From: Histomonas meleagridis | Lineage: Eukaryota > Parabasalia > Tritrichomonadida > Dientamoebidae | Length of the DNA: 56,403 nt | Assembly: GCA_020186115.1 (NCBI GenBank) | Contig: WSYJ01000023.1 | Coordinates: forward strand, 1 to 56,403 | Direction of reading: 5' to 3' | Part shown: positions 1 through 56,403 of the stretch, piece after piece | Layout: every line of letters begins with the position of its first letter | How positions within the stretch are numbered: position 1 is the stretch's first letter | Position numbers and translations under genes: made by a program | Notes under the pieces: generated by a model | Database searches by the model: none | What the model was told of the DNA's origin: nothing | The model's input: only the letters and a program-made list of their open reading frames with translations

Positions 1-271
1 TTAGTTTGTCATGCCTCACACATTTTAAATATAAATGTCATCATGAATTTAAATATATTTTATTACTTTCAATCAAAACCAACCGATTTATGATAATTCA
101 ATCGATTTTAGCCGTTCATCCTTTAGTTTATGTAGCGCGAGTGGGAGCGAGTGCGTAGCACGAAGCTCACATAGCGCTGTGTGTGTGTGTGTCCAGGACC
201 ACGTCCACGTAGAGAAAGCATAATAATTAGGTCAAACTAAATAATTGACTAAAAAAAAATCATTTTTATTT

Positions 272-478
272 ATGTCTAATTATAAACCTGAGGTTATCGA
301 AACCTATTACAACAAAAATAGGTTAGATATTCCTGAAATTACAAATTTATAGAATATAGAAAAACAGAGAAGGGTGGCATTTACGAATGCAATAATATTT
401 GAGAAACCAATACCATTTTCAGCTTTACGACAAAATAGTGAAATATATGTTATACCTTATGAAAAAGAAAATAAATAA
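272..478 (+). pseudogene. small broken ORF
   Basis: An ATG at 272 opens a 68-codon frame that is interrupted once, by TAG at 350-352, and ends with TAA at 476-478. The sides of the stop read MSNYKPEVIETYYNKNRLDI... and ...QRRVAFTNAIIFEKPIPF..., which look like ordinary mixed-composition protein rather than random A/T sequence. No family is recognised. It lies in a degraded island with other short fragments, so it is probably a relic. It could also be chance. Confidence 0.25.
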
Positions 479-551
479 AAAATAAACATTATTTCTTTGT
501 TTATTTAATTCTTTGACTATTTGTTCTACTGACCATAATGAAGAAAAAACA

Positions 552-672
552 TTAGTAACATAAATTGTCTTTTTTCGTATCGTCTTGAGCATTGCTATTA
601 GGTGAAGTGTCAAAATTATTAAAATAATCATTATAGAAATCGAATGTAAAAAGAAATTCATCCTCAGACATT
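552..672 (-). CDS. possible 39-residue acidic peptide
   Basis: An ATG at 672 opens a 39-codon frame beginning MSEDEFLFTFDFYNDYFNNF and ending NLCY before TAA. It is acidic and aromatic-rich. A second frame covers the same bases (425-661), so coding status is unclear. No family is recognised. It sits just downstream (minus strand) of the 156-residue gene ending at 704, and could be a relic or chance. Confidence 0.2.
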
Positions 673-703
673 AAAAAAAATGAAGTGATTATTGTTTTTT
701 TAT

Positions 704-1174
704 TCAAATTAGAGGTTTAAAACTATCGGGATCGATTGAATTCATGTCAAATACTGTTTGGAATTCATTATTATCAGGTATTTTATGTGAAATAAGTATA
801 TTATTAACTTCATTGTTGGTTGATTCATATAGAAATGCATGATACCATCTTTCGAAATTACTCTCTAATTGAGTTAAATGAATCTCTAGATAATGTATAT
901 TATTAGTAATTGGTGGCTTTTTATTATCAGTAATTGGTATTGATACTTTGATATTTCTTTGTTTGAAGAATTCAATCAACTCTTTATGTACAAAATAGAA
1001 ATCTTGAAAATTTTTATGTTTGATAATCATGCCAATTGGCTTAATTATAAAATTGTTAAAATTGCCAAGTTTGTCATCTTTTGGTTCAAAAAATAAAGCA
1101 ACCGCTGTAGCATCTGGATCTTTTTCTTTGATAGAATCGGCTAGCTTTGTAACTGAATAGTAGTCTGAATTCAT
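704..1174 (-). CDS. hypothetical protein, 156 aa
   Basis: A complete ATG-initiated frame of 156 codons. The protein is soluble-looking, with mixed charge and no signal peptide or membrane segment. It includes DATAVALFFEPKDDKLGNF near residues 21-39 and a repeated PITDNKKPPITNN stretch near residue 100. I do not recognise a family. It lies in the 0-1.8 kb island beside GC-rich hairpins and gene fragments, so a mobile-element or recently captured origin is possible but not shown. Codon use is as A/T-rich as the neighbours. Moderate confidence that it is a real or recently real gene. Confidence 0.45.
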   Translation of the reverse strand: MNSDYYSVTKLADSIKEKDPDATAVALFFEPKDDKLGNFNNFIIKPIGMIIKHKNFQDFYFVHKELIEFFKQRNIKVSIPITDNKKPPITNNIHYLEIHLTQLESNFERWYHAFLYESTNNEVNNILISHKIPDNNEFQTVFDMNSIDPDSFKPLI

Positions 1175-1250
1175 AAAAAGTGAAGTGATGAGATGACATT
1201 TTTATGATTGTGTATTTTGGCCATTCATTCATTGAAATAAGTTTGCCATG

Positions 1251-1306
1251 CGACCAAACAATAACCGTCGCTTTTTGACTACTAACCTCCGACCAAATAA
1301 TAACCG
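1251..1306. repeat. 39-bp spaced direct repeat
   Basis: The 17-mer CGACCAAACAATAACCG (1251-1267) recurs as CGACCAAATAATAACCG (1290-1306), one mismatch, exactly 39 bp apart. The core AATAACCG resembles the AACCGTT motif found upstream of several genes in the window. Function unknown. Confidence 0.5.
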
Positions 1307-1501
1307 GGGACAATTTGTGCTGGTTATACGAGGTTTTTGATAGGTTTATGCGAAAAGTGGCATAAAAAGTGCTATCGTCCCTATGAAAAAGTTTCGCGTT
1401 CTCTCAAAATTGAATGCGCATTCAAATTTTCAGACGAATTGTATGGCTCACAAAAATCATTTTGATTTTTGTTGCGTGCGGCGAGCGGAGCGAGCACACT
1501 C

Positions 1502-1578
1502 GGGGGATTGAAGGGGTCTGAGACCTCCGGAGGGGTCCGAAGGGCACCTCCGGAGGTCTCAGACCCCTTCAATCCCCC
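1502..1578. repeat. perfect GC-rich inverted repeat (32-bp arms)
   Basis: Arms 1502-1533 and 1547-1578 are exact reverse complements, separated by a 13-nt loop (1534-1546). Each arm contains the smaller palindrome CCTCCGG. Such a stem would be very stable and is strikingly G+C rich for this genome. It is followed 14 bp later by a second hairpin, so the two probably belong to one element (mobile-element end, replication/nicking site or structured RNA). No transposase is nearby. Confidence 0.85.
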
Positions 1579-1592
1579 CAGTGAAAACTAAA

Positions 1593-1669
1593 GGTCGGGA
1601 ATGATCACGAGGACCCTAGGGGCCCCGCCCCCGGCGGGGCCCCTAGGGTCCTCGTGATCAGTCCCGACC
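1593..1669. repeat. near-perfect GC-rich hairpin (37-bp arms, 3-nt loop)
   Basis: Arms 1593-1629 and 1633-1669 are reverse complements with a single mismatch and only three bases between them, so the sequence is almost a perfect palindrome. The central part is nearly all G and C (GGGGCCCCGCC). It directly abuts the coding tail that begins at about 1671, as if it marked the edge of an insertion or rearrangement. Confidence 0.85.
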
Positions 1670-1670
1670 G

Positions 1671-1810
1671 CATTATATACCTACCCATATAATACATTTA
1701 CACCAACATCTCAAACTATAACGCCTGAGCCAACAACTTCAGGTGCAAAGAAATCTGCAAAGGTTTCATTTGCAATCATTTTAATTGGCTTTTTATTTTT
1801 GATCGTTTAA
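1671..1810 (+). pseudogene. 3' tail of a membrane-protein gene
   Basis: From about 1671 to the TAA at 1808-1810 one frame reads a Thr/Pro/Ser-rich stretch (TPTSQTITPEPTTSGAKKSA), then a hydrophobic segment (FAIILIGFLFLIV) and stop. This is the layout of the end of a type I surface protein: stalk, membrane anchor, almost no tail. No start or ectodomain is present. The GC-rich hairpin lies immediately 5', so the gene was probably cut by whatever deposited the hairpins. The parent family cannot be named. Confidence 0.5.
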
Positions 1811-1946
1811 GAATAAAAACTTTAATAAAAACGATTTTCATTTAATATATTCTTCATTAAACTTTGTGAGATATTGATTTATGCTTCATCGTGATTTCGC
1901 ACAATTTAAAAAAATTGTGTAAAACAATTATGTAATGTGTATGTGG

Positions 1947-2240
1947 TTAATTTGGTTCAGTAGTTGCTTTACGCCAAGTATCTGGTGGCATCTCAGTCGT
2001 ATCAGGAAGTACAATTTCAGGTGTTTGTGGTTCCAAAATACCATCAACGACTTTCATTTCAATGTACGTTTCTTCTTCTTCACCATCTGTTTCAACAGAA
2101 ATAAGTTTCGGATCACCACCATCTTGTAAAAATCTCTCCAATTCCTGATTACTTTTTTCAAGCATTTCAGTGAAGCATTTGGCTTTTTGTAATAATGGTG
2201 ATATTGGGACCATTTGTATGTTTGGTTTATTTTGCTCCAT
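1947..2240 (-). CDS. small acidic coiled-coil protein, possibly NOPCHAP1/DUF4598-like
   Basis: 97 codons from the ATG at 2240; the frame is open further upstream, but without an ATG. The centre (SPLLQKAKCFTEMLEKSNQE) is a predicted helix, followed by a Gly-Asp turn, an acidic run and YIEMKVVDGILE. The order short helix, acidic linker, '(V/Y)IEM.(V/L)..G' resembles the box C/D snoRNP assembly factor NOPCHAP1 (DUF4598 family), which bridges NOP58 and R2TP in other eukaryotes. That assignment rests on pattern memory only. If right, it acts in nucleolar snoRNP assembly. The length is short for the family. Confidence 0.5.
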   Translation of the reverse strand: MEQNKPNIQMVPISPLLQKAKCFTEMLEKSNQELERFLQDGGDPKLISVETDGEEEETYIEMKVVDGILEPQTPEIVLPDTTEMPPDTWRKATTEPN

Positions 2241-2538
2241 TACTGGAAATAAACGGCCATTTGTCACTTTTTACATTCTTGTGGCACAATTCAGCATTCG
2301 CTTGAACAGTTCAACAAATTGATTTAATTTTTTTTTTTTGTTTAGTATTTTTTGTGTGTCAACTTCAATTAGCTGAGATAAAATGGATACCATTATATAT
2401 TTGTTGATTAACAATTAATTTAAAAATAGTTAATTAACAAATATTTATCAATATGGATGCAAAGGGAATGATGTTACAAATGCTTTACAAATTTAGATAT
2501 TTATTTATATTAGAAATTTAAATTATGGTTATTTTTCA

Positions 2539-3384
2539 CTAATTACTTGAAATTGGAACACCTAAAATATCTGAAAATTGCTGGAGAACTGATTGCTTTC
2601 GATTCTGCTTAATTGCATATACTACATGATCAAAGTAACCGTTCATATTTTCATCAATCATTATTTGCTTAAACAAATTTGCTATTTCGATAGGATCATT
2701 TTTAAATACCCCACAACCATAAGCGCCCAAAATTACAGTCGTTGCACCTCTAGCAACAGCAATTTTTATTATTTTTCGAATCCGATTTTCCAATACTGAA
2801 TGAAGCTTTGGTAAATCATCAGACATTCTAGAACGAACGCATCCAGCGTTTGGCGCACAGCTTACTAGGAAATCAACAACATATGGTGTATCGAGAAAAT
2901 TGAAATTATCATCTTCAAAACATGGACACTTAGAACAATAAACCATATAATCACTATAAAAGAAGTCTTTGCTCCTTTGTCGATGGTATTCATAATATCG
3001 CTGATGTTTACAAAGAACTTTATAAAGACCTGATGCATATGCAAGACTTTCTTCTTGTGCCATTGCCCCATTAACAAATCCGCCACATACGTTTTTAGCT
3101 GATGAAAATACAAGACACATAGTATTTGGTTCATTTTGTTCAACTACTGATTTATAACAGGCGTGCAATGAAGTATCACTAATAATTTCAACACGTGATT
3201 CCTTCATTGGATTTGGTGGAATTTGAGGACAATCTTCAGGTGGAAATTCAACTGTAGATCTGAAGCATTCTTCAAAAAAAGGTAAAAGATCAATAACTTC
3301 ATCTCTAGAATTTTTGTACTTTGCTTCTTTAAGAATTTGTAAAGTTTGGGCTGCTTTTTGCTTTAATAATTTTATATTCTTCAC
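2539..3384 (-). CDS. microbial-type PARG / TIGR02452 (DUF2263) macrodomain protein
   Basis: 281 codons. Residues about 8-60 match the N-terminal helix region of the family (AAQTLQILKEAKYKN). The macrodomain holds the PARG signature as CGGFVNGAMAQEE (GG, six-residue gap, QEE) near residues 100-112, then YYSDYMVYCSKCPCF, a Cys-containing SCAPNAG loop and the phosphate loop GAYGCGVFKND. These proteins remove ADP-ribose from proteins; the catalytic Glu pair is present. Oddity: the frame begins at GTG (3384) directly after an in-frame TAA, and no in-frame ATG precedes the conserved N-terminus. The first internal Met would delete it. A base error at the start codon, a shift in the nearby A/T run, or a non-ATG start are the options. 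It is divergent from the glucosidase II beta gene. Confidence 0.8.
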   Translation of the reverse strand: MKNIKLLKQKAAQTLQILKEAKYKNSRDEVIDLLPFFEECFRSTVEFPPEDCPQIPPNPMKESRVEIISDTSLHACYKSVVEQNEPNTMCLVFSSAKNVCGGFVNGAMAQEESLAYASGLYKVLCKHQRYYEYHRQRSKDFFYSDYMVYCSKCPCFEDDNFNFLDTPYVVDFLVSCAPNAGCVRSRMSDDLPKLHSVLENRIRKIIKIAVARGATTVILGAYGCGVFKNDPIEIANLFKQIMIDENMNGYFDHVVYAIKQNRKQSVLQQFSDILGVPISSN

Positions 3385-3402
3385 TTAAAAAATAACAGCT
3401 TT

Positions 3403-3410
3403 TCACTTTT
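3403..3410 (+). promoter_or_regulatory. candidate trichomonad initiator (TCACTTTT)
   Basis: TCACTTTT fits the parabasalid Inr consensus TCA(Y)(T/A). It lies just upstream of the glucosidase II beta frame, in the roughly 30-65 bp gap between that gene and the divergent PARG gene. Such short motifs are frequent by chance in A/T-rich DNA. Confidence 0.3.
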
Positions 3411-3413
3411 ACT

Positions 3414-4956
3414 ATGCTTATTTGGTCGGAATTGTTACCCAGAATTTCAAGTGTTTTTTATCTATTATTTCTTATCAGTTCGATCTGATCCATTTGGGAT
3501 TAACCCATCTCTTTCACGTGAATACAAAGAAGCCATAAACATTAAAAACAACTCATTTACATGTCTTGATCATTCTATGACTATTCCATTATCGTCATTA
3601 AACGACGGAAAATGCGACTGCCCTGATGGCTCTGATGAACCTGGCACCAATGGATGTTTGAACGGTCATTTTTATTGTCGTAATATTGGAGGCAAGCCTA
3701 AAACTATTCCCTCAATTAAAGTCAACGATGGTATTTGTGATTGTTGTGATGGCTCCGATGAATATGACAATCCTAATGCTCAGTGTCCTAACATCTGTTC
3801 AGATCTTGTCACACTTAGTTTAAATTCACGTGATTCCATTTATCGTCATATTGAATTAGGACTTCGTCGCAAGCGAGAAATTGAACCTTCAATACAATCT
3901 GACTATTCCAAATCACAAGAGACTCTCCAAGAACTTCGTCAAGACCTTAAAAAGATGGAACACGAACTCGACATTTTAAATCGTGAGAAACGCGAAAAGC
4001 GAAAAATATGGAAAATAGAGAAGCGTAAACTCAAAGGCATTAGTGAAGAAGAATATGCTGAACTTAAACTCCGCAAGCAACAATACATTAATAAGCCCAA
4101 AAAGCCAAAAGAAGAATATGTTGAGCCAGATCCACATGGATTAAATGTACCATTTGATGAAGCGCTTGGAAGCATTGATTGGAATGTTGATGAAGGCATT
4201 GAAGAATTAATATTTGAAGCCACTCCACGTCCGGCACCAATTCGCCGTCGTAATGATCATTATCCTCATCAAGAGAATGATGAAAATGCTCGAATCGAAC
4301 ATCGCAAACGTAAATGGAAAGAATTAATGAAAGCAGAAAAAGCGAAAAATTTAGAAGCACAAAGTGCTAAAGGATTTTTGGACAAAGCGCGTTCGACTAT
4401 AAAGGATATCACTGGTAAAGTGTTTGGTGATAAGCCGAAGAGTTACGAAGAATATAAATCCATTGAAAAACAAATTAATGGATTAAATAATGATATGACC
4501 GATATTCGAGCTTCATTATATAGACTCGAAAAGAAGTTGAATCATGACCTAGGAGCTAATAATACATGGTTCCCTTTAAGTGAGGAGCCTTTCGAGATAT
4601 CTAAGGATGGTAATGATTTTCAAATTGTGTTTTTCAATCATGTGTCAAGTAGACAAACCGGATCAAATTGGTTTGGTACTGGTTGTGGTGAGTTTAAAGG
4701 ATTTGATGAGACTGGGAATGTGATGTTGTATGAGGACGGACAAATGTGTTGGCAAGGTTCGCCTCGAAGAACTGAAGTTGTGTTGTATTGTGGTAGTAGA
4801 AATAAGTTTTTGGATATTGAGGAAATCGATAGATGTGTATATAGAGCACACTTCGAAACGCCATTGATTTGTAGAGAGAATTATGCTGATTGGATTCGGA
4901 AAATGTCCGATTTGGATTTGACAGATTATATTACAAGATGGCAAAAAGTAGAATGA
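3414..4956 (+). CDS. glucosidase II beta subunit (PRKCSH/GTB1-like)
   Basis: About 500 residues. The order is that of the ER glucosidase II regulatory subunit: N-terminal 'FGI.PSL..EY', two Cys-rich LDLa-like modules (KCDCPDGSDEPGT; ICDCCDGSDEYDN), a long charged coiled coil (about 140-380), and a C-terminal MRH lectin domain with MCWQGSPRRT, VVLYCGS and the closing Cys pair. The beta subunit recruits the catalytic alpha subunit to N-glycans during glycoprotein folding. No HDEL-type signal is seen (ends RWQKVE). The long frame (from 3451) has no ATG before the first domain. ATG 3414 opens a good signal peptide (SVFYLLFLISS) in the +1 frame, and the two join if one T of the run at 3454-3459 is extra, so a homopolymer error or real frameshift is likely. 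Confidence 0.88.
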
Positions 4957-5718
4957 TCTTAATAAATTAAAAAAAAATTATTTTATATTTTTTTTAGAGT
5001 TTTATATATATATTCAAACAAGTTTTAATGCAATTATGTTAAATGATTTAAATTGAGCTGATGTCATGAAATTAAAACGATTATATTTTGAATAGATATT
5101 TGATGTGTTATTATTCCATAGAAGAATTTATTTTAACATTTTCTACAAAAATTATTCAAATAAAAAATAAACTACTTTTTATTTTATAAGATTGCTCAAG
5201 GACATTTTCAAACGAGGGATTTTATAAATGTAAGTAATAAACAAGTATTCCTCTAAATTTATTTTTATTTTATAGTTAATCAATTTAAAAATGCAAGAAT
5301 TCTTGTATTTCTCTGAAGAAAATAAAATAATACATTATATAATGATCCTATTGAGATACGACCTTATAGTGCTATATAAAAAATTTTAGAAGATATATTT
5401 TATAAATGTTATATCTTTGATAATAATTTATAATCAGAATTATCATGAAATTGGTAAAGTGCTCACTCGGTTAATGATTTCTTTTATATATTTTAATAAT
5501 GGAGATCGCATTATAATTATCTACTTGTTTTTGTGGGCAATTTTTGCTTCATCTTTTCCATTGCGCTTTGTGATATTGCTATAACTTTTTGTGTAATTTG
5601 AAATTTATTTTTGTTTTTTCAATTTGAGATTACTTTTTCTACATGTTTTGTATGAAATTCAATACAAGATGATCGTTCGGGCCGATTTTTTAACTGAATT
5701 GAATGTGGGCGTGGTGAA
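4957..5718. other. intergenic, no gene seen
   Basis: 760 bp of very A/T-rich sequence between two plus-strand genes. No convincing frame, tRNA or repeat was found. Confidence 0.5.
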
Positions 5719-6102
5719 ATGAAATTTGATAAACTTTCCAATCAAACCAAAATTATTTCAATTGAATCGATAACATTCCTATATAACAATAGCCTAATGG
5801 GAAACAAAGGCAAGTCATGGAGAAAATTAAAATACTTCGCAGTTACAAATCAAGACGGTTCAGTTGTTATAGTTCGTGTGGGTGATAAAGAAAAAATCTA
5901 CAAAGATGATTTGACTTTCATACAAAATTATCAGAGTTTCGAAGAATATACTCCCATGTTAAATTCAAATGATAATATACCTATCATTATGCAAAATCCT
6001 GAACAGGAAATCCTAAATACTGTTCCACAATATAACCTGGATAATACGATATTTATGGGCATTGATATAATGAACAATGAAGAATTTATTGACTCTCCGT
6101 GA
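5719..6102 (+). CDS. hypothetical protein, 127 aa
   Basis: An ATG-initiated frame of 127 codons. The N-terminal half holds SWRKLKYFAVTNQDGSVVIV, which reads like a beta-rich segment; the C-terminal half is acidic with repeated NNE/DN. No signal peptide or membrane segment. An alternative start is the internal Met at residue 27 (MGNKGKSWRK), where the conserved-looking part begins. No family recognised. Composition is above background for this A/T level, so I consider it a probable gene. Confidence 0.45.
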   Translation: MKFDKLSNQTKIISIESITFLYNNSLMGNKGKSWRKLKYFAVTNQDGSVVIVRVGDKEKIYKDDLTFIQNYQSFEEYTPMLNSNDNIPIIMQNPEQEILNTVPQYNLDNTIFMGIDIMNNEEFIDSP

Positions 6103-6556
6103 ACTAATAAATATTATTGACATGGTATATCGTATAATATTATTATTTTTGATAAAGCAGAATAATAAATTGATATTACTATTCTTAAAATATAAAGTAA
6201 TATGGTCTTCGGATCCGATTATATAGTTATCATTCATTATATAATATTCTAATCATTTTTCTTGATGAATTTACTTTCGTTATGTTTATGCTATATTTTT
6301 ATTAGTTTGTTATTCTATTACTTAAATAATGGAGAAAATAATTTTATCGATATGTAAGTAGAGGTTAATTTTACAATTTCTCATAAACATCATTCTTGTT
6401 TTCTTAATTCATAACATATTTATTAAAATTTTAAGAAATAATGTAATTATTATGTTCGTTATATATATTCACAACAATACATAATATTTTTTAGCATTAA
6501 GAATATCAACATGAATATGTAAGAAGTAATTTAAGTAATTTTTATTTTATATCAAA

Positions 6557-8588
6557 TTAATGTTGCTGCTGATTACTTTGAAGTAAATTTACTATTTCAG
6601 TGAAGCCTTTTGCAGTTGCACACATAATCGGTGTTGTAAATATTTTGAATAATTTCCGAATATTAATATTAAATGATAAAATGTCTAAGTAAACATCATG
6701 ACAAATAAGTAAATATCTTTCTCATTTGGATCTATACCTTTTTTAAGAAGCATCTTTACAATTTTAGTAAAACCATTTGAAACTGCAATAATAAGCGGCG
6801 TTGTAAATATTTTTAATGATTTCCAAATATTATTTTGAAACATAAAATTATTAAAACAAATAGGAAATAAAATAAATCAATACCTTTATATTTAATATTA
6901 ATCCCTTCTTGTTTTAGAAGTAGTTTAACTATTTCATTATAGCCATTTTCAATTGCAAAAACAAGTGCTGTTTTAAGTATAATAAATAATTTCCAAATTT
7001 TATTATTAAATTTTATGCTGTTTAAACAAATATTAAACAAAACAAATAAATATCTCTAACATTGATATCAATTCCTTTTTGCTCAAGAAGTAATTTAACA
7101 ATATCAATGAAACCTTTCGATGATGCAAACATTAGTGCTGTTTTATATTTATTAAAGAAAATCCAAATAAATTAACTTAACATTAAACAATTTCATTAGA
7201 TATTATATAAACAAATTAATCACCTTTAGCATTAATATTATCAACACCTTTCTCAATGATATATTTCATAACTTCTATATTACCACTATACGAAGCAGCA
7301 ATAAAAGAATTTTCAAATCATTTTAATGTATTCCGAATCTATAAATGAAATATATTTTTATAAAAACAAATTCTAAAAAAAATCAAAAAACATTTTTTGT
7401 GTTAATATCAATTTTCACTTCTTCAACGAAGTATTTTACAAGTTCGAAATTTCTTGAAAGTATAGAGTTATATAAAATATCATTTGGAGGATTCCTTCCT
7501 TCAAGGAAATGATTAATCAGAAATATATTACCAATTTTTGCTGCTTCATTTATTAAGTCCTCATTAGTTTTCATTCCATTTTCTTCTAAGTATGATATAA
7601 GTTCATAATTAAAAAATATAATGCATTTCTTTCCTATATCAGGAAGATCTTTTTTTCTAAATTTAATTTTTTTATTATCAAAAAGATATCGAAAAATATC
7701 ATTTCGATGATATTCGATAGCTATTTCATAAGATTTAGCAAAAGATACTTTATTTTGTTCACATAAATGTAATATTTCAAGGTTTCCACCTGCAACTGCA
7801 TATTTTCCGATTTCATTTGTTTTATCTCTCAAAAAATGTGGATAATCTAAAACTAAATATTTAAAACATTTAACAGAACCGAAATAAGCAGCATAACTAA
7901 CAAGAGAAACTTCTTTTTCATTTATAAATGAATATTTTTCATATATTGATGGTGGTATCTTTTGAAAGCAAATAAAACTGTTATTCGATAAAAGTTCTTG
8001 AAGTTTTTCAAGATCATCATTTCGTATTACTTTTGCAATTTCTAATGGATTAACTCCTTCATGTATCAATTTCTTATGAAGAAACCAATCATCTTTCTTT
8101 AATTCTTCAATGTTTTCTATTAATTTTTCCGAATTTTTTTCTTTAAAAAGAATTTGTTGAATTTCTTCATCGGTTTTATAATGTGCAAAATAAAATGTAT
8201 CAAATGATTTAACAAAACTTGGTTCAATCATCTTTTTCTCAATCATGCTTTCTACAAAGTAATATGACTCTTGTGGTTTATATAAAAAGTTTAATAATGA
8301 TAAAAGATCTTTAGTTGTATAATTATCTTGAAGGAAAGAGGAATTCTTTTCTTGAATTAATTGTAGAAATGTTAAAAGAACATTTGCATCACCACTTTGG
8401 CATATAAAAGAAGAATATACAAGTTGTGATATAATACGAATAAAGGTGATTGGAAAATGAGTATCAAAATTTTCCAAAATTTTTTCGACTGATAACTCTA
8501 TATTATCTTTGTTAAGATTATAAACTATAGATGATAATGTCTCAAGATAAGTTAAATATTTTTTATCTTTTTGTTTTTTCCCTTTCAT
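6557..8588 (-). CDS. DUF3447-ankyrin protein, locus A (first exon plus five single-repeat modules)
   Basis: The first segment (8588-7392, about 399 codons, intact) carries an N-terminal helical region and the DUF3447 ankyrin-like core, recognisable by LVSYAAYFGSVKCFKYL, KYAVAGGN, LCEQNK and YHRNDIFRYLF, then ankyrin-like repeats ending DINTKN. It is followed by five separate ankyrin modules: 7314-7222, 7144-7052, 6974-6882, 6804-6715 and 6637-6557, the last with a natural stop (QQQH, TAA). Every module starts one codon before the Thr of TAL/TPL and ends at the NAKD position. All five spacers are exactly 77 nt. If the spacers are removed, one clean frame of roughly 545 residues results. Ankyrin proteins bind other proteins; the partner is unknown. 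Parabasalids hold very large families of these. Exact splice points are not determined. Confidence 0.75.
6638..7391 (-). repeat. five 77-nt spacers between ankyrin modules (locus A)
   Basis: Spacers 7391-7315, 7221-7145, 7051-6975, 6881-6805 and 6714-6638 are each 77 nt; with the next codon each is 80 nt, or four 20-mers. They differ considerably in sequence. Shared signs are a start like (A/G)TTT(A/G)TTT, and in four of the five TTYGGAAATYATT across the unit 3/4 boundary (unit 3 ends TTTGGA in the other). Module-to-module period is 170 bp. Confidence 0.8.
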
Positions 8589-9121
8589 TGTTGGAACATT
8601 TAACCATCAAATCGTATTCAATTTCTTAACAAACTTATTCAATTTTTTTAGATGATGAACTTGACCACTTTTCACATTCAATCACTTTTAAGGAAATTGA
8701 AAATAATTCTATAGGTTAAAAACTATAGTTTAACAAAAATAATCATTTTCAAACCAGACAATGATAAAAAATATAATTTCCAATGGTTTTAACTAAACTG
8801 GAACCTGGAACAAGCTTTAACTGCAAGAATTACGATTAATGTCTTAAGATCCAAAAGTCGGTGAAGTGATTATGTATCCGCTCTCTCTGTCTCTTCTTCA
8901 GCCATAAAATCAAAAGCTTTTCTAACACATTTTCACAATTTCATTTAAAAATAAAAAATAATCAAAAGAATGTGTTTTTTTATTAAAAAAAATATCCAAT
9001 ATACAAATTGGTTTCTATTTTTAGGAATATTTTCCTAATATTTATTAATAATTTAATTTTTTTTTTTACCGATACATAAATTGGTTTTTATTTTTTTTTT
9101 TTTCATATTAATTTATTTATT
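8589..9121. other. intergenic, no gene seen
   Basis: About 530 bp upstream of locus A and downstream of the kinase pseudogene. It has long T runs (for example near 9060 and 9100). No supported gene. Confidence 0.45.
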
Positions 9122-10027
9122 TTAAAGCAAAGACTCAAGTGCACTGATTACTTCATCAGCGTTTGGTCTTTTGCTTAAATCCTTATCAGTCATTTTGCTG
9201 ATAAGTGATTTTATTTTTTCGTCAGTATTTATGTTCGCTTAGTCGTTGTCCTTAAGTTGTTTTATAGTTTTTCATTTTCGACATTTGAGTATTAAATGAC
9301 CCAAAAACTTCGAGGAAAATGATTCCAAGGCTATAAATATCAACTTTAGGACGCAGCTTTTCCTTTTCCGGAGAAGCATAAAGTGGCGTCGAACTATTAA
9401 TAGCATCGTCATTTATGAACATATTAAATGATGAGATGCCAAAATCAATGATCTTTGGAAGACCATCGTTTCCAATAACAATATTGGAGGGCTTTATGTC
9501 TCGATGAATGATGTTATTATCATGGAGATATTTAAGGCCCTTAGAAATATGAATACATTTTTGAAGTTTGTCATAAAATGTTTCATTTTCACACGGTTTG
9601 AACATAATTCCATTTGAATATATAATGAAATCTTGTCCTTTTGTGAATCGTGCTCAAACCATATACCAAAACATTTGATAACATTGGGATGCGAAATTTG
9701 TGATAATATCAAGATTTCATTAAAAATATTATCAAACGAAAAATTTTTAATGCATTTTATAGCATAACTTTTCTCAGACGAATTGCCAATAACTGAGAAA
9801 ACAGTTCCGTCCATTCCTTTTCCAATTTTGCTTTGAATTGTAAACTATATTCGAAATCGTGTAGATAAACTCAAATTCGAATTGTATTTCTGTAATATTT
9901 GAATTTTGTCTTTTGCACTTAATGTTGGGTCTGTTAAATTTTCGTAAAGTTTCGAATAAGCTACTAAATTGTTAACATCTCCTGTTTGATTCGTCAGGCC
10001 AGGGTTTGTTAAATTTCCCGTAGACAT
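9122..10027 (-). pseudogene. protein kinase pseudogene
   Basis: The parts of one kinase are present in order but in broken frames. ATG 10027 opens a 60-residue leader (MSTGNLTNPGL...), stopped by TAG at 9845-9847. The same frame continues with FTIQSKIGKGMDGTVFSV (Gly loop), YAIKCIKN (catalytic Lys) and LYIQMEL. Near 9600 the frame shifts by one into YLHDNNIIHRDIKPSNIVI, KIIDFGISSF and PLYASPEKE, then GIIFLEVF. A second shift and a TAA near 9243 precede the last motif KRPNADEVISALESLL. Catalytic residues (HRD, DFG) survive. Four separate lesions, not all at homopolymers, make a true pseudogene more likely than sequencing error. The leader, APE-region shape and brevity suggest a TKL or GCN2/NEK-like origin. 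Confidence 0.8.
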
Positions 10028-10428
10028 CAAAATAATATTATTGAGTGCAACGTATGGCGGAAATTCGAAACTTTGCTAAACGGTCGTGCGCAATGTGGAT
10101 CATAACCGTTTTATTGTATAAAAGTGTCATGTTTATCAAAAAGTGAATATTGAATTGTTTACTTATGCAAACTATACGAAGCCTATCGATTTTTTAGTTT
10201 TTTAGAATGGGTTCAGTCGTTGTTTTGTATTCAAATATTCCTCAACTAAAACAAAAACATCTCCTAAAGCAATGCACGTTCTGAATAGCAAAGCAGCAAG
10301 TAAAGGCAAAATTTTTTATTCATTATTATATTTCGATATCTAAAAAAAATTTACATATTTGGAACCTGCAAATTGTCAATTTCAGTTACTGTAACCAAGA
10401 AACCTGAAACTGCCGACCGCAACTCTTT

Positions 10429-12891
10429 ATGCCATTTCCAACCAGAACAAACATTTTGAAACACACAAATAAAACATCATATCTTGCTACAAGGACATTG
10501 TTCCCCCATGTTTTCTTCTTTATTATCACTCTAAGTAAAACGATTTTCGTTATGATTTGTAATTATCATTTAAATTTTCAATATCAACTACACCAAATCA
10601 AGAAAAGACAGATTCTACCTCCTCTCAGGAACATGCTTTTATTATTTAATCATACTACTACCTCCAAAAAATCCAACAATTTGATTTTTGATTATCATCA
10701 CTCTTTAAATTTTCATAACAAATTGTATTTCCCTTTTAATTTCAACCAAACATATTACCATTCATTTCTTTTTCGTACTCAGCAAGTAAATCATAAAATT
10801 TTCACATCTCACTTATTTGATTTTATTTTTAATATTATGTTAAAAGAAAACAATTTTTGTATCTTTAAAATCAACAGCATTTATTTGATTTTATCTTTTA
10901 TCTTTTTGCTTTTATATAATTTTTGCTCAATTAAATCTTTTTTACTAAATAAATACCATAAAAAACATCGAAATGAAAATTTTTGTTTGATTTTTATTTT
11001 TATATTTTTCACAAAATGTTTCTCAACTTTTGATAATTCAACTAAAACACTTTCTATTTCCAATTCAACAGATTATGATAATATAGCACTATATAAAAAT
11101 GAAACAATTAATCTTATTATTGGAGGTTACATCACTGGAATTGCAGATAATTGTTTTTATGAGTGGAATAATTTGGAAAGTATAAAAATGAATGAATCAA
11201 TCACTGTAATTGGAAATTCTGCATTTTCATCATGTTCTAATTTGAAAACAGTTTTTATTGGAGAAAGTGTGGAAAGAATTGGAATTTCTGCATTTTATAA
11301 TTGCACATCATTAGTAAATATTACAATTCCAAATAAAGTAACAACAATTGGAAATTTTGTTTTTGCATTATGTACGAGTATGGAAACGATTTCTATTGGA
11401 GAAAATGTGGAAAGAATTGGAAATTCTGCATTTTCATATTGCACATCTTTAGTAAATATTACAATTCCAGACAAAGTAACAGAAATTGGAATTTCTTCAT
11501 TTTATTCATGTTCTAATTTGAAAATAATTTTCATTGGAGAAAATGTAGAAAGAATTGGAAATTCTGCATTTTATAATTGTACATCTTTAGTAAATATTAC
11601 AATTCCAGACAAAGTAACAGAAATTGGAATTTCTACATTTTATTCATGTTCTAATTTGAAAATAATTTTTATTGGAGAAAATGTAGAAAGAATTGGAAAT
11701 TCTGCATTTTATAATTGTACATCCTTAGTAAATATTACAATTCCAAATAAAGTAACAGATATTGGAAATTATGTTTTTGCATTATGTACGAGTATGGAAA
11801 CGATTTCTATTGGAGAAAATTTAAATGCAATTGGAATTAATGCATTTAGTTCATGTTCAAAACTTAAATTCATTAATGTTTCGAATGAAAATTTACATTT
11901 TGCTAATTATCAAAATGATGGAATTTTATATGATAAACAAATCAATAGAATAAATATTTATCCATCAGGAAATTTAAATGTTAAATTTGAAGTTCCATTT
12001 TCAGTAAAAGAAATTGGAAGTTATTCATTTGTTTCATGTATTAATTTAGAAACGATTTATATTGGCGAAAATGTTACTTCAATTGAAGCAAATGCATTTT
12101 CATCATGTGATAAACTCAAATGCATTTATTACTTTGGCGAAACAGATCCAACAAATTCATCAAATATATTTATAGATGTAGCAGCAAAAATTGTCATGAC
12201 AACAAATTCATATAATGGATCAACATTTGGCGGATTAAATGTGGCTAAAGGAACAATAATAAATGAGTGCGCCTTATTAACAAATACATTTCCTAAATCA
12301 AATACATATACTAAATCGAATACATTAACGAAATCAAATACATTTACGAAGTCATATGAAATTTCATTTGTTGTTTCGAATTCATTTACTTTTTCATATT
12401 CGAATGGTATAACATTAACGAATACAATAACATTAACACAATCATTATCTATTACGCAAACAATAAGAATTTATAATTCGACGTATTCGAATTCATTTTC
12501 TGTTTCTATTATTAATTCGGTATTAACTTATGTTTTGAGTGAATTTATTTATTACGAATATACTGTTGTTGTGTATTCGACTTATTACATATATTATAGT
12601 AATTTCTTTACAATTATATATCAAAATGAAAATATTAATGATGATAATAAAAACACAATAATAATTATAAGTGTTTGCGTTGCAGTTGTTGTAATTGTAA
12701 TAATTGCAATACTTATCATAGTTTTGGTGCGAATTCATAATAAAAAACAAATAAGTAATGAACAAGAAGCAAAAAGTTTCGAAGAAAATCAAAATGAAAA
12801 TACATTTGCAATGGGAACATCAACAAATAATATTGATGAAGATCCATTTGCTGATGATTTTAAAGAAGAAAAATTCATTAATCATATTTAA
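10429..12891 (+). CDS. BspA-like leucine-rich-repeat surface protein with membrane anchor
   Basis: The C-terminal 600 residues are clear: about 15 LRR_5/BspA repeats of 23 residues (AFSSCSNLKTVFIGESVERIG), a Ser/Thr-rich stalk with repeated SNTxTK, a transmembrane segment (IIIISVCVAVVVIVIIAILI, about residues 743-769) and a short cytoplasmic tail with DPFADDF, which resembles endocytic tail motifs. BspA-like proteins are the large surface/adhesion family of trichomonads. The first 135 residues after ATG 10429 are Asn/His/Phe-rich and unlike a signal peptide; ATG 10837 (MLKENNFC), followed by two hydrophobic stretches, is a better start. Three near-identical 138-bp units begin at 11419, 11557 and 11695, showing recent tandem duplication of two-repeat blocks. 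Confidence 0.85.
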   Translation: MPFPTRTNILKHTNKTSYLATRTLFPHVFFFIITLSKTIFVMICNYHLNFQYQLHQIKKRQILPPLRNMLLLFNHTTTSKKSNNLIFDYHHSLNFHNKLYFPFNFNQTYYHSFLFRTQQVNHKIFTSHLFDFIFNIMLKENNFCIFKINSIYLILSFIFLLLYNFCSIKSFLLNKYHKKHRNENFCLIFIFIFFTKCFSTFDNSTKTLSISNSTDYDNIALYKNETINLIIGGYITGIADNCFYEWNNLESIKMNESITVIGNSAFSSCSNLKTVFIGESVERIGISAFYNCTSLVNITIPNKVTTIGNFVFALCTSMETISIGENVERIGNSAFSYCTSLVNITIPDKVTEIGISSFYSCSNLKIIFIGENVERIGNSAFYNCTSLVNITIPDKVTEIGISTFYSCSNLKIIFIGENVERIGNSAFYNCTSLVNITIPNKVTDIGNYVFALCTSMETISIGENLNAIGINAFSSCSKLKFINVSNENLHFANYQNDGILYDKQINRINIYPSGNLNVKFEVPFSVKEIGSYSFVSCINLETIYIGENVTSIEANAFSSCDKLKCIYYFGETDPTNSSNIFIDVAAKIVMTTNSYNGSTFGGLNVAKGTIINECALLTNTFPKSNTYTKSNTLTKSNTFTKSYEISFVVSNSFTFSYSNGITLTNTITLTQSLSITQTIRIYNSTYSNSFSVSIINSVLTYVLSEFIYYEYTVVVYSTYYIYYSNFFTIIYQNENINDDNKNTIIIISVCVAVVVIVIIAILIIVLVRIHNKKQISNEQEAKSFEENQNENTFAMGTSTNNIDEDPFADDFKEEKFINHI
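11419..11832 (+). repeat. 138-bp tandem units within the LRR domain
   Basis: The phrase GGAAATTCTGCATTTTATAA-like recurs at 11419, 11557 and 11695, exactly 138 bp (46 codons, two LRRs) apart, with very few differences between the second and third unit. The length keeps the frame, so copy number could vary between strains. Confidence 0.8.
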
Positions 12892-13088
12892 CATATAAAC
12901 ATTTGATTATTAATTAAGTAAAAAATCGGTAAAACTTAAATTTAAGAGTTTAAATGTATTTTTTATCATGTGATTTGTTGTGTTTAAATTTCAAGGAATT
13001 TTTTATATAATTGCATATCACTGATAACATGTTAGATATGGATGTAAAATTTTGTATTCTATTAATTTATCTCATCATAAAATCAAAA
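12892..13088. other. intergenic gap
   Basis: Short A/T-rich gap between convergent genes. Nothing recognised. Confidence 0.4.
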
Positions 13089-13319
13089 TCAGAACTTCAA
13101 CAAAATTTCAAATTTGCTAGCAAACAAATTTTCACTTAAAATAATTTCTTTATTAAAATCATTCCATTCAAGGTAATTCATTACCCAATTTGCTGGTGCT
13201 TTTTCGTTTGGTTTACCCTTTTCATTGAGCAAGCCTGCCATATCATTCTCTTCTTCTCCTGCGCGATAGGTCCCTTGCTCCAACACTTCGGATATGTATC
13301 TCTGTCCATGATGACTCAT
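13089..13319 (-). CDS. hypothetical protein, 76 aa
   Basis: An ATG-initiated 76-codon frame: MSHHGQRYISEVLEQGTYRA, an acidic EEEND, then KAPANWVMNYLEWNDFNKEI. It is richer in G+C and more balanced in amino acids than flanking non-coding DNA, which argues for coding. No signal or membrane segment. The family is not recognised. The layout (charged, with a conserved-looking Trp pair) would suit a small microtubule- or flagellum-associated protein, but that is a guess. Confidence 0.5.
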   Translation of the reverse strand: MSHHGQRYISEVLEQGTYRAGEEENDMAGLLNEKGKPNEKAPANWVMNYLEWNDFNKEIILSENLFASKFEILLKF

Positions 13320-13826
13320 TTAATTTATGCAGCAAATCCATGGTCACTATTGTACATTAGCTCTGTTGTCATTAGCGCAATTCCCAATGCGATTGTCTTG
13401 CCTTTCGTCGTTATGATCATTTTCCATTTCTTAAATTATAAGAAAATTATATATCTTATAACATACAAGGATTTGGAAAGTTGCAATACAGCTTCATTTT
13501 TCATTCTCCTTCACTTACCATATTGAAATTTCAGCAAAAAACCTTTTATTTTCATAGTCAACCGTTAAATTTTGTGGCGCCTAACTGAAAAAAAAAAATG
13601 TGAAGCACGATAAAACTTTTTGTAAAATAATTCACTTGAAACCGATCGATTTTACTTCCGACTTTTGATTATCCATTCTATCGGAAGTGGAAATAGAACT
13701 TTTTCTTAATATCTGTATTCAATAAGTTTATTCAATTTTTTCGTGGTTTGTTGTTCAATTTACGATAAATTTTCATGAACAAAGTGCTATGTAAAATAAA
13801 TTTTCTTCATCACATCACATACTAAA

Positions 13827-14321
13827 ATGTCTGCTCTTAGTGGAAAGAAAGTTCTTATTGCCTTCTATACAAAGACAGGAATTACAAAACAAGTTGCTGA
13901 TATCATCAAAGAAAATGTTGGTGGTGATCAATTCCAAATCCAAACTGTTACACCATACCCTGACAACCACGATGTCCTTATTGAACAAGTTAAAAGAGAA
14001 CAATCAAATGGAGTGTTCCCAGAAATTGTATCCAAAGGTGATATTTCACCATATGATGTTATATTTGTTGGATCTCCATGCTGGTGGGGAAGGCTTTCAT
14101 CTCCAGTTGGAGCATTCTTAAAATCTCATGATTTCACTGGAAAAATAATTATTCCATTTATCACACATGGTGGAAGTGGCCTTGCTTCAACAGTTAGCGA
14201 CATGAAGAAATACGCTCCTGGTGCAACATTTTTGAACGGTTGTGCATTTGGTGATAAGCGTTGGGTAAGACAATTCCAAAGGTCTGAAGTTGAAAACTGG
14301 CTTCATAAGATGAAGTTATAA
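13827..14321 (+). CDS. flavodoxin-family protein
   Basis: 164 residues from ATG 13827, complete. The FMN phosphate loop is YTKTGITKQVAD at residues 14-25 (pattern T/S-x-T-G-x-T). VIFVGSPCWWGRLSSPVGAF at about 77-96 gives the second FMN loop with the aromatic WW pair, and PFITHGGSGL the third. It should bind FMN and act as an NAD(P)H- or ferredoxin-linked electron carrier or quinone-type reductase in the cytosol or hydrogenosome. Flavodoxin_4-like proteins are common in anaerobic bacteria and trichomonads. The upstream region has TCACATCACAT, a possible initiator, 15 bp before the ATG. Confidence 0.85.
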   Translation: MSALSGKKVLIAFYTKTGITKQVADIIKENVGGDQFQIQTVTPYPDNHDVLIEQVKREQSNGVFPEIVSKGDISPYDVIFVGSPCWWGRLSSPVGAFLKSHDFTGKIIIPFITHGGSGLASTVSDMKKYAPGATFLNGCAFGDKRWVRQFQRSEVENWLHKMKL

Positions 14322-14645
14322 GTTATAAAAGAAAAAATCCGAAACTTTTTTTTAACTTGAGTGATTTTTAGGCTCCAACTGAATAATTTGAATACTATTT
14401 ATCGTTTTTTTCTTGAGGTTTATTCAATTGGAATCGATCAAAATCATCACTGATTATTTTCAATTAGTTCATTTAAAAAATCGCGGTTTCTTGTTGACAC
14501 TTTTAGGTTCTGAACTGACCAATGGAAACAACAAAAATATTGTTGTTTAAATTCTCTGTCCCTCAGCTTAATAATAAATTTTTGCGTGGATTAAAAGGAA
14601 GCTTGGCGAAAAAATAGTTGTACAACTCATAAATTATTAGTCTGT

Positions 14646-14993
14646 TTAATCTTGCTTTTGCTGACGAGACTCAGCGCGTTCGCGTTGTTGCTTTAAGAAA
14701 AATGGAACACGAACATGACGAAGGTTTGCATTACGAACACGAACTATACGTCTATGACATGCGCATGAAACACAGTAGAAACACTTTTGGTATGTCTTTG
14801 GGAATTCATATTCCTTGTATATGGATGCATCCATAACATCCTTAGCAGATGAACTATCAACCATATTCTTGGTCATGAAACGTTTAATAGCCTTATCACG
14901 TGGAACCATACGACCGCAGTTCATGCAGTTGACAATCTTCTTGCGACCGGCGTTCATCTTTGAACGTCCACAGTTTCTCCTTTTTTGTGGCAT
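14646..14993 (-). CDS. RPS26: small ribosomal subunit protein eS26
   Basis: 115 residues starting MPQKRRNCGRSKMN, which fits the family start; the upstream in-frame codons lack the family's form. The zinc-finger pairs are C-x2-C in NCMNCGRMVPRDKAIKRF and in CFYCVSCACHRR. The pattern PRDKAIKRF...ASIYKEYEFPKTYQK is the eS26 signature. It is part of the 40S mRNA exit channel. The tail is basic and Gln-rich. Upstream on the minus strand, 15022-15040 contains AAAACGGTT, related to the AACCGTTT motif at other promoters here. Confidence 0.95.
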   Translation of the reverse strand: MPQKRRNCGRSKMNAGRKKIVNCMNCGRMVPRDKAIKRFMTKNMVDSSSAKDVMDASIYKEYEFPKTYQKCFYCVSCACHRRIVRVRNANLRHVRVPFFLKQQRERAESRQQKQD

Positions 14994-15407
14994 TGGAAGA
15001 AAGGATCGGCCAAGCTGCAAATAACCGTTTTAACTGTAATCTTTTTTCAGAGGTTTAGTAAAAATTTGTTAATCAACCTTAAACAAAGGAGTTTTTTGTT
15101 TCCGAAATGCCCAACTAAAAATACAATAACGAGATAAGCTGACGAGGTACAATAGTTTTTTACTTTAAACAAAGTTTCAAAAATTGTCTAAAATTTGCTC
15201 ATCTACAAAATTTTTTTTAAACAAATAAGTTCATACAAGACCTCCTCATATAATAATAAACGGTCCACCCTTTTGAGGGTATAAAATAAAAATATCTTAT
15301 CCTATAATTATTTATTCCTGTTTCTTCTTATAAGAAAAAAGTTTGCCTATGTATGGAATGAATTTTATTTTACTATGGTAATTTAATTTCGTATTTTTCC
15401 AAAAAAA

Positions 15408-15957
15408 TTAAGGGTCGCGTCCAGGTACGATCAAAATCAACTTTTTCAATACTTTCGAAAAAACATGTTTTTGTTTTTCATATATCTCCATGTATATGAT
15501 AAATTTTAAAATTTCTTGTTGACCCAGAGAATAATACTACATGAACTTTAAGTTTATTATGTTGTTTCCAAAAAAAGGAAGAAAAAATAAATTAATACAA
15601 AATTAATCAATATAATATATAAATCAAATTATTGTAATTTTTTGATACAAGCATCATATAGTATTATGTTTTATAGTGCTAGAAATCAAATAAATTAAAA
15701 CAAAATCAAGAAATCCACAAAACGAATGGAAAAAATTAAGTAAGTCTGTTCAAAATCAAAATATTCCGATGATATTGAGTGGTTTATAATATTATCAAAA
15801 GATTCTTTATATGAGGATATGGGGAAATTTTATCAATTTTTTTAAAGCACTATGTATAATGAGATCGACTCGAAATAAAAAATTCCAGTGCAATAAACTT
15901 CAGAAAATTGAGAGCCCCTTAACGTACAGGAATTATACAATCGGACGCGATCCTTAA
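15408..15957. mobile_element. candidate MITE with TTAA ends (550 bp)
   Basis: The left end TTAAGGGTCGCGTCC (15408-15422) and the reverse complement of the right end, TTAAGGATCGCGTCC (15943-15957), match at 14 of 15 positions. Both ends include TTAA, the target duplicated by piggyBac-type elements, leaving an 11-bp terminal inverted repeat GGRTCGCGTCC. The interior has no open frame and is A/T rich, as expected for a non-autonomous element. The ends are unusually G+C rich for the surroundings. No second copy is present in the window. Confidence 0.55.
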
Positions 15958-16223
15958 AATATTAACGTTTTCACGAGAACGTTTATACTGACATCACCAA
16001 GTAAAAAAAATAAAAATTTTTCTTTATAAATTTAATATTTATGAATTTAATTTCCATGTACTAAAATAATAGTCATATGTGCTTATTTGTTATTAATATC
16101 CAATGTTTTACATAAATTTTTGTAAATTTGTTGGTGCAATTATGTCTGCTTTAAAGATGTAGCATATCTTAAAGATATATTCCTTCCAGCTTTACTGGAA
16201 AACCTCATTTGTGATGCTTGCAT

Positions 16224-16629
16224 CCGCCTCGGATAATAAACAATCAAAAATTAAACCTTCATCATATCGTTGAACTGCTAAATTTGATGCAAATTTAAAG
16301 GTGACAGGAACGGTACAAAATTCGTCTTTGTTCTATTTGAATATTCAAATCGTTGAAATGGAGTATAAGAAAATTCATTAAAATCAATCATGTGTATTTG
16401 CATTTCCAAAATTGGTTTACTAACAAATTTATACACTTTTTCAGAAATTTAATAGTTTATTATATCGTTCGAGTCAAAAAATAAAACAAAAAAAAACATA
16501 TTACACTAAAAATATTCCAGCGAAAAACTAATTATATCTTAACATTTTAAATTGAAAAAATTAACTTTGTGCATTCTATATGATATTATATTATGGACTA
16601 AATCTACAAGAAAAGGCTATCCGAGGCGG
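16224..16629. repeat. 12-bp inverted-repeat pair 406 bp apart
   Basis: CCGCCTCGGATA (16224-16235) and its exact reverse complement TATCCGAGGCGG (16618-16629) flank an A/T-rich non-coding interval. It could be another short inverted-repeat element. No clear target-site duplication was found. Confidence 0.4.
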
Positions 16630-17016
16630 TCCTTTCATACGATATTTTAATATTACCATTAAATTACAAAGCTCTTTAGGCTGTCATTTATCATTATAGC
16701 AAAATGCAAATTAATAAGCTGAAAATTACGATAAAATGGATAAAAATTTTTCATGTCGAGAGAAACTACCTTACCGTGTAGAATTATTTATGCTATGTTA
16801 GTAACATATATCATGTTAATAAAATAAACAAAAATTTCATAAATAATTTATGTACTCGATGCAACTTTACACTATGAAATAACAATTCAAATATACAAAC
16901 ACTAGTGGGAATAGAAAGCTCAAAGTTTCAGAAAGTCCATACAATAAGTGATTAGCACTTTTTCGATCGGTTTTAATAGAATTTCATTCAAAAAGTGGAT
17001 ATTAAAATGTAAATAA

Positions 17017-17865
17017 ATGCCACACATTGAAATAACCGTTGTCAATATTGTTATGGAACACAATGAGGATGATAACTCAAAAATTGAAATATTTATTGAT
17101 GATTTCAAGAACACCCTAATGAAGGCAAAGGGTAGCCATATTATTTTTGTTGCAATCGGCGGTGTTTATCAGATCGGAAAAACATCAATAATAGAAATGC
17201 TTACTGGTGATTCCTCCATCAAAACTAGGCCAAGCGAAGTTATGCGCACCTTTACATTTGGGCCATATTCATACAACTTTATACGGAAAAGATTTGAACT
17301 TGAAGAAATCGAAGGTGATGACACTGAAGTGTTTTTCATTGATACTGAAGGATGCAATGGCTTTTCATGGCATAAAAAGATTGAAATATATCGTCTTATA
17401 GTTCCATATGTTACACTTTCAGGTGTTTTTATTGCAGTTTTCCCAGCTCATACAAGCATTGATGTGTCTTCAGAGAAAGTATTGCTTGATTTGATCGATT
17501 CTTCACATAAAGGAACTAATATTGTCCCTAAGGTAATAATAGCAGTTCAACATGTAAATGATTATGAATACCCAGATGAAATGATTTTTAATGAAAAGCA
17601 AAATGAACTAACTGAAAGATTTAGCCAAATATTCCCAAAGAAATACCAATTTGCTGAAGTTATTCCTCTTCCGCGAATTAATTATGTTGATGACGTTTTG
17701 AAGCAATCGGAGACATATAACGAAGGATTCAGAATTTTTGCACAGCATAGCATAAAGCATATCGAGGAATTACGCAAATGTTTAACATTTAGTAAAGAAG
17801 AGGCATTACAAAAGTTCGAACAGTTAATGAAGAATGAACAAATTGATGAATACTTTGGTGACTAA
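17017..17865 (+). CDS. GB1/RHD3-like (guanylate-binding family) GTPase domain protein
   Basis: 282 residues from ATG 17017; ATG 17053 is an alternative. The P-loop reads GGVYQIGKTS (G1) at about residues 48-57, Thr in MRTFTFG could serve as G2, and FFIDTEGCNG gives G3 (DxxG). The region after it (VPYVTLSGVFIAVFPAH; VIIAVQHVNDYE) matches the strand-helix order of GBP/atlastin-type dynamin-superfamily GTPases, though a standard N/TKxD motif is missing, as in GBPs. The protein stops soon after the G domain, so it lacks the long helical region and any membrane anchor. Likely a cytosolic GTP-binding protein; the role is unknown. Confidence 0.65.
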   Translation: MPHIEITVVNIVMEHNEDDNSKIEIFIDDFKNTLMKAKGSHIIFVAIGGVYQIGKTSIIEMLTGDSSIKTRPSEVMRTFTFGPYSYNFIRKRFELEEIEGDDTEVFFIDTEGCNGFSWHKKIEIYRLIVPYVTLSGVFIAVFPAHTSIDVSSEKVLLDLIDSSHKGTNIVPKVIIAVQHVNDYEYPDEMIFNEKQNELTERFSQIFPKKYQFAEVIPLPRINYVDDVLKQSETYNEGFRIFAQHSIKHIEELRKCLTFSKEEALQKFEQLMKNEQIDEYFGD

Positions 17866-18072
17866 AAAGTTTCATCAAAATTTTTCGATAATTTTTTCTC
17901 TGTTAAATTAAAAAATGTGATTCAGAAATATGAAAATATTTTTATCGATAAAAATATGTAAAAAATAAAGACAAAAAAACATTATAAATTTTTGTACTTT
18001 AAAATGCGTATAGTGAAAGAAAGTTTATTAATAATATATAACATATACTTTTGCATGCAAATAATTATTTCC

Positions 18073-18654
18073 TCATCTTCGGAATAAATTTTTCATAAAC
18101 ATGAGGAGCAATGAAATCGTTGCATAGATGATAAAGCTGGCCCAAAAAAGACCAAAAGGAGCATTAAGTCCTCTGCCAACATTGAAAAATTGTGTCAGTT
18201 GATTGTATAATATATCAGTGCAATTGGTATCTATATCACCGCAATTGTGTTTTTCTTTATAGTCTATGTATATATTGCTATCTAACCAATCTGTTGTTAT
18301 CCTTTCAAAAATAATATTTTCATTTGATTTACGCATTATAACAATAAAATATATTGCTATTATTGTATATAAAACAGTTGCTGAGAGGCGAATTATTTGT
18401 GAAATTCTGGAGAATGTTTTGATCCAGTTTAAAATGAATCCGATTAGCAATATAATTGATACAATAAAAAGACAAATAGTACATGCACGTAAATTTATGT
18501 CCATCTCCCAAATAGAGTTTTTAACAAGAAAATCAATTTGGTAAATCGAAATGCAAAATGAACAAATTACAGAAACAATTTCTGATAATGTAAGAAGGGT
18601 AAAAACCAATGCAGCTATTCCAATAAATACATTGGTTACATTTGAATCAATCAT
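18073..18654 (-). CDS. four-transmembrane protein, 193 aa
   Basis: An ATG-initiated frame with hydrophobic segments near residues 10-35, 52-75, 84-107 and 160-185. The large loop between TM3 and TM4 holds Cys residues (HNCGDIDTNCTDILY), which could form disulfides. The topology recalls tetraspanins, but the CCG motif is absent, so it is left unassigned. Membrane protein of unknown role. The C-terminus ends with basic KNLFRR. Confidence 0.6.
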   Translation of the reverse strand: MIDSNVTNVFIGIAALVFTLLTLSEIVSVICSFCISIYQIDFLVKNSIWEMDINLRACTICLFIVSIILLIGFILNWIKTFSRISQIIRLSATVLYTIIAIYFIVIMRKSNENIIFERITTDWLDSNIYIDYKEKHNCGDIDTNCTDILYNQLTQFFNVGRGLNAPFGLFWASFIIYATISLLLMFMKNLFRR

Positions 18655-18808
18655 TGTCTTTTAGAATTTTTGCTTTTTTCCTACCCAAAAAACGATTCAT
18701 GCATTCAATTTGGGAACCCAACGCAGTATTGAACCCAATCAGGCGGATCATTTTTAATTCAAAAGTAAGCAATTTTTATGAATTGTCAGTTTTTTGAATT
18801 TGGGCTCT

Positions 18809-19540
18809 ATGGAGCGCAAGTCATTTCAACCACAAGAGTTGATAAATCTATATGAACCTTCTGAAGAACCAGAATGGGAATGTGATATGTTTGGGTTGGT
18901 TGTTTCTGAATCTCAACCACCTCTTGGATATCAAGAATTAATTCTTGAAATCACAAATGAATCAACTAAGCAATCAGAAGAAAACAAATTTAGCAATTCA
19001 TCAAATAATTTATATAATGATTTTGAAAGTTTTTCACCAGAAATTGATGATCTTTCTTTTCCTTCTGTTCTTCAAAATGATTCAAATAAAGTAGATAGGA
19101 GAACTAATAAAAATAGGCAAAATAAAAAAGGAAATAAGCAAAAGCCAAAGTCAAAGTCAAAGCAATCAAAGCCAGTATTTACAAGTACTGTTGAAGAATT
19201 TGGTGATAAAAGTATATCATTTCAACCATGGACAGCAAAGCCCAAACTTCAGCCAAATTCAATGAAAGAATTACTTGAAAAAAAGGATGATCAATTTAAT
19301 GAATCAAAAGTTATTGAAATTAAGCTTTCTCCAAAGAAGAATGAAAACCACAACAATCGTAGACAAAAAAGGTCTTACAAAGATCCAAATATTGATCCTT
19401 CAAAAATAATGTTTTCTAAAACAGAACCATCTACACATGCGCCTTTTGTTGTTTATGAAACCAATAGAAATAAGAGGAATCATCAACCTCGATTTGAGGT
19501 TTCGAACTTTGTTTTTTCGTCATCACAAAATTCACATTGA
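18809..19540 (+). CDS. disordered basic protein, 243 aa
   Basis: The true start is ATG 18809 (MERKSFQPQELINLYEPSEE); the codons before it have no ATG. The N-terminus is acidic with a hydrophobic motif (INLYEPSEEPEWECDMFGL). The middle has Lys/Gln/Ser-rich low complexity (KQKPKSKSKQSKP), then conserved-looking short motifs SISFQPWTAKPKL and DPSKIMFSKTEPS. There is no folded domain, and the family is unknown. Short linear motifs in a disordered basic chain suit an RNA-binding or mRNP-scaffold protein, but this is inference. It starts close to the four-TM gene on the other strand (155 bp). Confidence 0.6.
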   Translation: MERKSFQPQELINLYEPSEEPEWECDMFGLVVSESQPPLGYQELILEITNESTKQSEENKFSNSSNNLYNDFESFSPEIDDLSFPSVLQNDSNKVDRRTNKNRQNKKGNKQKPKSKSKQSKPVFTSTVEEFGDKSISFQPWTAKPKLQPNSMKELLEKKDDQFNESKVIEIKLSPKKNENHNNRRQKRSYKDPNIDPSKIMFSKTEPSTHAPFVVYETNRNKRNHQPRFEVSNFVFSSSQNSH

Positions 19541-19754
19541 AAAAGTCTATCGTCAAAAGTGTCGCTTTAATCACAAGTTATTAGTAATTTCCTTCTCTTT
19601 GATGTTAATGTTTTTTTACCTCAAAAAACCATAACACATCTCGGGGAGTAAGGTTAATTTATAAATATGAACGTAAGTTTTTGGCATCATCAGCTAAATT
19701 AAAAAAATTAATGACTAAAGAACTCATTAACCCAAATTTATACATTGTGTGTAA

Positions 19755-21611
19755 TCATTTGCTTTTCTTTTTTTCTTTTTCCATGGAAAGTTTCATCATT
19801 TCGATTGTATCTGGCAGTGCCGGATATCCATTTTTTATTAAATTTTGAATTTCATCAATTTCTTGGAAGTTGTAACTTTCGTTTTGTAGTCTTTCTACTT
19901 GTTTTATTAGCTTGTAACAAGCTTCACATTTTTTCACGTTGGTGAGACCGTTTATTTCATTGGGGTACCCCTCCTGAACATATATTAAATCTCTTTGTAA
20001 ACAACCTATAAAAGGTACACATGGCTCAATAGCAGATAACAATGCTGGCCTATAACTTCGAAAGTCATTTTGTAAGTCACATAAATCTACAAGTTCATTA
20101 TATTGCCTTTTCTTTGTTCTTCCCATTTTCTTCAATGCAATTTTTGTTGTTTCTTTAAGACGTTTTACTGATCTATGAGTTAACGCACAAATGACTGCAA
20201 AAATTCCATGAAAATTGTTGATCATTTTAAATGCTATTGCAGTATCAACCCAAAAGTTGAACATATTTGCTCTAGCTTTAGCATTATTTCCATTAATTAC
20301 AGTAAATTGAACGTATCGAGAAAACTTATCGAAATGTTCGGTTAATGAATCGACATTTTCTGATCCGCCTCCTTTCTTCTTTCCCCATATAGCTGTAAGA
20401 AGTTCCATTGGTCCTATTTTCCTAAAAATTTGATTATGTAAAATTGAGATTTGTCTTGCAAGTTCTATTGGATGAACATCTATGATTTTGTTTGGTTTTT
20501 TAGGTTTAAGAATTGCCGGCGGATGTTTCTTCCTTGTGAAAAGCATTCCTGAATTATCACCTTTTAGCATGTTTAAATCTTTTGTAAGAATTGTCACTTG
20601 TAATGCACAAGAAGGATCTTTACCTAAAAACTTTACAAACTCTTCGAAAGCAATCATCATATCATTAGTAAATTGATACTTCGTAAGTTTTAACCATGCG
20701 GAAATAATTCGAATTATAATAATACGGATTTGTTTTAATTGATTTTGATCTTTAATATTACAATTAGTTTCATTTATATCTGCAAAATAACGTGTAAGAA
20801 TTCCAGCAAGAACATTCTTTGGCGTAGAAAAAGAAGGAAATGTAATTAGAAACATTTTTTGAAATTCAACATTTGTATAATTAGGATCAGTTAGAAATAA
20901 GATTAATTGATTAAATGAAGCAGCTTTTGGTGAGTTCGAACTCCCAATATATTCACCTGGATCTTGAAATATCGATGTATTAATCTTTCTAAGTTCATCA
21001 CGTAATTCATCAGGTATATCAAGAATTGTATAAAAAAGAATCACTGGATTTGATGAAGGATTAATAATAGAAAAAGTGAATGGATTATCACTATCATTAT
21101 CTGAATTAGAATTCACGTTTTTAAATGGATTTAAAGATTGAATGAGAGAACTATGTGGCATTGATTGGAAATTACTCTTTCTATGAATGAGTCTCCTACG
21201 ATGATTGTGATGATGCTGATGTTGATGTTGATGATGATGATGATGTCTATGCTTTTTCCGATGACTTTCTAAATTATCTTCAACATAAACACTTGGAAAT
21301 GGATTAAGGGATGTTGAAACACATGAATTAATTTGTGGAATGGATAATATTGTAAAGAAACTATTACCATTATGCCTATGTAAAGCGTTTGATGGACTGG
21401 GAGGCATTGTAGGTAAATTTGGATTTAAATTGAAATGCACAGTTGGAGTACCTCCAGAATGAGCAGTGAATTGTGATATCCCAAAGGTTGTACTTGGAGG
21501 TATTCCAGGTGTACCTGAAAACTTTGTTTTTGGGATTTTAGGATTAGCTATTATTGGCACAGTGGAAGAAAGGTATTTTGCTCCACTGTTATGGTAATTC
21601 GAGTGATGCAT
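19755..21611 (-). CDS. RasGEF (CDC25-domain) protein
   Basis: 618 residues. The N-terminal 120 residues are disordered and include a His tract of about 12 within residues 115-135. Residues about 200-320 match the RasGEF_N (REM) helical domain (FLTDPNYTNVEFQKMFLITF). The catalytic CDC25 domain covers about 375-600, with DVHPIELARQISILHNQIF at the start, FSRYVQFTVINGNNAKARAN, FHGIFAVICALTHRSVKRLK and AIEPCVPFIGCLQRDLIYVQ. It should exchange nucleotide on Ras-like GTPases at membranes. The minus strand upstream holds TCATTTAACATT about 15 bp before the ATG, an initiator candidate. Confidence 0.9.
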   Translation of the reverse strand: MHHSNYHNSGAKYLSSTVPIIANPKIPKTKFSGTPGIPPSTTFGISQFTAHSGGTPTVHFNLNPNLPTMPPSPSNALHRHNGNSFFTILSIPQINSCVSTSLNPFPSVYVEDNLESHRKKHRHHHHHQHQHQHHHNHRRRLIHRKSNFQSMPHSSLIQSLNPFKNVNSNSDNDSDNPFTFSIINPSSNPVILFYTILDIPDELRDELRKINTSIFQDPGEYIGSSNSPKAASFNQLILFLTDPNYTNVEFQKMFLITFPSFSTPKNVLAGILTRYFADINETNCNIKDQNQLKQIRIIIIRIISAWLKLTKYQFTNDMMIAFEEFVKFLGKDPSCALQVTILTKDLNMLKGDNSGMLFTRKKHPPAILKPKKPNKIIDVHPIELARQISILHNQIFRKIGPMELLTAIWGKKKGGGSENVDSLTEHFDKFSRYVQFTVINGNNAKARANMFNFWVDTAIAFKMINNFHGIFAVICALTHRSVKRLKETTKIALKKMGRTKKRQYNELVDLCDLQNDFRSYRPALLSAIEPCVPFIGCLQRDLIYVQEGYPNEINGLTNVKKCEACYKLIKQVERLQNESYNFQEIDEIQNLIKNGYPALPDTIEMMKLSMEKEKKKSK

Positions 21612-22068
21612 TCCTATTGGAAAATGTTAAATGACACTTTTCAAGAGAAATTATGAGAATTTTTAGAAAACCGTGAGATTTCATTTCTATTACATGTTTA
21701 TTAACCGAAAGACAAGTGCATTATGTTTGTGAAATAAAATAAATAGACAGGAAATCACAAAATTATTTTCTGAACATTATAAAATTGAGTTCTTAAAATA
21801 TGAACAACATGATAAAAATAAATTATTCTTTAAAATCTCTAAAATATCACAAGCCAAAGAGAAATTCATATTTCTCTAAAAAGACGAATTTTACATCTAC
21901 CATATAAGTCATAGAATTTTGAATTAAATATCTTTATGTATCAGTTTTTTGATCTAATAAAAATGTTAGGTGGAGATTTTATACATAAAAAGTTCCTTTT
22001 TTTCAAATATTTCACAATCAAATAAACTTTAACATTTTCTGTCTATTTATAAAATAAGAATAATATTA
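21612..22068. other. intergenic, no gene seen
   Basis: About 460 bp of A/T-rich sequence. Nothing recognised. Confidence 0.4.
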
Positions 22069-23556
22069 TCAAAATTGGAAATCTTCTTCTGAATCGAATA
22101 ATGAATCATCATTTTCTCTAATTAATGCTTCGATTTGACTTAACATTTCTTTTGCGTTTTGGTTATTCGGTTCTATTTGTAAAGCTTTATTTATATACTC
22201 TAAAGCAGTCACAAATTCTTTTTTCATTCCATAAATTTCAGCCATTTTCATCCAATAAAAGAAATCTTTAGATCTATTCTTCCGATAATCGAATAAAATC
22301 TTTTCAGCATTTTCGAAATCGTCTTCTCGAATTTTCATGTTCACTAATTCATTTAACGCATCCACATTTTCGATATCTTTCTCAAGAGCTTTCTTTAAAA
22401 ATCCTTCAGCCGCTATAGGACTTCTTTTTCTTAATGCTGTTCCCATTAATGCTAATGAAACAGAGCCATTTTCTGATTCACTTGGAAACATTATTAATGC
22501 TTTCGACGCAAATGCTTCAGCTGTTTTCCAATCTTCTAATAGACAACAGCATCGTACAATCGCAGAAAAACTATCGACTTCTTCATGGATTTGATGCGCT
22601 TTTATGAACGTTACTAATGCTTTTCGATAGTCATTACGTTGCATTCGTAATTCCCCATGTCGCATGTATCCATTTCGAGATCGATTATCAAGTAAAATCG
22701 CTTTCCGTGATGCTTGAAGTGCTCTTTGTTCATCTCCGTTAAGTTCTAAGAGATACGAAAATGCTATCCACGCATTAGAGTTATTTTCATTTGCATTTAA
22801 TGCATTAAGAACTAAATGATTAAGTTCACTAGTTTTACGTAATGTTTTAAGACGCGACGCACGAAGATCAACGATTTCAAGATCATTTTCGGGTATAAGT
22901 TCGGACATATTATCAAATAAATCCATTTGATTACTTTTATATGCATTTATACAAATTTGGTTGAAAATACATGCGCTATTAAACGCGTGCTTTTTTAGAG
23001 TGTCAATCGCGGATTGGTATTGTCCTTTTGACGTGTGTTGAAGAGATTGGATATATGAACGGACAATTCCACGTGGCAATTGGGAAATGATGGTATCAAT
23101 TGAAGAAGTGATGGAAAGAAGTTTCTCATATAGTTCAATGGCTGTGGGATATAACTTTAGAACTTCAAGAAGATGGGGAATTGCTGGATGATTTGGTGAA
23201 GATGTGGAATCTAAACTGATATAGGCATCTGCAACAAGAATATGTAATTTGGGAGTGAGTTTACGATTGGACAAATGAGATAATACTGATGGACACTTTG
23301 ATATGGTATTTGTTGATTTTAAATAAGACGTAAGTTTTAATTCAAAAATTTGATTAATCTCTTGTTCGCTACAATCGTTCTGATTTATATTTTCAAGAAT
23401 ATTAATTGCTGATTGATATTGGTTTAATTCAATAAGTGCTTTTGCTTTTTTTAATTCCGTTTTAATAGTTTTATTTGGCGATAATGATGTAAGAATATAT
23501 ACTGATTTATAAAGTCCTAATTTCATTAAAGAAGATAGTGTATCTTGGGAATTCAT
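22069..23556 (-). CDS. TPR protein, APC7-like (anaphase-promoting complex)
   Basis: 495 residues, tandem 34-residue TPR helices throughout: typical units are NAWIAFSYLLELNGDEQRAL, SENGSVSLALMGTALRKRSP and FFYWMKMAEIYGMKKEFVTA. The start MNSQDTLSSLMKLGLYKSVYIL and the acidic end (EEDFQF) suit APC7, whose order is a short N-terminal helix followed by about 13 TPRs. APC7 scaffolds the TPR lobe of the APC/C ubiquitin ligase. APC3/CDC27 and APC6 are alternatives, but their IDR insert is absent. Confidence is high for TPR, moderate for APC7. Its 3' end is about 460 bp from the RasGEF start, on the same strand. Confidence 0.7.
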   Translation of the reverse strand: MNSQDTLSSLMKLGLYKSVYILTSLSPNKTIKTELKKAKALIELNQYQSAINILENINQNDCSEQEINQIFELKLTSYLKSTNTISKCPSVLSHLSNRKLTPKLHILVADAYISLDSTSSPNHPAIPHLLEVLKLYPTAIELYEKLLSITSSIDTIISQLPRGIVRSYIQSLQHTSKGQYQSAIDTLKKHAFNSACIFNQICINAYKSNQMDLFDNMSELIPENDLEIVDLRASRLKTLRKTSELNHLVLNALNANENNSNAWIAFSYLLELNGDEQRALQASRKAILLDNRSRNGYMRHGELRMQRNDYRKALVTFIKAHQIHEEVDSFSAIVRCCCLLEDWKTAEAFASKALIMFPSESENGSVSLALMGTALRKRSPIAAEGFLKKALEKDIENVDALNELVNMKIREDDFENAEKILFDYRKNRSKDFFYWMKMAEIYGMKKEFVTALEYINKALQIEPNNQNAKEMLSQIEALIRENDDSLFDSEEDFQF

Positions 23557-23674
23557 TAATAGAAACTTTATTGTAAACGTAAGTCAAAGAAATTTCATAA
23601 CTTTTAAAAATCGCCAAATTCAACAAATCCAAAAATCCATTAGTTCTAAAAATAACAACTTTATTTATATGTTC

Positions 23675-24337
23675 CTAGTGATCGCTTAGTATTTTCTGTA
23701 CGTGGTACCAAAATTTATGGTTTTCAGGGAGAATTGCAGACAATGGAATCGAAAGATTTTGAGTATCAATTCTGTGTTCATTCCTTGCAAAAGCCATTTT
23801 CACAAAGCAACCGCTTATTTCCCATTCATAATGCTTTTTCTTAAATGTATTCATTACATTTAAAGCATCTTCATGTGTATCAAACTCAACAAAAGCAAAA
23901 TCTCTTTTACCAGTGATTCTACGTATGAACCCATACGGAGATAACTCATTGTAAATACTTCTTTCTGATAAGAGATTTGGATTAAAGCCAGATAAATGCA
24001 ATGTTTTTCCAGTTGGAGGCTGTGGTCGCGATCTACTTGACCGCATCTTTTGTCCATTAAAAACATAACCATTAATACTTTCAATAAATAAATCAACTTT
24101 TGCTTGTGACGCAAAACGGACGAACCCATATTTATCACGAATATTTATATCTGTGTAATCACCAAATCCCATTTTTTGAAATAATGCTTCATATTCTTCC
24201 TTTGTTGCAGTGATTGGTCCAAAAATTGCTGACAAAAAACGACAATGAGTGTCATCATAAGCCAATATTTCACTTTTATCTTGTGGGCATTCAGATGGCG
24301 ATTGTTCTGGTTGATCTTGATGATTTTGTTCCGCCAT
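23675..24337 (-). CDS. two-RRM RNA-binding protein
   Basis: 220 residues from ATG 24337 (MAEQNHQDQPEQSPSECP). RRM1 covers about 41-105, with LSAIFGPITATKEEYEALFQ and the RNP1-like YGFVRFAS. RRM2 covers about 118-190, with TLHLSGFNPNLLSERSIYNE (RNP2) and DFAFVEFDT (RNP1). The Arg-rich linker SSRSRPQPPTGK joins them. Likely a nuclear RNA-binding or splicing factor; small size and two domains resemble SR-like proteins, but there is no RS tail. Located 118 bp upstream of the APC7-like gene on the same strand. Confidence 0.8.
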   Translation of the reverse strand: MAEQNHQDQPEQSPSECPQDKSEILAYDDTHCRFLSAIFGPITATKEEYEALFQKMGFGDYTDINIRDKYGFVRFASQAKVDLFIESINGYVFNGQKMRSSRSRPQPPTGKTLHLSGFNPNLLSERSIYNELSPYGFIRRITGKRDFAFVEFDTHEDALNVMNTFKKKHYEWEISGCFVKMAFARNEHRIDTQNLSIPLSAILPENHKFWYHVQKILSDH

Positions 24338-24364
24338 TTTGAAATTGAGTAACTTTGTTTGCAC

Positions 24365-24585
24365 GAATTTCTAAAATATTAATTTTCCTTAAAATTTATT
24401 CAAATAACACAATTCGAAACCTTTGCAACATTTAGGATTGCAATAATAAAACTCATTCATTGAAAATTTAAATAATTTTTTTTGAATCTATATATATAAA
24501 ATTAATTGATTTAATCTAGCTTAATATAGAGAATTATTATTATTATTATTATACAAATAATAATCCACTTTATATATAGTAATAT
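24365..24585. other. intergenic with (ATT)n microsatellite
   Basis: Contains an (ATT) tract at about 24533-24552 and A/T-rich filler between the two-RRM gene and ankyrin locus B. It likely carries the shared 5'/3' ends of both. Confidence 0.5.
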
Positions 24586-26731
24586 GTAGTTATTATTTTT
24601 ATCGATTCCTTTTTGTTCAAGTAGTTTTTTAATTATTTCTGTGTATCCGCCCTTAAAAAATGTATTAAATAATCATAACAAATTCCAAATTTGATAATGA
24701 AATGCTAAATTAACAAAACATATATCAAATAAAATAACTAAAAATCTTTAATATTTAAATCTATTCCTTTTTGATGAAGAAATATTTTTACTAGTTCTTT
24801 ATTACCAGAATAAGATGCTTTCATAAATGATGTGACAAATATTTTTAAGAATTTCCAAATAAGATAAATAAATATCTTCATTATCAATATCAATCCCATC
24901 GTGTTCAAGAAGTAATTTAACTATTTCCATGTGGTGACCTTTGAAATATGCTTTTATAAGTGCTGTTTCACATATTTTGAATAATGACAAAATATTATTT
25001 TGATATTTGAAATTATCAAAAAAAAAGAAAATAGAAAAAATTAAAATTTCTAACTCCTGTGTCAATCCCTTTATGTTCAAGAAGTAATTTAACTATGGTT
25101 TTATCATTTTTTAAAGATGCTTCCATAAGTGCTGTATTAAATTATTCAAACAATTTCCAAATATTATTTTGAAATCCCAAATTATTATAATAAATTTTAA
25201 ATAAAACAAATAAATATCTTTAGCATTAACATCAATTCCTTCTTGTTCAAGAAGTAATTCAACTATTTCTGTATGACCACTTAAAGATGCAAAAATAAGT
25301 GCTGTATTAAATGATATAACTAATTTCCAAATATTATTTTGAAATCCAAAATTATTATAATAAATTTTAAATAAAACAAATAAATATCTTTAGCATTAAC
25401 ATCAATTCCTTCTTGTTCAAGAAGTAATTTAACTATTTCTGTATAGCCATTTTTAGATGCTGTTATAAGTGCTGTTTCAAATAATTTAAATAATTTCCAA
25501 ATATTATTTTGAAATATAAAATTGTTAATAAAAATTTTATGTAAAATAAAGAAATATCTTCGGCATTAATATCAATTCTTTTTTGCTTTAAAATGTATGC
25601 AACAAGTTCAATATTTCCTGAAAATGAAGCAAAAACTAAAATATTTTCTGGAAGTTGATTATTTTTAAGGAAATATTTTACAAGAAAAATATTTCCGATT
25701 TTTGCTGCTTCATTAATGATATTTTCATTAATTTTCATTCCTTCATTTTCTAAATATGTAAAAATTTCATAATTAAAATATGAAACGCATTTTTCTCCTA
25801 ATTTTTTTAATTTATTAATATCTTCAATTTTATTTTCATAAAGATATTTAAAGATATCATTTCGATGAAACATGATTGCAGCTTCATATGCTCCTTCAAA
25901 AGATGAATGATTTTGTTCACATAAATGAATGATTTCCTCATTTCCACCTGCAACTGCATATTTACCTGTGTTTTCTACACTTGAACCATTCATAAGTAAA
26001 TATTTAAAACATTTAATTGATCCAAAAAATGCTGCATAATCAATTAATGTAACATTTCTTTGATTAATAAATGAACATCTTTCATACATTGATGGAACAA
26101 TTTTTTGATTAAAGTCAAAATCACTTTGTGATGATATTTCTTGAAATTTTTCTATTTCATCATTACGAATTATTTTCGCAATTTCTTTTGGATTAACTCC
26201 TTCTTTAATTAATTGCTTATGAAGTGCAAAATCATTCTATGAAAGTTCTTCATAAGAAATATTTTCTTGATTAAATAAATATTTATATTTATCTGGTTTA
26301 TCTTGATTAATATGAACAAAAAATGGTTTATGTATATTTTGAATGATTTTTGATTCAAGTAAATTATACTTAATCATGTAATTAAGAAAATAAAATGATT
26401 CTTGAGTGTTTTCTTTAAGAAGAAATTGAGAAAATAAATTTATTATTTTTGAGTTGATTTTATTATTTTCTTCACATTTTTCAATTTCTTGGAATAACCT
26501 CAAATATATATCAAAATTATTATTATTAATCAGAAGAGATGTATATATCATTCGGCTTATAATGGTATTTTAAGATATTGGATATTCTTTACAAAACTTG
26601 CTGAGAATAAAATTTGATGATTGAGCAAAATTATCTATATTCAAACCAAAGATTATATTTTTGAGCGTTGTAAATGTTTCCCATTCGTTTTGAGATTTCT
26701 GATTTGTTGTTGTTGTTTGCTTTTGATGCAT
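24586..26731 (-). pseudogene. DUF3447-ankyrin protein, locus B (two nonsense codons)
   Basis: Same plan as locus A. ATG 26731 (MHQKQTTTTNQK) opens the first segment. It is broken by TAA near 26570 (YPIS-stop-NTIISRM, where the paralogs have Phe) and by TAG near 26240 (ELS-stop-NDFALH, where paralogs have Lys or Asp). Beyond that the DUF3447 core is intact (YAAFFGSIKCFKYLLMNGSS; KYAVAGGNEEIIHLCEQNHS), ending at 25556. Six ankyrin modules follow: 25478-25386, 25308-25216, 25138-25045, 24969-24874, 24836-24744 and 24666-24586. Spacers are 77, 77, 77, 75, 37 and 77 nt. Module 7 lacks two residues. The 3' end is unclear. Nonsense codons at non-homopolymer sites support a real pseudogene, or a gene needing upstream removal of these codons. 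Confidence 0.7.
24667..25555 (-). repeat. 20-mer-quantised ankyrin spacers (locus B)
   Basis: Spacers: 25555-25479 (77), 25385-25309 (77), 25215-25139 (77), 25044-24970 (75), 24873-24837 (37) and 24743-24667 (77). The 37-nt one equals the first and the last 20-mer only, and keeps both the ATTTATTTAT start and the GGAAATT...ATTT end. The 75-nt one has lost two bases, possibly in the A8 run at 25018-25025. Confidence 0.75.
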
Positions 26732-26997
26732 TTTGACAGAATAAACTAATCAATAACTTAGTATTGAATCTTGTGAATATTGATCACTTTTTCTGAATCA
26801 AAAAATAATTTATCCAAAATTAGACAAATAGTTTTAATTAAAACACTTGATTTTGAGCTTACAGTAAGTTTTAAATTTTTATTAATATTATTTAGTTTAA
26901 CTAAAATTATATTGTGAAATGTTTTGCTTACACTTCTCTAATTATATTTGCATTTTAGATGCAATCACAGTGCTATTAACAATATTTTAAGGAAGCA
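26732..26997. other. gap between ankyrin loci B and C
   Basis: Upstream region of locus B, A/T-rich, carrying any promoter of B. No further gene seen. Confidence 0.4.
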
Positions 26998-27530
26998 TTA
27001 CATATTGTTTTGAAATATAAAATTATATAAATAAGAATTTGCTTTATTCATAAGTAAATATTTTACATTTAACTGAACCAAAAAATGCTGTATAATCAAT
27101 GAAATGTTACATTGATTAATAATTTTTTTCTTGCATGAAGTGATGATCAAAATCGAATTCATTTTGTGATAATATTTTTTGTATTTTTTGGATGTCATCA
27201 TACCCATTTAATAGCTATTTCACCACATGGATTAACTCCTTCTTTAATATATTATTGCTTATGAGTTCCCAATCATTCAATGATAATTTCTCATAATTAT
27301 CAGTGATATGTTCCAGGAATAAAGATATAGATGAATTCATTTGATATATTTCATCTAATGCTTTATAATGAATAAAATGTAACGAATTTTTATTTTTAAT
27401 AGGTTGTTCTTCAATTAACTTGCAAAAGAATTTGAAATTGTTTGAAAAATTCAAAAACTATTCCAGTATTTTGTTTTCATGCTTTAAAATATGAAGGAAT
27501 TATCTAACAAACAACATGTTTAAATGAACA
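26998..27530 (-). pseudogene. DUF3447-ankyrin fragment, locus C
   Basis: Decayed copy of the first segment. 27454-27215 reads NFKFFCKLIEEQPIKNKNSL...NDWELI, aligned with the paralogs' NFKFFSESYYFLD and NDWELHKKLI. Then frames change repeatedly: DDIQKIQKILSQNEFDFDHH corresponds to DEIEKFQEISSQSDFDFNQK, and HFIDYTAFFGSVKCK to TLIDYAAFFGSIKCF, with stops between. No DUF3447 C-terminal half and no ankyrin modules follow before locus B begins. A clear dead copy. Confidence 0.75.
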
Positions 27531-27861
27531 TGGAAATTGTTGTTTAATAATTTTTTTTTGATGTTTTCTCAATTTCTTAAAATATTATTTTCATTCATTT
27601 ATAGCTTGTCCTTAAGCCCACAAAAAAATTTTCCGGCTTATGGAAAAATGACACTTGGGTACCCGTTAACGATAGCAACAGTAACCGTTTATTTTTATAA
27701 TCACGAAATATTTGGCGCCAATTTTTGTGTTGTTTACATTTTCTGAAGCGCCCTTTAATTTGTTCAAATCATCGAGAGACATTATGCTTACTAACCCTTA
27801 TTTTAACAGTATCAATCATGGTTATTTAAAAAAAAGATCACAAATAAATTTCAATATTACA

Positions 27862-27912
27862 GATATTTTAGTATTAATATCGATTCCTTCTATGAATCAA
27901 AAGTAATTTAAA
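27862..27912 (-). pseudogene. orphan ankyrin-module remnant
   Basis: The minus strand reads a degraded LLLIH.EGIDINTK phrase (one base out of frame in the middle), which is the end of an ankyrin module like those of loci A-E. It is then followed by A/T spacer-like sequence. It lies upstream of locus C, so it belonged to a further lost copy. Confidence 0.45.
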
Positions 27913-28058
27913 TATATTATAAATAAAATACTGATGATTATACTATAAGATAAAAGACTTTCAATTAACAAATTAAAAAAATTTATATCTATTAAACATT
28001 TACATAACAAAATTACATCAATAAAGCGACCGTTAGTGAAAGACCGTTAGTTAAATTT

Positions 28059-29441
28059 CTACAAAATATTTTCAAGTTTCTCGATAATCCAACTCAGATT
28101 GAACATTGGTTCCTGCGGGACCTTTGGGTAGCACGTAAATTCTCCGCACCTACACTTTTCGTTGCCATTTTTAAAATAATTAATTGATATGTTATTTGCA
28201 AATTCTTCGAACCACTTATTACATAATAAATCTGGATGTGACACATCGATTACTGATGAGTTCACAGGCTTCATCCATATCATATGTAATAAGCTACTTA
28301 TATGATCACCTATTAAAACTTTTGCATCACTTATTTCGTCTCTTATTTTCTCTACTGAATCAACGCTTTCTATCTGTGATATTATTACATCTGGAAATTT
28401 TTCTTGTAAAGTTTCATATAAAATTGAATAAATATTTTCCGATATAACGATTTTCTTTTTATAATTTTTGTCGAATTTCGGAATGAGCTTTATATCTTCT
28501 GACAAAGTTTTTAACGCATTTATCAGTTGTTTTGGTTCTGTTATTTGCGAACGAGTCGACGTAACAACAAGTGAACTAAAGCACATGATGTCATCAAGTT
28601 TTATTGGTGACTCATCAGTAATTAACTCTAAAACATCATCCGAAACAGATTGTCTGAAGACAGTGTTCGCATCTTTTGGCGGAATATTATTAAATGAATA
28701 ACTTTTCGCAAGTGGAATAAAGGTGAAAAGAATTTGCTCCCATGCAGCGCGTGATGGATTAGCAACGAGGAAATGGGTTTCTGGAATCAAATCTACTTTT
28801 TTGTTGGATAAATAAGAATTGATCTCTAAATTAAGCATTTGAAATTTGAGAAGTTCACCATTAAATTGAATCCCTGAATGATTCCCAATAACATCGGTGA
28901 AGTATAGGAACTTGCCATTTTCAATACATACATTAGTAAGCTTGGAAATATCCGTTCCGGGATTATTGCTGGTACTATGTTGCTTATGGTGGAATTTAAT
29001 ATCGGAAAGATTTGCATGCAATGTATGAGGATTGCCGCCAAGGCATTTGGATGTGATATTAGATTGTCCTGCAAAGGAATGAACTATGCTAAAATTTAAT
29101 GATACAGAATCACGTGTGACATTTTGAAAGAAATCACCGCTGTAAGTAATGTTTACGGGCCCAGCTTGTATTTCTATTGAAATAAAATGTGGGAGATAAT
29201 CTGGTGGAAATTCGAGAGATGGAGGAGTTTCAAAATTTAAATCAATTTTCCCACTCCCATCATTGATTGATTTAAAATGAAGATAGCGACAATCAATGGA
29301 ATTGATTTTTTTGGAAAATGGTGGGATGATTGGACCTTTGTCAATATATAAAAGTAAAACAGAAAATATACCAACAATAAATGATAAAATTCTAATATAA
29401 TTTTTTGTTTCATTTGTCTTGTTTGGATTTTCTCTAATCAT
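28059..29441 (-). CDS. type II membrane GT61-like glycosyltransferase
   Basis: About 460 residues from ATG 29441 (MIRENPNKTNETKNYIRILS), chosen because it puts one signal-anchor (ILSFIVGIFSVLLLY) right after a short basic cytoplasmic tail. The longer upstream frame would overlap the divergent neighbour. The C-terminal half has the DUF563/GT61 pattern: KKIVISENIYSILYETLQEK, then DAKVLIGDHISSLLHMIWMK (in place of the family's G-A-H-G-A-x-L-T-N/x-x-F-M) and VIDVSHPDLLCNKWF. There are several N-glycosylation sites (NVT, NFS, NLS) in the lumenal region. Likely a Golgi glycosyltransferase adding xylose, GlcNAc or arabinose; the substrate cannot be told. Confidence 0.65.
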   Translation of the reverse strand: MIRENPNKTNETKNYIRILSFIVGIFSVLLLYIDKGPIIPPFSKKINSIDCRYLHFKSINDGSGKIDLNFETPPSLEFPPDYLPHFISIEIQAGPVNITYSGDFFQNVTRDSVSLNFSIVHSFAGQSNITSKCLGGNPHTLHANLSDIKFHHKQHSTSNNPGTDISKLTNVCIENGKFLYFTDVIGNHSGIQFNGELLKFQMLNLEINSYLSNKKVDLIPETHFLVANPSRAAWEQILFTFIPLAKSYSFNNIPPKDANTVFRQSVSDDVLELITDESPIKLDDIMCFSSLVVTSTRSQITEPKQLINALKTLSEDIKLIPKFDKNYKKKIVISENIYSILYETLQEKFPDVIISQIESVDSVEKIRDEISDAKVLIGDHISSLLHMIWMKPVNSSVIDVSHPDLLCNKWFEEFANNISINYFKNGNEKCRCGEFTCYPKVPQEPMFNLSWIIEKLENIL

Positions 29442-29476
29442 TCTGTAAAAGATAAAAACCAAATTTTGGTTTAAGC

Positions 29477-29515
29477 GGAAACCGTTTACTTCAATCGTAC
29501 TGAATAAACGGTTCC
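29477..29515. promoter_or_regulatory. inverted pair of GGAAACCGTTTA in a divergent promoter
   Basis: GGAAACCGTTTA (29477-29488, plus) points toward the gene at 29526, and its near-exact complement TAAACGGTTCC (29505-29515) points toward the GT61 gene at 29441. The same 12-mer, oriented toward its gene, occurs just 5' of the WD40 gene (43795-43806). The core AACCGTT fits a Myb-type site (AACNGTT). Trichomonad promoters are known to use Myb-like factors. Confidence 0.55.
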
Positions 29516-29525
29516 TTGACACAAG

Positions 29526-30659
29526 ATGCGACAAACCCCGGGAAATCAACAACCTTATCAAAATAGATATAATCAACAAAATAGAAGGCCTCAACAATTT
29601 AGGGGAAAACAAAATTATAATCCCAATTATCGAGATAACCAATATTATCAAAATAATTATGACCGAAACAAATATGATTCTGAATATGGATTTGAAACCC
29701 TTGAACAGTTTCGAAATCAAATTGAGGCACAAGTACATTATTCTTCTGGTAGAAATAAAATTCTTTCATTATTTACAGGTCAAAAAAATCAATCATGGTT
29801 AATTACAGAAATTATTGGTATTATGGATTCATTAGTTCAATTTCATGGGGGCATTGTTTTTATTTCGAATATTCATCATAAGCTTCTATTCAGATCAAAT
29901 GAATGGTCTAATGCCCTGTTCCACTACTTTAATCAAATCTTATTAGATCCAGTAGGCTTTGAGCTTTATCATACAATAATATCAGACATTCCACAAAATC
30001 AGATAGTTCCATTTTCCCAGTTATGTTTTGATCAATTCATGCGAGTTGATGACCCTGAGCTTTTTGGTCTTATTTCAGCACTTATTCAGCTTATATCCAC
30101 AAGCTATCCAAATCTTTATTCAAATCTTTGTAATCTGCAATTATATCTTCCTCGTCCACAAGCTACATTAGTAGCCCGTACCCTTATCGAATATGGGGAA
30201 GAATCAACAATAGAACAATTCGTTGACGACATCGAGTCGAAGCTTTTTGATTTGATTCACGCTCAAGATCTATCGGAGGTTATTTCGTCACTTTTGATCC
30301 GCGGCCCACAAAAACGTCGCGAATCGATTTTCAACAAACTTTCACCCATTTTTAATGATATGATTATGAATCCATATCAATGGAAGATTCTACATACGTT
30401 GTTAAGTGTTGTTTCAATGAGACAAAAAATTAATCTTGCAACGATTATCGTACAGAGTGTATCATTTCCTAGCAAGCCTCCGTATTTGGATATATTAATC
30501 ATACACGCATTGGAGTCAGTAGATATGCAATCAAGAATTCAATTATGGCATAATAATATGGCATTGGTTCATGACCCGCAATTAACAAGAGTGCCTGAAT
30601 ACTTGGCAAGACTTGAAAAAAGAATGTTAGCTTTGAGGAACGAATATACGAAAATGTAA
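29526..30659 (+). CDS. Gln/Asn-rich protein with C-terminal helical repeats
   Basis: 377 residues. The first 55 are Gln/Asn/Arg/Tyr-rich (QQPYQNRYNQQNRRPQQFRG), a prion-like or RNA-binding low-complexity region. From about residue 60 the protein is all helical, with possibly seven or eight 35-40-residue repeats (FELYHTIISDIPQNQIVPFS; SKLFDLIHAQDLSEVISSLL). The spacing and phrases such as FDQFMRV and QATLVARTLIEYG recall degenerate PUF/Pumilio or ARM repeats. If PUF-like, it would bind mRNA 3' ends. No family signature is certain. Divergently transcribed from the GT61-like gene with 84 bp between starts. Confidence 0.65.
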   Translation: MRQTPGNQQPYQNRYNQQNRRPQQFRGKQNYNPNYRDNQYYQNNYDRNKYDSEYGFETLEQFRNQIEAQVHYSSGRNKILSLFTGQKNQSWLITEIIGIMDSLVQFHGGIVFISNIHHKLLFRSNEWSNALFHYFNQILLDPVGFELYHTIISDIPQNQIVPFSQLCFDQFMRVDDPELFGLISALIQLISTSYPNLYSNLCNLQLYLPRPQATLVARTLIEYGEESTIEQFVDDIESKLFDLIHAQDLSEVISSLLIRGPQKRRESIFNKLSPIFNDMIMNPYQWKILHTLLSVVSMRQKINLATIIVQSVSFPSKPPYLDILIIHALESVDMQSRIQLWHNNMALVHDPQLTRVPEYLARLEKRMLALRNEYTKM

Positions 30660-30984
30660 TTTGTAAAACAAATTGTTTTAAGAAATAATTTTTCATTTTT
30701 TATTTTTTCTTTTTTAATAGAGTATAATAATTCTTCAATTTAAATAATTCAACATTAATCCAACATGTTTGTGTTTCATATAACAATATTGATTAATTAC
30801 AAAATATTCAATAATCGCATTTTAAAATTTGATATACCATTAAATAAAATTGGAATAATATATTGTTATGTTCATTAATCTTCTATTTTTATCGGATTTT
30901 TTATCAAGTGTTCAAATTATATTAGTAAAAATTAATTTGAGCTTATTATGTTATGTGAATACACAAATTTAAAAAAATTTATGA
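30660..30984. other. intergenic, no gene seen
   Basis: 325 bp A/T-rich gap between convergent genes; it holds the 3' ends of the helical-repeat gene and locus D. Confidence 0.4.
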
Positions 30985-32909
30985 TTATGGAATTAGTTTA
31001 TCTTTATTTTCCTCGAATATTTTATCAAGCATACAATTAGCATTAATTTCAATTCCTTTTTGTTCAAGAAGTAATTTAACTATTTCCGTAAAACCTTCTT
31101 TAGATGCCAAAATAAGCGCTGTTTGAAATAATTTAAATAATTTCCAATTATTATTTTATAATATCAAATTATTAAAATAAATTTTAAATAAAACAAATAA
31201 ATAATAAACATAACAAATAAATATTAAATAAAACAAACAAATATTTCTACCATTAACATCAATTCCTTTTTGTTCAAGAAGTAATTTAACTATATTACTT
31301 TTCCTCGCTTCCATAAGTGCTGTATAAAATAATTTAAATAATTTCCAAATATTATTTTGAATTTCCAAATTATTAAAATAAATCCAAAATAAAACAATTA
31401 AATATCTTTAGCATTAATATCAATTCCTTTTTGTTCAAGAAGTAATTTAACTATATTACTTTTCCTCGCTTCCATAAGTGCTATATCAAATAATTTAAAT
31501 AATTTCCAAATATTATTTTGAATTTCCAAATTATTAAAATAAATCCAAAATAAAACAATTAAATATCTTTAGCATTAATATCAATTCCTTTTTGTTCATG
31601 AAGTAATTTGACTATTTCTGTATGACCATTATAAGATGCTTCAATAAGTGCCGTTCTAAATAATTTAAATAATTTTCGAATATTATTTTGAAATCAAAAA
31701 TTATTAAAATAAATCTCAAATAAAACACATAAATATCTTTTGCATTAATATCAATTCCTTCTTGCTTTAATATATATTGAACATGTTCTATATTTCCTGA
31801 TCTCGCTGAAGAAACTAAAATATCTTTTGGGATAGGATTTTCTTTAATCAAACATTTTGTAAGAAATATGTTTCCTTTTTTCGCTGATATATTTATAATA
31901 GAATCATTAATTTTCATTCCTTCTTTGAGTAAAAATGATAAAATTTCATAATTACAAAAAGAAATACATTTCTTTCCTAAGTGATTCAAATCGATTTCAT
32001 TAAATTTATTTTCATAAAGATATCATTTCGATGAAACATAATTGCAACTTCATATGCTCCTTCAAATGAAGAATGATTTTGTTCACATAAATGAATAATT
32101 TCTTCATTTCCACCTGCAACTGCATATTTACCTGTATTAATTACATCTGCATCATTCATAAGTAAATATTTAAAACATTTAATTGATCCAAAAAATGCTG
32201 CATAATCAATTAATGTAACATTTCTTTGATTAATAAATGAACATCTTTCATACATTGATGGAACAATTTTTTGATTAAAGTCAAAATCACTTTGTGATGA
32301 TATTTCTTGAAATTTTTCTATTTCATCATTTCGAATTATTTTCATAATTTCATTAGGATCATGTCCTTCTTTAATTAACTTCTTATGAAGTTCCCAATCA
32401 TTCTTTTTAAGATTACTTATGTCTAAATCATCAATAAATTTTTCATCACACGAATCAAACAATTTATTTAATTCTTCATCTTCCGTGTAATAATGCATAA
32501 AATAAAGTGATTCTTTTTTTTTTTAATAATTTTTTGATCAATTATTTTTTGCTCTATCATACAGTCTAAAAAATAATATGATTCACTAAAAAATTTAAAA
32601 TTCTTATTAAGCAAATGTATAAATACATCCAAAATCTTTGATTTACAATGAATGTTTTTTTTCATATTCGTCAATTTTCTTTACAAAATCTATACATATG
32701 TCCGCATCACACTTTTTAATAGCAAACAATAAGAGAATCATTTGACCAATAATTTGATTAAAAGAGTATGAGTAATTTGAATCGAATATATCAATGATTG
32801 ATTGCACTGATTGAGAAACATTATCATGAACTAAACCGAAAATTATATATTGAATTAATTGGAGTTTTTCCCATTCATTTGTATCAGCATTATTAGGAAT
32901 GCGTTGCAT
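30985..32909 (-). pseudogene. DUF3447-ankyrin protein, locus D (three frameshifts)
   Basis: ATG 32909 (MQRIPNNADTNEWEKLQ) opens the same plan as loci A, B and E. The frame shifts near T8 at 32655-32662, near T11 at 32514-32524, and near 32020, where about 10 bases present in paralogs are missing. The DUF3447 phrases are otherwise intact and almost identical to B. The first segment ends at 31735. Modules: 31657-31565, 31487-31404, 31326-31243, and a last one from 31125 that reads through to a natural stop (GIEINANCMLDKIFEENKDK..., TAA at 30985-30987). Spacers are 77, 77, 77 and 117 nt. Two shifts at homopolymers may be assembly errors; the 10-base loss is not. Head-to-head with locus E, 104 bp between ATGs. 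Confidence 0.7.
31126..31734 (-). repeat. 20-mer-quantised ankyrin spacers (locus D)
   Basis: Spacers 31734-31658, 31564-31488 and 31403-31327 are 77 nt; 31242-31126 is 117 nt. The 117-nt spacer is a 77-nt type with exactly 40 extra nt, in which the ATTTGTTTGTTTTATTTAA start phrase is repeated. This shows whole-unit gain. Confidence 0.75.
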
Positions 32910-33013
32910 ACAATTGCCCTATTTTTTTGCTTTTTAAGATTATTTTACGGTTTTGACATTCTGCCGTGGCACCTCTGTAAACTAGTCAAAAAAAACGATG
33001 GAAAACATTTTCT

Positions 33014-36000
33014 ATGAACAGCTTCTACGCAATGAATTTTCAAAGCTCAGCTACTCCAGAGGAGCCTATTAAAATCGAAAATGAAGATCATATTTATCAA
33101 TCAATCTCAATGGAATTACTTATTACGTCAGAACACATCATATTCAACTTATCCGAAGAAAATATTGAATCGTCAGCTCACCAAACGATGATATTGTTTG
33201 ATCCAAATTTCCCACTTTCATTTAACATTCTAATAAGTAGATTGGTTTATTATGCCATTTTAACGCAAAACAAATCATTTGAAATATATTTAAATTACTT
33301 AAAAAACATCCAAAAAAATGAAACTGATAAAAGTATTCCTGATGTCATTACATGTTTTATTAATTATGCATCTAAAAACAAATATCAAGAATCATATTAT
33401 TTAATTGAAAAAATGATCGAAAAAAATTTACTTGATAAAAGCATTACTAATGATATTCAATCACCATATTTTGCACATCTAAATCCCAAAAAATTCACTC
33501 AGACAAATCAGAGTAATCAATTGAATGGACCACCTCAATTTCCGTTCTCAAAACCATATTATCGATTTAAGAAAACGCTAATTCAATCCAATATTACATT
33601 AGCGATTTCTCCAGAACTTTCGAAGAATAATTTCGAACTTCATAAGAAATATATTGAAGAAGGACATAATCCTAATGAAATTGCGAAAATGATTCGAAAT
33701 GATGAAATAGAAAAATTTCAAGAAACATCATCACAACCAAAATTTAACTTTAATCAAATAATTGAGCCATCAATGTATGAAAGATGTTCATTTATTAATC
33801 AAATAAATGTTACATTAATTGATTATGCAGCATTTTTTGGATCAATTAAATGTTTTAAATATTTACTTATGAATGGTTCAAGTGTAGAAAACACAGGTAA
33901 ATATGCAGTTGCAGGTGGAAATGAAGAAATTATTCATTTATGTGAACAAAATCATTCTTCATTTGAAGGAGCATATGAAGCTGCAATTATGTTTCATCGA
34001 AATGATATCTTTAAATATGTTTATGAAAATAAATTAGAAAAATCAGATGAAAATAGCCAACAAAACAAATCAAATACACAAAACTTCCAAAATTATATGA
34101 ATATGTTCAATTTTTATCGTAATAATAAAAAGACACCAGATATTAATGATTTGGGAGTTTTTTGCATAAAAAATGGAAATTATGAAATTCTTTCATTACT
34201 AGAAAAAGAAGTCATGAATGTTAATGACTCTTCTATTAATGATGTCGCGCAAGATGGTAACTTATATCTTATTAGAAATTTGTTCCAACATTGTCAAATT
34301 CCGAAAAATATTTTGGCATTTGCAGCAGAATCTGGAAATATGGAACTTATTAAATACGTTCTTACTATTTCTGGTATTGATGTTAATGCATTGAATGTTT
34401 ATTTTAATAATTTAAAAATGCTTGCGTTAAGTATTTGGAATTTATTTTAATGATTTAAAGCAGCACTCCATTTGGCAGTCGAAAATAATAATATGGAATT
34501 ACTTAAATTACTTTTGGATAAAAGTACAATTGATATTAATGTAAAAACTGTTTGTTTTGTTGTTTTAATATTTGTTTTAATATTTTAGTGTTTGTTTTAA
34601 TGTTTTAGTGTTTGTTTGATTGTTTTAATGTTTGTTTTAATGTTTTATCATTCGTTTTAATGTTTTAATATTCGTTTAAATGATTTAAATATAGTCATAA
34701 TCTTGAAACTGCTCTTCATTTGGCTGTTAAAAATAATAACATTGAAATGGTGAAATTACTTTTAGATAAAGGAATTGATGTTAATGGTGCATATGTTTGT
34801 TTCCATGACGTGATATTTAATACAAAAATTTGCAATTTGTTTCAAAAATTTGATATTTGTTATAATATTTCAGAATTTGTTTTAATATTTCAAAATTTGT
34901 TTTAACATTTCAAAATTTGTTTTAATATTTTATAGATTTTTTAAGTAATTTGGAGTTTGTTTGGATAATTTGATGTTGATTTGAATGATTTGATATTTAT
35001 TATAATTACTTTGGATTTGTTGCAAAAATTTATAATTTACATATATAATTTGATGTTTGTAATAACAATTTGATGTTTATAATAGCAATTTGATATTTGT
35101 TTTAACAACATGAAATATGTTTTGTTAATTTTGGATATGTTTTTATATTTTCTAATATATTTTAATAATTTGAAATTAGTTTTTAAGATTTGATATTTGT
35201 TCTTAAAATTTGATACTTGTTTTTATGTTTTGAAATTTATTATAATGTTTTGATGTTTATTTTAAAGACTTTGGATTTACTTAAAAGATTTTGGGTTTAT
35301 TTTTATTATTTGAAATTTATTTTGGTAATTTGAAGTTTGTTGTGGTTATTTGATATTTCCTTTAATGATTTGAAGTTTACTTCGGTAATTTGATATTTGT
35401 TGTAATAATTTAGAATTTGTTTTAATGTTTTAGTATTTATTATAATGTTTTAAAGTTTGTTCGAATCTTTTAGCATTTATTTTAATAATTTTATATTTAT
35501 TTTAAGTATTTAAAGTTTTACTTTATAATTTGGTATTTATATTAATAATTTGTAATTTATTTTGTTGATTTGGTACAGCACTTCATATAGCAATCAATAA
35601 TAATAACATCGAAATGTTTAAATTACTTTTAGAACATGAAGGAATTGATGTTTATGCAAAGTGTGTTTGTTTTAACAAGAGATAATTTATATAAATAATT
35701 TGAAGTTTGTTCTAATAAATTAAAGTTTGTTTTAGTTATATGAAATATGTTTTAATAATTTGATATTTGATTTTATAATTTCATATTTGATATAATGATT
35801 TAATGTTTATTTAAATGAATTTACTTTTGTTTTAATAATTTGAAATTAATTTAATATTTTCGAAGTTTGGTTTTGTAATTTGAAATTTGTTTATATATTT
35901 TTGTGTTTCTTTTAATATATTAAAGTTCTTTTTCACAATTTCATGTTTATTTTTATGTTTTGAGATTTGTTTAAGTAATTTGATATTCGTTTTATTAATT

Positions 36001-38246
36001 TTATATTTATTTTATTAATTTTATGTTTGTTATAAGGATCTAAAATTTGTTTAAATAATTTACAATTTGTTATAATAATTTTGTATTCGATTTCATAATT
36101 TAATATTTATAATAATGATTTTATGTTTCATTAAAATATTTGTGGTTCTACTTTATAATTTAAAATTTATATTAATATTTCGATGTTTATTTTATTAATT
36201 TGGAACTGCTCTTCATTTAGCAATCAATAATAATAACATCGAAGTGTTTAAATTACTTTTAGCACATAAAGGAATTAATCTTAATGCAAGATATGTTTGT
36301 TTTACTTGTATGTAATATAATTTAAAAATTTTATGTTTGCTTTATTTATTTGAGATTTCTTTTGATATTTTAAAAATTATTTTCATAATTTGATGTTTAT
36401 TATACTGTTTTAAAGATTGCTTTATTAATTTAACGTTTGTTTTAATGGTTTTATGTTTGTTTTAATGTTTTAGAATTTATTTTAGTTGTTTTTAGTTTGT
36501 TTCAACAATTTTCAGTTTATTATATTGTTTTAAAATTTGTTTTGATAATTTGAAATTTGTTTAAATTGTTTTATATTCATATTAATGTTTTGGGGATTGT
36601 TTTAATATTTTGATATTTGTTTTGAGGATTTTGGATTTGTTTTAATAATTTACTATTTGTTTTAAGTATTTAAAATTTATTTATATAATTTGATATGTAT
36701 CTTCTTAACTTTTTATTTATTTTAAATATTTGAAATTTATTGTAATTATTTGAAGTTTGACTTATTCTTTCAGTATTTATTAGAATAATTTTGGATTTAT
36801 TTCAATGTTTTAATATTTATTTCAATAGTTTTATACAGCACTTCATTTAGCAGTAAAGAATAATAATATCGAAATGGTAAAAATACTTTTAGATTCAAAA
36901 AAACTTGATATAAATGGAAAATATTTTTGTTATAATAATTTGAAATTTGTTTTATTGACTTTGGATTTGTTTTAATGATTTAAAATTTACTTAAAAAATT
37001 TCGAATTTATTTAAAACATTTAACATTTGCTTTAATAATTTTATATTTATTTCATTAATTTAGAATTTGTTTTTGTAATTTGAAATATATTTTATTAATT
37101 ACAAATTTATTTATGTATTTTGATATTCGTTTTAATGATTTAAAATTTGTTTCTGTAATTTGATATTCGTTTAAAGAATTTAAAATTTGTTTTATTAGTT
37201 TGATATTTGTTTTGAGAATTTTGGGTTTGTTTTATCGTTTTAAAATTTGTTTTATTCATTTGAAATTTGTTTTAATCTTCTAAAGATTATTTATTGATTT
37301 TGATATTTGTTTAAATGTTTTAATTTTTGTTCCATTAATTTAATTTTTGTTATAATGATTTGAATATTTTTGTAATATTTGAATACTTATTTCAAAATTT
37401 TAATATTTATTATATTGATTTGGTACAGCACTTCATATAGCTGTTGAAAATAATTACATCGAAATGGTGAAATTACTTTTAGAACAAAAAGAAATTGATG
37501 TTAATGCTCAAGATGATAATTTGTTATATTTAAAATTTGTTTTAATTTTTTAATATTTTTATGTAACATTTGGAAATGATTTAAACTGTTTCAAACTCCA
37601 TTTTTTATTGCATGTAAAAAACAATATAAAGAAATCATCGAATTACTTAATAATAATGTACGGCAAAGAATAGAACTTATGAATGCTTCTAAAAATGGTG
37701 AAATAGATAAAGTTGAAATGCTTATTAAACAAAAAGGATTTGATGTCAATATTAAAAATGTTTTTAGGTTTTGTATAATATTTCGTAATAATAATTGGAA
37801 ATTATTATAAATATTTGAAACAGCACTTATGTGTGCTGCTGAAAATGGTCATATAGAAATAGTTAAAATCCTTCTTCAACAAAATGGTATCGATATTAAT
37901 GCGAAAGATATTTATTTATTTTATTGAATATTAATTTAATTAATTTAATATCTGAAAATAATATTCGGAAAATATTCGATTTTTTTCAATCAGCTCTTAT
38001 AAAAGCATCTTCAAATGGTAAATTAGAAATAGTTAAAATACTTCTTGAACAAGAAGGAATTGATATCTTTGGAAAGAATATTTATTTGTTTTGTTTAAGA
38101 TTTATGTTAATAATTTGATATTTCAAAACAAATTTTGGAAATTATTGAAATATCATAAAGATGCATTTGCCATTGCAGCAGAAAAAAGGCAATATGATAT
38201 TGTTCGCATGTTGATTGACAAAATTCAATCAATGCCTGATCATTAA
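33014..38246 (+). CDS. DUF3447-ankyrin protein, locus E (intact; ten modules with long spacers)
   Basis: ATG 33014 opens an uninterrupted first segment (33014-34396, 461 codons): N-terminal helical region, DUF3447 core (LIDYAAFFGSIKCFKYLLMN, KYAVAGGNEEIIHLCEQNHS, MFHRNDIFKYVYENK), then repeats ending DVNALN. Ankyrin modules follow at 34457-34549, 34705-34794, 35572-35664, 36202-36294, 36832-36924, 37422-37514, 37592-37759 (a double module), 37817-37909, 37987-38079 and 38157-38246, ending QSMPDH-TAA. Each starts at (G/E/K)TAL and ends at the NAKD position, with no stops inside any module. Spacers are 60, 155, 777, 537, 537, 497, 77, 57, 77 and 77 nt. The full coding length would be about 780 residues. 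All modules being open across 3.8 kb argues that this gene is under selection and that the spacers are removed. Confidence 0.7.
34795..35571 (+). repeat. 39-unit array of diverged 20-mers (777-nt spacer)
   Basis: The interval plus the following codon (GGT) is 780 nt, 39 x 20. Units follow RTTTRTTTTAWTRATTTRRA with many substitutions and almost no net length change. Stop codons are frequent in all frames. It separates ankyrin modules ending GAY and starting GTALHIA. Confidence 0.8.
35665..36201 (+). repeat. 27-unit array of diverged 20-mers (537-nt spacer)
   Basis: 537 nt plus the codon GGA is 540 nt, 27 x 20. Same consensus and phase as the other arrays. The start GTTTGTTTTAACA follows the module end AKC. 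Confidence 0.8.
36295..36831 (+). repeat. 27-unit array of diverged 20-mers (537-nt spacer)
   Basis: Identical length to the preceding array (537 nt; 27 units with the codon TAT), but clearly different unit by unit, so it is not simply a recent copy. Modules and spacers here give an exact 630-bp period (35572, 36202, 36832). Confidence 0.8.
36925..37421 (+). repeat. 25-unit array of diverged 20-mers (497-nt spacer)
   Basis: 497 nt plus the codon GGT is 500 nt, 25 x 20. Units can be read off directly from 36945: ATTTGTTTTATTGACTTTGG, ATTTGTTTTAATGATTTAAA, ATTTACTTAAAAAATTTCGA and so on, each exactly 20 nt. Confidence 0.85.
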
Positions 38247-38312
38247 AAAGTGGCAAATAAACACTTGAAATGATTTTTTGTGTTGTTTACTTATTTTAAT
38301 TTGTGTGAAAAG

Positions 38313-38332
38313 CTATCGTTCGGGGTGCCCCT
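38313..38332 (+). promoter_or_regulatory. promoter motif CTATCGTTCGGGGTGCCCCT
   Basis: Lies 7 nt before the ATG of the nucleoplasmin-like gene. An almost identical block (one base shorter) lies 25 nt before the HAD gene (44629-44647, minus), and a weaker one at 27648-27666. It includes TATCGT, matching the Myb recognition element described for trichomonad promoters. Confidence 0.5.
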
Positions 38333-38339
38333 ATTTCAA

Positions 38340-38696
38340 ATGGCTGACATCTCGATCCCTTCATTTGCAACATGCATTGTAAAACCAGATGAAAGAATTA
38401 AAGTAACAATAACTGACTCACTATGGTGTATTACAAGTGTTTCAATTAATGTAACTGATGATATGCCAAAAGAAGGAAGAGTTGTTGTATATATTTCACA
38501 AATAAATGAAGAAGGCAAGGAAGGAGAGAAAATTGCGATAGCTCCATTAAGGGTTGGTCAGTGTGAAGTTGTTAATGTCGATTATACAATTAATTCATTC
38601 TCACCTATAATCATTTCAACATCAGGAGATAAGATTACAGTTAGTGTAAATGGATATACAACAACATCTGAGCCTCCAACATTTGAAAAAATTTAG
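38340..38696 (+). CDS. nucleoplasmin-like domain protein
   Basis: 118 residues from ATG 38340 (MADISIPSFATCIVKPDERI); the longer frame upstream is unlikely because the promoter motif lies inside it. The chain is all beta: KVTITDSLWCITSVSINVTD, an exposed acidic loop (EEGKEGEK), APLRVGQCEVVNVDYTINSF, then ITVSVNGYTTT. This fits the N-terminal nucleoplasmin-like (FKBP39/HD2-type) fold, which forms pentameric histone chaperones: 'F..V.VKP......T......H(I)S.A.L' and a final 'V...GY'. There is no acidic tail or FKBP domain, so it may be a stand-alone chaperone core. Confidence 0.6.
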   Translation: MADISIPSFATCIVKPDERIKVTITDSLWCITSVSINVTDDMPKEGRVVVYISQINEEGKEGEKIAIAPLRVGQCEVVNVDYTINSFSPIIISTSGDKITVSVNGYTTTSEPPTFEKI

Positions 38697-38981
38697 GTAA
38701 CTTAAAAAAATAAAATGAAACATTTATTTATTTGTTCTTTCACAAAGCATCGAAACTAAGTTCAAGTACATAAGTAATTAATTTGCATCTCTTTTAAGGT
38801 TTATATTTATAATATCTTCAAGGTTTAAAAAATTGAGAATTAATTAATCTGATTTTATTGTTATATTTTCAAGAAACATATAAATTTAACCCATTGTATT
38901 TATTTATTTTTAATTTTTTTTTTATAAGCTTATAAAAATTTAAACAATACTTTTTTTACTGTATAGGTTCAATATTCTGAT

Positions 38982-41900
38982 ATGCTAACTATCTTTATAT
39001 ATGTGCTATTTCAAGAATCATTCTTTATTACTAATGAAATGAAACAACTTTATAAAAAAGCATTACAAAGCAAAGTTTCAAATCCAGAAGTTCAACAGAA
39101 TGAAGAAATTGAACATGAAGGTTTTCATAAATTGGGACCTGTTTCATTCTATCTAACGACTGAAGCTCATAGTCCGGGTACATATGGCGTTAATGGATAT
39201 GCAATTAGTTCAAAAAAAGATATGCTCTATGTTCTTAATGGAGAAATGATAAAACCAAATCATATATTTTTGAAAGGCAAAAGAATATTGCAAGTAAATA
39301 ACGTGTATGAAAGTTATAAAGGAGGTAAATTTTTTAATACCTCTATTATTAATAATCCACTTGAAGTAATGACTAATTTAAAAATGAAAACAGGATCTCC
39401 TTCAGATTTGAAGGGTCTATGTGATCTATTTCTTAAATATTTTCCACATATTTGTGATGGTGTAATAGATTTTTCATGGGATATGAAAAATGATAGGCCT
39501 TCTGAATATTTAAATTATTCTGATATGTTTACATTATATTTAGGTGCAAGAGGTAAATCAAAAGCAAGCTGTTTTCTTCAATATAAATTCCCTTTTAGTG
39601 CTAAATTGAATTATATATTTGATTTTTCCTTGAAAACAGGTATTGGATTTAAACTAAAACAAGAAATTGATTTGCCAACAATACCAGATAAATTCAAAGA
39701 ACCAATTTCATTTGCAATTTATGAATTTACTGCTAAATTTTTGGGAATGGAAGTTTCAGTAAATATTCGTTTAATAATGAAACCAGATATTTTAAAGCTT
39801 CTTGTTAATATACCAAAAGAAGTTGTGTTTATTCGTTGCTTTGAAGTGCTTTTTTCTAAAAGTGGTTATTTTTCTGGGTCAGGACATAAAAACATAGCTC
39901 AAAGTATAAAGATTGATCCTTCTTCTTATTCATCCATTTTACCAAAAGAAACATTTGAATTTAAAGATGTTCTTGGAATTAGATTCAATGCTTTAATTGA
40001 TTTTGCATTTGAGGCTAAATTCATTTTTGGTCCTATTGAATCATTTATTACAGTTGGTGTAGAAGTTGATACATTATTTTCTTTTGGTGCAAATGTACAA
40101 AAATGCGTTTGTCCATATGTATATGGTACTATTGAATTCAAAGTTATTCCTTTCTTTAAAGTTACACCATTAAAATTATTTGGATATAATATTCTTCCAT
40201 ATCTTAATCTAACTTATCCTTATTCATTAGTTTCTGTTCCAAAGTTTTGCTTATTTTCATCAGAGAAATCTCAAGAAGGTCAAAAAGCCCTTCAAAGTAC
40301 CCAAAAAGGCAATGCATATATTGTAAACCCTTATCTTATAAAACTCACAAATTTTGAAGTCTCATTAAAAGTGATTGCCATAGATGAAAATTCATCACCT
40401 ATATGTAGTATTGATTTTAAGAAAATCTCAGATAAGACAACAAATAATAGGAAAATGATATTCACAAATGTAAAAAAAATTCCTTATTTATTATTTGAAG
40501 GATTTTATACAATAAAAGGAAAAACAGAAACACATCCAATTAAGTTATCACCTATGAATCTCGTACTAGGGCCTAATATATTTGAAACTGATTTTGGCGA
40601 AAAGAAATCTGGAACATTTTCAATTAGTATAACGGTGATAGAGGCTAAAAGTGTTGAAATTTTTAAAGAATTTGCGGGAAACAAAAATAACAAAATTGTT
40701 TTTAAACCAAGTGGTGTACCTTTATCTTCTCGATTTGGTCTTATTTCTCATGATGTTTTAGGTAAAGAATATTCAGCATCATTACTTGATTATGATTATT
40801 ACGATGAAATAAATTATGAAAAAGGTGCATTTACAACTAAAAGTCAAATGATTATTAAATTAGAATCAATTAAACAAAAAACGCCACAAAATCTTGATAT
40901 TAATATGAAATTTTCACTTTGTATTGATGGGAAATGTCAAGACATTGAACAAATGGATATGAGTTTAGTTACAAATCAAATTTATACTTCAAAAGATTTT
41001 AAATTTTTAATGGACAATTTTATACAATTCCCAGGTGCTAATGGTGTATTTGTTGTGGAAATAACATCTAATACATTAAAAGCTTCTTATAGGATTTCTC
41101 AATCAGAATTAGAAAAAGAAGAGAAATTTGTTTATACAATTAATGATAAAAATTTTGAAATTGGACTTAATGTAAGAAGAAAGATTTCTAATATTGAAAT
41201 TGATTTTGGTAAACAAATGGGAGAAAATGAAAGAGGTATTGTTTCACGTGTTTATAATTGTAGTAAGAAATGGACAGGTGAAAAAGTTAAAGTTGAGGTT
41301 AATATGCACGAATCAGAACAATATGGAATTTTAGTCTTTGAAACCAAAGAACAACTTCCGAAAGGAGAAACGATAGCTTGTATTATTCATGCAGATAATT
41401 TTATGCCACTATGTAAATCAACAATAATAGATAAAGACAAGTTTTTAATTATGTTAGAACATGATCAAACACTTTATAATTATAATTCAATTCATATTCC
41501 ATTTAGAAGAAAAGATATTGAAGATAAAGACTTTGATGCTACTTTATTGAATATTTTTACAACAAGTATTGATACAAAATGTGGTAAAGGATTTAGAACT
41601 GGGACACAAATTAAATATATTGGATGTTTTGAAGGAGTTGAAGTAGGAAAAAGTAATATTTTAGAATATCAAATTATTGATAAAGAAGAATCAGATTATT
41701 TACAACAGGAAATAAATGGAGAACAAACTAAATGGACTCTTAGATTATTTGATGTTTCTAAGATTCCAAATCAAAAGGTTTCTATTGTTCCAAGTCTAAT
41801 AGAATTCCCAGAAGATTCAACAGATATTGCAATTGATAGTGAAATTATTGATTTTTATCTAAAGCATAAAAATAAAAAATTGAGTATTAAATGTAAACGT

Positions 41901-42734
41901 TGTGATAAAGTTCGTATTGTATATAAAAATCAAAAAGAAGCTACAATTCAAAAAATTAATGAGAAATTTAGTTTTGCTCCTGAATTTGATGGAAATATTC
42001 TTGCATCTGCTTTGTGTGATGAACCAACAAATAGTTTGTGTATATTTCAAGAATCATTTGAAAATGATGGATTAGCACTTCTTGAATATGGTGATGCAGA
42101 AGGTGTAGATGATTTGGAAACGAAAGATGAATTTATGAAGTTGTCAAATAATGTAAAGTATCAAATGGTATATATGAAACCAAAAGCAAATCTTTCAAAA
42201 GTTTGGAAAGGAGAAATAAAAAGAATTGCTAAAAATCTTAAACCAAATGAAATCATTCTAAATTACTTCATTTGTCACAACAAAACAATAAATGTTTCAG
42301 CAAAATTTGGCAAGTTAGATGTTCCATTTAGTGCAAATAAATTAAGTATTAACCCGAAGAAATTACTTTCAATAATTGGTTTCAATAATCCAAAAGATGA
42401 ACAAAAAGGCGAACAACAAGGAGAAGAAAAAGATCAATTGTTGCAAGGTTGTAGAACAACCGAAAATGGAGAAATTATAATGTTAAATGGATTTACTTTT
42501 AATGAAAAGAACATTCAATTTGATCAAATTCATGAAGTATTTGATATTCCTAAATCACATATCATTAAGGTATCATACACAATTAAAAATGAAGATAAAA
42601 AAGAATCAAGTAAAACGCCATATATAATAATTTCTACAGTGTGTGTATTGGCTATTTCTATTGCCATTGCTATTGGTATAATTATAGGAAATAAATTTAA
42701 AGGTAAAGGATCTGGAAACGTCATTGGTGAATAA
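38982..42734 (+). CDS. large single-pass membrane protein, 1250 aa, unknown family
   Basis: ATG 38982 (MLTIFIYVLFQESFF) gives a short signal peptide. The long extracellular part has few Cys but several pairs (CVCPYV; CKRCDKV), many beta-like segments and no repeat that I recognise. Near the C-terminus, after a charged linker (KGEQQGEEKDQ), a single transmembrane helix spans about residues 1211-1233 (IIISTVCVLAISIAIAIGII), followed by a 14-residue tail (KFKGKGSGNVIGE). It is a probable type I surface glycoprotein. It has no BspA LRR, Pmp or GP63 signature, so it may represent a lineage-specific family. Confidence 0.75.
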   Translation: MLTIFIYVLFQESFFITNEMKQLYKKALQSKVSNPEVQQNEEIEHEGFHKLGPVSFYLTTEAHSPGTYGVNGYAISSKKDMLYVLNGEMIKPNHIFLKGKRILQVNNVYESYKGGKFFNTSIINNPLEVMTNLKMKTGSPSDLKGLCDLFLKYFPHICDGVIDFSWDMKNDRPSEYLNYSDMFTLYLGARGKSKASCFLQYKFPFSAKLNYIFDFSLKTGIGFKLKQEIDLPTIPDKFKEPISFAIYEFTAKFLGMEVSVNIRLIMKPDILKLLVNIPKEVVFIRCFEVLFSKSGYFSGSGHKNIAQSIKIDPSSYSSILPKETFEFKDVLGIRFNALIDFAFEAKFIFGPIESFITVGVEVDTLFSFGANVQKCVCPYVYGTIEFKVIPFFKVTPLKLFGYNILPYLNLTYPYSLVSVPKFCLFSSEKSQEGQKALQSTQKGNAYIVNPYLIKLTNFEVSLKVIAIDENSSPICSIDFKKISDKTTNNRKMIFTNVKKIPYLLFEGFYTIKGKTETHPIKLSPMNLVLGPNIFETDFGEKKSGTFSISITVIEAKSVEIFKEFAGNKNNKIVFKPSGVPLSSRFGLISHDVLGKEYSASLLDYDYYDEINYEKGAFTTKSQMIIKLESIKQKTPQNLDINMKFSLCIDGKCQDIEQMDMSLVTNQIYTSKDFKFLMDNFIQFPGANGVFVVEITSNTLKASYRISQSELEKEEKFVYTINDKNFEIGLNVRRKISNIEIDFGKQMGENERGIVSRVYNCSKKWTGEKVKVEVNMHESEQYGILVFETKEQLPKGETIACIIHADNFMPLCKSTIIDKDKFLIMLEHDQTLYNYNSIHIPFRRKDIEDKDFDATLLNIFTTSIDTKCGKGFRTGTQIKYIGCFEGVEVGKSNILEYQIIDKEESDYLQQEINGEQTKWTLRLFDVSKIPNQKVSIVPSLIEFPEDSTDIAIDSEIIDFYLKHKNKKLSIKCKRCDKVRIVYKNQKEATIQKINEKFSFAPEFDGNILASALCDEPTNSLCIFQESFENDGLALLEYGDAEGVDDLETKDEFMKLSNNVKYQMVYMKPKANLSKVWKGEIKRIAKNLKPNEIILNYFICHNKTINVSAKFGKLDVPFSANKLSINPKKLLSIIGFNNPKDEQKGEQQGEEKDQLLQGCRTTENGEIIMLNGFTFNEKNIQFDQIHEVFDIPKSHIIKVSYTIKNEDKKESSKTPYIIISTVCVLAISIAIAIGIIIGNKFKGKGSGNVIGE

Positions 42735-42902
42735 AAATTCATTGAAACCATTTTTTTGTTGCAATCATTTTAAAATAATATGAATAACATTAAATACAAA
42801 ATTCCTTTTAATAGTTAATTATTTAACATTACAGTGAAAATTTTGAACTTAAACATGTTTCGGGAATTCCAAAAACAAAATTATAAATTAAAATTTATTA
42901 TT

Positions 42903-43787
42903 TTATTCATAATCTAAGAATGTAATATTTCCATCAAATCCAGCAACTGCTATAATATTTTTCTCCTTTTGTACAGCCAATGCGAGTATTGGACTGCTTC
43001 CAATTTTTAATCCTTTTTCTTTTAACATTTTCTCTAAGTTAACAAAAGATACTCTTCCGTCAGCACCAGCAACAACAAATCTCCTTCCAAACTCTATCGG
43101 CTGGATTCGGTGAAGTTCACTCCCATCAAAGACGATACAACCGACTTGTTTGAATGAAACGAGATCAATCACGCGAACTGAGCCATCTGTTGCTGTTATG
43201 ACTGCTGTAAGTCCATCATCTGAAATACTCACACATGTGCAGCATATACCCGATAAGTCAATAGTTTGGGTGACTTGCATTGTATCATGATTAACAATTT
43301 TAAGTTCGCTAGAAGAGAGAATTAAAGATTCGTTGTTTGTGGGGTGTTCTGCAATTGAACAAATAGCTTCTTTAAAGAGATCTAAAGATGATACAATTGT
43401 ATCTGAATCAATTGATAATTTGTATAATGTGCCTGTGGCAGTTCCAACAAGAAATAAGTTTGAAGATCCAATAGGAGATAAAACACAAGGATCTTTAATG
43501 GAAGAAATGGATGAAATTTTTGAATCTGAAATTTGAATCTTGGAAATTTTTCCATCTAGAGAGCTTGAAACCAAATAATCGCCAACAATACATACTGAAG
43601 TAACAGCAAGTGAATGGTCACTGTATTCTTTCATTTCACCAATATGACACATTCCTCCATTTGGTGAATCATCAGTTGGCCAATAAAGCACTGACCCATT
43701 TAAAGCTCCTGATACAAGACCTTTTGAACTCCAAAAAATTGATGTTACTTCTGTATCTTCTAGAGAAATTGTTTTGATGACCCTCAT
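42903..43787 (-). CDS. WD40-repeat protein, SKI8/WDR61-like size
   Basis: 294 residues forming about seven WD40 blades (GLVSGALNGSVLYW; YLVSSSLDGKISKI; LTAVITATDGSVRVIDL; RFVVAGADGRVSFVNLE; IIAVAGFDGNITFLDYE). Blade motifs often end VxxxD rather than WD. The length and single-propeller layout match WDR61/SKI8, BUB3 or RAE1; none of their specific residues could be confirmed, so the symbol is left empty. WDR61/SKI8 serves the exosome-linked Ski complex and PAF1 complex. A GGAAACCGTTTA motif ends 8 nt before the ATG. Confidence 0.75.
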   Translation of the reverse strand: MRVIKTISLEDTEVTSIFWSSKGLVSGALNGSVLYWPTDDSPNGGMCHIGEMKEYSDHSLAVTSVCIVGDYLVSSSLDGKISKIQISDSKISSISSIKDPCVLSPIGSSNLFLVGTATGTLYKLSIDSDTIVSSLDLFKEAICSIAEHPTNNESLILSSSELKIVNHDTMQVTQTIDLSGICCTCVSISDDGLTAVITATDGSVRVIDLVSFKQVGCIVFDGSELHRIQPIEFGRRFVVAGADGRVSFVNLEKMLKEKGLKIGSSPILALAVQKEKNIIAVAGFDGNITFLDYE

Positions 43788-43794
43788 ATTTGTT

Positions 43795-43806
43795 TAAACG
43801 GTTTCC
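43795..43806 (-). promoter_or_regulatory. GGAAACCGTTTA upstream of the WD40 gene
   Basis: On the minus strand GGAAACCGTTTA lies 8 nt before the ATG at 43787. It is the same 12-mer as 29477-29488 and has the same orientation relative to its gene. Confidence 0.5.
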
Positions 43807-43929
43807 ACATATTCAGTTTTTATATAAACAATTCAAAATCAAAAAAAATTTGCGTTCCAAAGAATGACATGTGTTTCTTCGACTTAACTATGATTTATTG
43901 TGACCTCTATGTTACAAGATAGATTTATT

Positions 43930-44604
43930 TTATTTAAACTTAAAGGCATTAAAATCGAAATCTGATAATGATTTCAAAACAATTGTTGGTTTTGCGTCAA
44001 ATTCGCCAAGGGACTCCTCAAGAGGAAGATCTTTATCAGGAACCATGACTACAGCCATTCCAGCATTGTTAGCACATTTTACACCAGCAGGTGCATCTTC
44101 AAATACAAGAACATTTTTTGGATTAGTAATTCCCATTTTTTCCATTGTTTTTAAGAAGATCTCTGGATTCGGTTTCCCTTGCTTAACTTCGTCGCCGCAT
44201 GTAGCACATTGGAATTGTGAAAAAAACTCTTGATGTGGTCTTGTCCTATTTCCAAAGTTGATGCGATTACTCCCTGTCGCAAGGCCCAAAGGTAATTTCA
44301 TTTCTTTTAATCTAGCGACAAGATTGTGTGTACCTGGGAAAAGTTTTGCATTTGGAAGTAAAGAACTTAGATTTTCATCAATTTTGTTGACAACTTCTTC
44401 TTCTGTATAACTTAGTGAATATTTTTCGATAATCCAAGGTGCAGCTTCAAATCCACTTCGACCCATTAACTTTATATGGAATTCTTTAGAAAGTGGGTGC
44501 CCAGTTGTTTTTTCCATTGCCATCACAAATATGGGTTCGGTATCCAGAAGAAGTCCATCTATATCAAAAATTACACCATGGATCGGTTCTGGCCAAGCAG
44601 ACAT
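43930..44604 (-). CDS. HAD phosphatase, HDHD1/GPP1-like
   Basis: 224 residues. HAD motif I is GVIFDIDGLLLDTEP (nucleophile Asp and acid Asp), motif II is LGLATGS (Ser/Thr), and motif III/IV KQGKPNPEIFLKTMEKMG ... VLVFEDAPAGVKCANNAGM (Lys, Asp). The cap domain between motifs I and II is helical (GRSGFEAAPWIIEKY). It matches the beta-PGM/HDHD1 group: pseudouridine-5'-phosphatase, riboflavin-linked or sugar-phosphate phosphatases. Cytosolic. The preceding promoter block CTATCGTTAGGGTGCCCCT is shared with the nucleoplasmin-like gene. Confidence 0.9.
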   Translation of the reverse strand: MSAWPEPIHGVIFDIDGLLLDTEPIFVMAMEKTTGHPLSKEFHIKLMGRSGFEAAPWIIEKYSLSYTEEEVVNKIDENLSSLLPNAKLFPGTHNLVARLKEMKLPLGLATGSNRINFGNRTRPHQEFFSQFQCATCGDEVKQGKPNPEIFLKTMEKMGITNPKNVLVFEDAPAGVKCANNAGMAVVMVPDKDLPLEESLGEFDAKPTIVLKSLSDFDFNAFKFK

Positions 44605-44628
44605 TAACGTAGCGCTTAGTATTAATTA

Positions 44629-44647
44629 AGGGGCACCCTAACGATAG
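44629..44647 (-). promoter_or_regulatory. promoter motif CTATCGTTAGGGTGCCCCT
   Basis: Reads on the minus strand, ending 25 nt before the HAD ATG. It matches 38313-38332 except for one base and one gap. It includes the Myb-type core TATCGTTA / TAACGATA. Confidence 0.5.
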
Positions 44648-45792
44648 AGCAGTTTAGTGACGAAGCAAAACACTATGGAAACGTTTTTTTGAGAAATATT
44701 TGACCTAAAAAATCACACATAATTTGTCACTTCACCTTATTTTGAAACAAAAATTTCTTATTCTTAACAATTTAAATAATGTTGATATATATGTTTTTAT
44801 GAAAAAATATCACTTATATTAATACATTAAAAATAAAATCACGTCGCCACTCGATATATAAAGATTCATTTGAATTAACATTGAAATGTTTGATTTTTTC
44901 ACATATTTTCACTTTTTCTCCAAATATTGAATAACAACCAAGAAAAAATTTTTGATATTTACATTGGAGACCTTGAAGGATTTTATTATTCGAAAGGATT
45001 TTTGAAATTTTTAGAAAAAAGAGAAAAATTTTTTTGATCAGATCGAGATCTCAAAATTCAGCAGTCAAAATTGCCTAAAAATTTATATTTGAACACAATA
45101 CCCGAAGTTGCCAATTCATTTTAATTTTCAAAGAAAAACTATTGAGGAATTTAGAGTTGAAGTACCTCTGTTGCAAGTAGGAATGTTGCTGATATTAACG
45201 GTCACTATTTTTCAACACTTTATTCATTCAAAAAGTCGAATGAAATATATTGAGGTGGTTGTAATAATTTTTAACGTCCTCTATCGTGTTTATGCCAAGC
45301 AAAGTATTTAATTTTGATTAATTACTTTACAAAAAAGTGATGTTGAAACAAACTGAGTGGGGATATAAAAATCCCAAAATTGACAAATGAACAAATTTTG
45401 TATATAAAAAACAATAACAAATGACCCGGAGTGCTGGTGTATTTGGTATATATGAAGCGACTTCAAGAAAAATTTTAAATTTCATTCCAATATAAAAGTG
45501 ACAACTCCATATTAATGTATAAAGACAGTTACATAAATATAAGAAGAATAGAGTTTATATTTATTTTATGTCAAAAAAAGATAATCAGATTTAGTGTGAA
45601 GATAAAATGCTTGACCAATTTTTGTTTGGCTGTTATTTTCTAATACAGCCATTAGAAATGGTTTTAAGAAATCTTTTGACTTATTGGGCTGATCATTCAA
45701 TTAGTGGAGGGCCCCAGCATCAAGGACGGCACTTTCGGGTTTTGACTAGTTTATTTCTTTTTGAGAGGTTATTTGGCCAAATTTTCGCAAAA
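44648..45792. other. 1.1 kb intergenic, no convincing gene
   Basis: Open stretches exist (for example 45108-45311 and the upstream extension of the AVL9-like frame from 45607) but have the composition of background or lack family features. The 45607-45792 stretch is open and includes MVLRNLLTYWADHSISGG, yet AVL9-like proteins begin at the downstream Met. Confidence 0.45.
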
Positions 45793-46959
45793 ATGCTTTA
45801 TGTTGTGTCTTTGGTGTTTAAACACAGAGAGGGAAATTCAATTGAAGCTTCTTACCCACCATTTCCTGATGCTCAATATATAGAAGATTGGAATCAAGGT
45901 TTACCATTTATTGCAATTCCTGATAAAGCGCATGACAGTGAAAAAACATCATTGGAATTCACACTTCCTGATCCAACACAACCAAGTGGGTTTATTTTTG
46001 GAATTGCAACCTATCTTTCAATTGAAAGTTCAAAGCTTGAAAAATTTAAAGATGATCCAAACATAACTCGAAATCATGTTCAAAAATCACTTTGTGTTTT
46101 ATCAAAAGTTCGACCACCAACCGATAAAATTCTTCCAAAATTAGTTGAAAGCTTGAAAGATAATTTTGAAAATCTATCACAAATTCTCGAACCATTATAT
46201 AACGAATTCACCGAAACATTTTCCCAAGGTTTATCCCGGTTTGCCGGCATTTCATATTCCGCTTTAATTCCATCTCTTAAAACATCATTATTATCACTTA
46301 TCAAGGCCGTTATGACCGGAAGTCGAATTCTTTTCTTCGCAAATCACAGTGAGGATGTCACCAAACTTGTTTATGCCTTTGCATCACTTCTTCCCGGATT
46401 TCTATATTCTGATGATAATTATCCCTTCAAGTTCCTAGACTATGGCAAAAGCATATACTCTTTTTCTCCATATGTCCCTTTACAATTTTCTGATCTTTTA
46501 AACAACTCTGAGGCTAAATCTTTGGTAATGGGAACATGCAATGATCTTTTTCTTATCCAGCCTATCATCAAATATGACATCCTTGTTGACTCCAGGACAT
46601 GTCCAGCGACTATAACTGGGAAACTTCCGCCTCTAAAAGAAGGTGAAGTGAAGTTCATCAATTCGCTCATCGAAGGAAACTTAGAAGATGAAATGTTTAG
46701 AAGTAGAACTCGATATTGGTTCGACTCTTTGTTTGGTGCGATAATGAGAATAAGAAATATAAAGGAAGTTCCGTATTATGTTTGGGAATTGCTTGATTTA
46801 GATGTCGTGAATTCGTTCGGGAAAGAATTCGTTTCGAACATGTTGCGAAACCAAAACGTGATTGAAATTGTTCAAAAATGCGATTTTAAAGAATTTAGTA
46901 ATCTTGAAGAACAAATTTTGAAGAAACAAAAAAAGCATGTTTTTAATTTGGAAAAATAA
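45793..46959 (+). CDS. AVL9-like DENN-domain protein
   Basis: 388 residues from ATG 45793 (MLYVVSLVFKHREGNSIEAS), which is the normal start of the upstream-DENN beta strand. The sequence follows AVL9: SYPPFPDAQYIEDWNQGLPF, LPFIAIPDKAH, FIFGIATYLSIES, NHVQKSLCVLSKVRP, then the central DENN with KAVMTGSRILFFANHSEDVT and SLLPGF...FKFLDYGKSIYSFSPYVPLQFSDL. AVL9 works late in secretory transport (Golgi to surface), with DENN proteins acting as Rab exchange factors. The total is shorter than yeast Avl9, with the C-terminus reduced. The frame is open 62 codons further upstream. Confidence 0.85.
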   Translation: MLYVVSLVFKHREGNSIEASYPPFPDAQYIEDWNQGLPFIAIPDKAHDSEKTSLEFTLPDPTQPSGFIFGIATYLSIESSKLEKFKDDPNITRNHVQKSLCVLSKVRPPTDKILPKLVESLKDNFENLSQILEPLYNEFTETFSQGLSRFAGISYSALIPSLKTSLLSLIKAVMTGSRILFFANHSEDVTKLVYAFASLLPGFLYSDDNYPFKFLDYGKSIYSFSPYVPLQFSDLLNNSEAKSLVMGTCNDLFLIQPIIKYDILVDSRTCPATITGKLPPLKEGEVKFINSLIEGNLEDEMFRSRTRYWFDSLFGAIMRIRNIKEVPYYVWELLDLDVVNSFGKEFVSNMLRNQNVIEIVQKCDFKEFSNLEEQILKKQKKHVFNLEK

Positions 46960-47228
46960 AATATTTTATTGCGAAAATGTTTTAAAAATTTTGTTCATTT
47001 TGTATATTTGAACTAATTCAAGTGTAACTTGGATTTAGAACATTTGATAAACAAAAATAACAAAAAAAATGTTTATTGCTCCAAAGTAGTAAAATTTCAT
47101 TCAATTTTGACGGTTCATTCATTAAATTGAGTCATATAAAAAATGCCATTCAAATTTCTTTCAAAATATCATATGCCATTTGAGTTCACTTTGGCAAAAA
47201 AAAATTCTCGTGACACTTTTTAATTTAT

Positions 47229-47508
47229 ATGGTTTACGTCACAAAGAAATTCAGAAAAACAGGTTCAACCCCCATACAGGAAAACAATGCCCTGAGAGTG
47301 GGTGTTCTTGCTACAAAATTAAATAAAGAGCCATTTAGCCAAGAAGAAGATCAACAACTAATTAAAGATAATTATAGCTGGCTGCAAAATTAGCATATTT
47401 CCTGACGTGTGGAAATTTCTAGCCGTTGTTGTTCGTTCTAAGGATCTTCTCCATGATGAGTACGAAACTTCTCTAAAATTGAGATACGAGAGAGCATTCG
47501 AAGAGTGA
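47229..47508 (+). pseudogene. frameshifted SANT/Myb-like mini-gene
   Basis: ATG 47229 opens MVYVTKKFRKTGSTPIQENN ... EPFSQEEDQQLIKDNYSWLQ, stopped by TAG at 47391-47393. One frame over, IFPDVWKFLAVVVRSKDLLH then DEYETSLKLRYERAFEE runs to TGA (47506-47508). Joined by removing one A of the AAAA at 47386-47389, this gives about 92 residues with one Myb/SANT-like helix set (FSxEEDxxLIxxx(N)YSW...WKFLAV..RS...). It could be a real small gene with an assembly indel, or a decayed Myb gene. The base composition is clearly coding-like. Confidence 0.55.
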
Positions 47509-47697
47509 TCCTTTTTAGTGATGGTGCATTAGTCTATTTTTTGTTCATAAAAATTCCATAAATATCACAAAAAGTGGAAGGCCTGGAAATTCAAAAAAGT
47601 GACATGTGAGAATTTCAATTGTGTTCATAAATTAAATTTATTTTAATCGGTTTAATATAATTGCCAAATTGAATTCAATTTAGGCAAAAATTAATCG

Positions 47698-50600
47698 ATG
47701 CAAAAAAGCACAACAATAAGTGATTCAATCAAAACATGGGAATCAACTCTTTGCCAAAAGAGTAAATTCACAAAATTTGCTGATCTTCTTGAATATCTTC
47801 ATTCAACTAGTAAAGTTTGTAAATGCCAAGAAACATGGACTAAACCTAGATTATCAATTTTATGCGAAGACTGCATCAAACGAGAGTTAGGATGTGTTTG
47901 TTTAAGATGTTATTTGAATGGCAATCATGAAGGACATTCAATTTGTGTTCTTCCTGATCAAGCAGGTAATTGTGATTGTGGGGATTTAGATCTATGGAAA
48001 GAATCAGGTACATGTAAGCTTCATAGTCATAAATCTCAAAATGAATCAGAAATTCCGACATCGATATCGGAACTTCTTCCTCAAATTTTTGATTCTGCGT
48101 CATCACAACTTCCATATCTTCTTGAATTCAAACCACGCGAGGCTATCATCTTAATAGAATGGCTTACTCAATTCTGTGAAATTGGGGATAAATATCGAAG
48201 TTTAATTATTGCTTCTATTGCCAAAGACAAAAAGTTATTAGAAATTTTTGACAAATGTTATATAACCACTGAAGAAGCTCTCAGCTCACTTTCAGAATTA
48301 TTTGGCCATTGTGTAAATGACATAGAATTTAAAGTTGAGTTTGGGTATGCTTTTTTCAACAACATTTCTAAGATTATCAAGTACAAATATGCCAATATTA
48401 TTCAACAAAACAATGAATATCAAAAACTTAATTACATCACCGATTTAAGTTTTCATTTTTTTGCTGACTTTATCATGATTCCATGTGTCCAACGATATAA
48501 TTTTGATGCCGTTAATGTGTTTTTAGATAATATTAAAACGTTTCAGAAACTTCAATTATCATTTATCCTTAATTCGAATTATGATAGATTACAAATATTT
48601 ACATTTTTTTGTTCGATATTTGATGGAATTGAATCCATTTTATCCAATGAATATTTCCAAAATGATTTTGAGCGATTAATTAATGGTTTAATTGATATCA
48701 TTTTAGATAAATATGCGATTAACTTTACACATTTATTGTTAAGTACACAAGAAAATGATTATCTTTCATATCTATTTTATAACAATGATTTTATTGGAAC
48801 CATTAAAAACATTGAAAAGATCAAAAATTTAAATATTAATAATTACATTATAAAATTTTATGAATATTTTAAATCGATTTTTGATGAAGATGATCCAAAA
48901 TTTTCATTATTCGACGGATGTTTTATTTATATCTTATTAATACCTCATTATTTATTAAAAGCAATTTTATTCCAATCGAAAGAAAACATTAAAACGATTC
49001 TTAATGATACATTAAAGAATGATATTGATCATTTTCTATTATTAACTTCAACAAATTTACAAAGAGTTTTATTATCAATTGATTTATATTATCATAACTT
49101 ATTAAAAAATTGTTTCGGATTACAATATTTCTTATTAAGATTAAGAGGTTATAAAAAGTATTCACATTTGTTTTCATTAATGCAATTATGTTTAGGATTT
49201 ATGAATGATAAAGAATTAATCATTAATAACATCGCTAATGTTATTGGAGTTTTTGATGAAGAAACAGAAGATAAAAACGATTTAATATATTTCATTTTTA
49301 TACATTTTATTTCCACGTTAATCTTTGATCGAATTTTGATTAATAATAATTTAGATGAAAAAGTTAAACAAAATTTAATATCGAAATTATTATTTAAGCA
49401 AAAGTTATTTAAATCATTTAAGAAGTTATTTAAAAATAATCAAATTCGTAGCATAAAAATAATCAAAAATCATTTAGAAGAAATTTCTACTTCATCACCA
49501 TCGAAGAATGGAATTTTATTTAAATTAAAATCTAAAAATTTATGGAATCCTTTAGCACCAGTATATGCGTCTAATAAAATATTATCGATTTATTCGAAAT
49601 ATATTTATAAATATCCAAATGAATTATTACCATTTAAACCATTTACTGAAGAACCATTTGGAATGGATTTACATTCATGTTTAAATGCTCCAACACTTTT
49701 AGCTATTGAATATTATATATTATTATGTAAAAAATCAAGTGAAACTAATCAACTTATATTAAATTTATTAATAACTACTTCGAAGTTTTATGGAAAAGGA
49801 AATAGTGATAATATACCAATTGATATAATAAATGTTAAAAATATTAATCAATTAATCGAAAAAATTCCAAATGATTTTTATAGTTTAATGTATCAAAAAT
49901 TTAAATTCAAAAATTATCCACCGAAATCATTCGTTGATTTAATAAGTAATTTAGGAATTGTTGGACAAAATGCACTTAAAGAAATGAATATTTCATATGA
50001 AACGCCGAAAGTAATAACAGAACCTAAAGTTAAAACTAATGATAAATTAAATGTATTAAAGTCATCAATATTAAATTCATTTAATGTGAAAATAGAACAA
50101 TTCGAAAATATTAATGATAATATTGATGTTGATGAAGAAGATGTCGATGAATGTTGTGTATGTGCGACTACAATTAATGAAAATGAAGTTTTATATTACC
50201 AACTTTATATGTATTGGTCAACTTTACCATTAAAATATGATAATTATAGTGATAAAGTTCTTAAAGTTCAATGTTTTAATATATGTACACATTTAATACA
50301 TAAGAAATGTTTACGTTTGAAATGTCCTATTGATCGATATATTCGGAACTTATGTCTTCCGAAACTTGATAATCGAAATGATTTAGATACCGAAAATATT
50401 TTGAAAATTGTGAAAGATTTCGAAAATAATTTTGTGAATATTAATGAAATTGTTTTAGCTTTTTGTAGTATAATTATTATCTATGAGATTCGATTAAGAA
50501 AAAATGTTTTGTGTTTGGAACATAAAAAATATTTTTATTTGGTTCGTAATTTATTTTTATGTTTAAGAATTATCTTTAAGAATAACTCTATGATTACATT

Positions 50601-51261
50601 AGATATAAAATCTTCTTTCCAGAAATTTATTGTTGATTTAATAAAATGTGATACACCTGAAACTAAAATAAATGAAATTTTGAATAAATATATAAATGAT
50701 TTTAATGAAAAAGATTTAAATTTGTTTTTAAGACGTATTCGAATAACTGAATATTTTGCGTTAAGTTTAAATAATAATATTAATTGGGAAACAGAATTAA
50801 AAAATGAGAATTTATGTAAGAAATATAACTTAAAATATAATGGAATTGAACATATTTTCCAACCATTTCAACTTGTGTATTTACCAAAGAATTTTTTGCA
50901 CTTCGGTAAAGAACCTTATAATTTAATTGATGAAATATCTTTAACAAATGTCGAAAATATGATAAATTTGGTCGATGGGAAAATTTTTAGTGGAAGCGCA
51001 GCAAAATATTATAAAAACTCGAAAGATGATTTGCACCTTTTGATGGATTTGAACTTGAGACACTCGAGGATTTTGCTGCTGTTCAAAAGAAGAAATGATC
51101 CAAAGGATTACCTGTTCGCGGTGCCGTCGGTGTACTTGGACTTGCTCGGCAATGAGGAATTGGGATTCGAAAATGGTTTCGAAATGTTTTTGGATGAAGA
51201 AAGATACGAACAGTTGACTGACGATTTTTTGTCGGGTGAAATAATTAAACACGTATTTTGA
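47698..51261 (+). CDS. UBR-box E3 ubiquitin ligase (UBR1/N-recognin-like)
   Basis: 1187 residues, complete. The zf-UBR box covers about 37-105: CKCQETWTKP, LCEDCIKRELGCVCLRCYLN, HEGHSICVLPDQAGNCDCGD, CKLHSH, matching the N-degron-binding UBR1/UBR2 fold. A long helical region follows, then a Cys/His RING-type domain near 817-885 (CCVCATT, HLIHKKCLRLKCPIDR), and a C-terminal 'autoinhibitory' part ending with FHFGKEPYN. UBR proteins recognise destabilising N-terminal residues and ubiquitinate the substrate. Shorter than UBR1 (about 1750) but with the same order. The 3' 250 bp is visibly richer in G+C. Confidence 0.85.
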   Translation: MQKSTTISDSIKTWESTLCQKSKFTKFADLLEYLHSTSKVCKCQETWTKPRLSILCEDCIKRELGCVCLRCYLNGNHEGHSICVLPDQAGNCDCGDLDLWKESGTCKLHSHKSQNESEIPTSISELLPQIFDSASSQLPYLLEFKPREAIILIEWLTQFCEIGDKYRSLIIASIAKDKKLLEIFDKCYITTEEALSSLSELFGHCVNDIEFKVEFGYAFFNNISKIIKYKYANIIQQNNEYQKLNYITDLSFHFFADFIMIPCVQRYNFDAVNVFLDNIKTFQKLQLSFILNSNYDRLQIFTFFCSIFDGIESILSNEYFQNDFERLINGLIDIILDKYAINFTHLLLSTQENDYLSYLFYNNDFIGTIKNIEKIKNLNINNYIIKFYEYFKSIFDEDDPKFSLFDGCFIYILLIPHYLLKAILFQSKENIKTILNDTLKNDIDHFLLLTSTNLQRVLLSIDLYYHNLLKNCFGLQYFLLRLRGYKKYSHLFSLMQLCLGFMNDKELIINNIANVIGVFDEETEDKNDLIYFIFIHFISTLIFDRILINNNLDEKVKQNLISKLLFKQKLFKSFKKLFKNNQIRSIKIIKNHLEEISTSSPSKNGILFKLKSKNLWNPLAPVYASNKILSIYSKYIYKYPNELLPFKPFTEEPFGMDLHSCLNAPTLLAIEYYILLCKKSSETNQLILNLLITTSKFYGKGNSDNIPIDIINVKNINQLIEKIPNDFYSLMYQKFKFKNYPPKSFVDLISNLGIVGQNALKEMNISYETPKVITEPKVKTNDKLNVLKSSILNSFNVKIEQFENINDNIDVDEEDVDECCVCATTINENEVLYYQLYMYWSTLPLKYDNYSDKVLKVQCFNICTHLIHKKCLRLKCPIDRYIRNLCLPKLDNRNDLDTENILKIVKDFENNFVNINEIVLAFCSIIIIYEIRLRKNVLCLEHKKYFYLVRNLFLCLRIIFKNNSMITLDIKSSFQKFIVDLIKCDTPETKINEILNKYINDFNEKDLNLFLRRIRITEYFALSLNNNINWETELKNENLCKKYNLKYNGIEHIFQPFQLVYLPKNFLHFGKEPYNLIDEISLTNVENMINLVDGKIFSGSAAKYYKNSKDDLHLLMDLNLRHSRILLLFKRRNDPKDYLFAVPSVYLDLLGNEELGFENGFEMFLDEERYEQLTDDFLSGEIIKHVF

Positions 51262-51850
51262 GGAAATGAGTAAAAATAAGTAAATACTTATAAAAAGATA
51301 TGTTATTTAACAACAGGAAATTTGTAAAGTTATGGAAAAGCATATTATCATTTGAACGCATATCTGGAAACAAGTGTTGAATATCAAACATTTAAACATT
51401 TTCTTCTCAGTGGAGAATACTTTAAGATGTGAAAAAAGTAAAATGTGGTAATATCATATTTTTTGTACAACTAAAGGTATAATCATGATTAGACTTTTTG
51501 TTATGGACATGGTGCTAAAAAAACCACTATCATATAATTTATTAAAAAAAATAATTTATAGAAATGATATGCATTGCGCTAAAGTAAACATTTTATTTCA
51601 TAGAAAAACCATTTTTATTAAATTATATTTATGCGTTTAAATGATAAAAATATCTAAATGATTATTAAAGTAGGAATTATTTTTTATTTATTAAATTTGA
51701 ATTTTATTCCTCAGATGATTAAGTAATAATTTATTTTTTGCAAAACTTCGTATTCCAATTCTATCAAATTCATTTTCATTACGTTTCCATATGTGTATCT
51801 ATTTATGGATTTAAGTATGATCAAATTAACACCAAAAATTTGTTAATTGT
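51262..51850. other. intergenic, no gene seen
   Basis: 590 bp A/T-rich gap between the convergent UBR and aldo/keto reductase genes. Nothing recognised. Confidence 0.4.
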
Positions 51851-52858
51851 TTATTTCTTGACGATCCTATTGAAAAGCTTATCGGACTCTTCTGGATCGA
51901 TTGGTCCGTTGAGATGATGCGGGACGTATGGCTTCTCGAGCTCTTCGATTTCTTCGTTCGTCAGCTTCAGTTTGACTGCGCCGACGGCATCGACCAAATG
52001 ATCGACTTTTGTTGCGCCGACGATTGGCGCTGCAACAACACTTTTACTCAATAACCAAGCGAGCGCTACTTGCGTCCTCGACACTCCTCTTTTCTCGGCG
52101 ATTTCTTTCACCTTTTGGACAATGGCCATATCTTGATCGCGAGTCGAATCATATTTGCCTCGCGCAGTTTCATCTGTCTTGCTCCTGAGGGTGTCAGCGT
52201 CCCAGTCACGGACAAGCCTTCCTGCGGCAAGTGGAGAATATGGTGTTGACGATACACCTTCTTCTTTTAATAATTTGAACATCTCGCGTTCTTCTTCACG
52301 GTATAGAAGGTTGTAATGGTCTTGCATAGATACGAAAGTGGCCCAGCCATGATGGCGTGCAACTTCTTGTGCTTTGAGAAATTGATACGCATACATCGAA
52401 CTTGCCCCAATGTAACGAACTTTGCCGGCTTTGACGACTTCGTTGAGAGCTTCCATGGTTTCTTCAATTGGCGTGCCATAATCCCAACGGTGAATGATAA
52501 GTAAATCAATATAATCCATGCCAAGACGTTTGAGAGAATTGTCAACTTCACGAAGAATGGCTTGGCGGGAAAGACGACCTTCATTGAAGAAAACTTTGGT
52601 TGCAATGACAACATCTTCGCGTTTTGCATACTTCTTGATAGCACGACCAAGCATTTCTTCAGATGTACCAGCAGAATAAGTATTAGCTGTATCAAAGAAG
52701 TTGATTCCAAGTTCTAATGCTTTTTTAACGACTTCGTCTGTATGTTCTTCATCAAGTACCCATTGATGAATCCACTTTGTTTTATCTCCAAAACTCATAC
52801 AACCACAGCAAATACGTGAAACTATAAGGTCAGAGGTTCCAAGTTTGACATATTCCAT
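51851..52858 (-). CDS. aldo/keto reductase
   Basis: 335 residues from ATG 52858 (MEYVKLGTSDLIVSRICCGC); ATG 52882 is a possible longer start. The tetrad is visible: Asp and Tyr in NFFDTANTYSAGTSEEMLGR, Lys in VIATKVFF, His in LLIIHRWDYGTPIEE. The C-terminal NADPH loop is APIVGATKVDHL. It belongs to the AKR group close to bacterial YajO/IolS-type reductases, acting on aldehydes or sugars in the cytosol. G+C at silent sites is clearly above its neighbours, especially in the 3' half, and the protein is eubacterial in character, consistent with lateral transfer from an anaerobic bacterium. Confidence 0.92.
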   Translation of the reverse strand: MEYVKLGTSDLIVSRICCGCMSFGDKTKWIHQWVLDEEHTDEVVKKALELGINFFDTANTYSAGTSEEMLGRAIKKYAKREDVVIATKVFFNEGRLSRQAILREVDNSLKRLGMDYIDLLIIHRWDYGTPIEETMEALNEVVKAGKVRYIGASSMYAYQFLKAQEVARHHGWATFVSMQDHYNLLYREEEREMFKLLKEEGVSSTPYSPLAAGRLVRDWDADTLRSKTDETARGKYDSTRDQDMAIVQKVKEIAEKRGVSRTQVALAWLLSKSVVAAPIVGATKVDHLVDAVGAVKLKLTNEEIEELEKPYVPHHLNGPIDPEESDKLFNRIVKK

Positions 52859-52888
52859 GTTTTCGTTCTTCTTGAAGATCATCTCCAA

Positions 52889-53334
52889 AAAAAAATGAAG
52901 TCTTTATCGGACGATAATTTTTGTGTTAGAAATGATCGGCTTATTTTATTTCAGAAAAAAGTGACTTCAAACCCTTACAATAAAAAAAGGTGTAGCAAAG
53001 TTAATGTTTTGGAAAAATTATTAGTGTTGTTTGTAGATGTTCATTGTTAAATCAGGAAAACAAATAAGTTTTAAAAAGCAAAAGAGGGGAAGTAGTAAAA
53101 ATCAAATTATATTCAGGATGAAAAAATTCAAAATTTTATAAAAATCATTTGCAAATCAGTAAATATCATTCTGTAAGACCCAAAAAATAAAAGAAATATA
53201 AAAAATCTGATCTCGAATTTAGTCTTAAGGAATGAGTTCTATAGTCACTTTTTATTTATGTGCTGTGAAAAATTTCTATCGTCATTGCTCCACGAATTCT
53301 GTGGGCATTTTTTCAAAAACTTTACACAGATATC
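52889..53334. other. intergenic, holds the kinase promoter
   Basis: Contains CTATCGTCATTGCTCC (53277-53292), about 45 nt before the NEK ATG. This is the TATCGTC form of the Myb-type element. Otherwise A/T-rich. Confidence 0.4.
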
Positions 53335-54693
53335 ATGAACAACTATAAAAAGATAAAAAACATTGCACAAGGAAGATTTTCAAAGATAACTCTAGCAAAG
53401 TCTCTACGCACAGGAAAAAATTGTATCATAAAGATATCAAAAAAAACAAAATATAAAGCAAACGCAACTGAATCTCAAATCCTTGCAGAAATGGACAATC
53501 CTAATATTATAAAATACATTGAATCTTATGAGGATAATCACAATAATTATATTGTAATGGAATATGCAGATGGAAACGATTTAGATAAAAAAATTAAAAG
53601 TTTTCCTGGTGTAATTCCAGAAGACAAAGTTTTATATTATTTTATTCAAATTTGTAGTGCAATTAAATATATTCATGATCGAAAAATTATTCATCGTGAT
53701 ATAAAACCACAAAATATTTTTATTACAAAAGATGATATTATCAAACTTGGTGATTTTGGTTCAGCAAATTATATGAAAACTAATTTTTTAGAAGATACTG
53801 AAGGAACCGACTATTATATGGCACCTGAAATCATTCATTACGAGAAATACGATTTTAAAGTAGACATATGGTCTCTTGGTTGCGTTCTCTATGAAATGTG
53901 TAAAAAAAAATCACCATTTATACCAGGTGAAAGAGAGGGAATGGTTGACGCTATTAAAAGGAAGCCCGAACGTATTCCTCCTGAATATAGTAAAGACTTA
54001 CAAAATCTAATTAACAAAATGTTATCAATGAGTCCGAATTCTCGTCCCACAATCAACGAAATTCTTTCCACGCCATTTATTCTTAAAAAGATTCATGAGC
54101 TTATTGTAATAAGACCTTCTTGTCTTCATCAAAATCCCATAAAAGTAAAATTAGTTTTACTTGGATTAAAAAAAGGGAAATCACGGATTTTAGAAGGTCT
54201 TACAAATTATTGTTGTGAATCCCATTTAGGGAATATGAAAATCTTTTTAAGAGAACAAAATGTCGAGTTAACGGTTTTGGACACCCCATTTAACGATAAC
54301 TACGGTTTTGCAAGTCACGTTTTCTATCGTTGCGCTAATATATTTCTTATTTGTTTTTCTCCCAATAGTCGTAAAACATATGAAGATGCCATAGAATGTT
54401 ATAATAATATCAAAGTGTTTCGGAATGACGGAATTATTTGTTTATGTGGCGATGATAGTAATGTTTCATTAAAAAAAAGTGAAGTTTCATTCAATGATAC
54501 ATTTTTTGAAGCAAAAAACCTTAAAATTGATTGCTATTTTGAAACATTTTTGGATAGTAGCATTAATGTTTTTATGATGCTGAATGAAATTGTGGATATA
54601 TGGCTGAATAAAATGAAGAACTTTCAAACATTGTTACCCGGACTCGATATAAATTCATTTGACAAAACAAAAAATGGCTGTACATTTACATAA
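53335..54693 (+). CDS. NEK-type protein kinase with degenerate GTPase-like C-terminus
   Basis: 452 residues. Kinase domain about 4-258: Gly-loop region IAQGRFSKITLAK (one Gly missing), IIKISKK (Lys), HRDIKPQNIF, LGDFGSA, TDYYMAPEI, WSLGCVLYEM and PNSRPTINEIL. NEK-like in activation-loop shape and in the DxxxIKRKPERIPPEYS phrase. After a short linker the C-terminus (about 268-435) reads KVKLVLLGLKKGKSRILEGL, LTVLDTPFNDNYG, RCANIFLICFSPNSRKTYED and GIICLCGDDSN: a Ras/Roc-like order with a P-loop one residue short of GxxxxGKS, DTPF for DxxG, and GDD for NKxD. So probably a kinase plus pseudo-GTPase fusion, likely centrosomal or flagellar like other NEKs. Confidence 0.8.
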   Translation: MNNYKKIKNIAQGRFSKITLAKSLRTGKNCIIKISKKTKYKANATESQILAEMDNPNIIKYIESYEDNHNNYIVMEYADGNDLDKKIKSFPGVIPEDKVLYYFIQICSAIKYIHDRKIIHRDIKPQNIFITKDDIIKLGDFGSANYMKTNFLEDTEGTDYYMAPEIIHYEKYDFKVDIWSLGCVLYEMCKKKSPFIPGEREGMVDAIKRKPERIPPEYSKDLQNLINKMLSMSPNSRPTINEILSTPFILKKIHELIVIRPSCLHQNPIKVKLVLLGLKKGKSRILEGLTNYCCESHLGNMKIFLREQNVELTVLDTPFNDNYGFASHVFYRCANIFLICFSPNSRKTYEDAIECYNNIKVFRNDGIICLCGDDSNVSLKKSEVSFNDTFFEAKNLKIDCYFETFLDSSINVFMMLNEIVDIWLNKMKNFQTLLPGLDINSFDKTKNGCTFT

Positions 54694-55137
54694 AATTGTT
54701 TTATTTTTAATTTTTTTTTATTGATAAATCGCTGAATAGAAAATAAAGTATATTAAATAAACATGTTTTACATCTTCGCAATGTTGTTTGTTATACTCTT
54801 AGTTTTATAATTTCATAACTATTTCTCAATGTGTTAATTAGAAAACTTCTTTTTGTTTGCGGAGCAAAGTGAAGCAAATAACGCGAAGCGCATTCTTATA
54901 GAAAATAAAGAATATTCTAGATGCAATTTTTTTTCATTGTAATTTCGAAATTTTATAATTATATAGCTTCATCAGCTTTTTTATTCAGATTGATGATAAA
55001 TTTAAAAAAAAAAATGTTATGAGATTTAATGTCATAAGAAAAGAGCTCTTCCACACAAACCACAAAAACAAGAATTTTCCCAGAATAACCGCAATATCGA
55101 AAAAACGTATTTTAACGTACTAATTCCAAAATATATT
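54694..55137. other. intergenic with short G+C-rich patch
   Basis: Contains GCGGAGCAAAGTGAAGCAAA (54859-54878), similar in style to GCGAGCGGAGCGAGC near 1480. No gene. Confidence 0.4.
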
Positions 55138-56322
55138 ATGTATAAAAAAGCATACACATCAGGATACACAAATGTTGATATAATTGGAAATGAAGACCTG
55201 TTCCCAAACGAAGGATATGACTTTCCACCTCGTCGAGCACCAAGAAAATTACTAAGCACGAAAAATTCACCATTATTTCCATTAAATTCCAAAATCAATT
55301 CAAAAATCACAACCCATCGCATCCCCACACCACCACATCGATATGTAGATCCAGTTATGACAAATTTAAGAGGAAATCAATCTCAACGAATACGCCAAGC
55401 CGTTATGACCACTCGGAAAAATCAAATCAAATATGCACAAGAGAAGCGACGTTATGAAGATGAACTTCAAGAACAAGAAGAAGAAATTCAACTTGAGCAA
55501 TTCAAACTCTCCAAACAAAAAGAAGAAAAAGAGCGCCTAAAGACTATCAAAAAGAAAAAAGAACTCGAAGCCACTTATAAGCAACAACTTGCTGATGTTG
55601 CTGCACGTAAAAAGCGAGAACGCGATGAAGAGATTGCATATGAAAATGAACTTAAGAAACAAGATATCGAACTCCAAAAGCAAGAAAACATTCGACAAGA
55701 GAAACTTCGACAACTTGCCAAAGAGCGCCGGGAAGAATTCATCAAGAAGAACGAAGAGTTACTAATGCGCAAAGAGCGACGAATTGAAGAAGATCTCGAA
55801 TACGAGAAAAAGATCCAAAAAGAAAACGCGGAAATGCAGCAGCGTCAAGAAGAGCGACGTAAGGAAGATGAAAGACGTCGATATATGCGCACAGAGATAC
55901 GAAATCGATTCATCGAAGCGCAGACGAAAGAACTTGCAAAGAAAACGCAACGCGAAGAACGAATTTTAGACGCCGCTGAATCGGCAGCACTAAAAGCACA
56001 AGAGGAACGAATTGCAGCGATGCAAACAGCGAAAGAAAACTTGGAAAAGGAAAGACACGACTATTGGCTGATGTTACAAAGGGAAAAAACAGCGCGAAGG
56101 AAAACAAGGCCGAAGAAACCATATCCATATCACAATGATAATGGTTACGATGAAGAGAAACATAAACAAATGCAAAGGAAAATGGAAGAAGACAAAATTA
56201 GGCAGTTCCAGTTGAAGCAAATAGAGGAAAGAAAACAAAGGGAAAAGAAAGAGATAGAAGAGGATAGAGAATTGGATAAGAAAATGTTACAGTGCAGTAT
56301 ATTTAATGAAGAAGAATGGTGA
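55138..56322 (+). CDS. coiled-coil TPH-like protein (flagellar/centriolar type)
   Basis: 394 residues. A short folded-looking N-terminus (YKKAYTSGYTNVDIIGNEDL; KITTHRIPTPPHRYVDP) precedes about 290 residues of almost pure Glu/Arg/Lys/Gln helix (EEIQLEQFKLSKQKEEKERL), with motifs such as RRxMRTEIRNRFIEAQTKE. This composition and the final ELDKKMLQCSIFNEEEW resemble trichohyalin-plectin-homology (TPH) proteins, including trichoplein, MNS1 and several CFAPs of axonemes and basal bodies. In a trichomonad it would most likely be part of the flagellar or costa/cytoskeletal apparatus. The specific ortholog cannot be named. Confidence 0.65.
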   Translation: MYKKAYTSGYTNVDIIGNEDLFPNEGYDFPPRRAPRKLLSTKNSPLFPLNSKINSKITTHRIPTPPHRYVDPVMTNLRGNQSQRIRQAVMTTRKNQIKYAQEKRRYEDELQEQEEEIQLEQFKLSKQKEEKERLKTIKKKKELEATYKQQLADVAARKKRERDEEIAYENELKKQDIELQKQENIRQEKLRQLAKERREEFIKKNEELLMRKERRIEEDLEYEKKIQKENAEMQQRQEERRKEDERRRYMRTEIRNRFIEAQTKELAKKTQREERILDAAESAALKAQEERIAAMQTAKENLEKERHDYWLMLQREKTARRKTRPKKPYPYHNDNGYDEEKHKQMQRKMEEDKIRQFQLKQIEERKQREKKEIEEDRELDKKMLQCSIFNEEEW

Positions 56323-56403
56323 AAAATTATAAATTATATAAAATTTTAAAATTATGGAATTTGTTGTTTGTTATTGTTTAAACTCATAAATTGTTCTATA
56401 TGT

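Follow-up and report, generated by a model that had tools for sequence, protein, structure and literature searches.

Introns close to the lower size limit are known from several eukaryotes. Reported lengths are 15-16 nt in Stentor, 16-17 nt in mikrocytids and 18-21 nt in chlorarachniophyte nucleomorphs (PMC9505925, PMC10245619). Among parabasalids, the type B introns of Trichomonas, of which 24 and 52 are listed for two species, measure 23-28 nt and have GT/AG ends, the 3' one fused with a CTAA branch motif (PMC12316389). In Fritillaria and in hemistasiid diplonemids most introns are said to defy the GT/AG rule, with spliceosome parts retained (PMC13326754, PMC12621601). The genome of the poultry parasite Histomonas meleagridis is described as having 573 introns, with no gene carrying more than one (PMC8529796).

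We analysed a stretch of 56,403 nt from H. meleagridis, here called the window. Four of its loci (A, B, D and E) are DUF3447 ankyrin-repeat genes whose repeats are split by spacers, and these genes probably contain arrays of 17-nt phase-0 introns, separated by single-codon exons and cut from the RNA. A near-constant insert of 17 nt, the codon that avoids stops, the phase and the gene family can be read directly in the DNA. Like the introns of Stentor, mikrocytids and nucleomorphs, as these are reported, the inserts have a near-constant length at the lower limit known (PMC9505925, PMC10245619). Those introns are spread across many genes, however, whereas the Histomonas inserts stand in tandem with one-codon exons and are seen in one family; Stentor introns moreover have common splice sites, and the Histomonas inserts lack GT...AG. 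The type B introns of the Trichomonas relatives share the short length (PMC12316389) but not the ends. Fritillaria and the hemistasiid diplonemids offer a likeness in introns that are not GT/AG despite the presence of spliceosome parts; the diplonemid introns, with medians of 37 and 91 nt, exceed the inserts in length and have ends able to pair, whereas no clear pairing is seen in Histomonas. In the literature found, taken at the level of titles and abstract openings, there is no account of such introns in Histomonas.

Spacers were measured from the codon after NAK to the Thr, which is the value of the earlier note plus the one codon before Thr. On this measure the ten spacers of locus E are 63, 158, 780, 540, 540, 500, 80, 60, 80 and 80 nt long, as had been claimed. 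The features of locus E are as follows.

33014..34396, plus strand: first exon block, with ATG, DUF3447 (33.1 bits) and first ankyrin-like helices, in the open reading frame 33014-34450
34397..34459, plus strand: spacer 1, 63 nt, three inserts of 17 nt and four codons (K N G K)
34550..34707, plus strand: spacer 2, 158 nt, seven inserts of 17 nt and 13 codons, the final 18 nt being six plain codons ahead of Thr
34795..35574, plus strand: spacer 3, 780 nt, 39 units of a 17-nt insert and a codon, with 0 of the 39 codons a stop
35665..36204, plus strand: spacer 4, 540 nt, 27 units
36295..36834, plus strand: spacer 5, 540 nt, 27 units
36925..37424, plus strand: spacer 6, 500 nt, 25 units
37515..37594, plus strand: spacer 7, 80 nt, four units, loop codons K N G Q
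37760..37819, plus strand: spacer 8, 60 nt, three units, loop codons N G E
37910..37989, plus strand: spacer 9, 80 nt, four units, loop codons N N G Q
38080..38159, plus strand: spacer 10, 80 nt, four units, loop codons K D G K
38160..38246, plus strand: terminal ankyrin module with in-frame stop, hydrophilic C-terminal end and spacer-free 3' side

Read in this way, locus E would hold 143 inserts, and 934 codons including the stop would be left. The spacers of the other three loci are given next.

7312..7391, minus strand: locus A, 80 nt, four units, loop codons R Y G E
7142..7221, minus strand: locus A, 80 nt, four units, loop codons N N G K
6972..7051, minus strand: locus A, 80 nt, four units, loop codons N K G K
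6802..6881, minus strand: locus A, 80 nt, four units, loop codons P Y G T
6635..6714, minus strand: locus A, 80 nt, four units, loop codons D I G T
25476..25555, minus strand: locus B, 80 nt, four units, loop codons K Y G E
25306..25385, minus strand: locus B, 80 nt, four units, loop codons K W G N
25136..25215, minus strand: locus B, 80 nt, four units, loop codons K G G N
24967..25045, minus strand: locus B, off the rule by 1-2 nt, with a run of nine T
24834..24873, minus strand: locus B, 40 nt, two units
24664..24743, minus strand: locus B, 80 nt, four units, loop codons D S G N
31655..31734, minus strand: locus D, 80 nt, four units, loop codons E L E R
31485..31564, minus strand: locus D, 80 nt, four units, loop codons W G G D
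31324..31403, minus strand: locus D, 80 nt, four units, loop codons W G G Y
31123..31242, minus strand: locus D, 120 nt, six units, codons N I K D G Q

The earlier values for locus A (five of 80 nt) and locus D (80, 80, 80, 120) were reproduced. In locus B those of 80, 80, 80, 40 and 80 agree, and the fourth spacer measures 79 nt against the 78 given before. Our decomposition script called one B and two D spacers short because the following module was only partly matched; by direct reading each is 80 nt. In all four loci (A, B, D and E) Pfam matches bear out that the first exon encodes DUF3447; an ankyrin match accompanies it, which in D falls slightly below the cut-off.

Is the quantum of 20 nt peculiar to the window? 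The set was enlarged with 20 stretches, each roughly 9 kb long, that surround the highest-scoring DUF3447 matches (the best 20 of 150 scored, out of 1695 first-look candidates) and with seven non-redundant loci of eight chosen by array pattern. Nine ankyrin loci (L038-L040, L042-L047) were added for plain or mixed loops; L001-L008 and L033 (overlaps), together with L037 and L041 (snRNA, Prp8), were kept out of the counts, and usable intervals came from 31 sources. The modulo-20 excess extends beyond the window. Across the window, the 20 stretches and the seven array loci, 203 distinct spacers had a match to the module at either end, and the length of 181 is an exact multiple of 20, so the quantisation is far above chance. 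At least one 80-nt spacer is present in 19 of the 20 DUF3447 stretches, L013 having none.

The quantum is a composite of one 17-nt insert and one codon. Lengths of the form 12+17m (12, 29, 46, 63, 80) account for 192 of the 256 distinct intervals between neighbouring ankyrin modules (13, 1, 1, 14 and 163 for m=0-4), and the modal interval, 80 nt, equals four inserts and four codons. Another 38 are other multiples of 20, 11 are 17m+3k with a different number of codons, 11 exceed an allowed value by 1-2 nt and the remaining four were assigned to none of these groups. Since every length of at least 32 can be expressed as 17m+3k, weight is placed on the narrow series and not on the fit of long spacers. 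Two of the three exceptions to the modulo-20 rule noted among the first 25 spacers (63 and 158) are accommodated by 17m+3k, and the 78/79-nt spacer of locus B stays 1-2 nt off. Uninterrupted relatives have 12 plain nt at the spacer position, and L040 combines plain loops with two 29-nt loops, each with one isolated 17-nt insert whose start and end may shift by a few nt.

On a rival reading each spacer is a single intron-like element, excised whole as the earlier note had it, and the quantised length comes from its being a 20-bp minisatellite. The long spacers are indeed 20-bp tandem arrays, and four E spacers show a lag-20 identity of 0.61-0.68 vs 0.32 in the window. (Phasing by helical turns was also considered, and rejected because there is little signal at lag 10.) Whole excision, however, leaves lengths of 29, 46, 63, 66, 83 and 86 nt unexplained, would remove a loop that the uninterrupted relatives retain, and predicts neither stop avoidance at unit positions 18-20 nor an ankyrin loop there, both of which are found. 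We reject it as quite improbable. It is the removal of each spacer as one piece that has to be given up, as the codon avoids stops and supplies the four-residue loop; that the modules share one reading frame, that spacer length is quantised and that coding constraint on the whole spacer does not explain the quantum all stand.

The decomposition script disallows stops in codons, so its decompositions are no evidence for stop avoidance. Counted over 1010 units (715 distinct, from 27 sources), unit positions 18-20 hold no stop, and the adjacent frames hold 517 one nt before and 42 one nt after; among 686 distinct units there is none vs 50.8 expected from base frequencies. Positions 18-20 are also the triplet with the highest summed entropy and the most differences between close spacers, and positions 15-17 the triplet with the fewest and lowest; as single positions, 5 and 9 approach 18 in entropy. 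In 80-nt spacers the four codons spell an ankyrin loop, x-x-Gly-x (N/K/D, D/N/Y, Gly, E/N/K/D), with Gly in 105 of 144, whereas the other 19 offsets give Gly at that place in no more than 7 of 163. A point against the reading is that, of the 24 possible orders of these codons, the native one comes second. The expected architecture was found as well, with DUF3447 upstream, ankyrin helices and the x-x-G-x loop before T-x-L. These observations suggest that the codons are translated.

Could the downstream modules never be joined, as parts of decayed genes or as silent cassettes serving as sequence donors in gene conversion? Selection on the modules is apparently weak (a dN/dS-like ratio of 0.71 over 792 overlapping close pairs), and damage is apparent at some loci, among them D, in its first exon, and the L013 stretch, in which DUF3447 has two internal stops. 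Silent DNA, on the other hand, is unlikely to spare isolated triplets every 20 nt from stops, to keep a 17-nt insert or to finish in a module that bears a stop. On our own reading, an in-frame stop comes soon after the second helix of the last module found in 11 of 32 arrays; in the other 21 it is not evident that the array finishes with the last module found, possibly because a further module was missed or the stretch ended. Modules that stay apart seem very unlikely to us.

The inserts are A/T-rich, with a consensus of roughly (A/G)TTTATTTTAATAATTT. A GT start is present in 110 of 614 distinct inserts, and a GT start together with an AG end, as in U2-type introns, in one. First and last letters are most often A..T (399) and G..T (128), and insert 4 of the 80-nt type starts with AA in 85 of 144 and with AT in 39. 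As for a branch site able to pair with GUAGUA of U2, CTAAC was found in none of the 614, CTAA in 19 and TTTTAAT in 67. The exact motif GTATGT followed after 5-35 nt by CTAACACACAG has no match in the genome. Conserved RNA structure was rejected, as neither a clear fold nor a covarying stem appeared. In 163 spacers the stem excess over independence reaches 0.049 at best, a single typed consensus loop does not outdo its shuffles in folding (z -0.47), and the base-paired intron ends of the euglenozoan type were not seen. Spliceosome parts exist in the genome, namely Prp8 and two copies of U2, which retains the usual GTAGTA; U6 scores 43.7 vs a cut-off of 44, and the Rfam model for U1 gave no match.

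Ribosomal bypassing would leave the inserts in the mRNA and skip them in translation. It would likewise yield a single frame and suits A/T-rich inserts of near-constant length. In known bypassing the take-off and landing codons match. Here the flanking codons are identical in 103 of 954 cases vs 88 expected by shuffling, a slight excess that is far from matched codons and on which bypassing of that kind was rejected; locus E would in addition need 143 hops. We consider bypassing very improbable.

Excision of 17-nt introns would proceed as follows. The loop that joins successive ankyrin helix pairs has four residues, and the inserts stand between its codons, so that a 20-nt unit would be one intron followed by a one-codon exon. 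The most likely fate of the inserts is removal from the RNA, with the spliceosome as the probable machine, to give a continuous ankyrin protein. Tandem multiplication of the intron-plus-codon unit may have produced the long spacers, up to 780 nt, and each extra copy would lengthen the loop by one residue. A bolder version, offered tentatively and somewhat doubtful, invokes an RNA-excision machine, either dedicated to the task or radically relaxed, that measures out 17 nt and needs neither GT nor AG. It would remove of the order of ten thousand inserts from one gene family, with single-codon exons in runs of up to 39, and the 20-nt unit would be a minisatellite lengthening loops residue by residue.

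If RNA confirms the removal, the inserts would rank with the shortest and the most tightly packed of known introns, often one codon apart. Exons one codon long would be possible in long series, introns would be recognisable at a near-constant 17 nt without GT...AG, and a genome with 573 reported introns (PMC8529796) would hold many thousands in one family. Common aligners score a gap of this size as a deletion, and this may explain how such introns were overlooked. Such arrays would test how little the splicing machinery requires, and duplication of an intron with its codon would be a route to new protein loops.

All inserts seen lie in ankyrin genes. Of 20 other open reading frames in the window scanned with Pfam, 13 have matches, a scan confined to the inside of frames that are open by definition. 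In the proteasome family 30 of 33 matches span most of the domain in one frame, and Prp8 has a single frame open for 2333 codons. A scan of the window and the 20 loci for 17-nt stretches joining two long open frames gave 53 junctions; eight of the ten best are flanked by ankyrin loop, and the other two come after frames open for 377 and 437 codons. The eleventh, which falls within the DUF3447 exon of D, was rejected as an insert, as it is ordinary coding sequence and the copy appears frameshifted. A pattern built from the commonest flanks, with 6-36 nt from GCTAAAGAT to ACAGCACTT, had no match and so lends no support to the 12- or 29-nt intervals; two unit patterns searched in viral contigs gave none. 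Genome-wide, the 80-nt core occurs with up to three mismatches at 4513 places, and its reversed control at 0. A pattern search independent of the module model found 1853 places, and in 100 of 100 of the matches listed the gap, allowed to vary over 3-23, is as predicted for a 17-nt insert and a codon.

The spacers between neighbouring ankyrin modules were re-measured in loci A, B, D and E, four DUF3447-ankyrin genes of the window. The lengths reported in the earlier note were reproduced for loci E (10/10) and A (5/5), and those for B and D agree except for one B spacer, which is 1-2 nt off and adjoins a run of nine T residues. The deviation of this spacer (window 24967-25045) may be due to a sequencing error or to an insert that is genuinely short. 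The claimed 20-nt quantisation stands, with 181 of 203 distinct spacers being exact multiples of 20, and in all four loci the first exon does contain DUF3447, said to lie upstream of the modules. That of locus D (window 31986-32909, minus strand) is partly out of frame relative to its counterpart in E; the copy has possibly decayed.

Why 20 nt? A plain ankyrin repeat carries x-x-Gly-x between NxKD and T-x-L, i.e. four residues beyond the 30-residue modules seen here, and relatives in the same genome without interruption have exactly 12 nt at this loop (13 distinct intervals). If the unit consists of a 17-nt insert and one codon (unit positions 18-20), an 80-nt spacer gives exactly four codons. 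In order, these would read N/K/D, D/N/Y, Gly (105/144) and E/N/K/D. At each of the remaining 19 offsets, third-place Gly is found in 7/163 or fewer; scored against the loops of uninterrupted genes, the chosen offset averages 2.02 and every other one is negative. Codon order is weaker evidence, as the native order of the four loop codons ranks second of 24.

The formula 12+17m, where m is the number of inserts, fits 192 of 256 distinct intervals.

Distinct intervals that fit 12+17m, by number of inserts
No insert: 13
One insert: 1
Two inserts: 1
Three inserts: 14
Four inserts: 163

Another 38 intervals are multiples of 20 outside this series, 11 are 17m+3k with a different number of codons (k), and 11 exceed such values by 1-2 nt, as though one insert were 18-19 nt. 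Four fit none of these classes and probably contain a module that escaped recognition. In L040, an ankyrin locus elsewhere in the genome, two 29-nt loops and one 63-nt loop are found beside plain loops; the 29-nt loops display the 17-nt element standing alone. A search independent of the module model, spanning the stretch between the Gly codon and the module that follows, gave 1853 places, and the gap has the predicted length in all 100 of those listed.

Stop codons are absent from unit positions 18-20 in 686 distinct units (50.8 expected from independent base frequencies) and in a set of 1010 units (715 distinct; 27 sources), where frames shifted one nt before and one nt after contain 517 and 42 stops, respectively. 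Triplet variability, measured as entropy and between close spacer pairs, is highest at positions 18-20 and lowest at 15-17. Together these point to an insert constrained in sequence and length, and a codon unconstrained save for stops.

The genome searched comprises 43,276,120 bp in 121 contigs, the window being contig 20. Allowing up to three mismatches, the core of the 80-nt spacer occurs at 4513 places and its reversed control at none. As each match spans one complete insert and the end of another, about 9000 inserts are indicated; by extrapolation, the total would be about twice this with the usual four per loop. Locus E has 143 predicted inserts, and subtraction of 143 x 17 from its 5233 nt leaves 934 codons including the stop. 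Parsing of spacers yields whole codons anyway, so the informative point is that the exon blocks, too, are in frame. Of 32 arrays, 11 have a final recognised module that continues directly to an in-frame stop, as expected of a protein end; in the remainder a further spacer follows or the end is ambiguous. The 80-nt spacers are present in 19 of 20 fetched DUF3447 stretches. Inserts were not seen in Prp8; nor were they seen in 30 of 33 proteasome matches or the 13 ORFs of the window that match other Pfam families.

How might the inserts be removed? Judged from the DNA, excision as 17-nt units is quite probable. The inserts, 90% A+T, most likely behave like phase-0 introns, as they are missing from some relatives and nearly fixed in length. 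Ultrashort introns of fixed length, 15-17 nt, have precedents (PMC9505925, PMC10245619), as do spliceosomes that disregard GT/AG (PMC13326754, PMC12621601). Chances are about even that the spliceosome is the agent of the predicted excision. Prp8, U2 and a U6 slightly below threshold are found in the genome. Counting against the usual spliceosome are GT...AG ends in only 1 of 614 inserts, no CTAAC found in the inserts although U2 is ordinary, no U1 found in the genome with the Rfam model, and the confinement of inserts to one family. A whole-genome search for the exact motif GTATGT-(5-35 nt)-CTAACACACAG gave no match; longer Trichomonas-type introns fall outside its range. The U6 snRNA gene (stretch L037, 1501-1608; C36:377228-377335) carries ACAGAGA followed by AAATTT and is just below the Rfam cut-off.

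The simplest state would be that of isolated inserts with plain neighbouring loops. Tandem multiplication of 20-nt units might then have produced runs of up to 39, together with hydrophilic loop extensions. The published annotation (PMC8529796) came from gene prediction trained on a transcriptome and lists 573 introns, with no gene having more than one; the main text of the paper nowhere mentions the word ankyrin. The table there gives 187 contigs and 43,414,808 bp for the virulent strain of H. meleagridis, a version that differs from the assembly used here.

Elsewhere in the window, a single open reading frame (53335-54693) combines a match to a protein kinase domain with a Ras-family match after it. 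Open reading frames at 2539-3384 and 13827-14321 match microbial-type PARG and Flavodoxin_4, respectively, and are possibly bacterial acquisitions.
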